The translations under genes were made by a program, and so were the position numbers. This document shows, piece by piece, positions 1 to 48,007 of a stretch of DNA of 48,007 nucleotides; position 1 is the first letter of the stretch; every line of letters begins with the position of its first letter. Source of the DNA: Parcubacteria group bacterium (GTDB lineage: Bacteria; Patescibacteriota; Patescibacteriia; UBA1558; GWA2-36-10); NCBI GenBank assembly GCA_003104935.1, contig PQAE01000012.1, positions 68,988-116,994 of the forward strand, read 5' to 3'. Under the pieces are notes generated by a model. It was not told the DNA's origin and searched no databases. It saw only the letters and a list, made by a program, of their open reading frames with translations.

Positions 1-548
1 AAAATAAAAAAAGGAATAAACCACCAACCCATATTGAGCACACCCACAAAAGGCACGCGGATAATATCCCAGTCCAGTTTATAATAAAACCACCAGGCGC
101 CGAAAACTGCAATCAACGTATACATAAACAGCCGGTGCTTGACCGTCAACCCGCCCCCCTTGCCGCCGCCTTGCCGCCGGACATTAAACCAATCATCGAG
201 TAAACCCACTAGGGCCGAGGCGACAAAAGCTCCGATCGGCAGAAAAGTCTCACTGCGACTGACAAAGTTGAGCGTGCTGAAAATAGACTGGGGCCAGATT
301 TTGGAAAACCACCAGAAAAAAATAGCCAGTGCCGCCACAGTCACCCAGATCAGTACGCCGCCCATGGTCGGTGTGCCGGCCTTGCCCTTGTGCAGTCGGG
401 AAAAAATCGGCGTGTTTCCGTCGCTACGAATGTTTTTGACCAGCTTGTACTTGTATAAAAAATGCGTCCAGGCGGGCGTCAGAATCATAGCCAGAGCAAA
501 ACCGATGGAACTCAGTACCAATACTTTGATAATTGCTAAATCCGACAT
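1..548 (-). CDS. mraY: MraY, phospho-MurNAc-pentapeptide transferase (3' end cut by window)
   Basis: Reverse translation from ATG at 548 gives about 182 residues that run off the window start with no stop. It shows the MraY motif HKGKAGTPTMGG (about residues 52-63) and the Mg-binding LLDDWFN motif near residue 110, between hydrophobic helices. MraY transfers phospho-MurNAc-pentapeptide to undecaprenyl phosphate at the inner membrane, making lipid I for peptidoglycan. The first helix is at residues 5-25. It lies 17 nt downstream of the small membrane gene at 566-913 and probably shares its transcript. No SD is obvious. The family identity is secure; only the 3' half is missing here (a full MraY is about 330-360 aa). 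Confidence 0.95.
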   Translation of the reverse strand, partial: MSDLAIIKVLVLSSIGFALAMILTPAWTHFLYKYKLVKNIRSDGNTPIFSRLHKGKAGTPTMGGVLIWVTVAALAIFFWWFSKIWPQSIFSTLNFVSRSETFLPIGAFVASALVGLLDDWFNVRRQGGGKGGGLTVKHRLFMYTLIAVFGAWWFYYKLDWDIIRVPFVGVLNMGWWFIPFFI

Positions 549-565
549 TATTATAGTTTAGTAAA

Positions 566-913
566 TTATAAAATATTATAAAGATAATACAGCATAAAAA
601 AATTCAGCGTAACAATAGCGGAAAAAAAATAATACGACCATAACCTTTGCCTGGTCCACAGCCAGACAGCGAAAACTAAATTTAATAAGGAAACTAACAG
701 AGCAAGCGCCGGCAACCAAAACAACCATTGCCAAGCCCCCAAAACATCAATACCGACATAAATATTGGTATGTAGCACGCTCAGACTGCTATAATCAATC
801 CTTCTGACCAAAAAAAGCAACCAGCTGGCCAGTATCAGCAGTCCGCCTATCAGGCTTAAAACAAAAACCTGCTTATCCTTATAGATTACTTTAAGGGTTC
901 TTTTGATTTCCAT
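566..913 (-). CDS. small three-helix membrane protein
   Basis: A 115-aa protein with hydrophobic segments at about residues 17-36, 58-82 and 93-113 and short charged ends (MEIKRTLKVIYKDK at the N-terminus). No family is recognised. It sits directly upstream of mraY in the same direction, with a 17-nt gap, so cotranscription is likely. A candidate extended -10 (TGTTAAAAT on the minus strand, 928-936) lies about 14 nt before the ATG; no SD is seen. A role linked to envelope synthesis is only inferred from position. Confidence 0.7.
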   Translation of the reverse strand: MEIKRTLKVIYKDKQVFVLSLIGGLLILASWLLFLVRRIDYSSLSVLHTNIYVGIDVLGAWQWLFWLPALALLVSLLNLVFAVWLWTRQRLWSYYFFSAIVTLNFFMLYYLYNIL

Positions 914-1029
914 GACTTATTGGCCTTATTTTAACATAATTATCAAAAAAAATCCACCCGTGATTTGATTGAAACTGCGCTTTATTATGTAATATTTAAA
1001 CCAAAAAATCAAGGATGATTATTATGTTT

Positions 1030-1058
1030 TTGACAAATATTGCTGTGGGAATTAAGAT
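1030..1058 (+). promoter_or_regulatory. sigma70-type promoter of the 1094 gene
   Basis: TTGACA at 1030-1035, exactly 17 nt, then TAAGAT at 1053-1058. It lies 35 nt upstream of the small ORF at 1094, which also has a strong SD. The -35 is a full consensus match. Confidence 0.65.
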
Positions 1059-1093
1059 AATGAAAACGTTCTTGCCAATAGAGGAGGTTTAGG

Positions 1094-1312
1094 ATGGCTC
1101 TGTCACGGCAACGGGTCTATGAATTTTTCCTAAGGGAAAGCCGTCGGCTAGAGCAGGCCGCCTTACCCTTTACCCCTGCTTACGGTCCGGACTGTTGGGG
1201 AGCTCTGCATTGTCTGGACATCGCCCGCCAAGTTAAGCGTGGTGACTATCAAGAAGCCAAAAAGTATTTGCGCGACAAGAGCCGTGTCCTGCTCTTAGCA
1301 CTTAGCGACTAA
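1094..1312 (+). CDS. orphan 72-aa protein
   Basis: ATG at 1094 is preceded by the strong SD GAGGAGG (1081-1087). The 72-aa product is soluble, basic and rich in Arg/Leu (RQRVYEFFLRESRRLEQ at the start), with two Cys around residues 35-40 (CWGALHC). No domain is recognised. It is monocistronic: its own promoter (1030-1058) and a strong terminator (1322-1350) bracket it. Its base composition is more GC-rich than the neighbouring intergenic DNA. It belongs to a set of similar orphan units in this window (15955, 30002, 30561, 36635, 39692). Function unknown. Confidence 0.7.
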   Translation: MALSRQRVYEFFLRESRRLEQAALPFTPAYGPDCWGALHCLDIARQVKRGDYQEAKKYLRDKSRVLLLALSD

Positions 1313-1321
1313 ACATCAAAA

Positions 1322-1350
1322 AACCCCGCCACGTCAGACGTGGCGGGGTT
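1322..1350. terminator. bidirectional intrinsic terminator
   Basis: Thirteen-bp stem AACCCCGCCACGT / ACGTGGCGGGGTT with loop CAG. An A6 run on the left (1318-1323) gives a U-tract for minus-strand transcripts, so it ends the glycan/NifU operon as well as the 1094 gene. Confidence 0.9.
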
Positions 1351-1368
1351 CAAAATTTTCTAAAAAAC

Positions 1369-1659
1369 CTATACTGCCCGCACTTCTTTAACGCCGGATA
1401 ACTGGGCTTTTATTTCTGCCTCAATCAAATATTTCAATGTGACGTCCGAGATGGGGCAATGAGCACAGGCGCCGGTAAATGAAATCTCTACCAAACCACT
1501 TTTGGCGTCATAACTCACTAATTCTAAACTGCCACCGTCCCTTTCCAGTGCCGGCCGCAGATTATCAATGATCTTATGTAAGGTGGCAACGCCGGAAGAT
1601 TTTTTTGCGCCCGGCGGAGTACTTTTTACTATCTTATTTTTTATATGTAATTTTGACAT
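1369..1659 (-). CDS. NifU-like Fe-S scaffold (NifU C-terminal domain)
   Basis: 96 aa. Residues 24-94 form a NifU C-terminal domain with the signature DGGSLELV, GACAHCPISDVTLKYLIEAEI; the CxxC (CAHC) binds the transient Fe-S cluster. Such proteins assemble or carry Fe-S clusters to apoproteins. The N-terminal 23 residues are basic and probably unstructured. It is the last gene of the minus-strand operon, 5 nt after rmlA, and is followed by the 1322-1350 terminator. Its link to sugar genes looks like operon hitch-hiking rather than a shared pathway. No ATC or NifU N-terminal domain is present. Confidence 0.88.
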   Translation of the reverse strand: MSKLHIKNKIVKSTPPGAKKSSGVATLHKIIDNLRPALERDGGSLELVSYDAKSGLVEISFTGACAHCPISDVTLKYLIEAEIKAQLSGVKEVRAV

Positions 1660-1664
1660 ATTTT

Positions 1665-2396
1665 TTATAAATCTTTTAATTTTTTATTGGCCCAATAAAC
1701 TCCCGTCCTGTATAAACTGTCAAAAGTACCCGCATCAGACCAAAAGCTTTCCAGCTTAGCCCAACTTAATTTTCCGGCCTGCAAGTACAATTTATTGACG
1801 TCCGTAATCTCATATTGTCCTCTAGCCGACGGTTTGATCTGGCGGATATAATCAAAAACCTTATTGTCGTAGATATAAAGCCCGGTGATGGCCAGATTGC
1901 TTTTAGGGTTTTGAGGTTTTTCTTCCAAGGAAATGATTTTTTTCTCCTCCTGACTGTCAAATTCGGCAATACCAAATCGCTGGGGATCCCGCACCTCTTT
2001 CAGAAAAATAATTGCCCCTTCTTTAAAATCCTTCACTTGTTGGGAAATATCGGCATCGGTGCAATTATCCCCCAAAATTACGGCGATATTGTCGTGTTCG
2101 GCAAAATCCTCGGCCAAGCGCAAAGCATCAGCGATGCCGCCATCGCCTGATTCCTGGTAGGCAAACTCCATATGTTTGATGCCAAAATCCTTGCCGTTTT
2201 TTAAAACTTTAAAAAAATCCCCGGCGTGCGGTCCACCTACCACAATCAAAATTTCCTGGATGCCGGCTTTGACCAAAGTCTGGATAGGATAATAAATCAT
2301 CGGCTGGTCATAAACCGGCAATAAATGTTTGTTGGTGGCGTGGGTCAGCGGATAAAGTCTGGTGCCCAATCCTCCGGCTAAAATAATTCCTTTCAT
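1665..2396 (-). CDS. rmlA: glucose-1-phosphate thymidylyltransferase (short RmlA)
   Basis: About 243 aa from ATG at 2396. It starts with the nucleotidyltransferase signature MKGIILAGGLGTRLYPLT, followed by the sugar-nucleotide pyrophosphorylase elements NKHLLPVYDQPMIYYPI, GDNCTD (metal-binding Asp) and EEKPQNPKSN. It makes dTDP-glucose from Glc-1-P and dTTP, the first step to dTDP-rhamnose. The open frame extends upstream, but those extra residues lie inside rmlD; the start at 2396 is 4 nt after the rmlD stop (2401) and matches the family N-terminus. It is shorter than proteobacterial RmlA (about 290 aa), having lost the C-terminal tail. Confidence 0.93.
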   Translation of the reverse strand: MKGIILAGGLGTRLYPLTHATNKHLLPVYDQPMIYYPIQTLVKAGIQEILIVVGGPHAGDFFKVLKNGKDFGIKHMEFAYQESGDGGIADALRLAEDFAEHDNIAVILGDNCTDADISQQVKDFKEGAIIFLKEVRDPQRFGIAEFDSQEEKKIISLEEKPQNPKSNLAITGLYIYDNKVFDYIRQIKPSARGQYEITDVNKLYLQAGKLSWAKLESFWSDAGTFDSLYRTGVYWANKKLKDL

Positions 2397-2400
2397 AAGC

Positions 2401-3234
2401 TTATTGTATCTGGTTTTTATACTTTTGCAAGACATCACGTACTGCTTCCTTGACCGGCCGCATGGTGATGCCATATTTTGGAAGATTAAGAGAAGTCATA
2501 ATATTATTAGATCTTTTCTTTTTGGCTAAGCCCAGTTTCTGCAAATCTTCTTCGGCTATCCATTCATTATGATGTTTTGGGTCAACTAACTCTTCATAAA
2601 GAGCTAATATCTCTCGGTGCTTGATAGAGCCGGGATTGGTCACGTGAAAAATACCAACCGCTTTTTTCTCCAACAAAGCATGAAAAACATTGATCATATC
2701 CTCTACTACAGTCAGGCTGTTTTCCACATCCACAATTTTTTCAAAAGAAGTTAGCTTGTTAATTAAATTTGCCGGATGAGAAAAACAATCCAGCGGCATG
2801 CGGATGCGGGCAATACCGATATTAGGCATAGTCGCCAACACCAAATCTGCGGCATATTTCGAACGCGTATAAACAGCCACCGGATTGGCAAAATCATCCT
2901 CTGTCCACGGCCCGCCGTGCGGCGATGCCCCATAAAAAATACAGCCCGTGCCCATGTGCAGTAAATAAACATTTTTTTGTTGGCAGGCACGGGCAATAAT
3001 TATTGGCAGGATGGCGTTGCCTTCAATGGTTTCCGCTTGATGGGTTTCACACCAATCTACATTGGGCTTGCCCACGATACCGGCGGCGTTAAGCACGACG
3101 TCCGGTTGGTGCTGATCCAATAACTCTAAAACGTCTTCCGTATTTTTGATAAATTTGTCGGAAATTACGGCGTCCGGCCAGCTGTCAGCACAGCGCTGTC
3201 CGAGATATCCCTTACCGATGATGAGTATTTTCAC
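2401..3234 (-). CDS. rmlD: dTDP-4-dehydrorhamnose reductase-like SDR (RmlD)
   Basis: 277 aa from a GTG start at 3234 (GTG AAA ATA, product MKILIIGKGYLGQR). The Rossmann GxGxxG is at residues 7-12 (GKGYLG), there is an N-A-A-G strand (VVLNAAGIVG), and the catalytic YTRSK (YxxxK) is around residue 143. RmlD reduces dTDP-4-keto-rhamnose to dTDP-rhamnose using NADPH. It lies between rmlB and rmlA. The right arm of intergenic inverted repeat A abuts its start codon (minus strand ...ACGGG-GTG) in place of an SD. It could act on a related dTDP-4-keto sugar, because no rmlC is seen in the window. Confidence 0.85.
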   Translation of the reverse strand: MKILIIGKGYLGQRCADSWPDAVISDKFIKNTEDVLELLDQHQPDVVLNAAGIVGKPNVDWCETHQAETIEGNAILPIIIARACQQKNVYLLHMGTGCIFYGASPHGGPWTEDDFANPVAVYTRSKYAADLVLATMPNIGIARIRMPLDCFSHPANLINKLTSFEKIVDVENSLTVVEDMINVFHALLEKKAVGIFHVTNPGSIKHREILALYEELVDPKHHNEWIAEEDLQKLGLAKKKRSNNIMTSLNLPKYGITMRPVKEAVRDVLQKYKNQIQ

Positions 3235-3302
3235 CCCGTTAGAAGTTAATAATCAAATACAATTTGCTAACCCAATAAAAGTTTTTAAAAACTTCTAACG
3301 GG
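3235..3302. repeat. intergenic inverted repeat, copy A
   Basis: CCCGTTAGAAGTT (3235-3247) and AACTTCTAACGGG (3290-3302) are perfect 13-nt inverted arms around a 42-nt AT-rich loop. One arm touches the rmlD GTG start; the other lies 12 nt after the rmlB stop. Relative to copies B-D (AATTTCTAACGGG), both arms have changed together (T to C, A to G), a compensatory change. Confidence 0.85.
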
Positions 3303-3314
3303 CTCCATGTTTTA

Positions 3315-4256
3315 TTAGGACTGATTTTTATACCAAGCTATAGTTTTTTCCAAACCATCGGCAAAGCTCGTGGCCGGTTGCCAACCCAATTCCTTTTTTA
3401 TTTTGGAAGAATCAATGGCGTATCGAAAGTCATGCCCGGGCCGATCAGTCACCAACTCAATACTATCCTGACTTTTGCCTAATTTACTCACCAGCAATTT
3501 AGCTAATTCCAAATTACTGATCTCAGTGCCTCCACCCAGGCAATAAGTCTCGCCTATGCGTCCGCGGTGAATGATTAGGTCAATAGCCCGACAATGATCT
3601 TCCACATAAAGCCAGTCACGCACATTGGAACCATCACCATAGACGGGGATCTTTTTCCCTTGCAGTAAGTTTTTGACGGCTTGGGGAATAAATTTTTCCG
3701 GATGCTGATAAGGTCCATAATTATTGGAGCAATTACTGATTGTCACCGGTAAACCATAAGTATGAAAATAAGCGCGTACTAAATGATCACTAGCTGCCTT
3801 GGAAGCGGCATAGGGGCTACGTGGTCGGTAAGGACTATTCTCGTCAAAGACTCCTTGCGGTCCCAAGGCGCCAAAAACTTCATCAGTAGAAATATGATGA
3901 AAACGAGTTTTGTTTTCTAAGGCTATTTTTAACAAATTGGCAGTGCCCAAAATATTAGTAGTCAGAAAAATCTCCGGCCCGGTAATGGATCGATCAACAT
4001 GAGATTCGGCGGCAAAATGCACTACTAAATCAAAATGATTTTTTTTGAATAAATCACTCACCAGTTTATAATCACCGATATCGCCACGGACAAAAGCATA
4101 GCGCGGATCTTTTTCTATAGATTTTAAATTTGCCAGATTACCGGCATAAGTCAAAAGATCCAAATTAACAATTTGATAATCAGGATATTTTTCCAAAATA
4201 TAGTGAATAAAATTGGAGCCGATAAAGCCGGCCCCGCCCGTGATTAGTAGATTCAT
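3315..4256 (-). CDS. rmlB: dTDP-glucose 4,6-dehydratase
   Basis: 313 aa. Extended SDR: MNLLITGGAGFIGSNF (GxxGxxG NAD motif), THE-class motif HFAAESHVDRS, ISTDEVFG (catalytic Thr-Asp-Glu), YAASKAASD (YxxxK) and NNYGPYQHPEKFIP. All are diagnostic of RmlB. It converts dTDP-glucose to dTDP-4-keto-6-deoxyglucose. ATG at 4256 overlaps the HIT stop by one base (TAATG), implying translational coupling. Inverted repeat A separates it from rmlD. Length is typical. Confidence 0.96.
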   Translation of the reverse strand: MNLLITGGAGFIGSNFIHYILEKYPDYQIVNLDLLTYAGNLANLKSIEKDPRYAFVRGDIGDYKLVSDLFKKNHFDLVVHFAAESHVDRSITGPEIFLTTNILGTANLLKIALENKTRFHHISTDEVFGALGPQGVFDENSPYRPRSPYAASKAASDHLVRAYFHTYGLPVTISNCSNNYGPYQHPEKFIPQAVKNLLQGKKIPVYGDGSNVRDWLYVEDHCRAIDLIIHRGRIGETYCLGGGTEISNLELAKLLVSKLGKSQDSIELVTDRPGHDFRYAIDSSKIKKELGWQPATSFADGLEKTIAWYKNQS

Positions 4257-4663
4257 TACTTAATTTTATTTTTTAATAAAACCAATGTTTCGTCCAAGCG
4301 GTCCTTTTCTGATTCATTAGCCCGCCACATGGTCAGCCCGTCACCCTCATAACGCGGGATAATATGCCAATGCACGTGCTTAACCAGCTGACCGGCCAAC
4401 GGACCATTATTGAGACCTAGATTATACTGCGAACCTCCCAGAGCGCTGACGATTTGCGGCGCCCAAATATGCACTTGCCGGACAAAATCAGCCGCCTCCG
4501 CGTCGTTTAAAACTGTAAAATCATCACTGTGTTCTTTCGGAATAACCAAACTGTGCCCGCGTGTATTAGGCCCTAAATCCAAAAGCAAAAGGTACTTTTC
4601 GTTTTCAGCTATAATTCTGCCCGGAATCTCTTTACTAATTATTTTGCAGAAAATGCAATCCAT
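4256..4663 (-). CDS. HIT-family hydrolase
   Basis: 135 aa. The N-terminus MDCIFCKIISKEIPGRIIAE (two Cys, CxxC zinc-like) and the C-terminal histidine triad VKHVHWHIIPRYEGD (about residues 93-107) define a HIT nucleotide hydrolase/transferase of the Hint/Ap4A class. These remove AMP or NMP from nucleotide conjugates in the cytoplasm. It is sandwiched between a membrane transferase (1-nt gap upstream) and rmlB (1-nt overlap downstream) in the glycan operon. A role in recycling sugar-nucleotide by-products is possible but unproven. Confidence 0.93.
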   Translation of the reverse strand: MDCIFCKIISKEIPGRIIAENEKYLLLLDLGPNTRGHSLVIPKEHSDDFTVLNDAEAADFVRQVHIWAPQIVSALGGSQYNLGLNNGPLAGQLVKHVHWHIIPRYEGDGLTMWRANESEKDRLDETLVLLKNKIK

Positions 4664-4664
4664 A

Positions 4665-6323
4665 TTATTTGTTGATTACTTTATATAATTTAAATTTATT
4701 GTAAATGGCGACAGGTTCAATAAAGTCTAAGCCCTGCTTTCCGGCCTCTATTCGGTCACTCTGCAGATCGACATCATCCTTATCAGTATAATAATATACT
4801 GGGGTATCTTTGAGAAGCGGCGCCAGGCGCGGCCAGAGCGGCAAGCCCTCCTGTCCGACTATCACCTTATAATAAGGAAAAAATATTTTATCTTCTCGGG
4901 CAGTGATGATAATGGAGCCGGCCGGAGCTATCTTCTGAACATCAGCAAACTGTTGATAGTAGCCCAACACTGTGCTTTGAGTGGCTAGTAGCCCGTCATT
5001 TTTAGCATAAAATGCCAAATGTAAACCGCTGGCCATGATGATGACCACCAGACTATAAAACGACCACTGGCCCGCCCGGCTGGTTTGCCAAAATATTTTT
5101 TTTAACGCGTAAGCAGACAGAGGTAATAATAAAATATAGAGCGGCATAAAATACCGGACGTAAGAAATGCTGATGGTATTGAGATTTCTGACCATGGAGT
5201 CGGTCAACTGCCAAGATCCGTAGTACAGTAAAATAATGATAAACACTATGGGCGTCAGCAATAAATATTTGTGCCAAGGCAAACTATATTTTTTTTTGAT
5301 GAAAATCTGACGGATAATAAAATATAATCCCATCAATCCAAAGACAAATTGCGGCCAGATCAGTTCAAAAATATATTTATAAATGTTCGATAATATTAAA
5401 AGCGGATTAAATCCAAAAGGTATAAATAATAACTTTATAGCCGACCACAAACCTTTTCCCTTAGATAAAATCTCCCGGCTCCCCTCCCCGGCCTGCTGTA
5501 AATTAACGTAGCCTAGCGGCCAATAACTGCCGTAAGTAATTTTATTAAGCCATAACCAAGCTACACTAACTACAAAAAAAATGAGCACACCGCTGAAAAT
5601 TTTAAACTTATTTAATTCCCGACGTTTAAAATATAAAACAAACAACAGAATTACCGCCAGCCAGACTATTTCTGTCGGGCGACAGACCACAGCCAGAGAT
5701 AATAATAATACACCCACAGACCAAAGTAATTTTGATTTTTTGGAAATAATAAAACTTTTAGCCAAGGCTAGCCAGCCGGCACTGACCAGGAAAATAAATA
5801 AAACAGTCGGCAAAAAGGAAAAATTGGCAAAATATACCCAAGGGGCGGAAGCGCTCAGCAATAAGGCCGTTACCCGGGCTAAAACCTTGTCCTGAAAAAT
5901 ATGTTCAATAAGTTTATATACTACCCAGACGGTAGCCACGGCCAGCGCCGGCGTCAAAAATAATGTTAAATACCGGCCGATTAGCTTCAAGAAAACTCCC
6001 CAAATGACGATATTTGGCAAAAAAGACATGGGCACCAGAGCCCCGGAGGGCAAAACATTCATACTACGGGTGCGTAATAAATTTTGGCTCAAATTATTTA
6101 GAGCTTCCGGCCAGGCCAACGCATTCTGATTGGCGAACAACTGGGCAAAAAAGTAGTTTGCATTTTCGTCCGGCCAGTTAAAAATCAATGGCAGGTTCTG
6201 CGATAAAGCCGGCCACCACAGCGACCAAACCAAAAAACTGTAGATTAACAAAAATGAAATTATTCCCAAAGATAAAAGCCAATATTTTTTATTATTTAGT
6301 CTGGCCATGCTCATTGATGACAT
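4665..6323 (-). CDS. GT-C membrane glycosyltransferase (PMT/ArnT-like)
   Basis: Up to 552 aa with about 11-13 hydrophobic helices, first at residues 14-37. After the first helix an extracytoplasmic loop carries WPDENANYFFAQLF: the acidic DE pair is where GT-C enzymes hold the catalytic Asp. The C-terminal approximately 90 residues are soluble. Such enzymes transfer sugars from polyprenyl-phosphate donors on the outer face of the membrane. Start is uncertain: ATGs at 6323, 6314 and 6308 lie inside the end of the upstream GT4 gene (stop at 6292) and none has a clear SD. It follows the GT4 gene and precedes HIT by 1 nt. Confidence 0.75.
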   Translation of the reverse strand: MSSMSMARLNNKKYWLLSLGIISFLLIYSFLVWSLWWPALSQNLPLIFNWPDENANYFFAQLFANQNALAWPEALNNLSQNLLRTRSMNVLPSGALVPMSFLPNIVIWGVFLKLIGRYLTLFLTPALAVATVWVVYKLIEHIFQDKVLARVTALLLSASAPWVYFANFSFLPTVLFIFLVSAGWLALAKSFIISKKSKLLWSVGVLLLSLAVVCRPTEIVWLAVILLFVLYFKRRELNKFKIFSGVLIFFVVSVAWLWLNKITYGSYWPLGYVNLQQAGEGSREILSKGKGLWSAIKLLFIPFGFNPLLILSNIYKYIFELIWPQFVFGLMGLYFIIRQIFIKKKYSLPWHKYLLLTPIVFIIILLYYGSWQLTDSMVRNLNTISISYVRYFMPLYILLLPLSAYALKKIFWQTSRAGQWSFYSLVVIIMASGLHLAFYAKNDGLLATQSTVLGYYQQFADVQKIAPAGSIIITAREDKIFFPYYKVIVGQEGLPLWPRLAPLLKDTPVYYYTDKDDVDLQSDRIEAGKQGLDFIEPVAIYNKFKLYKVINK

Positions 6324-7527
6324 CTAATAATTTTTTACTATAATTTTCCACTAGATAATCAGCGACACTCTGTCGGCAATTGTCCGACAGCTCAGCTAAT
6401 TTTTCTCTGCGGTTATACAAATTAATGATTTTACTTTTCAATGCCGTAAAATCTCCGGCCGGAAAAATCCAACCGTTATAGTCCTCCTGAATCAGCTCGG
6501 CGGCACCTCCAATATCAGCCACCAGCACGGGCAAACCCATGCTCAGCGCCTCATAAATAACAGTGGGAGAGTTTTCGTAACATAATGAAGGTACAATCAG
6601 GACATCGACTTGGCCAATCAGGGGCTGAAGGTCGCTATGTTGTAGCCAACCGTGAAAAATAATGCGCTGGTCGCCGCCGGCTATCTTTTTGGCCAGATTC
6701 ATGTCTTGACCTAGACCGACGACGTGCAGACGAAGATCCGACTGGCTTAATTCGTGAAAAACTCGGATCAGATCGGGAGCGCCTTTAGCCCGACTGACCT
6801 GGCCCAAATATAATAAATCCAAAGTGCTTTTTTCCACCCGCTTAACCTGAACCAAAGATTTGATCGGATTGGGCAAAACAATTTTTTTGGAATAAGGGAA
6901 AAAACCTTCTTTAGTGTAAGCGCTAAGTAAATATTTGGAAGGTGAAATCACTGCGTCCGGCGAACCCCAGATGCTTTTCATCGCCCGGACATAGCCCACT
7001 ACTGTGAAAAATCCATGTTCCCAGCTCTTTTCCTTATTTTTTATGATCAAACCCGAGGGAGTGATCAGCTGTAAATCATGCAAGACATGGATATGCCTGA
7101 TCTTCAATTTTCGCAACAGGCGCGGCAATAAAAAACCTAGACCCATCAGATTATGGGTAATCACGACATCAGGCCTCTCGGACAATAAAATTTTCTTAAT
7201 GGTTCGGTAGGAAAAAATATTAAAAGTGTCAACCAAGTGCCAAAGTAAACGCAACCATCCCGGATATTTAAAATCATCCAGATAATAATAAACATTCAAT
7301 GGACGGAAACGGTAAACTATAACCTCATCCACTTCATCGGTAGTAACATCTAAAATATCCGGCAACATCAAACTCATGGTCCAGGGCCGGAGATATTTAG
7401 GCCGAGTGCTGATGACAAAGACGTGTTGCCAACTCTGTTTCAAAGCACCGGCCTGCACAGCCGCTACGATCTCTGCACCGCCGCGCACAAAGGGCGGATA
7501 TAAATTGGAAATTATGCCTATTTTCAT
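6292..7527 (-). CDS. GT4 family glycosyltransferase
   Basis: 411 aa. A GT-B fold is indicated by MKIGIISNLYPPFVRGGAE at the start (donor-independent Gly loop), a central DLLYLGQVSRAKGAPDLI strand pair, and the C-terminal retaining-GT signature PSLCYENSPTVIYEALSMGLPVL (split here: ENSPTVIYEA binds the nucleotide sugar). Cytoplasmic or membrane-associated; substrate unknown. The ATG abuts inverted repeat B (minus strand ...TTACGGG-ATG). It overlaps the downstream GT-C gene by 17-32 nt depending on that gene's start. Confidence 0.9.
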   Translation of the reverse strand: MKIGIISNLYPPFVRGGAEIVAAVQAGALKQSWQHVFVISTRPKYLRPWTMSLMLPDILDVTTDEVDEVIVYRFRPLNVYYYLDDFKYPGWLRLLWHLVDTFNIFSYRTIKKILLSERPDVVITHNLMGLGFLLPRLLRKLKIRHIHVLHDLQLITPSGLIIKNKEKSWEHGFFTVVGYVRAMKSIWGSPDAVISPSKYLLSAYTKEGFFPYSKKIVLPNPIKSLVQVKRVEKSTLDLLYLGQVSRAKGAPDLIRVFHELSQSDLRLHVVGLGQDMNLAKKIAGGDQRIIFHGWLQHSDLQPLIGQVDVLIVPSLCYENSPTVIYEALSMGLPVLVADIGGAAELIQEDYNGWIFPAGDFTALKSKIINLYNRREKLAELSDNCRQSVADYLVENYSKKLLDVINEHGQTK

Positions 7528-7629
7528 CCCGTAAGAAATTTAAATAATCGTGCTTTTAGTAGTTATCGAGCTATGAAACATATAGTCTTATTTTTTTAAA
7601 AATTATTAATTCCGTGAATTTCTAACGGG
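7528..7629. repeat. intergenic inverted repeat, copy B
   Basis: CCCGTAAGAAATT (7528-7540) and AATTTCTAACGGG (7617-7629), 12 of 13 complementary, 76-nt loop. One arm is adjacent to the ATG of the GT4 gene at 7527; the other begins a few nt after the stop of the upstream GT4 gene (7635). Confidence 0.8.
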
Positions 7630-7634
7630 ATTCA

Positions 7635-8774
7635 TTATTTGATGGATCTTAATACATTGTCCAGTTTATAGCCAATACTGTCCCAAGTATATTTTTCCAA
7701 AACCTTGGCGCGGCCGGCTTGGCCCAAATTAAACGCCAGGCGAGGGTTATCCAGTAGGGAACGAATCATCTTCACCAGATTATCCACACTGCCCGGTTTG
7801 ACTAACAGGCCGGTTTTCTGTTTTTCCACCACCGTGCGCACGCCGGCTAGGTCGGAAGTGATCACTGGCAGGCCGCTGGCCATCGCCTCCAGAGCTACCA
7901 TACCGAAGGCCTCGGATTTATCTACTGACGGCAATACGAGCATATCGGCGGTATTATAAAATTTGGGTAGTATATTGTCCGGCACAAATCCGGCGAAAAT
8001 TATTTTTTTGGCCAGACCCAGATTTTCCGCCAGACTCTGATAGCTATCCCGCAGATTGCCGTCACCCACTACCAACACCCGCCACTCGTCCGTATCTTTC
8101 ATCTGACTGGCCGCCTGTATCAAAATATTAAGACCTTTGAAATAATGGGCTTTGTCCAGTACGCCCACAAATAAAATTATCTTTTTATCGTGCAGTTCAT
8201 ACTGATCCAACAGTGTTTTATCCTTGATGCGCGGCTTATACAAAAGATGATTGACGCCGCAGGGCACTTCTACAAATTTTTCCGGCTCGGCCTGAAGTCG
8301 GTCTCTCAAGTTTGACTGCCGAGCATAATCCCAGGAAGTAATAATAATCTTGTCCGCTTTGTCCAAAATGCGCGGCATAACATGATTAGTGTGCCAGCGG
8401 AAAAATCTGGACAAGATGCCAGTGCCGACTACATCCATATGATAAGTAACGGCTAACTTCAAATCCCTGAACTTATTTAAAAAATAAATAATTTCCGCGC
8501 CTCCAAAAAAAGGGTAATGGAGGTGAATCAGATCGTACTGCGGAAGCTTCCAAAAAAGTTGCGGCAGGATACCGGCATTGCCGTATTTAAACCAGGGGTA
8601 CAACCGTTGCACTTTAAAAGGATATTCATCGGTGATAAATCCGGTTCGGTAGCGCGGTGTAAATACGCCCACCTCATGCCCCAGAGTTGATAAAAGCCAA
8701 GAATTATAATAGGCCACGTTGCCGATGCCGTTTTTAGCCGGTGGAAAGATAGGAGTGACTTCTGCGATTTTCAT
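7635..8774 (-). CDS. GT4 family glycosyltransferase
   Basis: 379 aa, GT-B fold. N-terminal domain MKIAEVTPIFPPAKNGIGNV; DLIHLHYPFFGGAE (acceptor-side loop); CGVNHLLY linker; C-terminal donor domain IILFVGVLDKAHYFKGL and the E-x7-E region LPSVDKSEAFGMVALEAMA. It is a typical retaining hexosyltransferase such as those adding mannose or glucose to lipid-linked glycans; substrate unknown. Inverted repeats C (at its start) and B (after its stop) flank it on both sides, so it forms a single-gene block inside the operon. Confidence 0.92.
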   Translation of the reverse strand: MKIAEVTPIFPPAKNGIGNVAYYNSWLLSTLGHEVGVFTPRYRTGFITDEYPFKVQRLYPWFKYGNAGILPQLFWKLPQYDLIHLHYPFFGGAEIIYFLNKFRDLKLAVTYHMDVVGTGILSRFFRWHTNHVMPRILDKADKIIITSWDYARQSNLRDRLQAEPEKFVEVPCGVNHLLYKPRIKDKTLLDQYELHDKKIILFVGVLDKAHYFKGLNILIQAASQMKDTDEWRVLVVGDGNLRDSYQSLAENLGLAKKIIFAGFVPDNILPKFYNTADMLVLPSVDKSEAFGMVALEAMASGLPVITSDLAGVRTVVEKQKTGLLVKPGSVDNLVKMIRSLLDNPRLAFNLGQAGRAKVLEKYTWDSIGYKLDNVLRSIK

Positions 8775-8874
8775 CCCGTTAGAAATTTACTTACCTACTA
8801 ATTTGATTAAAATGTATTTTATTTCTTGAAAATTATTCAATGAATCTAACCTTTTCTGTTAAATTTCTAACAGG
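8775..8874. repeat. intergenic inverted repeat, copy C
   Basis: CCCGTTAGAAATTT (8775-8788) and AAATTTCTAACAGG (8861-8874), 14-nt arms, 72-nt loop. The single deviation becomes a U-G wobble in the minus-strand transcript, so RNA pairing survives. The left arm abuts the ATG at 8774; the right arm ends 6 nt from the stop at 8881. Confidence 0.83.
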
Positions 8875-8880
8875 ATTCAT

Positions 8881-9963
8881 CTACCAAAATAATAACTGCT
8901 TAATTATGGTCCAATAAATATAAAAACAAATATTGGCCAGGTCTAATAATACCGAGGAAAGCTCTTGAAATAAAATGCGACCATTAAAATAACCAGCTAC
9001 CTGGCGATCGCCGCGGACGCGATGCTTTTGTAAGGCGTGACGGTAAGCCAGTAGGGTGCGCCAGCTAGAGGGAGAAAATAAAAAACCATAACTGCGGATT
9101 TTTTGCCAAAAACGTTTATTCATTAGCGCAAACAATAATTGGCCTAGTTCCATAATGATCCATGCCGGAAATATCAAAACTAAAGTCGGCCATTTATAAT
9201 TTTTTAGCATGACCCAGAGACGGTTACGCTCAAACCAATAATAATGCTTCATAGAACGGTTAAACTTATATTTGTGATAAAGGATGCTCTGGGGGATAAG
9301 ATAATGATCGTAACCTAAGAGGCTGAGCGACCAGCCCAGATCCAGATCTTCCAGATACATAAACATGGTGGGGTCAAAAAGCACAGCGTTGAATTCAGAG
9401 TTGGCCAGAACCTTATTCAAATCCGCCAAGGCCTTCAGTGAAATAAAGGCCCCGGCTCCCGAGGCGTAGTTTATTTTTTTGACCGCAAGATTTTTTTTAA
9501 TTTGTTCTCCGGAGTGGCTGCCGTAGCCGAAACCCAAAAAATGAATGACATTGCCCAGAGTATTGATCCGACTGGTGTCCGGCCACAGTAAAATCTGCGG
9601 CTGTAGACTGCCAAACTGATGGGTGTTGGCAAAGTCATAGAGCGGCTGCAACCAGCCGGGCTTAATCACTGTATCTTGGTTAAGCAAAAAAATATAATCG
9701 GCTTGCTGTCGACGCGCATATTCATAGCCGATATTGTTCGCTCCGACAAAACCCAAATTTTCAAAATTGACAATGATTTTTAGCTGAGGAAAATTTCCCC
9801 GCAGGTAGCTGACCGAATCATCGCTGGAATTATTATCCACTACTAAAACTTCCAACTCAAAATCAACATATTGCTCCCGAATCAGCAAAGGCATCAGCTC
9901 CGGCCAATACTGTCGGCCGTTATAAGCGGCGATAATCACTATGACCTTACTTTTTTTGTTCAT
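8881..9963 (-). CDS. GT2 family glycosyltransferase (rhamnosyltransferase-like)
   Basis: 360 aa. GT-A fold: VIVIIAAYNGRQYW, LVVDNNSSDDSVSYL, NLGFVGANNIGYEYA, and FLLNQDTVI (the DxD-equivalent at about residue 95). The middle section has EDLDLGWSLSLLGY, common in WbbL-like rhamnosyltransferases. A hydrophobic stretch at about residues 265-290 may associate with the membrane. rmlABD genes in the same operon make dTDP-rhamnose a plausible donor (inference). The ATG at 9963 overlaps DUF2304 by 17 nt. Confidence 0.9.
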   Translation of the reverse strand: MNKKSKVIVIIAAYNGRQYWPELMPLLIREQYVDFELEVLVVDNNSSDDSVSYLRGNFPQLKIIVNFENLGFVGANNIGYEYARRQQADYIFLLNQDTVIKPGWLQPLYDFANTHQFGSLQPQILLWPDTSRINTLGNVIHFLGFGYGSHSGEQIKKNLAVKKINYASGAGAFISLKALADLNKVLANSEFNAVLFDPTMFMYLEDLDLGWSLSLLGYDHYLIPQSILYHKYKFNRSMKHYYWFERNRLWVMLKNYKWPTLVLIFPAWIIMELGQLLFALMNKRFWQKIRSYGFLFSPSSWRTLLAYRHALQKHRVRGDRQVAGYFNGRILFQELSSVLLDLANICFYIYWTIIKQLLFW

Positions 9964-10282
9964 GGTCCTTGAGCGTGTCCTGGCGGACTAATTTTGTCAG
10001 ATCGCTGTCCAGCTTATTGAGACGAACAAATATTTTGAACAGCAAGTAGAAAATAATAATAATAGAAAAATAGACCACCAAATCTGACCCGCGACCGATG
10101 CCCAAAAGGTTGGCTAAATAAGTAGCGGTATTGGGTTGCCAAAAAACTACTAAAACAAACAGCCATAAGAGTAGCCAGGTAGAAAACGCTGTTAGGGAAA
10201 TCTTGCTTTGCTGTTTTTGCCGAAATAACTTTAGTAAGATAAAAACGGTAAATAAAGTAATAATAATTTGCAAATAAATCAT
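9947..10282 (-). CDS. DUF2304 membrane protein
   Basis: 111 aa with three hydrophobic segments (about residues 2-19, 29-50 and 63-86) and a charged C-terminal tail (LNKLDSDLTKLVRQDTLKD). This pattern and its place directly after a dolichyl-phosphate-mannose-synthase-like GT2 fit DUF2304, a family often encoded next to such enzymes. It overlaps the upstream GT2 by 4 nt and the downstream GT2 by 17 nt, which indicates translational coupling. It may anchor or regulate the partner GT2. Confidence 0.8.
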   Translation of the reverse strand: MIYLQIIITLFTVFILLKLFRQKQQSKISLTAFSTWLLLWLFVLVVFWQPNTATYLANLLGIGRGSDLVVYFSIIIIFYLLFKIFVRLNKLDSDLTKLVRQDTLKDHEQKK

Positions 10283-10941
10283 TTTATTATTTTAGATAAT
10301 AATAAATCACGGACAATTTTTAATCCGCCGCCGAAACCCTGACCAAAATGATGATAGATCACGGTAATGGGCACCTCCTTGGTTTTCAATTTCAGAGCGA
10401 CGGCTTTGGCCGCGATCTCGCTACAATGAGCTTTGTGATCCTGTTCAATAGTGATCAGCTCGGCGGTCCGTCTGGTCATGGCCCGGAAACCGTTTTGCGG
10501 GTCGCTAAACTTTACTCCCAAAACCAATCGGTTAAATAAGCGGGCTAAGGGGAAATAAAGATTTTTTTTAAACCAGGGCATCCGCGATTCTTTGCCTAAA
10601 AAACGCGAACCAAAAACTATATCATAATCATCGTTAATAAGCGGAGCGATAATATCTTTTATCTCCTGAGCTAAAAACTGACCGTCAGCATCAAAGTGCA
10701 CGATAATGTCCGCCCCCCGGCTCAAGGCATATTCATTGCCGGTCTGCAGAGCCGCCCCCTGATCGCGGTTGATTTTGTGACGCAATAAGGTTACGGGATA
10801 ACGACTGACAACCGTGGCGGTCTGATCAGTAGAACCGTCATCCACCACCACTACCCGATAATCAAAAGCAATCAGGCTTTTTAAAACCAGATCAATCCTC
10901 TCCCCCTCATTCCAGGCTGGTATGATGACAAATATGTTCAT
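10279..10941 (-). CDS. GT2 family glycosyltransferase (polyprenyl-phosphate-sugar synthase-like)
   Basis: 220 aa. GT-A motifs: IFVIIPAWNEGERI, VVVVDDGSTDQTA, IIVHFDADGQF (DxD at about residue 93) and NGFRAMTRR. Length and motifs match DPM1-type synthases that load a sugar from a nucleotide donor onto polyprenyl phosphate; the product would feed a GT-C enzyme such as the one at 4665. No C-terminal transmembrane helices are present; the overlapping DUF2304 gene may supply them. Confidence 0.9.
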   Translation of the reverse strand: MNIFVIIPAWNEGERIDLVLKSLIAFDYRVVVVDDGSTDQTATVVSRYPVTLLRHKINRDQGAALQTGNEYALSRGADIIVHFDADGQFLAQEIKDIIAPLINDDYDIVFGSRFLGKESRMPWFKKNLYFPLARLFNRLVLGVKFSDPQNGFRAMTRRTAELITIEQDHKAHCSEIAAKAVALKLKTKEVPITVIYHHFGQGFGGGLKIVRDLLLSKIIK

Positions 10942-10960
10942 ATCCCTTAAAACATACCAA

Positions 10961-11878
10961 TTACTGCTTATTTTTAAACCAATTATAAGTCAATTTTAGG
11001 CCCGCTGGCAAATCATGAGCCGGTTGCCAATTAAACAATTTTTTTGCTTTTTGGTACGTCAGACGGCTGTGCCTGACCTCGCCATTTATCGTCGGCCGAA
11101 ACTCTATTTTAGCGGAGTGAGCCGCGACTTTTTCTAATTCTTTGATCAACGCCAATAAAGTAGTCTGGGTATCGGTACCGATATTGTAAATCCCCTTCCC
11201 CTTTTCCAGAGCTAAAAGCAAAACATCAACGACATCACCGACATAAACATAGTCCCGGCTCTGCTGACCATCGCCGTTGATATAAAGTGTTTTGCCCTGC
11301 CTGATATTGTCCAGAAATATAGCGATCACGCCGGCTTCGCCGTGCGGATCCTGGCGTGGCCCATAAACGTTGGACAGCCTGAGCGCCAGCCAATCCATTT
11401 TATCATTACTGAGGATGGATAAATATTTTTCAAACGTTAATTTATTTAAAATATAGGGCGACAAAGGCTGCTCGGCCGCCTCTTCACCGGTCGGCAGATC
11501 TTTAGCTTCGCCGTAGACACCGCAACTGGATAAAAAAATAAACTTCTTAGCCCCGGCCCACAGCGCCGCCTCTAAGACACTCAGCGCCCCCAGGATGTTG
11601 ATTTGGGCATCATAACTCGGTCTTTCCAACGAAGTGCGGACATTTTTTTGGGCAGCCAGATGATAGATGATGTCCGGCGAAAAATCTTTGACGGCCACGG
11701 GCAATTTTTCATCCCTGATGTCCAGTAACAAAAAATCCGCCGCGATATTAAGGTATTCCTTGTTGCCAAAACTCAAATCGTCAATCACCAATACCCGATG
11801 GCCGGCACCGATTAATCTGTCTACCAAATGGGAGCCGATAAATCCAGCTCCCCCCGTAACAATAATTTTTTTACTCAT
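10961..11878 (-). CDS. NAD-dependent sugar epimerase/dehydratase (GalE-like)
   Basis: 305 aa extended SDR: KIIVTGGAGFIGSHLVDRL (GxxGxxG), YHLAAQKNVRTS, FLSSCGVYGEA (catalytic Ser), PYILNKLTFEKYL (YxxxK), LRLSNVYGPRQDP. It probably interconverts or dehydrates a UDP- or dTDP-sugar; the exact substrate is not readable. The start overlaps the previous epimerase by 8 nt. It precedes the DPM-like GT2 by 19 nt. Confidence 0.9.
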   Translation of the reverse strand: MSKKIIVTGGAGFIGSHLVDRLIGAGHRVLVIDDLSFGNKEYLNIAADFLLLDIRDEKLPVAVKDFSPDIIYHLAAQKNVRTSLERPSYDAQINILGALSVLEAALWAGAKKFIFLSSCGVYGEAKDLPTGEEAAEQPLSPYILNKLTFEKYLSILSNDKMDWLALRLSNVYGPRQDPHGEAGVIAIFLDNIRQGKTLYINGDGQQSRDYVYVGDVVDVLLLALEKGKGIYNIGTDTQTTLLALIKELEKVAAHSAKIEFRPTINGEVRHSRLTYQKAKKLFNWQPAHDLPAGLKLTYNWFKNKQ

Positions 11879-12911
11879 GACTGGCTGTATCGTAGCCCAC
11901 GGTAGGACGCCGCAGAAAAGCCGTGGCTTTATAATATTCTATGGCCTCGCGCAAACCTTCTTCCAGCGACACCAGCGGAAACCAGTTTAGTTCGTCTTTA
12001 GCTAAACTAATGTCCGGTATGGCCGGTTGCATGCTGTGCTTATAGCCCTGAGAAAAACTAATGTGCGAATTAGTCTTGGTGATATTTAAAATCCGCTCCG
12101 CTACTTCCTTCAAAGTCCGCATCTGTTCTGAACCTAGATTGATCGGCTGGTTAAAATCCGATTTCATCAGCGCCAATAGGCCTTCCACTACATCTTTAAC
12201 ATAGCACAAACTGATTTTTGTTTTATCATCACCAGCCACCGCTAGCTCCTGGCTATCAACGGCCGCTTTGATTAGATCGGGAATTTGTCGGCCGCTATTC
12301 ATCAGCATGCGGGGTCCATAAGTACCGAACAAACGGGCGATGCGGGTATCGATCTTGTGCACATCCCGGAACGTAGTCACCAGCGTTTCCGCAAAACGTT
12401 TGCCCTCATTATAGCAGGCCCGCGGATCCAGATAGTCCAGAAGGCCGTAGTAATCCTCATTGATCTTTTCACTATTTTTAGGGGGCTCACCATAAACCGC
12501 CGAGCTGGAGGTAAACAAATATTTGGCGCGATATTTTTTAGCCAGGTGCAGACTCTTGATCACACCAATAGAGTTGGCCTCAGCCGTTTCTATCGGAAAC
12601 TTGGTAAAATCCCGGGGAGCGGTAGGACAGGCTAGATTGTATATTTCCTGGAAGCCCTGCACATCTACCTTAAATTTTTTAAGCTCCGGCAGAATACCAT
12701 AGTCGATATCCTGGGTAATATCGTGCCGGACAAACTCAAAGTTGGGATATTCCAGGAGCGAACGAACATTCTCCACGTCGCTGGAAATATAATTATCGAC
12801 GCAAACTACGTTATCCCCTTTGGCCACCAGGGCTTCGCAAAGATGAGAACCGACAAAACCGGCTCCGCCCAGCACCAAAATGTTCTTGCTTTCAAAGTAT
12901 ACTTTTGACAT
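11871..12911 (-). CDS. NAD-dependent sugar epimerase (UDP-glucuronate decarboxylase-like)
   Basis: 346 aa extended SDR: KNILVLGGAGFVGSHLCEAL, NLACPTAPRDF (typical of UXS/UDP-glucuronate decarboxylases), FTSSSAVYGEP, RACYNEGKRFAE (YxxxK) and RLFGTYGPRM. UXS enzymes turn UDP-GlcA into UDP-xylose. The acidic central segment SDVENVRSLLEYPNFEF also fits. The specificity is inferred from motif resemblance. It is the first gene after inverted repeat D (two bases between the arm and the ATG) and overlaps the next epimerase by 8 nt. Confidence 0.87.
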   Translation of the reverse strand: MSKVYFESKNILVLGGAGFVGSHLCEALVAKGDNVVCVDNYISSDVENVRSLLEYPNFEFVRHDITQDIDYGILPELKKFKVDVQGFQEIYNLACPTAPRDFTKFPIETAEANSIGVIKSLHLAKKYRAKYLFTSSSAVYGEPPKNSEKINEDYYGLLDYLDPRACYNEGKRFAETLVTTFRDVHKIDTRIARLFGTYGPRMLMNSGRQIPDLIKAAVDSQELAVAGDDKTKISLCYVKDVVEGLLALMKSDFNQPINLGSEQMRTLKEVAERILNITKTNSHISFSQGYKHSMQPAIPDISLAKDELNWFPLVSLEEGLREAIEYYKATAFLRRPTVGYDTASHE

Positions 12912-12913
12912 AT

Positions 12914-12989
12914 CCCGTTAGAAATTAATAGTTATTATATATGTGCTAATTTTACTATGCCGCCGCCAGAAAAGTAAATTTCTAACGGG
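12914..12989. repeat. intergenic inverted repeat, copy D
   Basis: CCCGTTAGAAATT (12914-12926) and AATTTCTAACGGG (12977-12989), perfect 13-nt arms, 50-nt loop. It lies between the GT2 stop at 13000 and the epimerase ATG at 12911. Confidence 0.85.
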
Positions 12990-12999
12990 ACGTATTTTT

Positions 13000-13695
13000 T
13001 TAATATTTCTTTAATAAATTATTTAATCTAATTTGCCACAGCTGGGCTAAGGTGCGCGGATAGTGCCACCAACGGACCTTGGAATCAAAATTGTTATACC
13101 AAATTATGGGCACCTCTTTGATGGCCAGGCCGTGCTTTCGGGCCAAAAAAATCATTTCAAAATCAAAGCCAAAATCCTCTATAGTCAATTTTTCCCAGAC
13201 TGGCCGAGCCGAACGCGCCAATAATTTGAAGCCGCACTGGGTATCTTTGATGTTCGGGTGGATCAGTAGCCGGCTGAGCAGATTACCGGCCCTCCCTAAA
13301 ATGACCTTAACTATATTTTGCCGGATTTTTACCTGCGCCTGTGCGACCGCCCGTGAACCGATAACTAGCGGATAATCTTGGCGATAGGGCCAAAGTTTGG
13401 CCAGCTCGCTGATAGACGTGGAGGAATCGGCATCCATAAAAAGCAGATAATCACCCTGGCTCGCCAACAGTCCCTTGCGGACGGTATAACCCTTGCCATG
13501 ATTTTTCAAATTACGCAAAACCCTGATATTATCAATCCCCTCAATTATTTCTAAAGTACTGTCAATTGATTTATCGTCGATCACAATGATTTCATAGCTA
13601 TTATAATGATCGGTTAAATATTTTTTCACCTGGGCGATAGTCTGAGCAATCACCGCGGCTTCATTATAAGCCGGAATAATGATACTGAGCTGCAT
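13000..13695 (-). CDS. GT2 family glycosyltransferase
   Basis: 231 aa. GT-A motifs: LSIIIPAYNEAAVI, IIVIDDKSIDSTLEI, YLLFMDADSST (DxD) and DTQCGFKLLAR. It resembles dolichyl-phosphate-glucose/mannose synthases (ALG5/DPM type). No C-terminal membrane helix is evident; the tail is basic (RLNNLLKKY). It starts 3 nt after the subtilase stop, so both are read from the same transcript. Confidence 0.9.
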   Translation of the reverse strand: MQLSIIIPAYNEAAVIAQTIAQVKKYLTDHYNSYEIIVIDDKSIDSTLEIIEGIDNIRVLRNLKNHGKGYTVRKGLLASQGDYLLFMDADSSTSISELAKLWPYRQDYPLVIGSRAVAQAQVKIRQNIVKVILGRAGNLLSRLLIHPNIKDTQCGFKLLARSARPVWEKLTIEDFGFDFEMIFLARKHGLAIKEVPIIWYNNFDSKVRWWHYPRTLAQLWQIRLNNLLKKY

Positions 13696-13698
13696 AAA

Positions 13699-15714
13699 TT
13701 ATTTGTTCAGCACCGAAAAATTATAGCCGTTCCTATCGTGCGGATTACGCAAATAATAATTATTTTTTTCCAAACCGCTACTATCAAATATGCGCAGTAG
13801 CGAGGTACTACCCTGATTAGGTAAGGTCAAAATCTCCGGCAATTTATCCCCGGAAATATCAGTCGCTAAAATCTTAATTCCGGTAGTCAGGTACTTACTA
13901 TAGGGTACAAACTCGCTTTTCAGCCGCCCCTTGAGACCAAAGACCCTGACATCTGGAGAGTGCCCCTTAGCCGGTACGGTCACGATCTCCGGCCACTTAT
14001 CATTATTGACATCGCCGACAGTCAGACTGACTCCGCTTTTCCAGGTACTTTCATAAGCTGAAAAGTTACTGATCAGTCGTCCGGACATAGTGAAGACCTT
14101 GATATCCGGGCCGTGATTTGTGCGCGGAGCAGTGACGATCTCCCCTAGGCCGTCATTATTAACGTCACCGACGGCCAGATTAACGCCGCCGGTAAATTTG
14201 CTGTCATAAGGAATAAATTCTGAAAGTAAGTTGCCCTGATTATCAAAAACACGAACCGGTCCGACACCGGACAGCGGGGCAGTGACGATCTCATCTCGTT
14301 GGTCACTGTTCAGGTTACCGACGGCCAGATTAACGCCGCCGGTAAATTTGCTGTCATAAGCAAAAAACTCGGACAAGATATTGCCGGCGCGGTTGAAAAC
14401 CCGCAGATGTGGTCCGCCTCCGGCCATGGGAGCGGTCACTATCTGCTGGTGTCCGTCGCCTGCCACCGCACCGGTAGTAACATTAACTCCGCCTTTAAAG
14501 TTTTTGCTATAAGCCAGAAAGGAAGATTCCAGTTGACCTTTGTCATCCAGCAACAATACTTCCGGAGGCAATCCGGCCTCCGGAGCCATGACTATTTTGA
14601 TGGTATTTTCAAAATAACTGGCCGCCATGTTCAGAGCCGCGCCGACGTCCAGCAGACCGCTACCTAATTTCTTATGGTCAAAGGGATTGGCCTGTTGCAA
14701 ATCCTGAGCGCTGGCTTTGATAATAGTATAGATATCATAGGGACGCAGATCCGGATACATCATCTTGATCAGCGCGGCTGTGGCGGTCACCGTCGGCGCG
14801 GCCACCGAGGTCCCTGACCAACCGCCGCTATAATACTGATTAAAGTCCAGATTATTATCATTGTGGTAGACGGTGGAAAAAAAGTTATTTCCCGGAGCGG
14901 AAATATCTATGCACTTTTCGCCATAGTTACTAAAGGGGCTCAATTTTTTGTTACTGTCCAGAGCCGCTACGCCCAGCACCCGATTGACATTATCCACTTC
15001 GCAAACCGGATAGCGCGGATCAACATCCAGATCCACGCCGTTCTCTTTCTCATTGCCTGAAGCCGCCACAATCATCACTCCTCTATTATAAGCATCGACG
15101 ATAGCGTCTGCCAAAACTTTGTCCACGTTATTGCCGACTAAACTGAGATTGATAATATCAGCGCCGTTTTCCACGGCATACTTGATAGCCTGCGATAAAA
15201 CTAAAATATTGCCCGAGCCTTTTCCATCTAATATCTTCAAGGGCATTATCTTGACCTGGGGGGCGATGCCGACTATGCCGATCATATTTTCCTGGGCGGC
15301 GATTATACCGGCCACTATAGTGCCATGATTAGCCGCGACAAAATCATATTCTCCGATGATATCGGGCTGAGGATTGTTATTGCTGGCTACAAAATTCCAG
15401 CCATAAACGTCATCCACATAACTATTATTGTCATTATCCAGACCGTCATTCGGAATTTCCCCGCTATTGGTCCAGATATTGTCCACCAAATCCGGATGCG
15501 TCAGATCCATGCCCGAATCCAGCACGGCAACCACAACCTCTTTATTGACCTTGAGTTCGTCAGACCAGCTGGGAGTGATATTGATCGCATTTAAATAAAT
15601 CTGGCTGGCCAGATATTTGTCATTTGGGGTGTAGTCTTGTTTAAAAGCGTTGGCAACATTAGCTGAAAGCAATAATAAAACACTAACTACGGCTATGATC
15701 TTTTTCTTTAGCAC
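13699..15714 (-). CDS. secreted subtilisin-family protease with FG-GAP/VCBS-like repeats
   Basis: 671 aa from GTG at 15714. Residues 1-23 are a signal peptide (basic MLKKK, hydrophobic core, cleavage after VANA). The S8 catalytic domain shows Asp (VVAVLDSGMDLTHPDL), His (ANHGTIVAGIIAA) and Ser (GWSGTSVAAPTVTA). After about residue 360, five or more repeats of about 48 aa carry DxNxDxxxEIVTAP calcium-binding-like motifs, forming a probable beta-propeller or adhesion domain. Two repeats share an exact 44-bp stretch (14167-14210, 14317-14360). It heads the glycan operon. It may process or act on the cell surface that the glycan genes decorate (inference). Confidence 0.92.
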   Translation of the reverse strand: MLKKKIIAVVSVLLLLSANVANAFKQDYTPNDKYLASQIYLNAINITPSWSDELKVNKEVVVAVLDSGMDLTHPDLVDNIWTNSGEIPNDGLDNDNNSYVDDVYGWNFVASNNNPQPDIIGEYDFVAANHGTIVAGIIAAQENMIGIVGIAPQVKIMPLKILDGKGSGNILVLSQAIKYAVENGADIINLSLVGNNVDKVLADAIVDAYNRGVMIVAASGNEKENGVDLDVDPRYPVCEVDNVNRVLGVAALDSNKKLSPFSNYGEKCIDISAPGNNFFSTVYHNDNNLDFNQYYSGGWSGTSVAAPTVTATAALIKMMYPDLRPYDIYTIIKASAQDLQQANPFDHKKLGSGLLDVGAALNMAASYFENTIKIVMAPEAGLPPEVLLLDDKGQLESSFLAYSKNFKGGVNVTTGAVAGDGHQQIVTAPMAGGGPHLRVFNRAGNILSEFFAYDSKFTGGVNLAVGNLNSDQRDEIVTAPLSGVGPVRVFDNQGNLLSEFIPYDSKFTGGVNLAVGDVNNDGLGEIVTAPRTNHGPDIKVFTMSGRLISNFSAYESTWKSGVSLTVGDVNNDKWPEIVTVPAKGHSPDVRVFGLKGRLKSEFVPYSKYLTTGIKILATDISGDKLPEILTLPNQGSTSLLRIFDSSGLEKNNYYLRNPHDRNGYNFSVLNK

Positions 15715-15743
15715 CTAGGTTATTTTACTGATTATTTGACTAA

Positions 15744-15752
15744 ATTATAACA
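15744..15752 (-). promoter_or_regulatory. extended -10 promoter of the subtilase/glycan operon
   Basis: On the minus strand TGTTATAAT (TGn-TATAAT; -10 at 15744-15749), about 29 nt before the GTG at 15714. A TTGTTT -35-like hexamer lies about 18 nt upstream. It is the only convincing promoter seen for the 14-kb operon, though internal promoters were not ruled out. Confidence 0.6.
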
Positions 15753-15790
15753 CAAACCAGCCGAAAAAAACAAACTTTTATATTAAAAGA

Positions 15791-15827
15791 AACCCGCCTC
15801 CCGAAACTTTAGCGTAGGGGGCGGGTT
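15791..15827 (-). terminator. intrinsic terminator
   Basis: AACCCGCC...GGCGGGTT stem with extra internal CCC/GGG pairs; on the minus strand it is followed by TTTCTTTT. It ends the 16182-15845 unit upstream of the subtilase promoter. Confidence 0.8.
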
Positions 15828-15844
15828 CTACTTTTTTCCGATCT

Positions 15845-15958
15845 TCATGATGAAGGCCAGGAAAAAATGGGAAAATGTCTGACTAGGGCAATGACCGATT
15901 TGACGGTCAGAATGGAGCGAACGGCGAGGTTCCATTTTTTGAGACTTTCATCCGTCAC
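15845..15958 (-). CDS. candidate 37-aa protein coupled to the gene above
   Basis: GTG at 15958 overlaps the TGA of the 75-aa membrane gene in a GTGA arrangement, a common coupling signal. The product (MTDESLKKWNLAVRSILTVK at the start) is short and amphipathic with a hydrophobic C-terminal half. It lies between that gene and the terminator at 15791-15827, which explains why the terminator is 130 nt away. No homology is recognised. Length alone cannot exclude a chance ORF. Confidence 0.4.
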   Translation of the reverse strand: MTDESLKKWNLAVRSILTVKSVIALVRHFPIFSWPSS

Positions 15959-16182
15959 AGGCCCTTGGCGATAAGCAAGTTTTGGATGATGCGGTAGGCT
16001 ACCAGGGCCACCACGACGACGGCCAATAGTATGGTGGGAACCATGATCTTGGTCCGTCGGGTGAACACCGGTTTGTAAGCCGGATCTAGGGGATCCAACC
16101 AGTTCCAAACAACTGCCACAACAGTCATCGCGATCGTGCCAACACCGACGACCCAAAGGACCAGGTGCAGAACTTGTCCCAT
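15955..16182 (-). CDS. small two-helix membrane protein
   Basis: 75 aa from ATG at 16182, chosen because the canonical SD GGAGGT sits 6 nt upstream. The longer in-frame extension would run through the promoter. Hydrophobic segments at about residues 4-26 and 47-68 are joined by a loop with WNWLDPLDPAYKPVF and basic RRTK. It resembles the small two-helix proteins common in this kind of genome; function unknown. It has its own promoter (16223-16250) and terminator. Confidence 0.7.
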   Translation of the reverse strand: MGQVLHLVLWVVGVGTIAMTVVAVVWNWLDPLDPAYKPVFTRRTKIMVPTILLAVVVVALVAYRIIQNLLIAKGL

Positions 16183-16222
16183 GATCTTACCTCCAAAAAA
16201 GGGATGAACCTTAAACTTCTTA

Positions 16223-16250
16223 TTTATACTACAAATGGCCAGATTGTCAA
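16223..16250 (-). promoter_or_regulatory. promoter of the 16182 membrane gene
   Basis: Minus strand TTGACA (16245-16250), 16-nt spacer, TATAAA (16223-16228), about 40 nt before the ATG. It lies just downstream of the lexA-umuC terminator. Confidence 0.7.
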
Positions 16251-16287
16251 TAAAAAAATTTCCGAAAATTATTTTGAACAAAAAAAT

Positions 16288-16316
16288 GAGAACCATTGCC
16301 GAAGCTTTGGTTCTCG
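16288..16316 (-). terminator. terminator of the lexA-umuC operon
   Basis: GAGAACCA / TGGTTCTC stem with a loop of about 12 nt; the minus strand continues ATTTTTTTG. It is about 110 nt after the polymerase stop at 16428. Confidence 0.75.
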
Positions 16317-16427
16317 CGAGGAATGATGGGGTGTACTAAGTACATATAAATAATATCATACCTATTAAATAGGTCAAGCCCCTTAAAACCTTAGGTTTTT
16401 TGGGTTTTTTCCAGATTTATCCACAAG

Positions 16428-17738
16428 CTAAACTACTGAGCCGAGCATTGGCAGGCCGATCCTTCTCCTTTTGGTCTCGCCTTTGAGAATATTATTTTTT
16501 CTTTCGGTGGCTACTCCCCGCTCACCTTGATATTGGCGCCCGGTAATAGCTTTAAAACTAGAACCGATAAATAAAACGTGTTTGCCGTATTTGTCCGCTA
16601 ATTCGTCAAAACTTTGAAAAACCCGGGACATTTTTTCCACATGAATCACACTGGTAAACAGATCCAGCTGATTATTTTTATTTTCCGTCAAATCAATCAA
16701 AACTACACCTGTGGCCCGGTAAAGTTTATCCGCTACAAAAATCTGCTGATAAGCTATACGCACCAAAGGTATTAGTTCCAGCGGCATATCCGTATGCTGA
16801 CTGAGTTTTAATTCTATGCCCCGATAGCGGAAATCCTGGGTTTTGATAAAAATAAATATTTTCTTTGTCGCCAGCTGATGCCGCCGCACTTTAATAAAAG
16901 CATTTTCAATGTTTTTAGATAATTGGGAAAAAACAAATTCCCGGTCGCAAGACGGCGGAGTAAAGGTCTTGGTCTTGCTGATAGACTGATAAGCGTTATG
17001 GGGCGTAGTCACTAGATCATAAACGCTCTGTCCCCGGAGTTCCTGCCAGATCTCCTGATGTGGTTTGCTAAAATTTGCTACTACCCAATCTTTATCTTTA
17101 GTCATAAATTGTCCGGTCGTGCGTATACCCAGAGTATTCATATAAGCCGTAGTCTGCGGTCCAATACCCCAAACTTTAGAAACGGGCAAATCTTTGATAT
17201 AGTATTCAATGTCCCGGCCGCTGATAACAGTCAGGCCCGAGGGTTTAGCCCACTTGGAAGCTATCTTGGCCAAGACCTTGGTCGGAGCCAAACCCAGGGA
17301 AAAAGTAATACCCAACTCCGTGTCCAGATCATGTTTGATTTTCACGGCCATCTCTTCATAAGACATGTGCATAGGCCCGCGCAAACCGGTCAGCTCGGCA
17401 AAACATTCGTCAATACTATATTCTTCTACTATAGAAGTATAACGGCGCACGATATTATACATACGCACCGAATACAAACTATAAGTTTCATAATCCGAGG
17501 GAACTAAAATCACGGACGGCACCAATTTTTTTACTTCCACCAAACTCATGGCACGCTTGATGCCCAAAGCTTTGGCTTCATAGGTGAGTGAGGAAACAAT
17601 GCCTCTTTCCAGGCCGGTCACTACGGGTTTGCCTTTCAGAGCCGGATTTTTAGCTACTTCGCAGGACGCAAAGAAACAATCTCCGTCAATATGGAGAATA
17701 GCCCTGGGCCAAGATGACAAGCTGATGATGGCGGACAT
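16428..17738 (-). CDS. Y-family DNA polymerase (UmuC/DinB-like)
   Basis: 436 aa. Palm motifs: HIDGDCFFASCEVAKNP (first catalytic Asp) and EEYSIDECFAELTG (SIDE-type catalytic acids). Then a helix-hairpin-helix thumb (KVWGIGPQTTAYMNTLGI) and a little-finger domain. Translesion polymerases copy damaged DNA. It begins 1 nt after the lexA stop, forming a two-gene SOS operon like umuDC. The C-terminal 40 residues are basic (KGETKRRRIG). No clear beta-clamp motif was identified by eye. Confidence 0.93.
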   Translation of the reverse strand: MSAIISLSSWPRAILHIDGDCFFASCEVAKNPALKGKPVVTGLERGIVSSLTYEAKALGIKRAMSLVEVKKLVPSVILVPSDYETYSLYSVRMYNIVRRYTSIVEEYSIDECFAELTGLRGPMHMSYEEMAVKIKHDLDTELGITFSLGLAPTKVLAKIASKWAKPSGLTVISGRDIEYYIKDLPVSKVWGIGPQTTAYMNTLGIRTTGQFMTKDKDWVVANFSKPHQEIWQELRGQSVYDLVTTPHNAYQSISKTKTFTPPSCDREFVFSQLSKNIENAFIKVRRHQLATKKIFIFIKTQDFRYRGIELKLSQHTDMPLELIPLVRIAYQQIFVADKLYRATGVVLIDLTENKNNQLDLFTSVIHVEKMSRVFQSFDELADKYGKHVLFIGSSFKAITGRQYQGERGVATERKNNILKGETKRRRIGLPMLGSVV

Positions 17739-17739
17739 G

Positions 17740-18303
17740 CTAATATTTTCTAACTACGCCGGTAACAACGGCGGCGATGTTGAGTGAATCGCTGGGACGA
17801 ATAGTTTTAAATTTATTATTAGCCGGCTCCAGAGAAACCTGATTGCCTTTTTGCCGGAAATATTTGATGGTCCAATTATTATCTACCTCGGCAATGACGA
17901 TATCGCCGTCATGCGGCGTGATATTGCGCTGGACCAGGACGATATCGCCCGGCATAATACCGGCGTCTTTCATAGAATCACCGGAAACTTTGAGCATAAA
18001 AGTAGCTTCTTTGTTAGCGATCAGATATTCGTCAATGGACATAGTGTCAGACAGCTCTTCTTCGCTGGGTGAAGGAAAACCGGCCTCTACCTGGCCCAGC
18101 ACTTTGACCTGGCCAAACAAATGCCGGGGTATCAAATGCCCGCTACTGTCTTTGATTATAAAGCCGTCGGCTATCAGTTTTTGCACCAGGCGGAAAACTG
18201 AATTTTTTGAGTGATAATTAAATAAAGACATCATCTCACTATAGGACGGCAAACGCCGGTGGCTTTTGTAAAACTTAATCAGTTTATTTTTATACTTGTC
18301 CAT
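17740..18303 (-). CDS. lexA: LexA-type SOS repressor (S24 peptidase family)
   Basis: 187 aa. N-terminal winged helix (residues 1-60: LPSYSEMMSLFNYHSKNSVF is the recognition region), then the auto-cleavage Ala-Gly in VEAGFPSP, the catalytic Ser in KVSGDSMKDAGIM and the Lys in WTIKYFRQ. RecA-stimulated self-cleavage would derepress SOS genes. The operator in its own promoter (18434-18449) matches the Gram-positive GAAC-N4-GTTC box. UmuD-like function instead of LexA is possible, but the intact DNA-binding domain favours a repressor. Confidence 0.9.
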   Translation of the reverse strand: MDKYKNKLIKFYKSHRRLPSYSEMMSLFNYHSKNSVFRLVQKLIADGFIIKDSSGHLIPRHLFGQVKVLGQVEAGFPSPSEEELSDTMSIDEYLIANKEATFMLKVSGDSMKDAGIMPGDIVLVQRNITPHDGDIVIAEVDNNWTIKYFRQKGNQVSLEPANNKFKTIRPSDSLNIAAVVTGVVRKY

Positions 18304-18316
18304 ACAATATTATTTA

Positions 18317-18423
18317 GTATGGATCCCCGGGTTAAACCCGAGGATGACCGACTACACATTGTCATTCTCGCCCGACCACGGACTTGTTCCGGGTGAGAGG
18401 CGGGAATCCACGCTTATCCATAC
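18317..18423. repeat. palindromic repeat in the lexA leader
   Basis: GTATGGAT (18317-18324) and ATCCATAC (18416-18423) bound a 107-nt element. It holds a hairpin around CCCGGGTT/AACCCGAGG and a second GC-rich hairpin with TCATTCTCG...GGCGGGAAT. It fills most of the 5' leader between the lexA promoter and its ATG. It resembles the dispersed palindromic repeats elsewhere in the window. Confidence 0.7.
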
Positions 18424-18427
18424 CTCT

Positions 18428-18456
18428 ATTATAGTGAACGTTTGTTCACAAGTCAA
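18428..18456 (-). promoter_or_regulatory. lexA promoter with LexA box in the spacer
   Basis: Minus strand TTGACT (18451-18456), exactly 17-nt spacer, TATAAT (18428-18433). The spacer is almost entirely the palindrome GTGAACAAACGTTCAC (18434-18449), which contains GAAC-N4-GTTC, the Gram-positive-type SOS box. A bound repressor would directly cover RNA polymerase contacts, giving autoregulation of lexA-umuC. Confidence 0.85.
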
Positions 18457-18516
18457 ATAGTAATGACAAAAAGCCAATTTAGGTATAGAATATAGGCATA
18501 ATTAATTAAATTAACT

Positions 18517-18807
18517 ATGCAATTAGCAATCAATCTGCCTCTAGTCCTGCGCTGGCTCAAAAAATATCTGGGAGAAATATTATTAGTCTTCGGAACTGCC
18601 CTGACTGTTTTTAATCTGTCCGGTTTTGTCCATAAGTCCCAGCGCTTTTACACTCCCCCTAAACCGCCAGCGGTCACTGACACTTACTGGCAAAGTATTT
18701 ATTATTTTACCGATACGCAGAGAATACTGATTACTATCGGAATCATTTTAATCATAACCGGAATTTTGGTCTTGAAAAATAAAAAAAATAGACAATTGTT
18801 AAATTAG
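18517..18807 (+). CDS. small two-helix membrane protein
   Basis: 96 aa. Helix 1 at about residues 18-36 (LGEILLVFGTALTVFNLSGF), an external loop of about 30 residues with PPKPPAVTDTYW, and helix 2 at about residues 69-87 (ILITIGIILIITGILVL), ending in Lys/Asn-rich KNKKNRQ. Transcribed divergently from lexA, first of a + strand trio. TAGAAT/TATAGGCATAAT sequences just upstream may form its promoter. No family recognised and no SD. Confidence 0.65.
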   Translation: MQLAINLPLVLRWLKKYLGEILLVFGTALTVFNLSGFVHKSQRFYTPPKPPAVTDTYWQSIYYFTDTQRILITIGIILIITGILVLKNKKNRQLLN

Positions 18808-18809
18808 AC

Positions 18810-19013
18810 ATGAACAAAATCATTTTGGCCTTAACAATTATCCTGCTTCTGGGAGCTTCGTGCGCGGTCAAACCACGGACCGATGCCGAGTGCCTGAAAG
18901 CCTGCTATACCGAGTACGGAGAAGTACCCAAATATAATGCCAGAACTGAAGCGGCCCTAAATATTGCCGTAGACCAAGCTTGCCAGGCGCGTTGCAATGT
19001 AATAAATAAATAA
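18810..19013 (+). CDS. small lipoprotein with twin CX3C motifs
   Basis: 67 aa, 2 nt after the previous stop. Signal with lipobox LLLGASC (lipidated Cys at residue 18). The mature part has C-x3-C twice (AECLKACYTEYG and DQACQARCN), the pattern of a disulfide-stapled helical hairpin. It should be anchored to the outer leaflet of the cytoplasmic membrane. Function unknown. Confidence 0.65.
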   Translation: MNKIILALTIILLLGASCAVKPRTDAECLKACYTEYGEVPKYNARTEAALNIAVDQACQARCNVINK

Positions 19014-19075
19014 AATCTATTTTGACAAGCAAGCAAAAAACCTGATAAAATATAGCAACAATCATTAACTAGAAA

Positions 19076-19609
19076 ATGCTTATGAAGAAAGCGATGAAGC
19101 CCGCCATAGGCGAGTCCGCCTCGGGCGGAAAAAGCAAACAAATCACAACGCCAAATCTCCGGGGGCTAGAAACGCTAATCCGTGGAGTTGTCCACAGCGA
19201 GCTGGAACCAATCCGGAAAGAGATTGGAGGGCTAGCAACCAAGAAAGAACTTGAGGGTTTGGCTACTAAAAAGGAACTTGAGGAACTAGCTACCAAGAAA
19301 GACCTTGAAGGGTTGGCTACTAAAAAGGAACTTGAAGGGTTGGCTACCAAGAAAGACCTTGAAAAGGTTGCAAACGATCTGACAGGCCTACGCCAGCACA
19401 CCGACTCCTCTTTTGAACAAGTGCACGCAGAAATCAAGGATTTGGTCCAACACTTTAATCAGAGCCAAGTCGAGCAAAACCGACACTTTGAAGGGCTCCT
19501 GCGTGAGCACCATGAAAGCCTGATAGAATCAATCAATGAGGTTATCATCAACGATAAGCTCGGATCACTAGAGCGGCGCGTTAGTAAACTGGAAGCCGCC
19601 CAAGCTTAA
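19076..19609 (+). CDS. coiled-coil protein with five 9-residue repeats
   Basis: 177 aa, highly charged. After a basic N-terminus comes a conserved-looking segment (LETLIRGVVHSELEPIRKEI), five tandem 9-aa repeats GLATKKELE (residues 52-96, DNA 19229-19363) and a C-terminal coiled coil ending SLERRVSKLEAAQA. Start: ATG at 19076 or 19082, no SD. DNA encoding the N-terminus carries two small palindromes (CGCC-ATA-GGCG and TCCGCC-TCG-GGCGGA, 19102-19129), as if a repeat had been inserted in frame. Probably a structural or scaffolding protein; no enzyme motif. Confidence 0.65.
   Translation: MLMKKAMKPAIGESASGGKSKQITTPNLRGLETLIRGVVHSELEPIRKEIGGLATKKELEGLATKKELEELATKKDLEGLATKKELEGLATKKDLEKVANDLTGLRQHTDSSFEQVHAEIKDLVQHFNQSQVEQNRHFEGLLREHHESLIESINEVIINDKLGSLERRVSKLEAAQA
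19229..19363 (+). repeat. five 27-bp tandem repeats in the coiled-coil gene
   Basis: Units starting at 19229, 19256, 19283, 19310 and 19337 encode (G/E)LATKK(E/D)LE. Codons alternate (GCAACC, GCTACT, GCTACC), so the copies have diverged at synonymous positions. Copy number could change by unequal recombination. Confidence 0.85.
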
Positions 19610-19624
19610 TTCCTGATATTAAAA

Positions 19625-19652
19625 AAAATACTCGGCAACTGCTGAGTATTTT
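19625..19652 (+). terminator. intrinsic terminator of the + strand trio
   Basis: AAAATACTC / GAGTATTTT 9-bp stem, 10-nt loop, followed by ATTT, 16 nt after the stop at 19609. Roughly symmetrical, so it may also work on the minus strand. Confidence 0.75.
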
Positions 19653-19690
19653 ATTTCACTAAGATTTATTCGAAAAGCCAATCAAAATTT

Positions 19691-19770
19691 CCCCTTTAAT
19701 AAAAGGGGTACAGGCGCAATGAAGGGATTTAAAACCCCCTCTCGCTCCCCATTGTCAGGGGGAGGGTTTA
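19691..19770. repeat. palindromic dispersed repeat
   Basis: CCCCTTT-AAT-AAAAGGGG hairpin (19691-19708) followed by CCCCCT...AGGGGG around CTCCCCATTG. A related form is present at 30820-30885. It lies at the 3' end of the glycoside-hydrolase operon and may serve as its transcription end. Confidence 0.6.
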
Positions 19771-19778
19771 ACAGAAAA

Positions 19779-20789
19779 TTATTTACCAAATATCTCTCTT
19801 GCTAAATCCCAATACTCGCTCCGGCCCTGCACTTTTTCCCAATACCACCACTCTACTCCCCAAAGATAAGCCTGCTTAAAATCCACGTTTATGGCAAACT
19901 GCAGATTGGCCTTAAATTGATCGATATCAAATGATTTGCGCGATTCGGCCAAAGGCATATCCACTAGACTGCCCTGCGGCACCCAGGGCTCGGCCTGTAG
20001 CTCGCTGATAATGGCCGTATTTCGGTTTACTCCGGCTTGATCGGCTTTGAACTTATAATACAGCGCCGGCCAGGGATAGCGGAAATATCCCACCCATTTG
20101 CTCCATACCACCCGATACATCGTCGTACCAAAAATATCGCCAATCTTATTTTCCTCTTTCCAGTTGCTGAGCTCGCCCGAGCCGGTCACTATCACCGGAC
20201 GGGTGTTATCAAGTTTTTTTACCAAAGCCACTTCTTGCTCTAAAAATTTTTTGTCGCCGGGTGGACATTCACCAAAGGAATCCAGTAGCGGTTCATTTTC
20301 CACCTGCCAGGCGACGATATTTTTGTTGTCACGATAACGTTCCACTACAACTTGAAGCATAGCCATAGTCCGGCTTTTGACCTCTGCGGTACTGGAATTC
20401 TTTAACCAAACTGGGGCATGACACTCGGGCCAGCGTGGCAACCTCCAGCCGATATTGACGATAAATTTAACATCGCGCTTAGCTCCCTCGGCTAGCATAT
20501 AATCATAATCGCCATAATCCCACTCCCCTTGGACTTTTTCAATCTCATCCCAATAGATCGGCAGGCGGATATTTTTCGCCTGCAAATCGTCCAGGATAGC
20601 CCCATAAGTTTCTTTCCAATCCAAGCCAAGGTCGGCGGCAAACTTACCGGAATAAGTCACTCCCCAATAATCCGTTTTGGCCGCCAGATTATACCTGGAC
20701 GGATAATGTTTGGCCAATTTAGAATACCAAGCTAAAAAAACTACTATAATTATTACAAGGAAAATCAACATAAAAGTTTTTCTGGCCAT
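19779..20789 (-). CDS. membrane-anchored clan-A glycoside hydrolase
   Basis: 336 aa. One N-terminal helix (residues 5-22) anchors it. The rest reads as a TIM-barrel hydrolase: KNIRLPIYWDEIEKVQGEWD, then WQVENEPLLDSF with the clan-A acid/base NE pair (about residue 167), and a candidate nucleophile Glu in AIISELQAEPW (about residue 244). It resembles GH5/GH39/GH42-type enzymes acting on beta-glycans. Expected outside the cytoplasm. Last gene of the 24516-19779 operon, 2 nt after the transporter. Confidence 0.82.
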   Translation of the reverse strand: MARKTFMLIFLVIIIVVFLAWYSKLAKHYPSRYNLAAKTDYWGVTYSGKFAADLGLDWKETYGAILDDLQAKNIRLPIYWDEIEKVQGEWDYGDYDYMLAEGAKRDVKFIVNIGWRLPRWPECHAPVWLKNSSTAEVKSRTMAMLQVVVERYRDNKNIVAWQVENEPLLDSFGECPPGDKKFLEQEVALVKKLDNTRPVIVTGSGELSNWKEENKIGDIFGTTMYRVVWSKWVGYFRYPWPALYYKFKADQAGVNRNTAIISELQAEPWVPQGSLVDMPLAESRKSFDIDQFKANLQFAINVDFKQAYLWGVEWWYWEKVQGRSEYWDLAREIFGK

Positions 20790-20791
20790 AA

Positions 20792-21727
20792 TTAACTCAC
20801 TACCAAATAAAGCCCCACCACGATGAGGACAATGGCGAACAGCTTATTCCTCAGGATAGAACGGGAGATTTTTTCCTGCAGTGCCCGGGGATAAAAAATT
20901 GACATGACTGAAGTCAAGATCAATAGCGAAACATATTGCACGCCCTGCAAAGCGTTGACTATAGCTACCGATCCCAGGGCAATAGCATAATTTTGCAGTA
21001 AAAAGCCGCCGCCGCCCACTAGCTGGTTGACTAAAAAAAACGAACGCACCCGCCGGCTTTTTATCTTTCTGATACCGTCAAATATCTCTTGCCGATATTC
21101 CGCCGGAACTAATATCAGTATTGAAACCAGAGCCGTACCTAGACGCAACCAGATAAAAGCGCTCATAAAACCCTGCTGGGAATAAAGGTACTTGCTACCG
21201 ATAAAAAATAAAGCAAAGACAAAAGCGGCGGCAATAGCCGAAGCCACGCCCAGACGGTGATTGATGCTCTCCACACTAAACCAGGCCTGTACCTTGTGCC
21301 AAAGGTCGTGGGCCTGGGGTATGCCTGAAAATACTATAGCCCCCAGCACCAAAAAACTAAGGGCCAGCCACTGGCGTCCGCTAAAATGTTCACCCAAAAA
21401 ACTAATAGACAATAATAACGTAAAAATCGGTACCGTCGCTCCGATAATGGTGATGATCTGAGAGGCCTCGCCTTCTTTAAGGGCTTTATACATCAGCAAC
21501 ATCGCTATTGGCGCCAGCGCCCCGATCAGAACATTATAGAAAAAAAGGGTCCAGCCCGGCCACTCCAGAAACCAGGGGGACAGCAAAAAAACTGCCAAAC
21601 TGAATAGACTGATTAAAAACGCATAAGTCTTAGAACTGGTGATATATTTGTCCAGCAAAAACTTATCGCCGATATTGCCGATAGCGAAAATGAAATAAGA
21701 AATGACAGCGATCAGTACCCAGGACAT
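20792..21727 (-). CDS. EamA/DMT-family transporter
   Basis: 311 aa from ATG at 21727 (MSWVLIAVISYFIFAIGNIG); a longer frame begins with TTG inside the preceding gene. About ten hydrophobic helices form two EamA halves, with ALKEGEASQIITIIGATVPIF in half 1 and AIALGSVAIVNALQGVQYVS in half 2, both typical of drug/metabolite transporters. Substrate unknown. It starts 4 nt after the OLD gene stop, no SD, so translation is probably coupled. Confidence 0.85.
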   Translation of the reverse strand: MSWVLIAVISYFIFAIGNIGDKFLLDKYITSSKTYAFLISLFSLAVFLLSPWFLEWPGWTLFFYNVLIGALAPIAMLLMYKALKEGEASQIITIIGATVPIFTLLLSISFLGEHFSGRQWLALSFLVLGAIVFSGIPQAHDLWHKVQAWFSVESINHRLGVASAIAAAFVFALFFIGSKYLYSQQGFMSAFIWLRLGTALVSILILVPAEYRQEIFDGIRKIKSRRVRSFFLVNQLVGGGGFLLQNYAIALGSVAIVNALQGVQYVSLLILTSVMSIFYPRALQEKISRSILRNKLFAIVLIVVGLYLVVS

Positions 21728-21731
21728 AGGT

Positions 21732-23063
21732 TCATAAATGTTCAATAATATTACGTAAATTATTCATCTTAGCGGACTTATACTCCTCGGCCGTCAGCAG
21801 ATTGGCCGCCCGCAGAGCGCTAAGCGATTTACTGTCTTCAGTCTGATAACGACGGGGATAATTATCTTCCAGAGAGCCGTTATCAAAAATATGGATATTA
21901 TAACGCTTGAGTTCGCTGATTAACTTAGACTCATCAGCAACGGGTATTTTTATGTTCAAAAAAGTCATAATTTCTTGGATATGCTGGGTGCGGAGCGCAT
22001 CGCGATCCAGAACAATCACAAAAGGAATATTAAAAATATTCAGTAAATAAAGATAGATCTTCATATTGCCCTTGCCGTGAGTCTGCACCACCTTGATGTC
22101 TTTGTCACCTTTATAAAACTTATCAATCAGTCCCCGTAGCAACATGCGGTCGGAGATGCCCTCCACCAGCACTACCTCGTCGGAAAAAAACATCTCCAGA
22201 TTATCGGCATTGAGCTCCTGGAGCAGGCGTTGATAATCATACTGATTCTCCTGTAGAGTAAAAATCCTGGTGCTACGTTCGTCTTTGACTACCCGCATCA
22301 CCTGCGGCAAAGTAATGGGCGTGATGAATAAGGGCGAGTGGGTAGTAAAAAAAATCTGGCCCACCTGGGAATTTTCCATAGCCCAGAGCAGTTTTTTAAC
22401 CAGCGCCGGATGCAGATGGATTTCCGGCTCATCGATCATCACTACCGTGTATTCCGGGTGGATGATATACAGCAAAATCGTAAAGATGCGACGGAAACCA
22501 GAACCTAGGCGATCAATGGTCACCCGTCGATCATTTTCATACAAGCCGGCATGGGCATAATCCACATCCATGGCGTTTTCCCCGGCCTTGATTTTGGGAA
22601 AATGCTGATGCAAAATCTGGGTAAATTTTCCCCAGGCGCCCTGATAATGCTTTAAACTGGCAAAATCATTTTCTATCTGCCGAAAATTTGCCAAGGCGGT
22701 TTCGTTTAACCTCTTCACTCGCGAGCACAGAAGTTTTTTAAGGGCATTGTTATAAGGTAATTCACGGTCGGCAAAAATCAACTGGCGGTGGCCGTTTTCT
22801 AAAACAAAATTGGCTTGACGGTCGGGCAGTTGGTATTTTCTCTGTTCTTCTTCGCTAAACTTTAGTTCTAGCTCGACATCGGCCTTGTGATAATAAAGAT
22901 AGCTATTTTCCTCCGGATCGCACAAAGCCAGCTCGATGGCGTCTAAAAAATTACTCTTACCCACATTATTTTGTCCGATAAAAATATTCACCGGATGCGG
23001 CTCCAAGACAATGGGCTCCTTTATATTTTTATAGTAATTTATTTTTATTTTTGTTATTACCAT
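21732..23063 (-). CDS. OLD-family ATPase with TOPRIM nuclease domain
   Basis: 443 aa. N-terminal ABC-type ATPase: FIGQNNVGKSNFLDAI (Walker A), RLGSGFRRIFTILLY (signature region), VVMIDEPEIHLHP (Walker B) and FFTTHSPLF (switch His). C-terminal TOPRIM: VVLVEGISDRMLL (Glu) and VIVLDRDALR (DxD). The domain order matches class 1 OLD nucleases. No UvrD-like helicase follows, so it is not a Gabija pair. Its neighbours are glycan and transport genes, which is unusual for a defence gene. It starts 8 nt after the GT-B-like gene. Confidence 0.88.
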   Translation of the reverse strand: MVITKIKINYYKNIKEPIVLEPHPVNIFIGQNNVGKSNFLDAIELALCDPEENSYLYYHKADVELELKFSEEEQRKYQLPDRQANFVLENGHRQLIFADRELPYNNALKKLLCSRVKRLNETALANFRQIENDFASLKHYQGAWGKFTQILHQHFPKIKAGENAMDVDYAHAGLYENDRRVTIDRLGSGFRRIFTILLYIIHPEYTVVMIDEPEIHLHPALVKKLLWAMENSQVGQIFFTTHSPLFITPITLPQVMRVVKDERSTRIFTLQENQYDYQRLLQELNADNLEMFFSDEVVLVEGISDRMLLRGLIDKFYKGDKDIKVVQTHGKGNMKIYLYLLNIFNIPFVIVLDRDALRTQHIQEIMTFLNIKIPVADESKLISELKRYNIHIFDNGSLEDNYPRRYQTEDSKSLSALRAANLLTAEEYKSAKMNNLRNIIEHL

Positions 23064-23071
23064 CCTGCCTT

Positions 23072-24436
23072 TTAGAGTAGATGAACATCTTCTATTTCAC
23101 TGACCCGGCCTTTGAGGATGATGTCCTCAATATGATAAGTACCCAGCTTAGGGGCGTCCAGATAACCTTCCATGGCCGCCTCGGCCAGCCAGCCGGAATT
23201 TAACCAGTCAAAAAGCCACTCATTCACATAGCGCGGATCTTCACTGTTAATGCCGCCACCGATAGCGATCAGCCAGTCACGATTGTATCTTTCCTGAGCC
23301 CCGACCGGGTCAGCCATCACAATCGGCAAACCCAGACCCGTATAAAAAGTCAGCTCGGACGGTTTGGTCCAGAGGACATCGGTGGTACGTAAAGCCTTAT
23401 TAAAACTCTTGAAATACTCCATCTTATCGTTGGCATAGAGCACGTTGACATTTGGCAGATTTTCCAGTTTATATTCTTTGAGTACCCGTTCGTAATAAAG
23501 ATAAACGTCATTTCTGATGCCGGCCACCAGATTGAGCCGTAACATATTTTTGCGACAGTGATTAGCCAGGCGCTCCACGATAGTTACACCCACATCCCGC
23601 TGGGCTCCGGCTCCGCCCACAGCAAAAGTAACGGTTAGGGGGTGCTTGTTTTTCTTTATTTCGTTGACCGGGCAAAGATAGGCCTCGATCAATTTGGCAT
23701 ATTTTTTACGATAAACGCCGCGGGGATCCAAATTATACAAACGGCCCCGCAGGTCTTTTTTCAATATGGGTTGTTCGCGGCCGCCGATATTTTCCTTAGG
23801 CAAAGGAAAACCGGTGACATAGATTTTATGCGCCGCCACTCCGTAAAGCTGTAGTCTTTCCTTGACGCGCTTGTTCGGAACTAAATAAATGATGCGGCTC
23901 TTGTGCGAATTAGGCGGCGCCCAGGCTCGGGCCACGTCGGCATCACAGACCACGGCATAGATCGCTTCTTTAAAATTATGCGCTTCGGCAAAATAGGCGG
24001 TCACAAAAAAAGTTGACAGTAGCGGTAAACGGGTTTTGTTTAATTCCTGGACCAAGGCCAAACCCAGACCATTGCTGATGCGTTTGATAAAATAATTTAA
24101 CTGGCTGGAGATACGCGACAAATCGCGGCGGGGATAAAACGGTTCGATCCGCTGAAAATAATCCATGATTCCGAAAGCGGCCGATCCTATGAGCGGCACT
24201 CTTTTGAAACGGGATATTAATTCATACCAAAAACGGCTCCCCTCCCAGGTGCGCTGTTCTCTGGCGCTGATCCCGGGATAACGATTGGCATTGATAATCT
24301 GGCCGCCATAAGCCACATCCAAAAAAGGATAAGCCGCCCGCTGGTGCCCGTAACCCATGTCTACGGCCACCACGTGCATTTTTTCATGAGGATGCAAAAG
24401 CGCCGTGACACCCCCCTTTGTTTTATCTTTTGACAT
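23072..24436 (-). CDS. GT-B-like putative glycosyltransferase (MGDG-synthase/MurG-like)
   Basis: 454 aa. N-terminal MHVVAVDMGYGHQRAAYPF is the GHxxAA-type loop of GT28-like enzymes such as diacylglycerol glucosyltransferases. The C-terminal half has TFAVGGAGAQRDVG and WTKPSELTFYTGLGLPIVM, comparable to the donor-binding TKPGG region of that fold. Probably adds sugar to a lipid or glycan at the membrane face. Exact family not known to me. ATG overlaps the stop of the 26-aa ORF by 1 nt (TAATG). Confidence 0.65.
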   Translation of the reverse strand: MSKDKTKGGVTALLHPHEKMHVVAVDMGYGHQRAAYPFLDVAYGGQIINANRYPGISAREQRTWEGSRFWYELISRFKRVPLIGSAAFGIMDYFQRIEPFYPRRDLSRISSQLNYFIKRISNGLGLALVQELNKTRLPLLSTFFVTAYFAEAHNFKEAIYAVVCDADVARAWAPPNSHKSRIIYLVPNKRVKERLQLYGVAAHKIYVTGFPLPKENIGGREQPILKKDLRGRLYNLDPRGVYRKKYAKLIEAYLCPVNEIKKNKHPLTVTFAVGGAGAQRDVGVTIVERLANHCRKNMLRLNLVAGIRNDVYLYYERVLKEYKLENLPNVNVLYANDKMEYFKSFNKALRTTDVLWTKPSELTFYTGLGLPIVMADPVGAQERYNRDWLIAIGGGINSEDPRYVNEWLFDWLNSGWLAEAAMEGYLDAPKLGTYHIEDIILKGRVSEIEDVHLL

Positions 24437-24516
24437 TAGCGAAAACGCAAAGTTTCAATAATCTTACCTCTTTTGTGGCGATGTTTTTTTCGAGCCTGCT
24501 TTTTCTTTTTGTTCAT
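24436..24516 (-). CDS. 26-aa highly basic protein
   Basis: Product MNKKKKQARKKHRHKRGKII plus ETLRFR: 14 of 26 residues are Lys/Arg. It looks like the tiny basic ribosome-associated proteins (THX/COX24-like), but it is too short to prove. Support: own extended -10 promoter 24 nt upstream and a TAATG overlap with the next gene, showing the reading frame is used for coupling. Confidence 0.6.
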   Translation of the reverse strand: MNKKKKQARKKHRHKRGKIIETLRFR

Positions 24517-24539
24517 AAACAAAAAAAATTATCGCCTAT

Positions 24540-24548
24540 ATTATACCA
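24540..24548 (-). promoter_or_regulatory. extended -10 promoter of the 24516-19779 operon
   Basis: Minus strand TGGTATAAT (TGn-TATAAT). No good -35 at 17 nt, as expected for an extended -10 promoter. Confidence 0.6.
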
Positions 24549-24558
24549 TAAAATAAGC

Positions 24559-24750
24559 TCAACTGCGAAATATCGGTTTCTTTAGCAAGATTATGGCCAG
24601 GTATGAAAAAAATAAAAAATAAAACCAGTACTCCAGGTTAATCAGGCGCGCCACCGTGCCGGGATTAAATAATTCCATAATCACCAAAATCAGCCAGGTA
24701 ACTAGGGCGGTATTCCAAAAATCTTTGATCAGGCGATAAAATACAAGCAT
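24559..24750 (-). CDS. small two-helix membrane protein
   Basis: 63 aa from ATG at 24750; the frame also has an upstream TTG at 24768 inside the preceding gene. Two hydrophobic segments at about residues 12-28 and 39-56 (NTALVTWLILVIMELF; YWFYFLFFSYLAIILL). Basic C-terminus KKPIFRS. No family recognised. Cotranscribed with the 25253 gene; its 3' end lies just before the 24540 promoter. Confidence 0.55.
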   Translation of the reverse strand: MLVFYRLIKDFWNTALVTWLILVIMELFNPGTVARLINLEYWFYFLFFSYLAIILLKKPIFRS

Positions 24751-24755
24751 ATTTT

Positions 24756-25253
24756 TTAGTAACCCCAAATAAATTGCCAGTCATTGGCCAGAGCTAGAGT
24801 GGAACTGGCCGATAGATCGGGCGCTGATAAAATCATTTCCAGTTTATTTCTCTTGAACTGGGCGTTGCTTAAATCATAACTCAGAGAAAATTGCCGTCCG
24901 AGTATATCTTGCCACCACCAGGAGCCGTCGCTCTGACGCAAACCCAACTTGACCGACACACTACTAGTAGCTAAACTACCGCTGATTGCCAGTTGTTTGT
25001 AATCACCGGAGCGGTATAACTGCAGATATAGGGGTTCGCCTTTAACTACCAGATATCCCCCCTGCCAGCTGGCCCGGGATTCCGGATACCAGCCGGTTAT
25101 GTCCGGACTGAGTGTGCGTGACCAGTCTGCGCTCTGGCGCCAAACAGGCGTAACTTTCAGACTCTGAGCGGCTATGTATACAATAAGTAGCAAAGCGGCC
25201 AGACGCCAAAAATAACGGAAAATATTGATGATTATCTGTTGCTGTTTGGTCAT
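24756..25253 (-). CDS. membrane-anchored hypothetical protein, probably leaderless
   Basis: 165 aa from ATG at 25253. One helix at about residues 12-30, then an extracytoplasmic part rich in Trp/Ser (SADWSRTLSPDITGWYPE, SDGSWWWQDILG) with beta-strand-like alternation. Start chosen because TGC-TACAAT lies just 6 nt before this ATG, so the mRNA would begin at or next to the start codon; the longer frame passes through the promoter. Divergent from the large membrane gene at 25331. Function unknown. Confidence 0.6.
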   Translation of the reverse strand: MTKQQQIIINIFRYFWRLAALLLIVYIAAQSLKVTPVWRQSADWSRTLSPDITGWYPESRASWQGGYLVVKGEPLYLQLYRSGDYKQLAISGSLATSSVSVKLGLRQSDGSWWWQDILGRQFSLSYDLSNAQFKRNKLEMILSAPDLSASSTLALANDWQFIWGY

Positions 25254-25259
25254 AAATAC

Positions 25260-25268
25260 ATTGTAGCA
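25260..25268 (-). promoter_or_regulatory. extended -10 of a leaderless gene
   Basis: Minus strand TGCTACAAT; -10 (25260-25265) is 6 nt from the ATG at 25253. Same geometry as at 29833 and 39564. Confidence 0.55.
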
Positions 25269-25330
25269 AAAATGGCTCTTTATGGAAATTATCAAAAGTC
25301 AAAATATGTGCTAAGATATAGCCGAAAATT

Positions 25331-27430
25331 ATGATTACTTTTAGCCGCTTACAACACACGCTTTGGCAAATCATAATCGTGGGACTAATTGTCCTCAATT
25401 TTTATATATTGAAATCGCCAGCTCTAGGGCTGATCTTGGCCCTTATCTACCTCTGGTTGAACAGCAAAAAAATTGCCGACATCTTTTTTGCCGCTCTTCA
25501 TAAAGGCCTGAGAAAAACTCTGGGCCTTTTGTTAATCCTGGCCTATATCAGTCTGGCCTACACCCTAGTTTATCACCTTTACCGGATTAATGATTATATA
25601 TTCTGGTGGCTGATCATCAGCGTGCCGCTGGCCTTAGAGATACTTTCCTACCGAACCAACACGCCTCATTATTTTTTGCAAGATGTCCGCTGGCCCCGCC
25701 TGGCCGATCTGCGCCAACTGATCTGGCCGTTGCTATTTTTGATTTCTGACTTACTGATTTTGATCCTGTTGTTCCGCCAGGCCAGTACCGGAGTAATCCG
25801 TTCTCCCTGGGAACTCTTATCCGATAAATTTTGGGCATTGTTTATCGTCAGTAACTTTTGTCTGGCCGTCACATTTGTCAGCCGCAAGTCGTCAAAAAAT
25901 CTCTGGTTGATAATCTTTCATTTTTTTATCCTAGCTAGTCTGGCCGTCATTCTTTATCCGCTGGGTTATGGTTATGATTCTTTTATTCATCTGGCCGGTC
26001 TCCGCACCATCAGTGAAACCGGAACGATCGAACCCCGTTTATTTTTATACATGGGTCAATACGGCTTGACGCTCTTTGCCCATAGCCTGACCCAACTACC
26101 ACTGGAGCTGACCAATAAACTGCTCTTGCCGACACTTTTTGCCCTGCTGTGGCCCAGTGGACTTTTTAGCGGCCTAAAATACGGCTTTAACTGGCCCTTT
26201 AAGAGCAGCTATCTGTCTGTGTTGTGGAGTCTTTTTATCGGCTTTAGCTTTTTCATCATGACCACGCCCCAGGGCCTGGCCTTTCTACTGGTGGCCTTTT
26301 ATTTTTTTATATTACCCCTGGTAAATAAAAAAGAGGTATCTTTGTACCTGCTCTGGCTGATAGCGGTGATGGCTATGGTAATCCACCCTTTGGGCGGAAT
26401 CTCATTGATTTTTTTCAGCTTGATCAAAACTATCTCCCGTTTGCCCCGCTATCGCCGTCTGAGAAGCGCGCTTATCTGTCTGGCGATAATTTTGGCTTGT
26501 GCCAGTCTGCCTATTTTCTTTTATGCTTATGAAGTCCAGAGCGGCGTGCCGGCCTCTAGGATATTTAATATTCACTTTTGGCCCATCTTTGATATTCCTG
26601 ACTTTTATTGGTGGCAGACATTTAGTTTCCCGGCCGACTTGATCCATAATGTCGGCCAGAACCAAATTTGGCTTTATGCTTCGGCGGTTATCAGCGGACT
26701 AATTCTGATATTGGTGAACAATAAACAAATATTTTTCAAACGTTTGTTGACTTTTTTGGTAATTTTAATCTTTAATTATCTGCTGGCTAAAATACTGTTG
26801 GCCTTTAGCCTGAACATCGGCTACCAAAAAGATGACTACCTCCAACGCATTATCTACATGGTCGGCCTAGCTTGCCTGCCTATTTTTTTAACAACGTTTT
26901 ACTTTGCCAGCCGCCACGCCCTGACGGAAAATAGTGTCTGGCCCAAAGTCTGGCTGGTGCTAATTACTACCTTGGTTGTTAGCGTCAGCACCTACTTTAG
27001 CTATCCGGTCTATGATAAGTACCAAAACGACAAAAGTTTTAATGTCACTGCTACTGATATCAAAACCGTAGAAACCATCAAAGATCTGGCCGGGGAGGAT
27101 CCCTACATAGTTCTGGCAAACCAGATGGTCGGCGCGGCCGCTATCGCTAAATATGATTTTGCCCGCTACTATAATGGTAATTTCTACTACTCCGTGCCTC
27201 TGGGCACCGATAATATCTATCAAAATTATCTGACCATGATTGAAAAAAATGCCAGCCGCGCCGAAGCCCTGCGCGCCATGGATAAAGCTGGGGTTAATAA
27301 ATTGTATTTTGTGGTTAATAATTACTGGCATAGCGCCAAACAGGCCATCACCCAAGCCAGCCAGACCGCTGATGAAAAAATATTGATTGATAACGGAGTG
27401 AATACTGTTTTTGTCTACAATAGGAGGTAA
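25331..27430 (+). CDS. large multi-spanning membrane protein, possible GT-C enzyme
   Basis: 699 aa with about 13-15 hydrophobic helices over residues 10-560 and a soluble C-terminal part of about 130 aa (VETIKDLAGEDPYIVLANQM onward). The loop YGYDSFIHLAGLRTISETG (about residues 215-233), with Asp, His and Glu, resembles the catalytic extracytoplasmic loop of GT-C/oligosaccharyltransferase-like proteins, but the match is weak. A TGC-TAAGAT extended -10 lies 14 nt upstream. Monocistronic, ended by the terminator at 27484. Confidence 0.7.
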   Translation: MITFSRLQHTLWQIIIVGLIVLNFYILKSPALGLILALIYLWLNSKKIADIFFAALHKGLRKTLGLLLILAYISLAYTLVYHLYRINDYIFWWLIISVPLALEILSYRTNTPHYFLQDVRWPRLADLRQLIWPLLFLISDLLILILLFRQASTGVIRSPWELLSDKFWALFIVSNFCLAVTFVSRKSSKNLWLIIFHFFILASLAVILYPLGYGYDSFIHLAGLRTISETGTIEPRLFLYMGQYGLTLFAHSLTQLPLELTNKLLLPTLFALLWPSGLFSGLKYGFNWPFKSSYLSVLWSLFIGFSFFIMTTPQGLAFLLVAFYFFILPLVNKKEVSLYLLWLIAVMAMVIHPLGGISLIFFSLIKTISRLPRYRRLRSALICLAIILACASLPIFFYAYEVQSGVPASRIFNIHFWPIFDIPDFYWWQTFSFPADLIHNVGQNQIWLYASAVISGLILILVNNKQIFFKRLLTFLVILIFNYLLAKILLAFSLNIGYQKDDYLQRIIYMVGLACLPIFLTTFYFASRHALTENSVWPKVWLVLITTLVVSVSTYFSYPVYDKYQNDKSFNVTATDIKTVETIKDLAGEDPYIVLANQMVGAAAIAKYDFARYYNGNFYYSVPLGTDNIYQNYLTMIEKNASRAEALRAMDKAGVNKLYFVVNNYWHSAKQAITQASQTADEKILIDNGVNTVFVYNRR

Positions 27431-27483
27431 TTGAAAGTAGCCACTGCACTAAATGCAATGGCCACTCCATACAAAATAAAACA

Positions 27484-27513
27484 AAAAGACCCCGGCCATC
27501 GCTAGGGTCTTTT
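27484..27513. terminator. bidirectional intrinsic terminator
   Basis: AAAAGACCC / GGGTCTTTT stem, 12-nt loop. A/T flanks on both sides serve the + strand membrane gene and the minus-strand orphan unit starting near 27690. Confidence 0.8.
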
Positions 27514-27543
27514 GAAAAAAGGGTTGCCAGAGGCGGCACATGT

Positions 27544-27666
27544 TTATTCCGGGTGAAAGATGATAGTTTTCGCCCGGAAAGCCGGAGCTACGGCCTTCAC
27601 ATGCTGAGGGGGAAGAACGTGAAAACCCTCGACGATCGCCTTTTGAGCTTTCGGCGCCAATGACAA
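27544..27666 (-). CDS. candidate 40-aa protein in an orphan transcription unit
   Basis: Frame from TTG at 27666 to TAA at 27544, product (L/M)SLAPKAQKAIVEGFHVL followed by PPQHVKAVAPAFRAKTIIFH and PE. It sits between a consensus promoter (27695-27723) and the terminator at 27484-27513. Its composition is protein-like (Ala/Lys/Val), unlike the overlapping frames. Weak point: no SD. The unit could instead be a non-coding RNA of about 200 nt. Confidence 0.35.
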   Translation of the reverse strand: MSLAPKAQKAIVEGFHVLPPQHVKAVAPAFRAKTIIFHPE

Positions 27667-27694
27667 CCCGATAAAGGAACTCTGACAGATAAAA

Positions 27695-27723
27695 ATAATA
27701 AAACAAAATGTTAAGTCTGTCAA
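27695..27723 (-). promoter_or_regulatory. consensus promoter of orphan unit 1
   Basis: Minus strand TTGACA (27718-27723), 17-nt spacer, TATTAT (27695-27700). Reads toward 27484. Confidence 0.65.
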
Positions 27724-27724
27724 T

Positions 27725-27751
27725 CCTGTTAGAAATGTTTTTCTAACATGG
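27725..27751. repeat. degenerate short copy of the TTAGAAA/TTTCTAAC inverted repeat
   Basis: CCTGTTAGAAA (27725-27735) and TTTCTAACATGG (27740-27751) with a 4-nt loop. The arms match those of copies A-D in the glycan operon, but the long loop is missing. Confidence 0.6.
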
Positions 27752-27773
27752 TCAATATTATTTGGAAAAGAAA

Positions 27774-27805
27774 AGAACCCGCCAGCCGAAGCCGATGCGG
27801 GTTCT
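27774..27805 (-). terminator. intrinsic terminator of orphan unit 2
   Basis: AGAACCCGC / GCGGGTTCT 9-bp stem; the minus strand continues TTTCTTTTCC. Confidence 0.8.
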
Positions 27806-27865
27806 CCTCAGTGCAACAGGGATTTCCCCTATTTCATGTATTTAATTGCACTGAGTGAGTAGTGG

Positions 27866-28016
27866 GGGTGTCGAGCCGAAGTCGAGTTTGCTGAGGGCCG
27901 GTCTATTGCTCCGGCACGCTATCCGCTCTCGCAGTGAGCGAAGAAAAAAAACGCCTCAGCGCGGGCAAAAAAACGCGAACCAACCCATCCTCGACAGCCT
28001 GCGAGGCTCGACACCC
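27866..28016. repeat. 151-bp nested inverted-repeat element
   Basis: Twelve-bp terminal inverted arms GGGTGTCGAGCC / GGCTCGACACCC with nested internal complementarity. Could be a MITE-like insertion or the core of the RNA above. Confidence 0.6.
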
Positions 28017-28041
28017 TTTTCGAAGAACTGAATGATTTGGT

Positions 28042-28070
28042 ATCATAGCATAGCTATAAAAACTTGTCAA
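28042..28070 (-). promoter_or_regulatory. consensus promoter of orphan unit 2
   Basis: Minus strand TTGACA (28065-28070), 17-nt spacer ending TGC, TATGAT (28042-28047): both -35 consensus and extended -10. Confidence 0.7.
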
Positions 28071-28101
28071 GCCCGTTATCCCGCAATGCGGGATAACGGG
28101 C
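28071..28101. repeat. perfect 14-bp hairpin
   Basis: GCCCGTTATCCCGC-AAT-GCGGGATAACGGGC, immediately upstream of the -35 of orphan unit 2. No U-tract, so not a typical terminator. Confidence 0.8.
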
Positions 28102-28122
28102 TCAAGATCCGAAGAAAACAAA

Positions 28123-28160
28123 AGAAATCCCCCCTTCGACTACGCTCAGGGAGGATTTCT
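28123..28160 (-). terminator. terminator of the HU gene
   Basis: AGAAATCC / GGATTTCT outer stem with CCCC..GGG extension enclosing a TCGACTACGCTCA loop; minus strand continues TTTTGTTTTC. The loop resembles a dispersed CTTCGACTACGCTCAGGG repeat. Confidence 0.75.
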
Positions 28161-28186
28161 CTGAATAAGATAAACTGCCGGTTTGG

Positions 28187-28468
28187 CTATAAAATAGCGT
28201 CTTTTGCAGCCTTGGCCACTCTGAATTTGACTACTGTTTTGGCCGGAATCTGGATAGTAGCTCCCGTGGCCGGGTTCCTGCCCTGGCGGGCAGACCTATG
28301 CTTTTTGACCAGCTTACCAATGCCGGGAACGGTAAATTCACCGCTCGACTTAACACTGGAGTATGCCGTGCTGGCCAAAGTATCCAAAAAAGTAGTTACC
28401 TGCTTCTTGGTCAAGCCGGTTTTGTCGGCCATCGCATTAAGTAATTGACTCTTGGTTAGCTTTGCCAT
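28187..28468 (-). CDS. HU-family DNA-binding protein
   Basis: 93 aa, typical HU length. MAKLTKSQLLNAMADKTGLT (helices 1-2), GEFTVPGIGKL and the DNA-binding arm HRSARQGRNPATGATIQIPA followed by VVKFRVAKAAKDAI are diagnostic. It bends and compacts DNA as a dimer. Own promoter (28508-28536) and terminator (28123-28160). No SD; leader of about 35 nt. Confidence 0.96.
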   Translation of the reverse strand: MAKLTKSQLLNAMADKTGLTKKQVTTFLDTLASTAYSSVKSSGEFTVPGIGKLVKKHRSARQGRNPATGATIQIPAKTVVKFRVAKAAKDAIL

Positions 28469-28507
28469 AGTTTTAATTTAATGACTTAGTTAATTAATTG
28501 CTTATAA

Positions 28508-28536
28508 ATATTAGCATATTTTAATAGTTTTGTTAA
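28508..28536 (-). promoter_or_regulatory. HU gene promoter
   Basis: Minus strand TTAACA (28531-28536), 17-nt spacer ending TGC, TAATAT (28508-28513). Confidence 0.65.
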
Positions 28537-28635
28537 CAACCCCCTGTAAATAGGCCTGTTGTGGATAAGTTTTAGCTCAAAACCTGGACTTTTCTTTGAA
28601 AAAAAAATCATTTAGTGCCATAATATAAAGGCGCT

Positions 28636-28943
28636 ATGAAAATCTCCGCTCTGCAAAGATATATACTAATAAAAGCCTGGGAAAATAAAAAAAACGCGTT
28701 TCCCGGGAAAAATTTTCTGATTTTTATAAAAATAAAAAAACTCCCGGCAAAAGAATTCAGATAAAAATAATTTCCCGCAGTATCGAGCGCCTTATTGAAA
28801 AGGGACTGGTCATCGGCTACGGTGAAAAGACTCAATACAAGCTCTATATTACTCAGGTTAAATTAACTCCCGTTGGACAGAAAACCGCCCATGGTTTGCT
28901 GGGACGGCAGACAGTTTTCCCTTTTATAAAAAACTCTAAATAA
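28636..28943 (+). pseudogene. winged-helix regulator-like gene with a frameshift in an A8 tract
   Basis: From ATG at 28636 the frame reads MKISALQRYILIKAWENKK, then goes out of frame and stops near 28765. One extra A in the A8 run (28687-28694) would join it to the frame that continues RVSREKFSDFYKNKKTPGKR, then IISRSIERLIEKGLVIGYGE, then VKLTPVGQKTA, ending at TAA 28943. The joined 102-aa product looks like a MarR/winged-helix protein of a type I believe is frequent in CPR genomes. Either a real mutation, a slippage-controlled gene, or a sequencing/assembly error in a homopolymer. Confidence 0.7.
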
Positions 28944-28949
28944 GTAAAC

Positions 28950-29088
28950 GCGGCCGAGCCACTATAATTCTGAGTCATTACAAACCCGTAAGGGCGCGGC
29001 AATCTACAAGCTTTTAGATTGTTTCGTCCCCTGCACCATATGGTGCAGGGGACGAAACAATAACTGTTGTTTTCCGTGGCTCGGCCGC
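28950..29088. repeat. 139-bp nested palindromic element
   Basis: Outer arms GCGGCCGAGCCAC (28950-28962) / GTGGCTCGGCCGC (29076-29088), perfect 13 bp. Inside is a perfect 44-nt palindrome centred at 29039/29040 (29018-29061; arm ends TCCCCTGCACCAT). The part around AAGGGCGCGGCAATCT resembles the repeat at 34565-34648. It abuts the stop codon of the L,D-transpeptidase and may end its transcript. Confidence 0.85.
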
Positions 29089-29826
29089 TTATTTTATTTC
29101 TACTTTAGTGCCGACCTGGGCGAACCAATATAGCGGCTCCATATTTTCATAAGACACATTGACGCAACCGTGGCTCATGGGCTGACCAAAATTATTATGC
29201 CAATAAGCGCCGTGAATATAATAACGGTATTGCTTGGTTACAAAATGCAAATTCCATTTGGTGTTGGGATAATCAAAATTTCCCCCGCCATAATGTTTAA
29301 CCGGTACTTTATCTAAAATCGTAAAATCCCCAATGGGTGTAGGCATAGATTTCACGCCGCCGGAAATGGGAAATGAGCCGAAAAGCTTGTCGCCAAAATA
29401 ATAATCTAAATGCTGGGTTTTTAAATCCACCTTGATTAGTTTGTCCAGTTTGGTCTTTTCCGAGTTTAAAGGATCATAGCCGGCCGCGACTTCGGTACCG
29501 TCCAAATACTTATCGCCATCACTATCGGGATTCATCAGGCCGGTGCCTAATGTCAGTTCCCACAGATCGTTGAGATAATCTTTGTCCGAATCCACCTGGA
29601 TTAACTTTTTTTTGCCGCCAAAGCGAGGCGAATACCCGGCCCCTATCTCTACCTGGTCATCAAATCCGTCACCGTCGGTATCGGCTAACTTAGGGTCGGT
29701 AAAATAAATCGTGGTCTCCTCTAAATCGCTCAGGCCATCGCCGTCGGTATCAATATCTTGAGCGTCACTAGAAAACGGAATTAGTAAAAATAATAATAGC
29801 AATAAAAAAAAGAAATATTTGTACAT
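29089..29826 (-). CDS. L,D-transpeptidase (YkuD) with calcium-binding repeats
   Basis: 245 aa from ATG at 29826: signal peptide MYKYFFFLLLLLFLLIPFSS, cleavage near SDA. Then four TSP3/EF-hand-like repeats (DTDGDGLSDLEE, DTDGDGFDDQVE, DSDKDYLNDLWE, DSDGDKYLDGTE; residues 24-115). C-terminal YkuD domain with IHGAYWHNNFG and the catalytic MSHGCVNVS (Cys). It makes 3-3 peptidoglycan cross-links or anchors proteins. An in-frame ATG further upstream exists, but TATAAT lies only 6 nt before 29826, so the mRNA is probably leaderless. Confidence 0.93.
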   Translation of the reverse strand: MYKYFFFLLLLLFLLIPFSSDAQDIDTDGDGLSDLEETTIYFTDPKLADTDGDGFDDQVEIGAGYSPRFGGKKKLIQVDSDKDYLNDLWELTLGTGLMNPDSDGDKYLDGTEVAAGYDPLNSEKTKLDKLIKVDLKTQHLDYYFGDKLFGSFPISGGVKSMPTPIGDFTILDKVPVKHYGGGNFDYPNTKWNLHFVTKQYRYYIHGAYWHNNFGQPMSHGCVNVSYENMEPLYWFAQVGTKVEIK

Positions 29827-29832
29827 ATCTAT

Positions 29833-29861
29833 ATTATAGCAAAAAAATCTGGTATTGACAA
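29833..29861 (-). promoter_or_regulatory. leaderless promoter of the L,D-transpeptidase
   Basis: Minus strand TTGTCA (29856-29861), 17-nt spacer ending TGC, TATAAT (29833-29838), then 6 nt to the ATG. Its -35 overlaps the -35 of the divergent promoter on the + strand. Confidence 0.75.
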
Positions 29862-29883
29862 AAATCATATTCATCAATATAAT
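29855..29883 (+). promoter_or_regulatory. promoter of the 30002 gene
   Basis: TTGACA (29855-29860), exactly 17 nt, TATAAT (29878-29883): full consensus. Shares its -35 bases with the opposite promoter. A leader of about 110 nt follows, containing a second SD-like AAAGGAGGTG (29917-29926) without an ATG. Confidence 0.8.
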
Positions 29884-30001
29884 AAAAAATCATGCCGTAC
29901 TTTCACTACTAACAAAGGAGGTGTTTAATCTCAGTTTATTGGCTTGGCTTCAATGTCAACAACGTTTTGTAGCCCCAAATATGTGTGGATGAGGAGGAGT
30001 T

Positions 30002-30394
30002 TTGAAATCTACCAGCGCCCCTCAGACTAACGCCGGTTGGCTACAACTCATGTACTGGATGCAAATCCAGGGGCACGGTCGCCCCTACATCAAGGAAGAT
30101 GTCATTGCCATGGCGCAGGATGTCAAGAGCATGTGGCTGAACAACGGCCGTCGGCAGATCGTCTGTGCCAATCGCCTGATCGGCAACATCAACAATGAGT
30201 TGATGCGACTCAAAGCAGCAGGTGGTATCGATCAGGTGTTGGCTCAGACCTTCGTCACCGAGCTTGGGTATCGTCCCAAGAAAGCCCTGCGGACCCACGA
30301 GCTCTACCCGGTCATCCTGAAGAGCATGAGGCAAGCTTCTGGTCTGCCGCCGCTTCCCAAGGTTACGCTACAACCGGTTTCGGTCACAGCCTAA
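30002..30394 (+). CDS. orphan 130-aa protein
   Basis: TTG start at 30002, chosen because GAGGAGGAG lies directly upstream. Soluble, basic protein: NAGWLQLMYWMQIQGHGRPY near the N-terminus, then helical segments (CANRLIGNINNELMRLKAAGG; here split at ELM) and a Pro-rich tail. No domain recognised. Codon use is noticeably GC-richer than neighbouring genes. Full-consensus promoter and a strong terminator (30439-30483) suggest high expression. Confidence 0.65.
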   Translation: MKSTSAPQTNAGWLQLMYWMQIQGHGRPYIKEDVIAMAQDVKSMWLNNGRRQIVCANRLIGNINNELMRLKAAGGIDQVLAQTFVTELGYRPKKALRTHELYPVILKSMRQASGLPPLPKVTLQPVSVTA

Positions 30395-30438
30395 CTAAAC
30401 CCTCCTTTGCTCGTTTTGCACCACCCCTGTTTCAGGGG

Positions 30439-30483
30439 AAAAAGAGCCCACTTGACAATACCAATGCTGATTGGGCTCTTTTT
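30439..30483 (+). terminator. intrinsic terminator
   Basis: AAAAAGAGCCCA / TGGGCTCTTTTT, 12-bp stem, 21-nt loop, T-rich 3' side continuing ATTTAT. Confidence 0.85.
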
Positions 30484-30498
30484 ATTTATAATAGGACA

Positions 30499-30527
30499 TT
30501 GACAATATTCAAGATGTATGTTAATAT
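30499..30527 (+). promoter_or_regulatory. promoter of the 30561 gene
   Basis: TTGACA (30499-30504), 17-nt spacer, TAATAT (30522-30527); SD GGAGGT follows at 30549-30554. Confidence 0.7.
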
Positions 30528-30560
30528 TACTGGTCACTGTACTTTCCCGGAGGTAATTAA

Positions 30561-30785
30561 ATGCGTTTTTGGGCGTTCGCTTTTATCGCACTTCTTAGCC
30601 TGTGTTTTGTGGCTTACATCGTAGACTACCAAGCACTGGTTCAAGACCCACGGAAGCTTCTGATCGTCCTCTTGGCAGTGGCAATCTACACGACCAGCAT
30701 TTACCTGCTGATCAAGAAAGTGAAATTGAGCCATCAATCCTGGCTCAAAATAAACGGACACTTCGGTGTCCGTTTAGCTTTGTAG
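30561..30785 (+). CDS. orphan small two-helix membrane protein
   Basis: 74 aa from ATG at 30561 with SD GGAGGT 6 nt upstream. Helices at about residues 3-21 (FWAFAFIALLSLCFVAYIV) and 33-51 (LLIVLLAVAIYTTSIYLLI), then basic KKVKLSH. The last 13 codons run through the terminator hairpin at 30752-30775, so the C-terminus is shaped by RNA structure; an original earlier stop may have been lost. Function unknown. Confidence 0.65.
   Translation: MRFWAFAFIALLSLCFVAYIVDYQALVQDPRKLLIVLLAVAIYTTSIYLLIKKVKLSHQSWLKINGHFGVRLAL
30752..30775 (+). terminator. UUCG-tetraloop terminator overlapping the CDS end
   Basis: AAACGGACAC-TTCG-GTGTCCGTTT, perfect 10-bp stem. The U-tract is poor (TTTAGCTTT), so it may act as a 3' stabiliser as much as a terminator. 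Confidence 0.7.
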
Positions 30786-30819
30786 AAGAAACGCCGAGGC
30801 CGTCTAGTACTGAATAGAC

Positions 30820-30885
30820 AAACCCCTCTATCTTCCCCTTGGTAAGGGGGAGATGATTTGAACAAAGCGAAAATCTAAGGGGTTT
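30820..30885. repeat. palindromic dispersed repeat at the uvrC 3' end
   Basis: AAACCCCT (30820-30827) / AGGGGTTT (30878-30885) around CCCCTTGGTAAGGGG. Related to 19691-19770. The uvrC stop (30884-30886) lies at its edge. Confidence 0.65.
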
Positions 30886-32035
30886 ATCTATTTCTCCTCT
30901 TCCACCGACTTGCTTTCCGGCTAAAGCGATGGGCTTCATCGCGCACCTGCAGTAAAATATTTTTGCTCATTTGAGCTAAATCCTTTATCCGCTTGCCAGT
31001 ATTGGCCGGAAAGATTAATTTATCACCGCTGTATTTGGAAATACCGACAATCGGAATGCGAACATTTTTTTCTTTCCACAACTTAGAAATAAAATCTATC
31101 TGCGGTTTGCCGCCATCAATCATGATCAAATCCGGCATCCTCCATTCCCGGTGCTCCAAACGGCGGGAAAGTACCTCCTGCAAGGCCCGCAGGTCGTCAC
31201 TGTGCGGCGAATTTTTTATCTTAAATAGTCTGTATTGACTCTTGTCCGGCACACCGGAGCTAAAAACAACCATAGAGCCATAGGGCTCTTGGCCAGCTAA
31301 ATGGGATATATCATAACCCTCTATCCTCTGTCCATTTTCAAAAGCCGCATCATCTCTGGTCAGCAAAGTAACATCTTGCAGATGCTGAAAAGCCTGTGCC
31401 TGCTCCGAATTTTCCTTTTTTAATTTGCTGATTAGTCTTTTTCTTTGGCCCGACAAAAGCAAAATAATATTTTTAATATTTTTTTGATAGATTTTTTTAT
31501 CTACCAGACCCAGACAAACCCCGTGACACAAACCAACTTGATAATCAAAACAAGGATAACCCTGACCAGGTCGGCAGATGCTATAGGGAAAAATCCGACG
31601 GATAATCTTCAGCGCGTTTTTGACCAGGCCTTGGGAATTATACGGTCCGAATATATGATTTTTGCCCTGCGGCCACCGGGCTAGCTCGCGGGCGCGAACC
31701 AAGCGCGGATAGGGAAAATCACCCGCAGGAATTACTATATATACAAATGATTTATCGTCCTTTTCTAAGACGTTATATTTTGGCCAATATTTTTTGATCA
31801 GATTAGCTTCTAGAACTACCGTATCTAAAATTGTTTCCAGGGGGATAACTTTAACATTTTTAGCCTGAGCCACCATCTCGGCAATCCGAGGATTGATGTT
31901 TTTCTGAAAATATTGAACGAGGCGTTTTTTTAATGAGGTGGCACGACCGACATATAACACCTTTTTTCTGGCGTCTAAAAAACGATATACCCCCGGGGCA
32001 TCAGGAAATTTTTTTATTTTATCTCTGAGCGTCAT
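30884..32035 (-). CDS. uvrC: UvrC, excinuclease subunit C (short form)
   Basis: 383 aa versus about 600 in E. coli. N-terminal GIY-YIG nuclease (DAPGVYRFLDARKKVLYVGRA), Cys cluster CRPGQGYPCFDYQVGLCHGVC (split: CRPGQGYPC then GLCHGVC), a shortened UVR-like region (LLLSGQRKRLISKLKKENSE), and the C-terminal RNase-H-like nuclease (IEGYDISHLAGQ, DLIMIDGGKPQ). The helix-hairpin-helix tail is missing. It makes both incisions in nucleotide excision repair. It follows uvrA by 2 nt. Confidence 0.94.
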   Translation of the reverse strand: MTLRDKIKKFPDAPGVYRFLDARKKVLYVGRATSLKKRLVQYFQKNINPRIAEMVAQAKNVKVIPLETILDTVVLEANLIKKYWPKYNVLEKDDKSFVYIVIPAGDFPYPRLVRARELARWPQGKNHIFGPYNSQGLVKNALKIIRRIFPYSICRPGQGYPCFDYQVGLCHGVCLGLVDKKIYQKNIKNIILLLSGQRKRLISKLKKENSEQAQAFQHLQDVTLLTRDDAAFENGQRIEGYDISHLAGQEPYGSMVVFSSGVPDKSQYRLFKIKNSPHSDDLRALQEVLSRRLEHREWRMPDLIMIDGGKPQIDFISKLWKEKNVRIPIVGISKYSGDKLIFPANTGKRIKDLAQMSKNILLQVRDEAHRFSRKASRWKRRNR

Positions 32036-32037
32036 AA

Positions 32038-34551
32038 TTACTTTAGCATTTGTTTGAGATATTGACCGGTGACCGAATTTTCATTGTCGGCAATATCTTC
32101 CGGGGTTCCCTTGGCAACCACCCGCCCGCCCCGTTCTCCGCCCTCCGGACCCAGATCAATCACATAGTCCATCGATTTGATCACGTGTAGATTATGTTCA
32201 ATAATCAAAACCGAATTGCCTTTATTTACCAATTTATTTAAGACCTCTAAAAGCATTTCCACGTCGCGGTAGTGCAAACCGACCGTAGGTTCATCTAACA
32301 GATAGAGAGTTCGCTTGCCTAAAGAATGAGTGAGCTCGCGGGCCAGCTTAATCCGCTGGGCTTCGCCGCCCGATAATGTGGTGGCACTTTGGCCTAATTG
32401 CAGATAACCCAAGCCGACCTCCTGCAAAACTTTGAGCTTATCGGTAATAAGATAATTTCCGTCAAAATATTTTACGGCTTCATCTATGGTCAGCGTTAAT
32501 ACCTCGGCGATATTTTTGGCCTTATGCTTAACTTGCAAAGTCTCCCGGTTGAAACGCTTGCCATGACAGACATCGCATTCCACAAATACCGCCGGCAAAA
32601 AGTGCATTTCTATTAATTTGTAACCGGAGCCGTCGCAGGCGTCGCAGCGGCCGCCGCGCCGGTTAAATGAAAACCGAGACAAAGTATAGCCGCGCTCCCG
32701 ACTGGCCGGCAGAGCCGCGAAAAAATCGCGGATCGGTGTAAAGATGCCGGTGTAGGTAGCCGGATTGGAGCGCGGCGTCCGTCCGATCGGCGACTGGTCT
32801 ATTACCACCACTTTGGACAGATACTCACTGCCCAAGATGGAGCTGACTTTAGAAAATTTGTAGCGGCCGGGATTGTTTCTGATGGCACTGAGGTTTTTAT
32901 ACAAAACATCGTATAAAAAAGAAGACTTACCGGAACCGGACACTCCGCTGATGCCTACCAGCTTGCGTAAAGGTATTTCCACTTGAATATTTTTAAGATT
33001 GTTCGCGGTGGCGCCGATAATTTTTAACTTTTCCGTAGTTTTTTTCCGACGATTTTTTGGTAGTTCTATCTTACTCTGCCCTATCAAATAACTAATCGTA
33101 AGAGATTTATCGGCATTAGATTTCTTAACAATTTCCTTGGTCGGACCGGCAATCACTATTTCACCTCCGTGAACACCGGCTTTCGGTCCTAGATCAACTA
33201 AATAATCAGACTCTAAAATTGTTTGCTCGTCGTGCTCTACCACAATCACGCTGTTTTTTTGATCGCGTAAAGACTTTAGAGTTTCTATAAGGCGAGCCGT
33301 ATCGCGCTGATGCAAGCCGATGGTCGGCTCATCTAATACATATAAGGTGTGGGACAAGTGCGAACCGATCTGTGAAGACAGACGGATGCGCTGAGCTTCG
33401 CCGCCCGACAGAGTATCGGATCGCCGGTCTAAAGACAAATAATTAAGACCGACTTTGAGTAAAAATTCCAGACGGCTGGTGATTTCCAGCACTACATTTT
33501 CCGCAATGGTTTTGTCCCGCTCGGACATGGTTTCATAATATTTGCTAAAAAAATCCTCTGCTCGCTCGATGGTCAGACTGCTCACTTCATTAATATTTTT
33601 TTTGTGCACGCGCACGGACAGAGCTTCGGGTTTTAATCTTTTTCCTTCGCAGACCGGGCAGAGCTTATCGTGGTGAAAACCGATCACTCCCAGACCAAAA
33701 CACTCCGCGCAGGCGCCGTGCGGACTGTTAAATGAAAACAGCCGGGGCTCTATTTCCGGAAAAGAAAAATTGTCGCGCGGGCAGGTCCAGCGACTGGAAA
33801 GTAAAAACTCGTTATTTTTTTTACTACCTTCGCCGAAAAAGGCCGTCATCAATCCCTGACTATAACCCAAAGCATTTTCTACGGCCTCAAATAATCGGCT
33901 CTTGTCTGTAATCAATACTTTATCAACTACTAAATCAATATCGTGCTTGCTATAGCGGGCCAAATTTATTTTGTCGTGGAGAGAATGAAATTTTCCGTCC
34001 ACACGCACCTGGCCATAACCCAGAGATAAATAATCGTACAAAAGCTGATAATACTCGCCTTTTCGGCCGCGCACCAAGGGCGACAAAATAGTGACAAATT
34101 TGGCTTTGAGTTCACCGGCTTTAGCGGTGACGATATCCACCATTTCGTCCGGCGTCAATTTTTCAATCTTGTCGCCGCAGACGGGACAAAAAACCTCGCC
34201 CATGCGCGCAAACAGCACGCGCATATAATCATAAATCTCGGTCAGAGTGCCGACTGTTGAACGCGGATTGTGGCTCATCGATTTTTGATCGATAGAGATA
34301 GAGGGCGCCAGACCGATAATCTCATCCACATCGGCCGGCTTCATCTGACCCAAAAATTGCCGGGCATAGGGTGACAGCGACTCGATATAGCGGCGCTGTC
34401 CCTCGGCAAAGATGGTATCAAAAGCCAAGGATGACTTGCCGCTACCGGACAAACCGGTAAAAACCACCAGCTGGTTATGGGGGATTTCCAAATTTATATT
34501 TTTTAAATTGTGCACGCGGGCACCTTTGATGATTATTTTATCTTCGTTCAT
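32038..34551 (-). CDS. uvrA: UvrA, excinuclease ATPase subunit
   Basis: 837 aa (about 100 fewer than E. coli). Two ABC ATPase modules: FTGLSGSGKSSLAFDTIFAE and LSGGEAQRIRLSSQIGS in the first; GVSGSGKSSFLYDV and LSGGEAQRIKLARELT in the second. Zinc fingers: CPVCGDKIEKL, CAECFGLGVIGFH...CPVC, and CDACDGSGYK...CDVC. UvrA2 finds DNA lesions and loads UvrB. Between uvrB and uvrC on one minus-strand operon; the repeat at 34565-34648 lies just upstream of its start. Confidence 0.97.
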   Translation of the reverse strand: MNEDKIIIKGARVHNLKNINLEIPHNQLVVFTGLSGSGKSSLAFDTIFAEGQRRYIESLSPYARQFLGQMKPADVDEIIGLAPSISIDQKSMSHNPRSTVGTLTEIYDYMRVLFARMGEVFCPVCGDKIEKLTPDEMVDIVTAKAGELKAKFVTILSPLVRGRKGEYYQLLYDYLSLGYGQVRVDGKFHSLHDKINLARYSKHDIDLVVDKVLITDKSRLFEAVENALGYSQGLMTAFFGEGSKKNNEFLLSSRWTCPRDNFSFPEIEPRLFSFNSPHGACAECFGLGVIGFHHDKLCPVCEGKRLKPEALSVRVHKKNINEVSSLTIERAEDFFSKYYETMSERDKTIAENVVLEITSRLEFLLKVGLNYLSLDRRSDTLSGGEAQRIRLSSQIGSHLSHTLYVLDEPTIGLHQRDTARLIETLKSLRDQKNSVIVVEHDEQTILESDYLVDLGPKAGVHGGEIVIAGPTKEIVKKSNADKSLTISYLIGQSKIELPKNRRKKTTEKLKIIGATANNLKNIQVEIPLRKLVGISGVSGSGKSSFLYDVLYKNLSAIRNNPGRYKFSKVSSILGSEYLSKVVVIDQSPIGRTPRSNPATYTGIFTPIRDFFAALPASRERGYTLSRFSFNRRGGRCDACDGSGYKLIEMHFLPAVFVECDVCHGKRFNRETLQVKHKAKNIAEVLTLTIDEAVKYFDGNYLITDKLKVLQEVGLGYLQLGQSATTLSGGEAQRIKLARELTHSLGKRTLYLLDEPTVGLHYRDVEMLLEVLNKLVNKGNSVLIIEHNLHVIKSMDYVIDLGPEGGERGGRVVAKGTPEDIADNENSVTGQYLKQMLK

Positions 34552-34564
34552 ATATTATTCGCTA

Positions 34565-34648
34565 TTGCGAGCCCTGAGTAATGTCGAAGGGCGCGGTAAT
34601 CTTAGTGAGATTGCTTCTTTCTCCGCACCCGGTGCGTCGAACTCGCAA
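34565..34648. repeat. palindromic repeat spanning the uvrB stop codon
   Basis: TTGCGAG (34565-34571) / CTCGCAA (34642-34648) bound an 84-bp element with inner AATCTTAGTGAGATT and CGCACCCGGTGCG palindromes. The uvrB stop (34602-34604) is inside it. Confidence 0.75.
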
Positions 34649-36506
34649 AATCGTTTCCATAATTATTTTCCTTGCTTTCAATATCCAAAAACTGCTCAAT
34701 CTTTTTTACCACCGATCTGGGATCGATGCCATGTTCTTTGTTATATTTCATTTGTCTGGTCCGACGGCGCTCGACTTCGGAGAGCGCTCTCTTGATGGAG
34801 CCGGTTTTGCGGTCGGCGTAGAGAATAACTTTGCCGAGCACGTTCCGCGCCGCCCGGCCCATGATCTGCATCAGAGAGGTTTCACTTCGTAAAAAACCTT
34901 CCCGATCGGCGTCTAAAATGGCCACTAAGCCGACTTCCGGCAAATCCAAGCCCTCTCTTAACAAATTAACCCCCACTAAAATGTCAAACACACCTTCCCG
35001 GAAAGCAGTGAGTATCTCCATCCGCTCGATTGTTTTGACATCGGAATGCAGATAATTGGATTTAAGGCCCTGTTTTTGTAAATAAGCATGTAAATCTTCG
35101 GCTTGTTTTTTGGTCAAAGTATTGATAATCACCCTTTCTTTCCTGTCGACAATTACTTTGGATTCTTTAATAACGTCATCAATTTGGGAATAATTATTTT
35201 TTTTGTCAAAAACCGGATGCACTTCTACGGGCGGATCAATCAGGCCGGTGGGCCGAATAACCTGCTCTACAACTTGCCCGGAATTTTTCAATTCCCAGTC
35301 GCCCGGTGTGGCCGAACTAAATATGGTCTGAGCAATGCGGGTTTCAAATTCGTCAAAACGCAAAGGCCGGTTGTCCAGAGCGGACGGCAAACGCCAGCCA
35401 TATTGGGCCAGGATTTCCTTGCGGCTATGGTCGCCGGAATACATGCCGCGGATCTGCGGGACAGCAATGTGAGACTCGTCAATAATCGTCATAAAATCCG
35501 GTTGGCCGTTTTTCTGCGGAAAATAAGCCAGCAGAGTATCCGGCGCTTCGCCGGCTAACTTGCCGGACAAATGCCGGGAATAGTTTTCTATACCGTGGCA
35601 ATAACCCAGAGAGAGCAACATTTCTATATCATAGCGCGTGCGACGCTCCAGACGCTCCGCCTCCAAATAAAGCTTTCTTTTGTTATAGAACTGGAGGCGC
35701 TCCTTTAACTCGATTTTAATATCTTTGACTGCCCGTTTTATCTCCGGCAGAGTGGAGACAAAATGTTTGGCCGGAAAAATTACAATTTCCAATAAACTTT
35801 CCTTAATTTTTCTGGTCAGATTATCCACTATATAAATTGAATTAATTTTTTGTTCAGCCAGCTCAATACGATAGATAATATGCTCAGCCGCGGCCATAAT
35901 TTCTATGATATCACCCCGCACCCGAAACTTGCCGCGCTCCAGCTCACCGGGCGTGCGCTCAAACTGTATTTTTATCAGCTGACTTATTAAATCGCCGCGG
36001 ACAATAGACTGGCCTTTTGTCAGATGCAAACTGGACTCCATATAGTTGACCGGCACGCCCAAATTGTAAATACAGGAAACCGAAGCCACTACGATGACGT
36101 CACGGCGGCTGAGTAATGCGCTGGTAGCCTGATGGCGCAATCGGTCAATCTCATCATTAATCATGGCCTCTTTTTCAATATAAGTGTCGGACGCCGGCAT
36201 ATAGGCCTCCGGCTGATAATAATCGTAATAGGAGACGAAATAATTGACCGAGTTTTCCGGAAAAAAATTTTTGTACTCCCGGTAAAGCTGGGCGGCCAGG
36301 GCCTTATTTGGCGCCATCACTAAAACCGGCCGATCAAACTGACTGATGACATTGGCCATGGTAAAGGTTTTACCCGAACCGGTCACACCCAAAAGCGTCT
36401 GATAGCGGTCGCCTTTATTCAGGCCTTCAACCAATTTATCAATCGCCTGAGGCTGGTCGCCAGCGGGCGCCCAATCCGATTTTAACTTAAATATGCCTGC
36501 GGACAT
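34602..36506 (-). CDS. uvrB: UvrB, excinuclease subunit B (C-terminus replaced by repeat)
   Basis: 634 aa from ATG at 36506 ([19 protein letters not shown]); the longer frame starts inside the promoter. Walker [18 protein letters not shown], the DNA-clamping beta-hairpin region [33 protein letters not shown], and helicase motif [10 protein letters not shown]. After [20 protein letters not shown] the last 15 residues ([15 protein letters not shown]) are encoded by the repeat, and the C-terminal UVR motif that normally contacts UvrC is absent. First gene of uvrB-uvrA-uvrC. Confidence 0.96.
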
Positions 36507-36527
36507 TTTTAATTCAAAGTAATAGTT

Positions 36528-36556
36528 TTTATACCACAAATAATCCCTAAAGTAAA
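36528..36556 (-). promoter_or_regulatory. uvrBAC promoter
   Basis: Minus strand TTTACT (36551-36556), 17-nt spacer ending TGG, TATAAA (36528-36533). No GAAC-N4-GTTC box was seen here. Confidence 0.65.
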
Positions 36557-36565
36557 CCCTCTATA

Positions 36566-36594
36566 TTGACATTTTACTCTTATCGCCTTAGTAT
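36566..36594 (+). promoter_or_regulatory. promoter of the 36635 gene
   Basis: TTGACA (36566-36571), 17 nt, TAGTAT (36589-36594). Confidence 0.7.
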
Positions 36595-36634
36595 TTGAAG
36601 TCAGCCATCGTTCTCAACATTCTTGGAGGTGAAT

Positions 36635-36811
36635 ATGTTTTCCTGGTATTGGCCCGGTCCGGTTCAAAACGGCGGCGACGTCTTTTTTCCGGTTTTTACG
36701 GCCATGGCCGTGGGCTTTGTAGCCTTCTTTGGCCTGAAGCATCTGGTGGAGCGCTGCTATGACCGGTCCAAAAAAAAGAGCCCAACCAAGATCATCGCCT
36801 TCCCTAAATAA
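36635..36811 (+). CDS. orphan small single-helix membrane protein
   Basis: 58 aa from ATG at 36635, chosen for the SD GGAGGT at 36625-36630; an upstream in-frame TTG would overlap the SD. Aromatic N-terminus MFSWYWPGPVQNGGD, one helix at about residues 17-36 (FFPVFTAMAVGFVAFFGL), then a basic tail with YDRSKKKSPTK. Bracketed by its own promoter and a strong terminator. Function unknown. Confidence 0.65.
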   Translation: MFSWYWPGPVQNGGDVFFPVFTAMAVGFVAFFGLKHLVERCYDRSKKKSPTKIIAFPK

Positions 36812-36831
36812 AAGCTTTTAGGGAAGCTACA

Positions 36832-36862
36832 AAAGAACGGCGCTTTTCGAGTGCCGTTCTTT
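36832..36862 (+). terminator. intrinsic terminator
   Basis: AAAGAACGGC / GCCGTTCTTT, 10-bp stem, 11-nt loop, followed by ATTTTT. Confidence 0.88.
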
Positions 36863-36919
36863 ATTTTTAAAAAAGTAATAAATGTGGTATATTATGAATA
36901 GAAAAAAATAAATAAACCT

Positions 36920-37408
36920 ATGCTAATAAATAAAAAATCTTTACTGTTTATTTCAATAATAACCCTATTGGCTCTAATCTTAATTATTATTATTGTCAAA
37001 ACCAACAATAATACAGTCGTCTATACTCCTCCGATCTCACCCGTCGTTATTAAAAATAGTACGAGTACGCCCGTAAAAAAAGTCAGCCCGACAAAGACGA
37101 CAGTCAAAACCGTATCGCTCGATTATGGATCAGCCAAGACTATGTATGAAGGACATCGGATCCAATTTAATGACTGCCTAGCCACCCCCAATAAAATGAC
37201 CGTAAAAAATGGAACTAAAATTATGCTTGACGGGCGTTCAGCCACAGGTAATAAAGTTAGTATGGGCGGCGTCACCTATAATCTCGAAAACTATCAATTT
37301 AAAATCGCGACCATCACCGCCAAACAGCTTCCAGCCATACTAACTGTGAATTGCACCAATGCTTCCGGACCGCATTATAACATCGCCAGTATCTCTGTCG
37401 CCCAATAA
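36920..37408 (+). CDS. membrane-anchored extracellular domain protein (cupredoxin-like?)
   Basis: 162 aa. N-terminal helix at residues 8-27 (LFISIITLLALILIIIIV), a Thr/Pro/Lys-rich linker (residues 34-66), and a beta-rich domain from YEGHRIQFNDCLATPNKMTV to the end, with Cys in FNDCLATP and LTVNCTNASG that could form a disulfide. The domain resembles small cupredoxin-like sandwiches seen in CPR surface proteins, but no copper ligands are evident. TGG-TATATT upstream may be its promoter; no SD. Confidence 0.65.
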   Translation: MLINKKSLLFISIITLLALILIIIIVKTNNNTVVYTPPISPVVIKNSTSTPVKKVSPTKTTVKTVSLDYGSAKTMYEGHRIQFNDCLATPNKMTVKNGTKIMLDGRSATGNKVSMGGVTYNLENYQFKIATITAKQLPAILTVNCTNASGPHYNIASISVAQ

Positions 37409-37450
37409 CAAAAACAAAGAACGGGTTTTAGACACGTTAATTTATTTAAA

Positions 37451-37497
37451 AAAAATCTCCGCACAGGATCCATGCTCCCTATACGGAGGATTTTTTT
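37451..37497. terminator. bidirectional intrinsic terminator
   Basis: AAAAATCTCCG / CGGAGGATTTTT with one bulged G and a 22-nt loop; T7 on the + strand, A-run on the other side. Serves the convergent genes at 36920 and 37516. Confidence 0.8.
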
Positions 37498-37515
37498 AAA
37501 TTATTTTCTTAGCAC

Positions 37516-38142
37516 TTAATTAATTTCCGTTCCGGCTTCACCTCTCCAGCCTCCCCGGCTGTGTCCCATATGCTTGATCTCCGGCAGTCCGAGTTGAGTA
37601 CGCAGCTGCTGGGCGGCTGTAAAATCTCCGCTCTTTATGGCCTGGTGCATCCGCACAAAGATGCTAAAATTGTCCCTAGTGATCGTTTGGGTAAGCTTAT
37701 TGGAGGCACCGACTGCATTTACCCAGGCGTCATAATCTCCGGCTTCTAAAGCAGCCTGTACGGCGGCGCTTTCTCCAGCATGCTTCGGTCCCATCATCAT
37801 CGGACCAAATCCCGTGCCCGGCATTCCTAATTGATCCTGTAGAGTCCTGGCCTCTTCATACTTTCCGGCTTTGATTAATTGGCTGATTTGCACTAATTTA
37901 CTAAAATTATCCTGGGTGACGAAACTTTGCTCCTGCTGAATATGGGCGTTCATCAAACTTAGCCAGGCATTAAAGTCATTGTTGGTAATAGCTGTTTCCA
38001 ACGCCTGACTACTTTCATCAACTATCTGCGCCTTATCGCTACCTGATATCCTACCCTGAAAAGCATTGGCTCCTAGGGACACTATGGTCGTAGTTAAAAG
38101 CAAACCAATTACTCCCACTAAAAAATAATATTTTTTATTCAT
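37516..38142 (-). CDS. secreted protein with two homologous helical repeats
   Basis: 208 aa. Signal peptide in residues 1-27 (YYFLVGVIGLLLTTTIVSLG). Two repeats of about 63 aa: ALETAITNNDFNAWLSLM...DNFSKLVQISQLIKAGKYEEA and AVQAALEAGDYDAWVNAV...DNFSIFVRMHQAIKSGDFTAA. Between them is a Met/Gly-rich link (GFGPMMMGPKHAG), and the tail is His/Arg/Gly-rich (HMGHSRGGWRGE), possibly metal-binding. Third gene of an operon with a sigma factor and a membrane protein, 30 nt after the latter. Function unknown. Confidence 0.7.
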   Translation of the reverse strand: MNKKYYFLVGVIGLLLTTTIVSLGANAFQGRISGSDKAQIVDESSQALETAITNNDFNAWLSLMNAHIQQEQSFVTQDNFSKLVQISQLIKAGKYEEARTLQDQLGMPGTGFGPMMMGPKHAGESAAVQAALEAGDYDAWVNAVGASNKLTQTITRDNFSIFVRMHQAIKSGDFTAAQQLRTQLGLPEIKHMGHSRGGWRGEAGTEIN

Positions 38143-38172
38143 ATTTTTGGCTTAATACTTAAATGAACTGGC

Positions 38173-38967
38173 TTAAGCGTTCTTCAGTATGGTATTACGC
38201 CAATTATAATAAATTCTTTCAGGCCGGGGTGGCAGCGGCCGGTTAAAAAATTGATCGCGATCGCCATGCATTATCCAGGGCAGGAGGCGCAGAGCTTTAA
38301 AAGTGTCCTCTCCAACGACTTCACCGACTAGGCGAACCGGAGAACCGGAAGTGATTTCCATTAACCAAGGACCCTCTAAATCCGCTAAAGTTACGCGCCA
38401 GACATTACCTGTAAAATCATTAAGCCAAACCGTATCCCCCTGACGTTCGCTGACCACGCCGACCAAAAATCCCTCTTCAGGTCTCTGCCAAAGATGAGCG
38501 CGTTGGGTATGTTTGCTGAAATGCTGTCCGTAAAAAGGCACATTATCGGTTAAAATATTATCAATGGTGTAGCCTAAACCCAGGTTATACCAAAAGACTC
38601 CCAAAAGCATGCTGAGTCCCACAGCGGCACCGATCAATTTTGGCAAGCTAAAAACATAACCTTTATTTGTGTGGCGTAAATTATAATAAGCAACAATAAC
38701 AAACAAAACTAGAAATAAAATCCAAAAATAAGGCAAAACGGTAAATATGTGCACGGCGATAGTGTCCGAAAACAGCGAGTAAACCTCCCAATCACTGTTC
38801 AAAAACATATAAATAATAACCGCAAAGGTCAGACCGCCGATCAGGATGGCTAAAAAACCTAATCCCCAAAAAACATAATCTTTGGCTAAAAACTGCCAAC
38901 GCGGTCTGGGCTTAAGATGCTGTTCCTTGATGTTTTCGATTACTTTTTGCTCTAGTTCCTGCGACAT
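38173..38967 (-). CDS. four-helix membrane protein, putative anti-sigma factor
   Basis: 264 aa. A cytoplasmic N-terminus of about 30 residues (MSQELEQKVIENIKEQHLKP) precedes helices at about 33-54, 73-92 and 107-128; the C-terminal approximately 125 residues are an extracytoplasmic beta-like domain (GFLVGVVSERQGDTVWLNDF onward). It directly follows an ECF sigma gene (2-nt gap). By position it is a candidate anti-sigma factor, though no zinc anti-sigma HxxxCxxC motif is present. Confidence 0.6.
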   Translation of the reverse strand: MSQELEQKVIENIKEQHLKPRPRWQFLAKDYVFWGLGFLAILIGGLTFAVIIYMFLNSDWEVYSLFSDTIAVHIFTVLPYFWILFLVLFVIVAYYNLRHTNKGYVFSLPKLIGAAVGLSMLLGVFWYNLGLGYTIDNILTDNVPFYGQHFSKHTQRAHLWQRPEEGFLVGVVSERQGDTVWLNDFTGNVWRVTLADLEGPWLMEITSGSPVRLVGEVVGEDTFKALRLLPWIMHGDRDQFFNRPLPPRPERIYYNWRNTILKNA

Positions 38968-38969
38968 AT

Positions 38970-39557
38970 TTATAATTTTATATTTTTATCCATTTTCTCT
39001 AAAGCCTGCTTAAAATTTGCTTTGGCGCGATTTAAAAGAGTGGCCACGGTGCCGGCCGGCTTTTTTAAAATATCCGATATTTCTTCGTAACTTTTTTCCT
39101 CAAAATATTTTAAAATCAATACTTCCCGATATTTCAAATCCAGAGCAGATAGAATGATATCGATATGCTCCCGCGCCCAACGAACATCTATGTCTTTGTC
39201 TATTTTAGAATCATAGGCCAGAGTCAGCCAATTTTCCTTGCCGTCAAAGTCGGTAGTCTGCGGACGGGCCCGGTAGTGCCGGAAATTATTAATCACTTCA
39301 TTATGAGCAATACGGTAAATCCAGGAGGAAAATTTTAAATTGCGGTCAAAATTATTTAAATTGACATATACTTTAATAAAGACCTCCTGTAGGATGTCCT
39401 CAGCGTCTTCGTAACTAACATTAGTAATTTTAAAAATATAACTCAAAAGTTTTTTTTCGTATCGTCTGATTAAATACAAAAAAATATCCTGATTTTTTAA
39501 AGTCAATTCTACCAATTCGGCGTCAGTTTTTTCGTCAAAATTTGTGGCCTCAGTCAT
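38970..39557 (-). CDS. ECF-type RNA polymerase sigma factor
   Basis: 195 aa. Region 2: LIRRYEKKLLSYIFKITNVS, EDAEDILQEVFIKVYVNLNNF, KFSSWIYRIAHNEVINNFR. Region 4: LDLKYREVLILKYFEEKSYEEISDIL (helix-turn-helix) and GTVATLLNRAKANF. It directs RNA polymerase to a small regulon. ATG lies 6 nt after a TATAAT, so its mRNA is probably leaderless. Head of a three-gene operon with a membrane protein and a secreted repeat protein. Confidence 0.93.
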   Translation of the reverse strand: MTEATNFDEKTDAELVELTLKNQDIFLYLIRRYEKKLLSYIFKITNVSYEDAEDILQEVFIKVYVNLNNFDRNLKFSSWIYRIAHNEVINNFRHYRARPQTTDFDGKENWLTLAYDSKIDKDIDVRWAREHIDIILSALDLKYREVLILKYFEEKSYEEISDILKKPAGTVATLLNRAKANFKQALEKMDKNIKL

Positions 39558-39563
39558 AAAGGC

Positions 39564-39569
39564 ATTATA
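39564..39569 (-). promoter_or_regulatory. -10 of the leaderless sigma-factor mRNA
   Basis: Minus strand TATAAT, 6 nt before the ATG at 39557; a weak TTTACG -35 lies 17 nt upstream. Confidence 0.65.
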
Positions 39570-39623
39570 GCCCTTAGCACCTAATACGTAAAATTAATAC
39601 AAAAATTTCGCTTTGACATAATA

Positions 39624-39652
39624 TTGACTATTTAACCCATAAATGCTAATTT
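39624..39652 (+). promoter_or_regulatory. promoter of the 39692 gene
   Basis: TTGACT (39624-39629), 17 nt, TAATTT (39647-39652). Another TTGACA lies 12 nt upstream (39612-39617). Confidence 0.6.
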
Positions 39653-39691
39653 GAATTGATTTTAACCGCTTCGAAAACGGAGGAAAGCATC

Positions 39692-40459
39692 GTGAAGTGG
39701 CCCCGATCTTTAACATTCATTAACTCAGACAATATAGTCGGGGGCCTCGTAACCAATGACCCCCTCTATTCCCGTTTTGTCCAGGCGTTTGAAGCTGACC
39801 CAGAAAGTCAAACCACCCATCAGCTGGCCGCAAAATTCGCCAAAAAACACCATTTGGTGACACGCCGGCAATCCACGCAGCTCAACAGTGACGAAGGTCA
39901 AAAGGCCCAGAAAACCGGTACGGCTCTCAGTAAATTGTTAAAATTGCCTCAGGCAATTTTTCTTTCTCCTGAAGACCGCACCGTTGCCGTCTGGGACAGA
40001 CTATGCAAAGGTTGGCCCTCGCTTAACAGTGTCACCCCCCGGGTGATTGAAGACCGACTGCGTCGCCAGTCTTTTGGTGCCGCCGATGCTTATGGCGACC
40101 AGAGGATATATCTAGCTCTGGAGCGAGCGGAACGTCAACGTTTTCATCACGAGGGTCCCTACTGGTACCGATGGCCAGAGGGAGAAAACATAGCCGATCT
40201 GCGCCAACGCAACGAAGAATGGTTTGCCACTCTACTCACCGACTTCTCGGAAAAGAATCTACTGATAATCACCGACCACACCAGCATCTTAGCTACTATG
40301 GCTAACATCGAGGGCTGGTCCGACCGGATCTTTCTGCGGTATCGCCGCCTTAAACAGCCAGAAATTCTGGCTGTTACTAAATACTACGGCGAGCCTAATG
40401 ATGGAAGAGAAGGTAAGTTGTTGTCAGTGGTCTTCAACGAGACCTTCTGGGACGTCTGA
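39692..40459 (+). CDS. histidine-phosphatase-like protein with altered RHG motif
   Basis: 255 aa from GTG at 39692, chosen for GGAGG 8 nt upstream. The layout follows the phosphoglycerate-mutase fold: LVTRRQSTQLNSDEG where the family has LVRHGES..N, then IFLSPEDRTVAVWDRL (SPLxRAxQT-like), WPEGENIADLRQRNEEW, and LLIITDHTSIL (second His retained). The phospho-accepting His and Gly of RHG read Arg and Gln here. So it is either catalytically dead, a binding protein, or a remote relative. Own promoter and strong terminator; more GC-rich than neighbours. Confidence 0.65.
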   Translation: MKWPRSLTFINSDNIVGGLVTNDPLYSRFVQAFEADPESQTTHQLAAKFAKKHHLVTRRQSTQLNSDEGQKAQKTGTALSKLLKLPQAIFLSPEDRTVAVWDRLCKGWPSLNSVTPRVIEDRLRRQSFGAADAYGDQRIYLALERAERQRFHHEGPYWYRWPEGENIADLRQRNEEWFATLLTDFSEKNLLIITDHTSILATMANIEGWSDRIFLRYRRLKQPEILAVTKYYGEPNDGREGKLLSVVFNETFWDV

Positions 40460-40470
40460 CCATTAACTTG

Positions 40471-40515
40471 AGCGCTCCTCCGATTCTCGAACATTCGGGA
40501 TTTCGGAGGAGCGCT
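40471..40515 (+). terminator. intrinsic terminator
   Basis: AGCGCTCCTCCGA / TCGGAGGAGCGCT, 13-bp stem, 19-nt loop, followed by TTAAAATT. Confidence 0.85.
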
Positions 40516-40542
40516 TTAAAATTACTAAAATAATAACAATTA

Positions 40543-40571
40543 TTGACTTTTTGCCAATAATTATTTATAAT
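40543..40571 (+). promoter_or_regulatory. promoter of the tRNA-rpmG operon
   Basis: TTGACT (40543-40548), exactly 17 nt, TATAAT (40566-40571). Confidence 0.8.
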
Positions 40572-40610
40572 ATACCCCGTTATAGTCAAAATATAACAAT
40601 AAGGCCTTAA

Positions 40611-40735
40611 GCCGATTTAGCCCGTCCGCCACCCTAGCTCATTTGGTAGAGCAATGGTTTTGCCACCGCCCGAAAGCGGGGTGCCGCCAGAGGCGGCATA
40701 AACCGATATCAAGTTCATTAGATAAAAATGCTTAG
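40611..40735 (+). pseudogene. tRNA-Thr-like 5' half interrupted by a GC-rich palindrome (copy 1)
   Basis: Begins GCCGATTTAG, is joined to GCCACCCTAGCTCATTTGG with D-arm and GCAATGGTTTTG, then breaks in the anticodon loop. The insert runs CCACCGCCC...GGCGGCA (about 36 nt), with a perfect TGCCGCC-AGA-GGCGGCA hairpin. TAAACC resumes the anticodon stem, but no T-arm or acceptor 3' strand follows; instead there is a spacer shared with copy 2 (AAGTTCATTA...ATAAAAATGCTT). Confidence 0.6.
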
Positions 40736-40842
40736 GCCGATTTAGCTCAGTGGTAGAGCAGCAGTTTTGCCACCGCCAAAAGGCGGGGTGCCGCTGTGCG
40801 GCATAAACCTGATTATAAAGTTCATTATTATAAAAAGCTTTG
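40736..40842 (+). pseudogene. tRNA-Thr-like 5' half interrupted by a GC-rich palindrome (copy 2)
   Basis: GCCGATTTAGCTCAGTGG through GCAGTTTTG is the same as the intact tRNA-Thr at 40843 up to the anticodon loop. The insert (about 34 nt) has GCC-AAAA-GGC and TGCCGC-TGT-GCGGCA hairpins, then TAAACC and the shared spacer. No T-arm. Confidence 0.65.
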
Positions 40843-40917
40843 GCCGATTTAGCTCAGTGGTAGAGCAACGGTTTTGTAAACCGTAGGTCGTCGGTTCAAG
40901 CCCGACAATCGGCTCCA
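40843..40917 (+). tRNA. tRNA-Thr (TGT)
   Basis: Complete cloverleaf: acceptor GCCGATT/AATCGGC, D-arm GCTC-AGTGGTA-GAGC, anticodon stem ACGGT/ACCGT with loop TTTGTAA (anticodon TGT), variable AGGTC, T-arm GTCGG-TTCAAGC-CCGAC, encoded CCA. The intact third unit of the tandem array. Confidence 0.96.
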
Positions 40918-40949
40918 TTAAACCTTTAATCAATTATTAATTAATTCTT

Positions 40950-41105
40950 ATGTCCCAAGATAGATTAGCTAAACTAGAATGCACTGTTTGCCACGCCATA
41001 AATTATTACAGCACTCGCAATAAGAAAACAATTAAGGAGAGGCTGGAAAAGAAAAAACATTGCACACACTGCAAAAAACATACTTTACACAAAGAAACTA
41101 AATAA
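40950..41105 (+). CDS. rpmG: 50S ribosomal protein L33
   Basis: 51 aa. [16 protein letters not shown] and [15 protein letters not shown] are the L33 signature, with both CxxC pairs, so this is the zinc-binding form. It lies between tRNA-Thr and tRNA-Trp, as in many bacteria. Expected next genes secE-nusG are not here. No SD seen. Confidence 0.95.
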
Positions 41106-41155
41106 GCGACTACTTAGTTTTTTGAGGAAATAGTAAAAGATTTCCTCATTTGTGA

Positions 41156-41229
41156 GGGGGAGTAGTATAGTGGTAGTACAGGGGTCTCCAAAACCTCTAG
41201 CCTGGGTTCGATTCCTAGCTCCCCTGCCA
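41156..41229 (+). tRNA. tRNA-Trp (CCA)
   Basis: Acceptor GGGGGAG/CTCCCCT (first pair G-U), D-arm GTAT...GTAC, anticodon stem GGGGT/ACCTC with loop CTCCAAA (anticodon CCA), T-arm CTGGG-TTCGATT-CCTAG, discriminator G, encoded CCA. Confidence 0.95.
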
Positions 41230-41231
41230 AA

Positions 41232-41245
41232 TCGTGCTAGCACGA
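41232..41245. other. 14-bp perfect palindrome just after tRNA-Trp
   Basis: TCGTGCTAGCACGA begins 3 nt after the tRNA CCA end. It is followed by a TCGTTA...TAACGA inverted pair. It marks the junction between the housekeeping tRNA operon and the restriction-modification island; possible attachment or processing site. Confidence 0.35.
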
Positions 41246-41306
41246 CCTCGTTACTTTCGAAGCTAACGAAGTCTGCTTCAAATAAGCCTTGCTTCGAGTC
41301 ATAAAG

Positions 41307-41335
41307 CCGTCCAACTAGGACGGTTTTGTGTTTTT
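41307..41335 (+). terminator. intrinsic terminator of the tRNA operon
   Basis: CCGTCC-AACTA-GGACGG followed by TTTTGTGTTTTTT. Confidence 0.88.
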
Positions 41336-41342
41336 TGTGGTG

Positions 41343-41373
41343 TTGTACTAAAATACAATTAATGTGATATAAT
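41343..41373 (+). promoter_or_regulatory. hsd operon promoter with probable XRE operator
   Basis: TATAAT at 41368-41373. The -35 region holds TTGTA-CTAAAA-TACAA (41343-41358), a 5-bp inverted repeat suited to an XRE dimer. The best -35 (TTGTAC) gives a 19-nt spacer, so basal activity may be weak. Confidence 0.55.
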
Positions 41374-41387
41374 AGTAAGGCAGTATT

Positions 41388-41594
41388 ATGACAAATTCAT
41401 CAAGAAAATTAGGCGTTAATGTTCGCAGAATAAGAGAAGAAAAGGGCATGACTCAAGGTGACTTATGCAGGAAACTGGCGCTTGATCGTGCTTATCTTAG
41501 TAACGTTGAAAGTGGCAAAAAGAATCCAACTTTGGCGACTATAGAGCGTCTTGCTGAAGCTTTAGGCGTTTCAGTCGACGAATTATTAAAATAA
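41388..41594 (+). CDS. XRE-family HTH regulator (controller-like)
   Basis: 68 aa, almost entirely an HTH_3 domain: VRRIREEKGMTQGDLCRKLAL with the recognition helix RAYLSNVESGKKNPTLATIE. It matches the small controller (C) proteins that pace restriction-modification expression. It is 4 nt upstream of hsdM. The inverted repeat in the promoter is its likely operator. Confidence 0.88.
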   Translation: MTNSSRKLGVNVRRIREEKGMTQGDLCRKLALDRAYLSNVESGKKNPTLATIERLAEALGVSVDELLK

Positions 41595-41598
41595 TCAT

Positions 41599-43188
41599 AT
41601 GACCAACAATAAAGATAGAAATTCTAATATGACCAAAGAACAAGAACGCGCTGAACTTCATCGTGCTATTTGGCAAATCGCTAACGATTTACGGGGAAGC
41701 GTTGATGGTTGGGATTTTAAGTCTTATGTACTAGGAATGCTGTTCTATCGTTTTATTAGTGAGAATTTAACTAATTATCTAAATGATGATGAAAGACGTA
41801 CGGGAAAGAAAGATTTTGACTATGCTGCGCTTTCTGATAAAGAAGCCGAGTTTGGCCGAGCTGATACAGTAAAAGAGAAGGGTTTCTATATTTTACCAAG
41901 TGAGCTCTTTGTTAATGTAAGAAAAAAAGCTCGCAATGATGCCAATCTAAACGAAATCCTTTCGTCTATTTTTCGAAATATTGAAAACTCTGCAAAAGGC
42001 TCCAATAGCGAAGATGATCTTAAAGGTTTATTTGATGACCTTGATGTCAATTCTAATAAGCTTGGGAGTACGGTAGACAAAAGGAATCAAAAGCTGGTTA
42101 AGCTATTGGAGGCAATTGGTGATTTGCGTCTTGGTAATTATTCGGATAATACCATAGACGCTTTTGGTGACGCGTACGAATTTTTAATGACGATGTATGC
42201 TTCTAGCTCCGGTAAATCGGGCGGTGAGTTTTTTACTCCACAGGAGGTGAGTGAACTTTTGGCAGAAATAGCAACGGTTAATAAAAAAGAAGTTAATAAG
42301 GTTTATGATCCAGCTTGCGGTTCGGGATCGTTGCTTCTCAAATTTGCAAAAGTTCTTGGAAAAGAAAACGTTCGGCAAGGATTTTTTGGTCAGGAGATTA
42401 ACATCACTACATATAATCTGTGTCGTATTAACATGTTTTTACATGATATTAACTACAATAATTTTGATATTGCACATGGGGACACGCTCACTGATCCAAA
42501 ACATTGGGACGACGAACCTTTTGATGCAATTGTTTCTAATCCGCCATATTCAATTAATTGGGAAGGAGACGCAAATCCATTATTGATTAACGATCCTCGT
42601 TTCTCTCCGGCCGGAGTATTGGCGCCAAAGAGTAAAGCCGATTTGGCTTTTACGATGCATATGCTTTCGTGGCTTTCGACAAGCGGTACTGCTGCAATTG
42701 TTGAGTTTCCGGGAGTTCTTTATCGTGGCGGTGCCGAACAAAAGATTAGAAAATATCTAGTGGATAATAATTACATAGACGCAGTTATTCAGCTTCCTGC
42801 CGATTTATTTTTTGGTGTTACAATTGCCACTTGTATTATCGTACTTAAGAAAAGCAAGAGGGATAACAAGATATTGTTCATTGACGCCTCGGCTGAATTT
42901 GTACGTGGCGGTAATAAAAATAAATTAAGTGACGTAAATTGTAATAAAATATTGGATGCCTTTAAAAACCGTAAAGATATTGAATATTTTGCCAAGCTGG
43001 TTGACAACAAAGCTATCGCCGACAATGATTATAATATAGCAGTATCAAGTTATGTTGTTGCAGAAGATACCCGGAAAGAAATAAATATTATTCAATTAAA
43101 TAAGGAAATCTCGGTAATAGTGGCGAAACAAAATGAATTACGCACGGCAATCGATAAGATCGTAGCCGATATTGAGGGTACAAAATAG
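41599..43188 (+). CDS. hsdM: type I restriction-modification methyltransferase HsdM
   Basis: 529 aa. N-terminal HsdM domain (residues 10-160: LHRAIWQIANDLRGSVDGWD), SAM-binding motif VYDPACGSGSLLLKFAKV and catalytic DAIVSNPPYSINW (NPPY, N6-adenine). The GGEFFTPQEVSELLAEI segment before motif I is typical. It methylates adenine in the bipartite site together with HsdS. A second in-frame ATG lies at 41632. It overlaps nothing and precedes hsdS by 1 nt. Distinctly AT-rich codon use compared with the uvr and glycan genes. Confidence 0.96.
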   Translation: MTNNKDRNSNMTKEQERAELHRAIWQIANDLRGSVDGWDFKSYVLGMLFYRFISENLTNYLNDDERRTGKKDFDYAALSDKEAEFGRADTVKEKGFYILPSELFVNVRKKARNDANLNEILSSIFRNIENSAKGSNSEDDLKGLFDDLDVNSNKLGSTVDKRNQKLVKLLEAIGDLRLGNYSDNTIDAFGDAYEFLMTMYASSSGKSGGEFFTPQEVSELLAEIATVNKKEVNKVYDPACGSGSLLLKFAKVLGKENVRQGFFGQEINITTYNLCRINMFLHDINYNNFDIAHGDTLTDPKHWDDEPFDAIVSNPPYSINWEGDANPLLINDPRFSPAGVLAPKSKADLAFTMHMLSWLSTSGTAAIVEFPGVLYRGGAEQKIRKYLVDNNYIDAVIQLPADLFFGVTIATCIIVLKKSKRDNKILFIDASAEFVRGGNKNKLSDVNCNKILDAFKNRKDIEYFAKLVDNKAIADNDYNIAVSSYVVAEDTRKEINIIQLNKEISVIVAKQNELRTAIDKIVADIEGTK

Positions 43189-43189
43189 T

Positions 43190-44452
43190 ATGTCTAAACA
43201 ACAAAGTAAAATTGAAAAATTGATTAGCAATCTTTGTCCTAATGGCGTGGAGTTTAAAGAGTTAGGAAAACTCGGTGATTTTTATGGTGGGTTGTCTGGG
43301 AAAAATAAAGAAGATTTCAATAACGGTAACTCCAAATACATTTCTTACATGAATATATTTTCAAATATCGCAGTTGATACTAATATTACTACTTTTGTGA
43401 AGGTGAACAGTAGTGAAAGCCAGAATCAAATTGAATATGGTGATGTATTATTCACTGGATCATCAGAAACGCCAAATGAATGTGGGATGTCTTCTGTTTT
43501 AATAGAGAAAATTGATGAACCATTATATTTAAATAGTTTTTGCTTTGGTTATCGTTTGCATAATAAAAGTTTGTTTTTACCTGAGTTTTTAAAATATTTA
43601 TTTAGAGATGAACAGATCAGGAAGCAGATTGCGAAAACGGCAAGCGGTGTAACAAGATTTAATATTTCAAAAAAACGATTTGCAAAAATTTTGATTCCTC
43701 TCCCCCCTATTGCAGTCCAAGAAGAAATTGTTAAAATTCTTAATAGTTTTACAGAACTGGAGGCAGAACTGGAGGCAGAACTGGAGGCAGAACTGGAGGC
43801 AAGAAAGAAGCAATATGAGTACTACCGTTCTAGGCTTTTGACATTTGATGAGGGGGGGGTCCGGTGGATGGCGATATCCGAAGTATGCATACCGACAAAA
43901 AACATTAAATGGAAAGAGGCTAAGCAAGCTTATCGCTATATTGATTTGACATCAGTTAGTCGAGAAAATCATATGATTACTGAAACTATAAAAATAAACG
44001 CAGAAAACGCTCCAAGTCGAGCGCAAAAAGTTGTTGAAAAAGATGATGTGATTTTTGCGACTACGCGTCCAACTTTGCGACGTTTTGCGATGATTAGCGA
44101 TGATTATGACGGCGAGATAGCAAGCACTGGATACTGTGTTCTACGTGCAGATAATGCTAAAGTATTGCCAAAATGGGTATATTATAATATTTCTACCTTG
44201 AATTTTAATGATTATGTTGAAAAGCAGCAAGAGGGTTCAGCGTATCCATCAATTTCTGATGCGAAAGTAAAAGCATTCAGAATACCAGTTCCAACTATTT
44301 CCGAACAGAAACGAATTATTTCGCTATTAGATAAATTTGAATCATTGGTCAATAATATTTCAATTGGTTTGCCAGCCGAAATAGATGCGCGTAAATCACA
44401 ATATAAATATTACAGGAGTAAGCTTTTAACTTTTGCAGAATATGCCAGTTAA
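43190..44452 (+). CDS. hsdS: type I restriction-modification specificity subunit HsdS
   Basis: 420 aa from ATG at 43190, 1 nt after the hsdM stop. Two target-recognition domains (about residues 20-165 and 215-380), each followed by a coiled spacer: ARKKQYEYYRSRLLTFDEGG in the centre and ARKSQYKYYRSKLLTFAE at the C-terminus. The central spacer starts with four exact ELEA repeats (48 bp, 43754-43801), and a G8 tract follows at 43852-43859. Repeat number should set the spacing between half-sites, and G8 slippage would cut off TRD2. It is in frame here. Confidence 0.95.
   Translation: MSKQQSKIEKLISNLCPNGVEFKELGKLGDFYGGLSGKNKEDFNNGNSKYISYMNIFSNIAVDTNITTFVKVNSSESQNQIEYGDVLFTGSSETPNECGMSSVLIEKIDEPLYLNSFCFGYRLHNKSLFLPEFLKYLFRDEQIRKQIAKTASGVTRFNISKKRFAKILIPLPPIAVQEEIVKILNSFTELEAELEAELEAELEARKKQYEYYRSRLLTFDEGGVRWMAISEVCIPTKNIKWKEAKQAYRYIDLTSVSRENHMITETIKINAENAPSRAQKVVEKDDVIFATTRPTLRRFAMISDDYDGEIASTGYCVLRADNAKVLPKWVYYNISTLNFNDYVEKQQEGSAYPSISDAKVKAFRIPVPTISEQKRIISLLDKFESLVNNISIGLPAEIDARKSQYKYYRSKLLTFAEYAS
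43754..43801 (+). repeat. four perfect 12-bp repeats in hsdS
   Basis: GAACTGGAGGCA four times without a mismatch, encoding ELEA in the central helix. In EcoR124-type systems a change in such 12-bp repeats alters recognition spacing. Confidence 0.95.
43852..43859 (+). repeat. G8 homopolymer in hsdS
   Basis: GAG-GGG-GGG-GTC encodes E-G-G-V in an otherwise AT-rich gene. A gain or loss of one G would terminate the protein after TRD1. Confidence 0.9.
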
Positions 44453-47400
44453 TAAAAAATACAATTTAGTCGCAGAAAATTCGCAGAGCACAGTGGTTGC
44501 GGAATACGCGCCTGATAAAAAGCGCTCTAAAAGTTATCAGAGCGAATCAGAGTTGGAGCGCGCGTTTATTGAATTACTTGAAACCCAGGCATATGAATAT
44601 TTGGCTATTACGTCGGAGGACGACCTTGTTTTAAATTTGCGTAAACAATTAGAGAAGTTAAATAATTTTGAGTTTAGTGACAAGGAGTGGAATAATTTTT
44701 TTGCAAACGAACTTGTAAATCCAAACCAAGGTATTGAAGAAAAAACAGCAACGATTCAAGAAGATTATGTTAAAAATTTAAATCGTGAGGACGGAACTGT
44801 TAAAAATATATATCTTTTGAAAAAGGATAATATTCACGACAATAATTTGCAGGTTATTAACCAATACACTACGGAAGAGGGTAAACGTGCAAATCGGTAC
44901 GATGTGACGGTATTGGTTAATGGTTTGCCTTTGGTTCATATCGAGTTGAAACGCCGAGGTGTGGCAATTCAAGAAGCCTTTAATCAAATTAATCGTTATC
45001 AGCGAGAGAGTTTTTGGGCTGCGTCTGGTCTTTTCGAGTATGTTCAATTATTTGTTATTTCAAACGGAACGCATACCAAGTATTATAGTAATACTACTCG
45101 ATTGGAGCATATCAAAGAAGCTAGCGATGGTGCATTGAAAAAAGGGAAGCGGACAAGCAATAGTTTTGAGTTTACAAGCTGGTGGGCAGACGCAACTAAT
45201 CGCCCAATCATGGATTTAATGGATTTTGCCAAAACTTTTTTTGCTAAGCACGCAATTTTAAATATTTTGACTCGCTACTGTGTATTTACAACTGATCGTC
45301 TGTTGCTTGTTATGCGACCATATCAGATTGTTGCAACTGAAAGAATATTAAATAGGGTGGAAGTTAGCACTAATTATAAAAAGCTTGGTACTGTTGAGGC
45401 AGGGGGATATATATGGCACACTACGGGATCGGGCAAGACATTAACCAGTTTTAAAACAGCGCAGTTGGTAAGTAAATTGCCGGATGTTGAAAAAGTATTA
45501 TTTATTGTTGATCGTAAAGATTTAGATTATCAAACAATGAAGGAGTATGATAAGTTTGAAAAAGGCGCAGCCAATAGCAATACCAGTACGGCGATCTTAA
45601 AAAAACAAATTGAAAATCCTAATGCCAGAATAATTATTACTACCATTCAAAAACTAGATCGATTTATCGCTCGCAATAGCGGGCACGTTATTTTTAATGG
45701 CCATGTTGTTTTGATTTTTGATGAATGTCATCGCTCGCAGTTCGGCGATATGCATGCTGCCATTACCAAATCATTCAAAAATTATCATATCTTCGGATTT
45801 ACAGGCACGCCAATTTTTGCGGTGAATTCTTCATCGAGCGGTCGCCCGGATTTAAGAACAACGGAGCAGGCTTTTGGCGAAAAGCTTCACACTTATACAA
45901 TTGTCGATGCAATCGCTGATAAGAATGTTTTGCCGTTTAGAGTTGATTACGTATCCACGGTCAGAGAGGCCGAGGATATTGATGATAAAAAAGTGAAGGA
46001 TATCGATCGTGAGGCAATCCTTGCCGCACCCGATAGGTTGGCTAATGTTGTTTCTTATATCCGTGAGCATTTTGACCAAAAAACGAAACGCAATAGTTTT
46101 TATAAAATAAAAGATAGAAGGTTGGCAGGGTTCAATTCGATTTTTGCGGTTTCATCAATTGATGTTGCAAAAAAATATTATTCTGAGTTTAAAAAACAAC
46201 TCGCTAATTTGCCAAGTGATAAACAACTTAAAATTGCGTTGATTTATAGCTTTGGAGTAAATGAAGAGGATGCGGACGGCATGATCGATGAAAACTCGGA
46301 AGATACAAGTGGATTAGACACAAGTTCACGTGATTTTTTAGACAATGCGATTGCCGATTACAATGCAATGTTTGGTACGTCATACGACACCTCATCTGAT
46401 AAATTTCAGAATTATTATAAGGATGTGAGTTTGCGAGTGAAAGGTCGTGAGGTTGATTTGCTAATTGTGGTTAATATGTTTTTGACTGGTTTTGATGCTA
46501 CTACTTTGAATACCTTATGGGTGGACAAAAATCTTCGTTTGCATGGATTATTGCAGGCATATTCTCGAACAAATCGTATACTAAATAGTATAAAGACTTT
46601 TGGTAATATTATTTGTTTCCGAAATTTAGAAAAGGCAACGAATGAATCAATCGCATTATTTGGAGATAAAGAGGCTAGTGGCATTGTTCTTTTGAAGTCA
46701 TATGCTGAATATTATCATGGCTATAAAGACGGAAAAAAGGAAATCCGTGGGTATGAAAGTCTATCGCATGAACTTCTAGAAAAGTTTCCAGTCGGTGAAA
46801 GAATTATAGGAGAACAGAACCAAAAAGAATTCATTAAACTTTATGGTGCAATTTTAAGAGTACGAAATATTTTGACGACATTCGACGAATTTACGGGTAA
46901 TGAAATTTTGACCGAGCGAGATTTTCAAGATTACCATAGTATGTATATTGATCTTTATAATGAGTTTCGCAAGGGCGTAGAAAATGATAAGGAGAATGTT
47001 AATGATGATGTAATTTTTGAAATGGAACTAATTAAACAAATCGAAATAAATATCGATTATGTGTTGGGCCTAATTAAAAAGTATCATGAAGATCACATTA
47101 AAAATCGTGAGCTATTGCTTGATATAAATAAGGCAATAGATTCTAGCTTTGAATTACGCAATAAAAAAGACCTTATAAATCAATTTATTACTACACTTGA
47201 CGCTCATTCTGTTATCGACGATGATTGGCAAAGGTTTGTGGACAAAAAAAAGATTGACGAGCTTGAACAGATTATTAAAGTTGAGAATCTTGACCATGAC
47301 GCAACTTATTCGTTTGTACGTAATGCGTTTCGTGATGGTGGGGTTGCTACTGCTGGCACATCCATATCCAGAATTTTGCCGCCAGTATCACGTTTTTCAC

Positions 47401-47507
47401 CAACGGGCGAAAGAACAAAGAAGCGCGAAAGTGTTTTAGAAAAACTAATAAGTTTTTTTGAAAAATTTTTTGATATTTCTGGGGGTAAATTCTCTAAAGA
47501 TAATTAA
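44442..47507 (+). CDS. hsdR: type I restriction endonuclease/translocase HsdR
   Basis: 1021 aa from ATG at 44442, overlapping the hsdS stop by 11 nt. N-terminal PD-(D/E)xK nuclease: RYDVTVLVNGLPLVHIELKRRG. SF2 motor: WHTTGSGKTLTSFKTA (Walker A), LIFDECHRSQFG (DExH), IFGFTGTPIF (motif III), LTGFDATTLNTLWVDKNL and LLQAYSRTNR (motif VI). It translocates and cuts unmethylated DNA. The C-terminal helical region (residues 820-960) would dock on HsdM/HsdS. Complete and apparently intact. Confidence 0.97.
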   Translation: MPVNKKYNLVAENSQSTVVAEYAPDKKRSKSYQSESELERAFIELLETQAYEYLAITSEDDLVLNLRKQLEKLNNFEFSDKEWNNFFANELVNPNQGIEEKTATIQEDYVKNLNREDGTVKNIYLLKKDNIHDNNLQVINQYTTEEGKRANRYDVTVLVNGLPLVHIELKRRGVAIQEAFNQINRYQRESFWAASGLFEYVQLFVISNGTHTKYYSNTTRLEHIKEASDGALKKGKRTSNSFEFTSWWADATNRPIMDLMDFAKTFFAKHAILNILTRYCVFTTDRLLLVMRPYQIVATERILNRVEVSTNYKKLGTVEAGGYIWHTTGSGKTLTSFKTAQLVSKLPDVEKVLFIVDRKDLDYQTMKEYDKFEKGAANSNTSTAILKKQIENPNARIIITTIQKLDRFIARNSGHVIFNGHVVLIFDECHRSQFGDMHAAITKSFKNYHIFGFTGTPIFAVNSSSSGRPDLRTTEQAFGEKLHTYTIVDAIADKNVLPFRVDYVSTVREAEDIDDKKVKDIDREAILAAPDRLANVVSYIREHFDQKTKRNSFYKIKDRRLAGFNSIFAVSSIDVAKKYYSEFKKQLANLPSDKQLKIALIYSFGVNEEDADGMIDENSEDTSGLDTSSRDFLDNAIADYNAMFGTSYDTSSDKFQNYYKDVSLRVKGREVDLLIVVNMFLTGFDATTLNTLWVDKNLRLHGLLQAYSRTNRILNSIKTFGNIICFRNLEKATNESIALFGDKEASGIVLLKSYAEYYHGYKDGKKEIRGYESLSHELLEKFPVGERIIGEQNQKEFIKLYGAILRVRNILTTFDEFTGNEILTERDFQDYHSMYIDLYNEFRKGVENDKENVNDDVIFEMELIKQIEINIDYVLGLIKKYHEDHIKNRELLLDINKAIDSSFELRNKKDLINQFITTLDAHSVIDDDWQRFVDKKKIDELEQIIKVENLDHDATYSFVRNAFRDGGVATAGTSISRILPPVSRFSPTGERTKKRESVLEKLISFFEKFFDISGGKFSKDN

Positions 47508-47519
47508 AATCATAAGTCT

Positions 47520-47684
47520 ATGGAAGATTTACTTCAAAAGATAATATTGGAATCTCAAGATGATGAATTGAATGCAATTGCGACAGCTATTGCGAATTTA
47601 GACTTAACTCCTGAAGAGATGGAGAAGAACTTGATTGTGGCGGATAAATTTGCTATTGATAAAAGTCATGATAAAGAAAATTAA
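47520..47684 (+). CDS. 54-aa acidic hypothetical protein
   Basis: ATG at 47520, 12 nt after hsdR. Product starts MEDLLQKIILESQDDELNAI and ends FAIDKSHDKEN; acidic, predicted all-helical, no recognised domain. Its 3' end overlaps the start of the AAA ORF by 17 nt, so the two are probably translated together. It may be an antitoxin-like or regulatory partner of the ATPase (inference only). Confidence 0.55.
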   Translation: MEDLLQKIILESQDDELNAIATAIANLDLTPEEMEKNLIVADKFAIDKSHDKEN

Positions 47685-48006
47685 AATACTTAAGAACATC
47701 GGGTCTTTTCTTTATTTCGATTGGGATTCTGTTAATCCATCTTTGCAAATTGATGCGAATTGTAATCCTGTACTTGATAAGAAGGGTGATCAGAAAATAA
47801 TCTCCAATCAATTCAATAAGTTCAATGTTTTGTTTGGGGAAAATGGTACTGGTAAAACAACAATCGTAAATTTATTCAAGACATTAAACGAAGATTCAAA
47901 TAGTTTAATTAATAAAAATTGGGATCACGAAGCTGACCCCTTCTTTTTTGAATTTGAAACAGATTCAACCAATATATTATTTAGTGACAGGTACCCGAAA
48001 TCTTAG
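47668..48006 (+). CDS. AAA ATPase N-terminal fragment (RloC/PrrC-like AAA_13?)
   Basis: 112 aa from ATG at 47668. MIKKIKILKNIGSFLYFDWD and FNVLFGENGTGKTTIVNLFK (Walker A GENGTGKT) look like the start of AAA_13-type SMC-like ATPases, the class that includes anticodon nucleases RloC/PrrC found next to type I systems. Such proteins are 400-800 aa; here an in-frame TAG at 48004-48006 ends it one base before the window edge. It may be a truncated, frameshifted or mis-assembled gene. A second start, GTG/TTG upstream at 47635, lies inside the 54-aa ORF. Confidence 0.6.
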   Translation: MIKKIKILKNIGSFLYFDWDSVNPSLQIDANCNPVLDKKGDQKIISNQFNKFNVLFGENGTGKTTIVNLFKTLNEDSNSLINKNWDHEADPFFFEFETDSTNILFSDRYPKS

Positions 48007-48007
48007 A

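What the first reader, a model, noticed from the sequence alone, without database searches (positions are those of the whole stretch)
40611..40842. Two tRNA-Thr copies broken by GC-rich palindromes exactly in the anticodon loop
The 5' halves of two tRNA-Thr-like units are intact up to TTTTG in the anticodon loop. A 34-36 nt insert with two hairpins (CCACCGCC...GGCGGCA) follows, and the anticodon stem resumes with TAAACC. Both have lost the T-arm and share the same 3' spacer. An intact copy follows at 40843. The identical insertion point suggests targeting of the anticodon loop followed by tandem duplication, or a decaying array. A trans-spliced split tRNA, as in some archaea, is a remote alternative. 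A related fragment (GCCAGAGGCGGCA) occurs at 27526-27538.
Basis: partly seen in the sequence, partly recalled or inferred. Interest (0 to 1): 0.65.

Follow-up and report, generated by a model that had tools for sequence, protein, structure and literature searches.

The report
Hairpin-broken tRNA copies beside intact tRNA
In this small Patescibacteria genome and its relatives, spare copies of tRNA genes are split at one exact point of the anticodon loop by a paired GC-rich hairpin, often followed by a small DNA-cutting-enzyme gene, usually with a whole tRNA gene close by; the pattern looks like a little-known selfish element that repeatedly invades tRNA genes and leaves a working copy behind.

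Summary
Two tRNA-Thr(UGU) 5' halves at 40611 and 40736 each end at nt 35, followed by a 36- or 34-nt double hairpin ("X"), a few nt of the anticodon 3' side, an AT-rich spacer, and then the intact gene at 40843. X occurs five times in the genome, every time in a tRNA anticodon loop. It recurs in other genera of the class at the same bond: 34/35 in tRNA-Tyr, 35/36 in tRNA-Thr. An intact copy of the same tRNA is normally adjacent.

Family genomes provide empty sites: the same promoter directly ahead of an intact tRNA-Thr. In tRNA-Tyr loci, and in one tRNA-Thr locus, a small GIY-YIG nuclease gene fills the slot that is only a spacer in the window. A second GIY-YIG type follows a different double hairpin in the tRNA-Tyr T-loop, and a third follows a broken tRNA-fMet.

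Best explanation: repeated invasion of tRNA genes by GIY-YIG-linked elements that regenerate the tRNA. The window holds two stacked, ORF-less remnants. Cleavage and mobility are inferred; the hairpin's role is unknown. Introns, split tRNAs, assembly artefact and IS200/IS605 origin are disfavoured. Nearest precedent: phage SegB. I found no description of this in the papers searched.

The parts
40543..40571 (+). Sigma-70-like promoter TTGACT-N17-TATAAT of the original tRNA-Thr gene, now in front of the broken copies
   Evidence: Read; the same promoter stands directly before an intact tRNA-Thr(UGU) in family members with an empty site.
40611..40662 (+). Broken copy 1: 5' part of tRNA-Thr(UGU) to nt 35, with a GC-rich insertion in the D-arm region (older, more decayed copy)
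40663..40698 (+). Double hairpin X, copy 1 (36 nt) between nt 35 and 36
   Evidence: 28-sequence alignment and pair count.
40699..40735 (+). Start of the tRNA 3' part (TAAACC) and AT-rich spacer; the slot that holds a GIY-YIG ORF after a broken tRNA-Thr in L138
   Evidence: L138. That the spacer is a deletion remnant is inference.
40736..40769 (+). Broken copy 2: 5' half of tRNA-Thr(UGU), nt 1-35 (younger; 94% identical to the intact gene over 34 nt)
40770..40803 (+). Double hairpin X, copy 2 (34 nt) between nt 35 and 36
40804..40842 (+). TAAACC and second AT-rich spacer
40843..40917 (+). Intact tRNA-Thr(UGU)
   Evidence: ARAGORN; Rfam tRNA 75.2 bits.
41156..41229 (+). tRNA-Trp(CCA), the conserved downstream neighbour that fixes locus identity in relatives

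Best explanation
The two broken copies are stacked, ORF-less remnants of a selfish element that invades tRNA genes. In its fuller form the unit reads: [tRNA up to the break]-[GC-rich double hairpin]-[a few nt of tRNA beyond the break]-[small GIY-YIG endonuclease ORF]-[complete copy of the same tRNA]. Proposed mechanism: the GIY-YIG enzyme cuts an intact tRNA gene at a fixed bond (YG^TAA in the anticodon loop for type I). Recombinational repair copies in a unit that ends with a fresh 5' part of the tRNA, so a whole tRNA is regenerated downstream while the old 5' part, closed by the hairpin, stays as a pseudogene. Because an intact target is restored, the site can be hit again and units pile up. 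In the window this has happened twice and the ORF has since been lost. Shown: the exact break, the hairpin family, empty versus filled sites, arrays, and the association of particular GIY-YIG types, hairpins and break sites. Inferred: cleavage by the nuclease, the repair route, loss of the ORF in the window, and any role of the hairpin.
For: (1) Same bond in tRNA-Tyr, Thr(UGU) and Thr(CGU) copies in many genera; 48 of 52 anticodon-loop fragment ends fall on just two bonds (part of this sample was chosen by X). (2) In a sample not chosen by X, 10 of 65 tRNA-Tyr genes have a same-strand GIY-YIG ORF 13-59 nt upstream, against about 10 GIY-YIG genes in the whole own genome. (3) Several of those loci read truncated tRNA-Tyr, X, TAAATCT, ORF, intact tRNA-Tyr. 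(4) L138: a GIY-YIG ORF directly after a tRNA-Thr 5' half broken at TTTTG|TAAACC, the window's slot. (5) A second GIY-YIG type follows another double hairpin (TGCGCCCGAGGCGCACTCGCCTTTGGCGAGGA) in the tRNA-Tyr T-loop in the own genome, L202 and L032; a third follows a broken tRNA-fMet in the own genome. (6) GIY-YIG proteins after anticodon breaks cluster in the tree: 3 label changes against 11.8 in shuffles, 0 of 500 as low. (7) Empty and filled tRNA-Thr(UGU) sites with the same promoter and the same tRNA-Trp neighbour, including one genus with both (L226 empty, L240 filled). (8) Tandem arrays in the own genome C6, L191, L091, L032. (9) Order of decay in the window fits sequential insertion into the intact copy.
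Against: The window itself holds no GIY-YIG ORF, and most tRNA-Thr units with X lack one. X also occurs without a tRNA or a GIY-YIG gene in Omnitrophota, so X may be an independent mobile hairpin. Units with the 3' half retained (L022, L069, L093, L156) and nested units (L158, own tRNA-Ile and tRNA-Asn) need extra steps in this model. The short tRNA stretch beyond X often matches the local tRNA rather than a donor. No cleavage, transcription or mobility data exist. The tree has only 5 of 33 well-supported inner branches.
Confidence: 0.58

Rival explanations
1. X is an independent mobile palindrome (like mitochondrial double-hairpin elements or Rickettsia palindromic elements) that inserts into hairpin loops. 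tRNA genes are hit because they are hairpins, only redundant copies survive a hit, and GIY-YIG genes are passengers.
For: X occurs in other hairpin-like sites in Omnitrophota (GCCAG[X]TTGGC, GCACG[X]AAAGTGC) and in L073 (AAATTCG[X]TAATTT); other palindromes sit in D- and T-loops of broken copies; an X-like hairpin sits in X's own loop in L157; in loci not chosen by X, 29 of 48 fragment ends fall in loops against 17.5 +/- 3.3 expected.
Against: Does not explain GIY-YIG ORFs 13-59 nt upstream of tRNA-Tyr, the clustering of their proteins by break site, or why all five X cores of the own genome are in tRNA copies at the same bond.
Confidence: 0.25
2. Segmental amplification of tRNA genes of the SegB kind: a GIY-YIG nuclease promotes tandem duplication of tRNA plus nuclease, and the redundant copies then decay and collect palindromes. 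Its benefit could be tRNA dosage against tRNA-cutting toxins.
For: SegB is a GIY-YIG enzyme that amplifies tRNA-Tyr plus segB as 718-bp tandem repeats and is often next to tRNA genes (PMC13096335). The arrays here involve tRNA-Tyr and tRNA-Thr with GIY-YIG ORFs.
Against: The repeats here are broken at fixed loop bonds and filled with hairpins, so they do not raise tRNA dosage; simple duplication does not explain a break at one bond in many genera.
Confidence: 0.12
3. X is an intron or the broken copies are split-tRNA halves that are spliced.
For: Insertion in the anticodon loop is the usual place of tRNA introns (general knowledge); one copy (L031) keeps the 3' half after X.
Against: 34-47 nt is too short for known self-splicing introns and no intron family matches; PF01974 and PF01139 are not found in the genome; the window copies lack the T-arm and the 3' acceptor strand; an intact gene is present.
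Confidence: 0.02
4. Assembly artefact.
For: Metagenome-derived assemblies; repeats can be misassembled; one contig of the own genome ends inside a tRNA-Tyr copy.
Against: The same architecture occurs in independently assembled genomes of many families, always in the same register.
Confidence: 0.01

Closest known systems
Phage T4/T6 SegB, free-standing GIY-YIG homing endonuclease (PMC13096335)
   Same: Small GIY-YIG gene lying among tRNA genes, linked to tRNA-Tyr, tandem repeats of tRNA plus nuclease gene, implicated in breaks within tRNA-containing sequence.
   Different: Phage, not bacterial chromosome; whole tRNAs are amplified; no double hairpins and no copies broken at one anticodon bond are described in the passages read.
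Insertion sequences in CPR rRNA genes (PMC11270868)
   Same: Patescibacteria, structured-RNA genes as targets; all GIY-YIG proteins there lie in inserts that match neither group I nor group II introns; most inserts are at the top or base of stem-loops.
   Different: rRNA, not tRNA (the word tRNA is absent from that text); inserts lie in the usually single rRNA gene copy instead of regenerating the target; no double-hairpin family is named in the parts read.
Double-hairpin / repetitive hairpin-forming elements of mitochondria (PMC2800124)
   Same: Double hairpins, repeated and thought mobile, found inside RNA genes.
   Different: No nuclease gene attached, no fixed anticodon bond, no regenerated intact gene in the passages read.
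Integrative elements that use tRNA genes as attachment sites (general knowledge)
   Same: Insert in a tRNA gene and restore it with a carried copy of part of it.
   Different: They usually restore the 3' part through an integrase; here the 5' part is renewed and the attached gene is a GIY-YIG nuclease. Integrases were not searched for here.

Membership tests
GIY-YIG homing element | Encodes a GIY-YIG endonuclease | tested here: inconclusive
   Not in the window unit; present in the same slot at tRNA-Tyr loci and at one tRNA-Thr locus; PF01541 above cut-off.
GIY-YIG homing element | Occupied and empty alleles of one target site | tested here: met
   Nine family genomes with promoter plus intact tRNA-Thr; filled or fossil sites in others.
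GIY-YIG homing element | Insertion disrupts the cut site, making the carrier resistant | tested here: not met
   The intact tRNA remains in every filled tRNA-Thr(UGU) locus examined, so an intact target persists; this differs from classic homing.
GIY-YIG homing element | Cleavage at the site and preferential inheritance | not testable with these tools
   Needs protein and crosses.
SegB-type tRNA-linked nuclease | GIY-YIG gene among tRNA genes with tandem repeats | tested here: met
   not in the window unit itself.
SegB-type tRNA-linked nuclease | Repeats hold whole, functional tRNA copies | tested here: not met
   The extra copies are broken at loop bonds.
Mitochondrial-type double-hairpin element | Two abutting GC-rich hairpins, repeated in the genome | tested here: met
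   28 sequences, 98.2% of cells paired, 3 pairs with changes on both sides.
IS200/IS605-derived element | Y1 transposase in the genome | tested here: not met
   PF01797 not found in the own genome.
Archaeal-type tRNA intron or split tRNA | tRNA splicing endonuclease and RtcB ligase | tested here: not met
Group I or II intron | Match to a known intron RNA family | tested here: not met
   No intron match among Rfam hits at window 40400-41400, E up to 5.

The most novel reading that the evidence does not exclude
Patescibacteria carry a previously undescribed class of tRNA-gene-specialised mobile element: a GIY-YIG nuclease gene with a double-hairpin end and a replacement tRNA segment, with different nuclease types for different bonds (anticodon loop, T-loop, D-arm) and tRNAs, which regenerates its target and therefore stacks and nests until intact tRNAs sit inside broken copies of themselves.
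Probability: 0.4. Interest if true: 0.85.

Novelty: new variant of a known kind. Interest (0 to 1): 0.7.

Why it matters
tRNA genes are essential and often single-copy in these reduced genomes, so an element that repeatedly breaks and rebuilds them would be a striking selfish strategy and would explain scattered tRNA fragments in Patescibacteria. It gives a directly testable prediction, namely where specific small GIY-YIG enzymes cut, for proteins that otherwise carry only a domain name. It also warns tRNA annotators that broken copies and nested genes are common in this class.

Tried and rejected
Split or trans-spliced tRNA and tRNA intron: rejected. IS200/IS605 origin: no Y1 transposase in the own genome. 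Link to the fragment at 27526-27538: weak. Viral source: exact X pattern absent from IMG/VR contigs. Hits of the X pattern in high-GC Actinobacteria and similar genomes were judged chance from their flanks. The full X pattern outside the class: 1 of about 347 genomes of other classes, L213, also beside a GIY-YIG ORF. Rfam hits to SpF41, ST7-OT3 and miRNA families lie below the gathering scores and were ignored. A single-strand RNA fold of each broken copy gave modest z-scores (-0.99 and -2.09) and was not used as evidence. Three paper searches for GIY-YIG together with Patescibacteria/CPR and tRNA gave no description of this arrangement.

Full report
What is in the window. Between a sigma-70-like promoter (TTGACT-N17-TATAAT, 40543-40571) and an intact tRNA-Thr(UGU) at 40843-40917 lie two broken copies of the same gene. 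Each runs to nt 35 (..TTTTG). A 36- or 34-nt insert follows, then TAAACC and an AT-rich spacer. The first copy is more decayed and has a further GC-rich insertion in its D-arm region. The second matches the intact gene at 94% over 34 nt. Rfam sees no known RNA apart from the tRNAs.

The insert is a defined element. Twenty-eight copies align to CC(A)CCGCC-NNN-GGCGGGG joined directly to TGCCGCC-NNN-GGCGGCA: two hairpins with no unpaired base between them and one bulged A. 98.2% of cells pair, against 41.6-70.9% when partners are slid, and three pairs change on both sides (the structure was read from the sequences, so the sliding control leans in its favour). The loops vary freely. The 12-nt core occurs five times exactly in the 975,546-nt genome, always in the anticodon loop of a tRNA copy: two in the window, two in tRNA-Thr copies and one in a tRNA-Tyr copy on contig C6.

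It recurs at the same bond. In 189 relatives the gapped pattern occurs in 11 genomes, the own one included, in each case between YG and TAA of a tRNA-Tyr or tRNA-Thr anticodon loop, and never with the pattern reversed. A scan that asked only for any 25-55-nt insert at CAGACTG|TAAATCT in 381 class genomes mostly returned chance AT-rich matches, plus the X family and variants with compensating changes in about 14 genomes. Other classes of the phylum almost lack it. A scan of 84,980 species adds Patescibacteria loci of the same kind, a tRNA-Ser(UGA) case (L048), one hairpin site outside tRNA (L073), and Omnitrophota copies in other, often hairpin-like, places. Over 103 tRNA fragments, 52 of 145 internal ends lie in the anticodon loop, and 48 of these on two bonds only; that sample was partly chosen by X. 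In loci chosen only by intact tRNA-Tyr, 29 of 48 ends lie in the D, anticodon or T loop against 17.5 +/- 3.3 expected, and 3 of 5000 draws reach this.

Empty sites. In the same family nine genomes have the promoter directly before an intact tRNA-Thr(UGU), with tRNA-Trp downstream. Others have a broken copy with X or a variant, or a fossil copy, between promoter and intact gene. One genus has an empty (L226) and a filled (L240) site. Thus the native promoter and 5' flank stay with the broken copy and the native 3' flank with the intact one: sequence has been added between the 5' and 3' parts of the original gene.

The missing gene. At tRNA-Tyr the unit is longer: broken 5' half, X, TAAATCT, a GIY-YIG ORF of about 80 aa, intact tRNA-Tyr (PF01541). 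Of 65 tRNA-Tyr genes in relatives, 10 have such an ORF 13-59 nt upstream on the same strand; the whole own genome has 10 GIY-YIG genes. In L138 the ORF follows a tRNA-Thr half broken exactly as in the window. A second GIY-YIG type follows another double hairpin in the tRNA-Tyr T-loop in the own genome and at least two relatives, and a third follows a broken tRNA-fMet in the own genome. Proteins that follow anticodon-loop breaks cluster in the tree, with weak inner support. In L165 a broken tRNA-Tyr is followed by a short AT-rich stretch that resembles the tail of the neighbouring GIY-YIG unit; that the window spacers are such deletion remnants is my inference.

Arrays and nesting. Units are stacked in the own genome C6, L191, L091 and L032. 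In L158 a whole tRNA-Thr(UGU) lies between complementary arms inside the anticodon loop of another tRNA-Thr(UGU); in L155 a tRNA-Thr(GGU) lies between perfect 13-nt arms in a D-loop. In the own genome an intact tRNA-Ile and an intact tRNA-Asn lie between inverted repeats inside broken copies of themselves, and a tRNA-Thr(CGU) lies inside the D-loop of another.

Mechanism. I take the GIY-YIG-driven model as most likely (0.58): a cut at a fixed loop bond, repair that installs a unit ending with a fresh 5' part, and an intact tRNA restored so the site can be hit again. It differs from classic homing because the target is regenerated rather than destroyed. The main rival is that X is an independent loop-seeking palindrome and the nuclease genes are passengers; X in Omnitrophota and the nested X in L157 favour that. 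The two may both hold, with breaks made by the nuclease and filled by mobile hairpins. Three-prime-type and nested units are not well explained by either.

Comparison. SegB of T4/T6 is the nearest functional precedent: a GIY-YIG enzyme among tRNA genes that amplifies tRNA-Tyr plus itself. CPR rRNA genes are known to carry many inserts, with GIY-YIG proteins outside group I/II introns and inserts at stem-loop tips or bases. Mitochondrial double-hairpin elements resemble X. I found no paper describing tRNA genes broken this way in Patescibacteria; subscription journals and preprints are not in the library. I therefore file it as a new variant of a known kind, and leave open that the whole is a new class of element.

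Noticed in passing
L212 (own genome, contig C1 near 2182), minus strand: Intact tRNA-Ile lies inside a broken tRNA-Ile between perfect inverted repeats (ATCTTTCAGAATACTCGC / GCGAGTATTCTGAAAGAT); the outer copy has palindromes in its D and T arms.
   Followed up: partly
L102, about 2110-2400 (own genome, contig C8): Intact tRNA-Asn nested in a broken tRNA-Asn whose anticodon arm is replaced by an inverted repeat (TGACCCCTCTT / AAGAGGGGTCA).
   Followed up: partly
L158:1558-1740: A complete tRNA-Thr(UGU) sits between complementary arms inside the anticodon loop of another tRNA-Thr(UGU).
   Followed up: partly
L102, about 1410-1760: Third GIY-YIG type between a tRNA-fMet fragment holding a palindrome and the intact tRNA-fMet.
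   Followed up: partly
L044, L060, L064, L065, L077, L096 (Omnitrophota): Same double hairpin X inside small stem-loops (such as GCCAG[X]TTGGC), often followed by TTGACA-like boxes, repeated over one genome, without tRNA.
   Followed up: no
L157:1118-1190: An X-like double hairpin inserted in the loop of X's own first hairpin.
   Followed up: no
L009:1-60 (own genome, contig C6 end): Contig ends inside a tRNA-Tyr copy, the only AGACTGTAAATCT match of the genome; probably an assembly break in the array.
   Followed up: no
window 27526-27538: Lone GCCAGAGGCGGCA palindrome piece after a terminator-like repeat; lacks the X core.
   Followed up: partly
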